Assembly (NCBI GenBank): GCA_030636285.1
Contig: DAOVXE010000060.1
Location: forward strand, 1-5,255
Source: Candidatus Falkowiibacteriota bacterium
Lineage (GTDB): Bacteria; Patescibacteria; ABY1; BM507; UBA12075
Length of the DNA stretch: 5,255 nt
Direction: 5' to 3'
Each line of letters opens with the position of its first letter. Within the stretch, counting starts at the first letter, position 1. Below the pieces are notes generated by a model. That model had not been told where the DNA came from. It ran no database searches and saw only the letters and a list, made by a program, of their open reading frames with translations. The translations under genes and the position numbers were made by a program. Shown here one piece after another: positions 1 to 5,255 of the stretch.

Positions 1-1
1 A

Positions 2-1177
2 GCAGACGGCAGTGTTTGGTTTCATTCACTTGGTACTGGTAATAGCGGTAGCTGTCAAAAAATAGTGGCCAGATTTGATGATAATGATAATTTGTTGTGG
101 GCCACTCATGTTTCTGTTGATAATTCTTCAAACGCTTCATATAGTAATGGATGGGTATTTACCGGGACAGTTAAAATAAATTTTAAAATTCCTTTTGCTA
201 ATTCAATAGCGCAAGTTATAACATCAACCGGACAAAATAAATATTGGAGCGGACGGGTTTATCAGGGCAGTGATTATGAAGTCCTGTGCAATCAAGGATT
301 TTCAGCATTTCCTCAAATTTGCCGTTATTCAGGAGAAGATTCCACAATTCCACCGGTCTTTATTTCTGATTATTCTCCGTTTGGTTCGGTAATGCCGCCT
401 TATCCGGCTAATAATCCTTATGAATGGGACAGTAAAGACGATATAGAAGGCAACCAGCCGCTCTATTATGAAGAGCCTGATAAAAGCTTAAAAGAACCAT
501 ACCAGGCAAGAATGGGACAGGTACATACAATAGGGTCTGTTAAACGGTTTTTTGCCCAAAGCTACGGTATGTGGGAGTGGGACGGCAGTCATTATGTAAA
601 AAGCACCAGCACTGATAATTGGATACCACCAACTAACTTATGCGCAAGCGATCCAAGACCGGCTTATCCCGGAGATTTATGCGGCATTTCGCCAACAGTA
701 TTTAATATAATGGTTAATAATCAAATTAGCAATGCAGTAATTGACGATAATCAGTTTGTTAGTTTGACTTTTAACAGCGATGTTGACGTTGAGCAATTGC
801 CATTGGTAATGTACGCGGTTGACTGGGGCGATAATGAGCGTACAACAGTTTCCGGCGTGGAAATGCGGGAACGCGCTAACATTGATAATCCGCACGCGCT
901 TTACCATTTATACGGATATTGGGATCTTAAGGCAAAGAACGCGATTAATCAAATAGAAAATACTGTTTATTGCGGCGCGGCCGGCGCTGACGCTTTGAAT
1001 TATATCGGCGCTGACAGTGGAGTTGACTGTCCTGCCGGCAGCGCTTGTTGCGCCATTCGGCCAAAAGTAAAAATTAAGGATAATTGGGGGTGGTGCAACA
1101 ACGGCGTTAACGGCAGCCCATGTCCTGCCAACGGTTATGAGTTGTTTGGCGGCTGGGTTATAATAAATAGAATATAA
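2..1177 (+). CDS. Large secreted PKD-like, cysteine-rich surface protein (C-terminal part, 5' partial)
   Basis: The reading frame is open from base 2 with no stop, so the GTG at 65 is probably internal and the true start lies upstream; 391 residues are visible, ending at TAA. Residue numbers count from base 2. The composition is extracellular-like: rich in Asn, Ser, Gly, Tyr and Trp, with no membrane segment and about eleven cysteines that could form disulfides. Residues about 230-315 resemble a PKD-type beta-sandwich: a DWGD motif at 274-277 followed by NPHALYHLYGYWDL at 296-309, matching the WGD...H.Y..Y pattern of the family. The end is cysteine-rich (CPAGSACC, then KIKDNWGWCN at about 357-366), a type of ending I associate with large Patescibacteria surface proteins. 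The likely role, by inference, is an extracellular or pilus-associated adhesive component, given the VirB6-like gene downstream. A signal peptide cannot be assessed because the N-terminus is outside the window. Confidence 0.8.
   Translation, partial: ADGSVWFHSLGTGNSGSCQKIVARFDDNDNLLWATHVSVDNSSNASYSNGWVFTGTVKINFKIPFANSIAQVITSTGQNKYWSGRVYQGSDYEVLCNQGFSAFPQICRYSGEDSTIPPVFISDYSPFGSVMPPYPANNPYEWDSKDDIEGNQPLYYEEPDKSLKEPYQARMGQVHTIGSVKRFFAQSYGMWEWDGSHYVKSTSTDNWIPPTNLCASDPRPAYPGDLCGISPTVFNIMVNNQISNAVIDDNQFVSLTFNSDVDVEQLPLVMYAVDWGDNERTTVSGVEMRERANIDNPHALYHLYGYWDLKAKNAINQIENTVYCGAAGADALNYIGADSGVDCPAGSACCAIRPKVKIKDNWGWCNNGVNGSPCPANGYELFGGWVIINRI
1159..1164 (+). promoter_or_regulatory. Possible -10 element upstream of the ORF6N gene
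   Basis: A perfect TATAAT hexamer lies in the last codons of the upstream gene, 31 nt before the ORF6N start codon. The best -35 candidate, TTATGA at 1135-1140 with an 18-nt spacer, matches the consensus at only three of six positions. In AT-rich DNA such a hexamer is common by chance. It would allow the regulator gene to be transcribed independently of the operon, but this is weak evidence. Confidence 0.2.
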
Positions 1178-1195
1178 AAAATTTGAAGTATTAGT

Positions 1196-1834
1196 ATGGC
1201 AAATATTATTCCTTTGGAAAAAATTGAAAGTAAGATATTATTAGTCCGCGGGCAGAAAGTTATGCTGGACAGGGATTTGGCCGTTCTTTATGGAGTTGAA
1301 ACAAAAAGGTTGAATGAGCAAGTAAAGAGAAATATTAAAAGGTTTCCAGAAGATTTTATGTTTCAGCTTATAAAAATGGAAGCTGAATTTTTAGAAAAAG
1401 AGGGAATATTTAACGATTCTTTAGGGTCGCAAATTGTGACCTTAAAGAATAAAAGCAGTAAAGATTTGCCAAACTTGAAATCACAATTTGTGACTTCAAG
1501 AGGAAAAGATGACGAATATTCGCAAAACTTGAAGTCGCAAATTGCGACCTCAAGTTGGGGCGGCCGCCGTAAACTGCCGTATGTATTTACGGAGCAAGGT
1601 GTGGCTATGCTTTCCAGTGTGTTACGCAGTAAAAAAGCCATAGAAGTTAACATTACAATAATGCGGATGTTTGTTAAAATTAGACGAATGTCACAATCAT
1701 ATAAAGATTTAGCCAGAAAAATAGCAGAAATAGAGAAAAAGTACAATAAAAAAATAATAAAGATTTTTAAAGTATTGGACTATTTAACTGAAGAACATAA
1801 AAATAGCAATAAAAAAGAAATTGGATTTAAATAA
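1196..1834 (+). CDS. ORF6N domain-containing DNA-binding protein (antirepressor-like)
   Basis: This 212-residue protein matches the ORF6N family, a DNA-binding domain known from phage antirepressors and widespread in bacterial chromosomes. The N-terminal part (about 7-60) carries the typical KILLVRGQKVMLDRDLAVLYGVETKRLN-like segment, followed by VKRNIKRFPEDFMFQL. The second conserved block is WGGRRKLPYVFTEQGVAML (121-139), with VNITIMRMFVKIR at 151-163. The C-terminus (166-205) is Lys/Glu-rich and probably a coiled coil for oligomerisation. Between the two conserved blocks, the SQ-(I/F)-(V/A)-T motif occurs three times with an 18-residue period (67-84, 85-102, 103-120); relatives as I recall them usually carry one copy, so this linker looks expanded. 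There is no strong ribosome site, only GAAG at 1185-1188. The gene sits 18 nt after the surface-protein gene and directly abuts the next gene. Its likely role is transcriptional regulation; the target is unknown. It looks out of place among secretion genes and may be an insertion. Confidence 0.9.
   Translation: MANIIPLEKIESKILLVRGQKVMLDRDLAVLYGVETKRLNEQVKRNIKRFPEDFMFQLIKMEAEFLEKEGIFNDSLGSQIVTLKNKSSKDLPNLKSQFVTSRGKDDEYSQNLKSQIATSSWGGRRKLPYVFTEQGVAMLSSVLRSKKAIEVNITIMRMFVKIRRMSQSYKDLARKIAEIEKKYNKKIIKIFKVLDYLTEEHKNSNKKEIGFK
1416..1450 (+). repeat. Palindrome 1 in ORF6N gene (35 bp, centre 1433)
   Basis: The left arm ATTCTTTAGGGTCGCAA (1416-1432) pairs with the right arm TTGTGACCTTAAAGAAT (1434-1450) around a single central A. 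Fifteen of 17 positions are complementary, and the two exceptions (G1424/T1442 and G1429/T1437) would be G-U wobbles in plus-strand RNA. It encodes the first SQIVT motif. The outer arm sequence differs from palindromes 2 and 3 but is still self-complementary. Confidence 0.85.
1474..1500 (+). repeat. Palindrome 2 in ORF6N gene (27 bp, centre 1487)
   Basis: The left arm CTTGAAATCACAA (1474-1486) pairs with TTGTGACTTCAAG (1488-1500) around a central T. Twelve of 13 positions are complementary; the exception is A1480/C1494. It encodes LKSQFVTSR. The central base is T where the other two copies have A, which produces Phe instead of Ile. The centre lies exactly 54 bp from those of palindromes 1 and 3. 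Confidence 0.85.
1526..1556 (+). repeat. Palindrome 3 in ORF6N gene (31 bp, centre 1541)
   Basis: The left arm AACTTGAAGTCGCAA (1526-1540) pairs with TTGCGACCTCAAGTT (1542-1556) around a central A. Fourteen of 15 positions are complementary; the exception is A1533/C1549. It encodes NLKSQIATSS. Read in reverse complement in the same phase, this segment would encode NLRSQFATSS, almost the same peptide. Confidence 0.85.
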
Positions 1835-2359
1835 ATGGTAAACCAGAAAGCAAATAATGATATGGAGCAGGCCAGGTTATTTCGACAGGCGATTATGGCG
1901 CAATCAACAGATAATACCATTGAACAAGATAAAAGCTCTCAGGAAAATACAAAAGAGAAAGTATCTACAGGCGGATTATTGCGGCAAGGAATAATTGCGG
2001 CCAAGAATGCAAGAAATATTAAAGAAAAAACAGAAGAGGAAGTGAAAAGGAAAATTATGTCGCCGGCAAGACAGGTAACAAGCCGGCTATTGCGCCAGGC
2101 ATGGTATTGTTTAATTCCGAGTTGGGGATTAACATCTGTTTATATTAATTTACATGTTTTTTTAAGATTTGTTTTGGGGAAGGATTTATTTTGTAAGTTG
2201 GGCGATGAATGGTTTCCAAAGCAGATTCAAAATATAAGCGGCAAGGCAATCGGTATTATTGAAGCGATGGTGTTGTTATTTATTAATATAATTATAGCTG
2301 TCATTATTTTAATTATTTTATCTATTATAGTATTTGTAGTAGATAGTGTTAAGTTTTAA
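1835..2359 (+). CDS. Small conserved membrane protein of a type IV secretion-like locus
   Basis: This is a 174-residue protein. Residues 1-80 are hydrophilic and charged, probably cytoplasmic and flexible. A hydrophobic segment follows at about 91-114, containing IPSWGLTSVYINLHVF; next comes a short loop, FCKLGDEWFPK (119-129), and a long, strongly hydrophobic helix at about 139-169. I associate the IPS(W/F)GLT..YIN.HVF and FCKLG(D/E)EW motifs with small proteins encoded beside VirB6-like genes in Patescibacteria, from memory and with moderate confidence. An LxRQ motif recurs three times, at 15-18, 48-51 and 85-88. The ATG directly follows the TAA of the ORF6N gene, so translation is probably coupled by reinitiation. 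Met10 (ATG at 1862) is an alternative start just before the first LFRQ motif, and nothing in the sequence decides between them. The likely role is an accessory inner-membrane component of the apparatus; its biochemical function is unknown. Confidence 0.8.
   Translation: MVNQKANNDMEQARLFRQAIMAQSTDNTIEQDKSSQENTKEKVSTGGLLRQGIIAAKNARNIKEKTEEEVKRKIMSPARQVTSRLLRQAWYCLIPSWGLTSVYINLHVFLRFVLGKDLFCKLGDEWFPKQIQNISGKAIGIIEAMVLLFINIIIAVIILIILSIIVFVVDSVKF
1874..2104 (+). repeat. Triplicated LxRQ(A/G)(I/W) protein motif in the small membrane protein
   Basis: The soluble N-terminal half carries RLFRQAIMA (14-22), GLLRQGIIAA (47-56) and RLLRQAW (84-90), spaced 33 and 37 residues apart. The third copy leads straight into the first membrane segment. 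Similarity is clear at protein level but degenerate at DNA level, so the copies are either old duplications or convergent short motifs. They could be repeated docking or amphipathic membrane-contact motifs; this is inference. Confidence 0.5.
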
Positions 2360-2380
2360 AATTTATAATATTTATTCACT

Positions 2381-4921
2381 ATGGAAGGATTATTAAATTT
2401 TGTAGGGATTGGCATAGAAGGAGTAGTTGTTACTGTTGTCGGCTGGATAGTGTCATTGGTAATATGGGTAGTAGGGGCGTTTATAAGCGCGGTTATTAAT
2501 GTTATTATTGCCATTGCCCAATATAATAATTTTATAAATGAAACTCCGATTATTGAGGCCTGGGTGATAGTGCGCGACTTCTGTAACATGTTTTTTATTT
2601 TAGTGTTGCTTTTGATCGCTTTTGCCAGCATTCTTCAATATGAGAATTACAGCATTAAACGCTTGTTGCCTAAGTTGATTCTGATGGCGGTTTTGATTAA
2701 TTTTTCCCGCATGATCTGCGGCATAATAATTGATGCCGGGCAAATTGTAATGCTTACTTTTGTCAGCGCTTTCGCGGATGGAGGCGGAAACTTTATGGGA
2801 GCTTTGAATGTTGATAAATATTTAACTATGGTTGAGGGCGATAAATGGGATAAGGATATTAATGTCCTCTCTACTGTTGGGTCTTTGATAATTGGCGTTG
2901 TTTTTTTAATGATTGCGGCTGTTGTAATGGTAGTGCTGTTGGCTGTGTTAATGATTCGCATAGTTATGCTTTGGATATATATTGTTTTATCTCCTTTGGC
3001 TTTTCTTTTGTCAGCTTTTCCCGGCGGACAAAAATATGCCAGCCAATGGTGGCGGGATTTTACCACTCAGGTCGTGGCCGGGCCGCTTTTGGCATTTTTT
3101 ATCTGGCTGTCCTTGATATCAGCCAATCAAATTTCGCATTTGGGCGGCGCGGACGCGGCTTCGGCAAAATGTTTTGGCCCCGGCCAGATTCTCTGCCCTA
3201 ATGAGTTTATCAATTTTTTAATCGCTATCGGCATGCTGGTCGGCGGCTTGATCGCCACTTCCAAGCTGGGCGGAGCAATCGGAGCCGCGGCCGGAAAAGG
3301 AATAACCAGGATTAATCAGGGCAAGGCTTTGGCTTGGAGCGGAACAAAGCTCGGCGCTTTTAAGGTTGGCAGGTCATTGGATAAATGGCAAACAGAAAAG
3401 CAAAGTAAGTATATTGGTAAAATAATTCCTGACTATAAGCCAAAGTCGCTTAATTACCGGGCGATTGCCCAGGGTTGGCGTTTGAAAAAGGCAAAAGACA
3501 TGCAAATATATGATCAGCAGGTGGGTAGATCTGATGTATGGGCGGACAATTTTAATAAACATTTAAGTTTTGCGCAAATTGGAGCAATTAGAAAAAATAA
3601 AAAAAGGATTACTGAAGACGAAACAGAGGCCACGCAAATTGATAAAGAATCAAAGCTAATTCAAAGAAGAAAGAATTATGCGGGATGGGACGAAGATCGC
3701 CAGGTAAAGGCGTTAGAAAAATATAGAACAAACAAAACAAAAATTACAGGTCAATATTTTAACAATGCTAATCAAAATTTAGAAGAGGATGAAAAACAGA
3801 AATGGGCAGAAAAACAGTATGACGACGATATTAATGCTTTAACATTTGGTAAACAATATAATACTAAAGAATTGGATGATAAAATAAAAACAAACGAAAA
3901 AGAGGTTGCCAGGCTTACGGATCATACGCTAATCGGGCTTCATGGCGATAAATATAAACCATATGATTTTCCGTTTAGCAAGGGCGGAATGGAAGAAGCC
4001 GTTGATAAGCAAGAATCAGAAACGAACAGGAGTACGCGAGGCCAGGATTTTGCCGTGATAAATGAGTGGTTAACCGCGTATCAGGAAAAAGATGAAACAA
4101 AAATGTCAGCTACTTTACGAATTCTAGCCAAAAATAATGACCTTAATGAATTAGCCAAAGATCCGCGTGTAATACGATTGATGACCAAACAAAACGGTCT
4201 TTTAGAAAAACTGAATAAAGATGTGTTTAAGCTTGATTCTGGCCAACTTGAAAAGCTTAAACAGGGCGTCCGGGCCAACCCGGTTACACCGGCCCATATC
4301 CAGGCCCTGGTTCAGGGAGCGTTTAAATCAATCAATGTTGATGATTCTAAGGCGGCCCGCCACGCTAATTTAATTGGCGGCAATTCCATAGCCGCTGGCA
4401 ATGGATTGGGTTATGCGATGTCCTATGGTGATGCGGCTACTGGTAATTTTGAGTTTTCAAAATATAAATTTGAAGAAAAAGACGAAGATGCACTTTTAGA
4501 AACTACGGATAGTAGAAATGCCGCTGTAACCGGGAAAATGGCAAATATTGAGCCGCAGATGAAAATGCGCAATTTTCATCCTAACAATTTTTTTGCCGAA
4601 GGATCAGACGGCGAGCTTACTTATGTGCATGATATGGGAAAAGAAAATTTAAAGTCTTTTACTTATCAGGATCTTGAACATATAAGCCGTATACGAAGTG
4701 ACAATATTACAAAGATAAAAAGCAGTCCCCATGTTATTGAAGAGATTGTTAAAATAGCAAAAGAGGTTCAAGATGCCGGCGACATACAGCAGGCAAAAAT
4801 TATTAAAAAGGTTGCCGGACACTTAAAAGCCAAAATAGAGGGAGGCGGAGAAATAAAAAGTTCGGAAGCGGCTGAAAAAGCTATTAAGGATCTGGCCGCT
4901 AAATATAAGTTAGAAGATTAA
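2381..4921 (+). CDS. VirB6/TrbL-like type IV secretion membrane protein with long C-terminal extension
   Basis: This 846-residue protein has two parts. Residues 1-305 are polytopic, with hydrophobic stretches at about 12-46, 60-85, 96-130, 165-210 (probably two helices), 229-248 and 276-304, giving roughly seven or eight membrane segments. Motifs such as VRDFCNMFFILVLLLIAFA, YSIKRLLPKLI and INFSRMICGIIIDAGQ are typical, as I recall, of Patescibacteria proteins assigned to the TrbL/VirB6 family, the polytopic inner-membrane channel component of type IV secretion systems. Residues 306-846 are hydrophilic, Lys/Glu/Asp-rich and mostly helical or coiled-coil in appearance, apart from a Gly/Asn/Ala-rich patch at 661-690. 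Canonical VirB6 proteins are about 300 residues, so the tail is a large extension whose function is unknown. The ATG at 2381 precedes the first hydrophobic segment and has no Shine-Dalgarno sequence; the gap from the upstream gene is 21 nt. The family call is fairly secure; the substrate (DNA, protein or pilus) cannot be judged. Confidence 0.82.
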   Translation: MEGLLNFVGIGIEGVVVTVVGWIVSLVIWVVGAFISAVINVIIAIAQYNNFINETPIIEAWVIVRDFCNMFFILVLLLIAFASILQYENYSIKRLLPKLILMAVLINFSRMICGIIIDAGQIVMLTFVSAFADGGGNFMGALNVDKYLTMVEGDKWDKDINVLSTVGSLIIGVVFLMIAAVVMVVLLAVLMIRIVMLWIYIVLSPLAFLLSAFPGGQKYASQWWRDFTTQVVAGPLLAFFIWLSLISANQISHLGGADAASAKCFGPGQILCPNEFINFLIAIGMLVGGLIATSKLGGAIGAAAGKGITRINQGKALAWSGTKLGAFKVGRSLDKWQTEKQSKYIGKIIPDYKPKSLNYRAIAQGWRLKKAKDMQIYDQQVGRSDVWADNFNKHLSFAQIGAIRKNKKRITEDETEATQIDKESKLIQRRKNYAGWDEDRQVKALEKYRTNKTKITGQYFNNANQNLEEDEKQKWAEKQYDDDINALTFGKQYNTKELDDKIKTNEKEVARLTDHTLIGLHGDKYKPYDFPFSKGGMEEAVDKQESETNRSTRGQDFAVINEWLTAYQEKDETKMSATLRILAKNNDLNELAKDPRVIRLMTKQNGLLEKLNKDVFKLDSGQLEKLKQGVRANPVTPAHIQALVQGAFKSINVDDSKAARHANLIGGNSIAAGNGLGYAMSYGDAATGNFEFSKYKFEEKDEDALLETTDSRNAAVTGKMANIEPQMKMRNFHPNNFFAEGSDGELTYVHDMGKENLKSFTYQDLEHISRIRSDNITKIKSSPHVIEEIVKIAKEVQDAGDIQQAKIIKKVAGHLKAKIEGGGEIKSSEAAEKAIKDLAAKYKLED

Positions 4922-4924
4922 TAT

Positions 4925-5255
4925 ATGCAAAATATAAACATAAGCCAGCAAGTTGACGAGCTTATCTATTGTCTTGACGATATCAAGGGCAGGAAGTTTT
5001 ATGATTCAATAAAAAAAGATTCACTGGATGAAATAAATAAAGATTATGAAATGAAAGGCGCGTATTTGGCTTTGCAGTTTTTAATAATTCCTTATTTATC
5101 AACAACAGAAATAAGCGGTTTAATAAGGGCTGATTTGTTTTTGGGATTGCAGATTGACGATATTGATATTTTTGAGCGGCTGAAAAAGAAATTGCTTTTT
5201 ATGCATTTAGCAGACAGGGATAATTTTAAAAAGGAAATAAAGACAGCTTTATTGA
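4925..5255 (+). CDS. Hypothetical protein, 3' partial
   Basis: An open frame starts with ATG three bases after the VirB6-like stop and continues without a stop to the window end (110 codons visible). A weak purine-rich site, AGAAG at 4912-4916, lies 8 nt upstream of the start. The product begins MQNINISQQVDELIYCLDDI and is acidic/basic mixed, apparently all helical, with one moderately hydrophobic stretch at about 46-58 (AYLALQFLIIPYL) that is too short and isolated to call a membrane segment with confidence. I do not recognise the family. The tight spacing indicates the same transcript as the VirB6-like gene, so it is probably a cytoplasmic or accessory protein of the same locus. Secretion ATPase genes might be expected nearby, but this N-terminus shows no Walker motif. 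Confidence 0.7.
   Translation, partial: MQNINISQQVDELIYCLDDIKGRKFYDSIKKDSLDEINKDYEMKGAYLALQFLIIPYLSTTEISGLIRADLFLGLQIDDIDIFERLKKKLLFMHLADRDNFKKEIKTALL

Follow-up and report, generated by a model that had tools for sequence, protein, structure and literature searches.

Palindromes kept within ORF6N, Bro-N and RhuM genes of many bacterial phyla point to a signal carried by folded DNA

Why should a protein-coding gene hold three long palindromes at a constant distance from one another? The question is raised by a 5,255-nucleotide contig of a Candidatus Falkowiibacteriota bacterium (GenBank assembly GCA_030636285.1, contig DAOVXE010000060.1), analysed at full length and called the window here. 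Its forward-strand ORF at 1196..1834 encodes 212 amino acids and matches the Pfam family ORF6N (PF10543, E=1.2e-34, 118.9 bits against a curated cut-off of 27.8). Palindrome 1 (1416..1450, centre 1433) spans 35 bp with two mismatched pairs, palindrome 2 (1474..1500, centre 1487) 27 bp with one and palindrome 3 (1526..1556, centre 1541) 31 bp with one; both mismatches of the first, read off the sequence, are G-T and those of the other two A-C. None is assigned to a strand. The spacing is 54 bp throughout and all three lie in frame within the ORF, so that the lengths, centres, mismatches and placement given in a preliminary description of this DNA are borne out. In a ranking of palindromes across the window they come first, with scores of 12, 11 and 10, the runner-up reaching 7. 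Folded as single-stranded DNA, the first (27-base element 1420-1446, encoding SLGSQIVTLK) yields -5.9 kcal/mol (z=-5.0), the second (encoding NLKSQFVTS) -6.7 (z=-3.7) and the third (27-base element 1528-1554, encoding NLKSQIATSS) -8.6 (z=-5.8). The forward-strand segment that holds all three (1415..1558, codons 74-121) runs between the conserved halves of the ORF6N domain and is modelled by AF2 as a low-confidence loop (pLDDT of 63, 48, 50, 48 and 59 in blocks of ten from residue 71, against a mean of 81.6 for the protein), which suggests that it is probably disordered.

The simplest explanation, a repeated peptide that happens to be encoded by symmetrical DNA, can be examined by redrawing synonymous codons according to the gene's own usage while leaving the peptide unchanged. 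Scored over arm positions d=2-13, the three palindromes pair at 10, 11 and 11 of 12 positions, whereas the shuffles average 5.2, 5.3 and 4.6 (P=0.0041, 0.00093 and 0.00017, respectively), and the joint sum was reached by none of 100,000 draws. Coding thus does not account for the palindromes, as the preliminary description had argued. Homologues lead to the same conclusion. Scanning genome contigs with the window returned at least 593 stretches, of which 578 are relatives; among the best 80, which come from many phyla and were used here, genes carry the same type of palindrome, mostly around the motif SQ(I/F)(V/A)T. Elsewhere the DNA is read in other frames (EVVTNCDHLK in locus L028, EDVVANCDHIK in L046) or encodes other peptides (RFQFGTS, RCHFGTS and SHFATS). 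Rather than keeping the peptide motif and losing the palindrome, the pattern that the preliminary description had set against its own reading, homologues tend to change the peptide, and even the frame, while the palindrome stays. Codon shuffles and frame changes together rule out the repeated peptide as the whole explanation.

The association with ORF6N genes is general. Among full-length ORF6N ORFs, sampled across many phyla, 153 of the 167 carry one palindrome or more centred on CA-NNN-TG in the stretch that links the conserved domain halves; this is a lower bound in that the 14 ORFs without a site include domains clipped early by the regular expression (L164 and L243 do have sites). By source, palindromes were present in 79/81 ORF6N genes of the window-guided set and 12/16 viral ones, and, in family searches made without the window, in 16/18, 1/1 and 25/28 genes from the phyla of genomes G010, G003 and G005, which we take to be Bacteroidota, Patescibacteria and Omnitrophota, respectively. 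With the choice of centre left equally free in real and codon-shuffled genes, 165 of 173 ORF6N genes are significant at p<=0.05, as opposed to only 4 of 131 of the 3'-parts of such genes used as a control; likewise, 294 CA-NNN-TG-centred sites in or near ORF6N genes compare with 3 in shuffled contexts. When 11 or more of 13 positions are required to pair, the density of palindromes is 1.91 per kb inside 213 distinct ORF6N ORFs. It drops to 0.58 and 0.49 per kb over the adjoining 600 bp up- and downstream, respectively (overlapping neighbour genes being counted twice in these flanks), and to 0.138 per kb at distances beyond 1.2 kb. In L048 (3637-3930), six palindromes 51-53 bp apart occupy the interval that separates the ORF6N gene from the following ORF of annotated length; the arms of the first pair perfectly over 17 positions, and the geometry is CRISPR-like with diverged repeats.

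The sites have in common a stem of some 12 bp whose arms enclose a 3-base centre and whose pairing fades over positions 13-15; it is defined by complementarity and a few fixed letters. In 71 ORF6N flank sites, which lie outside the ORF6N reading frame, the paired fraction runs from 0.70 to 0.97 over d4-d13, values inflated by the preselection of covariation and wobble sites for at least 7 of 10 pairs at d4-13, and falls to 0.28 at d14; d1 is paired in 0.70 without covariation, and d2 and d3 were set by the search. The codon shuffles, d1, d14 and beyond, and a separate arm test are unaffected by this preselection. In the arm test, for which sites in 175 ORF6N, 40 RhuM and 11 Bro-N genes were picked on d2-11 only, pairing is 0.98, 0.97 and 1.0, respectively, at d12, 0.83, 0.60 and 0.55 at d13, 0.51, 0.17 and 0.64 at d14, and 0.21, 0.20 and 0.0 at d16. 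In-frame genic sites extend slightly further, with pairing of 0.50 and 0.61 at d14-15 against an expected 0.35 and 0.40. Fixed bases in ORF6N comprise CA/TG beside the centre, by site selection, and T/A at +-6; positions +-4, +-5, +-8 and +-10 to +-13 change together. When each locus contributes a single site, the covariation of variable pairs exceeds all 1000 permutations in both 157 genic and 44 flank sites, near-invariant d6 being matched by 100/1000 (genic) and 1/1000 (flank), and in slid registers it averages -0.007 and -0.011. That the arms stay complementary while both the DNA letters and the encoded protein change points to a signal in folded DNA. Distances between adjacent sites showed nominal helical phasing at 10.5 bp (R=0.258 against a 95% control value of 0.227), which was set aside because other periods score nearly alike and some distances were counted twice.

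The element extends to two further families. Two exact ORF6N cores from the phylum of G003 lie inside genes that read as Bro-N (L156 and L163), the former scoring 25.1 bits, just under the Pfam cut-off of 25.6. Among 26 Omnitrophota Bro-N loci, 22 have a recognised Bro-N ORF and 21 of these contain a palindrome at a lenient threshold, over peptides as unrelated as SKGWGQIATPL, GSQTVTNCNRLK, EIQLSTICRQLK and AEGYVQFVHTLE. In Omnitrophota and Bacteroidota, 33 of 49 RhuM ORFs with a length of 200 aa or more bear one (for example CAGTTATCCGGAAATTCCGGATAACTG), in a set that includes overlapping loci (L312/L299 and L313/L298). Best pairing over d2-13 reaches at least 10/12 in 42/50 RhuM and 21/32 Bro-N ORFs, and codon shuffles with a free centre give p<=0.05 in 34/50 RhuM and 21/28 Bro-N genes; for Pseudomonadota Bro-N the count is 9/30, a poor estimate in which the ORF at the locus centre is plainly wrong for several loci. 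The suggestion of an independent Patescibacteria case is therefore too narrow, given that ORF6N genes of many phyla and most of the Bro-N and RhuM genes sampled carry the palindrome, and an element confined to Patescibacteria is ruled out. Comparison of the ORF6N and Bro-N profiles found nothing, and no alignment joins the families; from our reading of the domain layout, the palindrome would nevertheless occupy a comparable place in all three. Three KilA-N loci showed no palindrome at the domain (the one in L316 sits in an ORF6N-like ORF), and E. coli K-12 dinD has none in the gene and no site within the surrounding 16 kb. Bro-N stems are often mispaired at d6 and d9 (0.52 and 0.57, respectively, n=21). 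In one Bro-N group (KGWGQ(I/F)(A/V)TPL, L268-L293), mismatches recur at d6 and d9 in an otherwise paired stem and could represent extrahelical bases. Among individual loci, L314 has four palindromes crowded into the stretch (2468-2577) that separates a RhuM gene from an ORF6N gene, and in L302 (1021-2049) a palindrome-bearing N-terminal part of RhuM is fused to a Fic domain.

Genome-wide scans, made in relatives and for the exact ORF6N core only, locate it mainly at these genes. Ten genomes selected because they have ORF6N yielded 22 exact cores, 21 of them inside an ORF6N ORF or no more than 330 bp from one. Twenty more genomes selected in this way yielded 34, of which 28 are in or beside such an ORF; of the remaining six, one falls in a weak ORF6N fragment, one is 7 bp away from a Bro-N ORF, one is separated from an ORF6N ORF by 1.3 kb and three are elsewhere. 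Across 192 genomes of the phylum of G003, drawn irrespective of ORF6N except G003 itself, 16 cores were found: eight in or within 71 bp of ORF6N, two in Bro-N and six others, whose outer arms are mostly weak. Of 116 genomes of that phylum drawn irrespective of ORF6N, seven have an ORF6N gene and six of the seven an exact core. The comparison with dispersed RPE elements made in the preliminary description is thus unsupported in these genomes. Like RPEs, the palindromes are in frame inside protein genes; RPEs are about 150 bp long and spread over unrelated genes (PMC10969869), whereas the present element is about 27 bp long, occupies one place in three families and is rare elsewhere as an exact core in the genomes scanned. 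REPs are DNA palindromes of 20-40 bp, some of them intragenic, that adjoin a gene for a protein with a possible action upon them (PMC3733652). This REP/RAYT arrangement resembles ours in palindrome size, in the intragenic copies and in the adjoining gene that may act on them, and differs in its genome-wide repetition and its conserved tag: at positions 14-25 from the centre, outside the arms of the 71 flank sites, information content is at most 0.26 bit, and a REP-like element with a conserved unpaired tag at the hairpin foot was rejected.

Is the pairing selected in DNA or in RNA? An mRNA hairpin controlling translation, processing or decay would suit the covarying pairs, the location of most sites in genes and the stability as RNA of the five elements folded. 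A selected mRNA hairpin should, however, tolerate G.U and not A.C, and over all sets G.U and A.C number 80 and 96. By set the ratios are 35:60 for ORF6N in frame, 42:31 for ORF6N elsewhere, 1:4 for RhuM and 2:1 for Bro-N; since codon usage favours A.C within the frame (AAA encoding lysine), the flank sites are of importance here, and taken alone they lean slightly to G.U, at 28:21. A search of Rfam at gathering level, in a library of described families only, gave no match to the hairpin in five sources. The mRNA option, which the preliminary description had left on the table, is disfavoured by the wobble counts, and we regard it as improbable. The lack of a clear wobble preference leaves DNA that is either selected or self-templated. 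Self-templating would mean that an imperfect palindrome, arisen by chance in a tolerant loop, is perfected time and again by template switching without serving any function, which would agree with symmetry at the DNA level, a low-confidence loop and a variable sequence. It sits badly with the limited arm length, the fixed bases, the prevalence in full-length ORF6N ORFs, the recurrence in three families and the non-coding copies near the genes, and appears to us very improbable.

If DNA is what is selected, it could be read by sequence or by shape. Models of the encoded proteins suggest winged-helix-like DNA binders, weakly so for ORF6N (RhuM was not among the models), and a PDB sequence search gave chance-level hits only. 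An ordinary dimeric operator, at which such a protein would bind its own gene as duplex DNA while site and specificity coevolve, would explain the symmetric sites, their limited length and symmetric conserved bases, the DNA-binding-like folds and the sites near gene starts. Yet, once near-identical pairs are dropped, two sites from one locus agree at their variable bases no more often than two taken from separate loci, so that a sequence-specific operator fits poorly: the bases at -5/-4 are shared by 67 of 228 within-locus pairs (0.294) as against 0.304 between loci, and at the other positions tried the two differ by at most 0.07. Single genes can also hold differing cores (L010, L197 and L259), and positions that are not conserved are still paired. 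The earlier proposal of an autoregulatory array loses ground in this sequence-specific form, which we hold to be rather improbable; a DNA site for the encoded protein that is read by its structure fits best. Integron attC sites and the ends of IS200/IS605 elements are structure-read DNA hairpins of this kind, in which pairing is kept and most of the sequence varies around a few fixed bases. The ORF6N-type element likewise keeps pairing and a few fixed bases; it lies within coding sequence, and we know of no recombinase for it.

We therefore tentatively favour, at somewhat less than even chances, the view that the palindromes are cis-acting DNA hairpins read by structure and bound by the encoded protein, each gene thereby containing the ligand of its own product. 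The data show a conserved, pairing-defined DNA element associated in cis, with an excess over codon shuffles, a comparable place in differing frames and peptides, covariation, limited arms and no G.U preference. Under the favoured scheme, ORF6N, Bro-N and RhuM genes would each carry an element of near-constant size (about 12-13 pairs per side and a 3-base centre) in one permissive coding segment, ORF6N genes often with additional copies directly before the start or after the stop, and the feature kept would be arm pairing together with a small set of invariant letters, which in ORF6N are the CA...TG bordering the centre and T/A at +-6. The element would act as DNA, read by shape as a single-strand hairpin or extruded cruciform and partly by sequence, and its reader would be the encoded winged-helix-like protein, whose binding may curb the expression or the copying of its own gene. 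Extra copies, such as the three at 54 bp in the window and the six at 51-53 bp in L048, may raise local occupancy.

The hairpins could instead serve mobility, the genes being single-gene mobile units that leave long target duplications and the palindromes single-strand handles for their own or a host inserting enzyme. Direct repeats 15 bp or longer bracket 33 of 192 ORF6N contexts (27 loci), 9 of 44 RhuM and 6 of 25 Bro-N contexts as against 1 of 82 control stretches, with counts inflated by neighbouring paralogues and by genes counted twice (L028, L255, L285, L299 and others); at loci with a single ORF6N ORF the figure is 16 of 140. Of 379 genomes from the phylum of G003, 277 encode relatives of the window's 846-aa protein, and of the 20 relatives whose surroundings were examined, 19 lack ORF6N in the stretch covered; the exception, L001 of G003, has an ORF6N gene with three palindromes at an identical 54-bp spacing and with diverged sequences. 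The genes flanking ORF6N in the window (2381-4921 and 2-1177) have no Pfam match. Several matches per genome in Omnitrophota, and a strand annealing like that described for DdrC, also agree with movement. Against it, no common insert ends are apparent by eye, a REP-like tag is missing outside the arms, neighbouring paralogues take part in many of the repeats, silent differences between some copies look as though they arrived with a donor allele, the element lies mid-gene, and the window gene has no flanking direct repeat. We consider a mobility signal unlikely. Restriction-modification genes insert with long target duplication, and the resemblance lies in single genes between long variable direct repeats; to our knowledge, they carry no intragenic palindrome.

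Should both the structure-read ligand and the mobility signal be true, a selfish one-gene element would follow: ORF6N, Bro-N and RhuM would each encode a DdrC-like protein that reads its own single-stranded hairpin by shape and inserts the gene elsewhere by annealing, long direct repeats being left behind; the hairpin would predate the divergence of the families and have stayed in one place while the surrounding codons changed. This is a long shot, and DdrC of Deinococcus radiodurans differs in that it is reported to lack both sequence and shape specificity. Two sets of loci may be recorded beside it. Direct repeats around ORF6N or RhuM genes in L031, L053 and L348 read as gene pieces, which we take to be parts of hsdM (type I modification subunit), presumably reflecting insertion into restriction loci with duplication. 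In two related genomes of the phylum of G003, each with an ORF6N copy (L192:1320-2060 and L195:1220-1960), one copy lies between perfect 42-bp direct repeats and the other ends, as judged by eye, in a tRNA-Gly-like 3' end.

Beyond its mechanism, the element places a concealed non-coding DNA signal within three families of protein genes, across many bacterial phyla and some viral contigs, in which a DNA structure outlasts the encoded protein sequence; standard annotation overlooks it because each gene resembles a normal ORF. If the protein reads the hairpin, poorly understood phage- and restriction-associated genes would gain a testable biochemical activity; if the hairpin drives insertion, it would help to explain the spread of single genes with long direct repeats. 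A full-text literature search, whose coverage leaves out most subscription journals and preprints, found no account of palindromes in ORF6N, Bro-N or RhuM genes, and in the accessible text of papers naming a family together with "palindrom" the word occurs only in the name of CRISPR. ORF6N and Bro-N are among ten Pfam families listed in PMC10111431, with RhuM outside the list and no palindrome mentioned in the portion available. The present combination is a pairing-defined DNA hairpin, one place in several gene families and restriction to its own gene. We know of no described kind of element that unites these three features.

Related palindromes also occur beside other genes. In L251, a palindrome at 1541 with 13 paired bases per arm lies about 66 bp upstream of an ORF that, as we take it, resembles DUF1016/YhcG and is a possible fourth family. 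Viral contigs contain the extended ORF6N core in 33 stretches, many of them near-identical, compared with one for a control palindrome, and no ORF6N was found in the surrounding DNA examined. At least 10 of the 33 viral cores (for example L119:5646, L122:3126 and L134:2277) lie in the gap before a gene, three being read directly and the rest by DNA similarity; that gene looks to us like a gp32-type single-stranded DNA-binding protein, followed presumably by a RecA/UvsX-like gene. A few other viral cores are followed by T runs and appear terminator-like.
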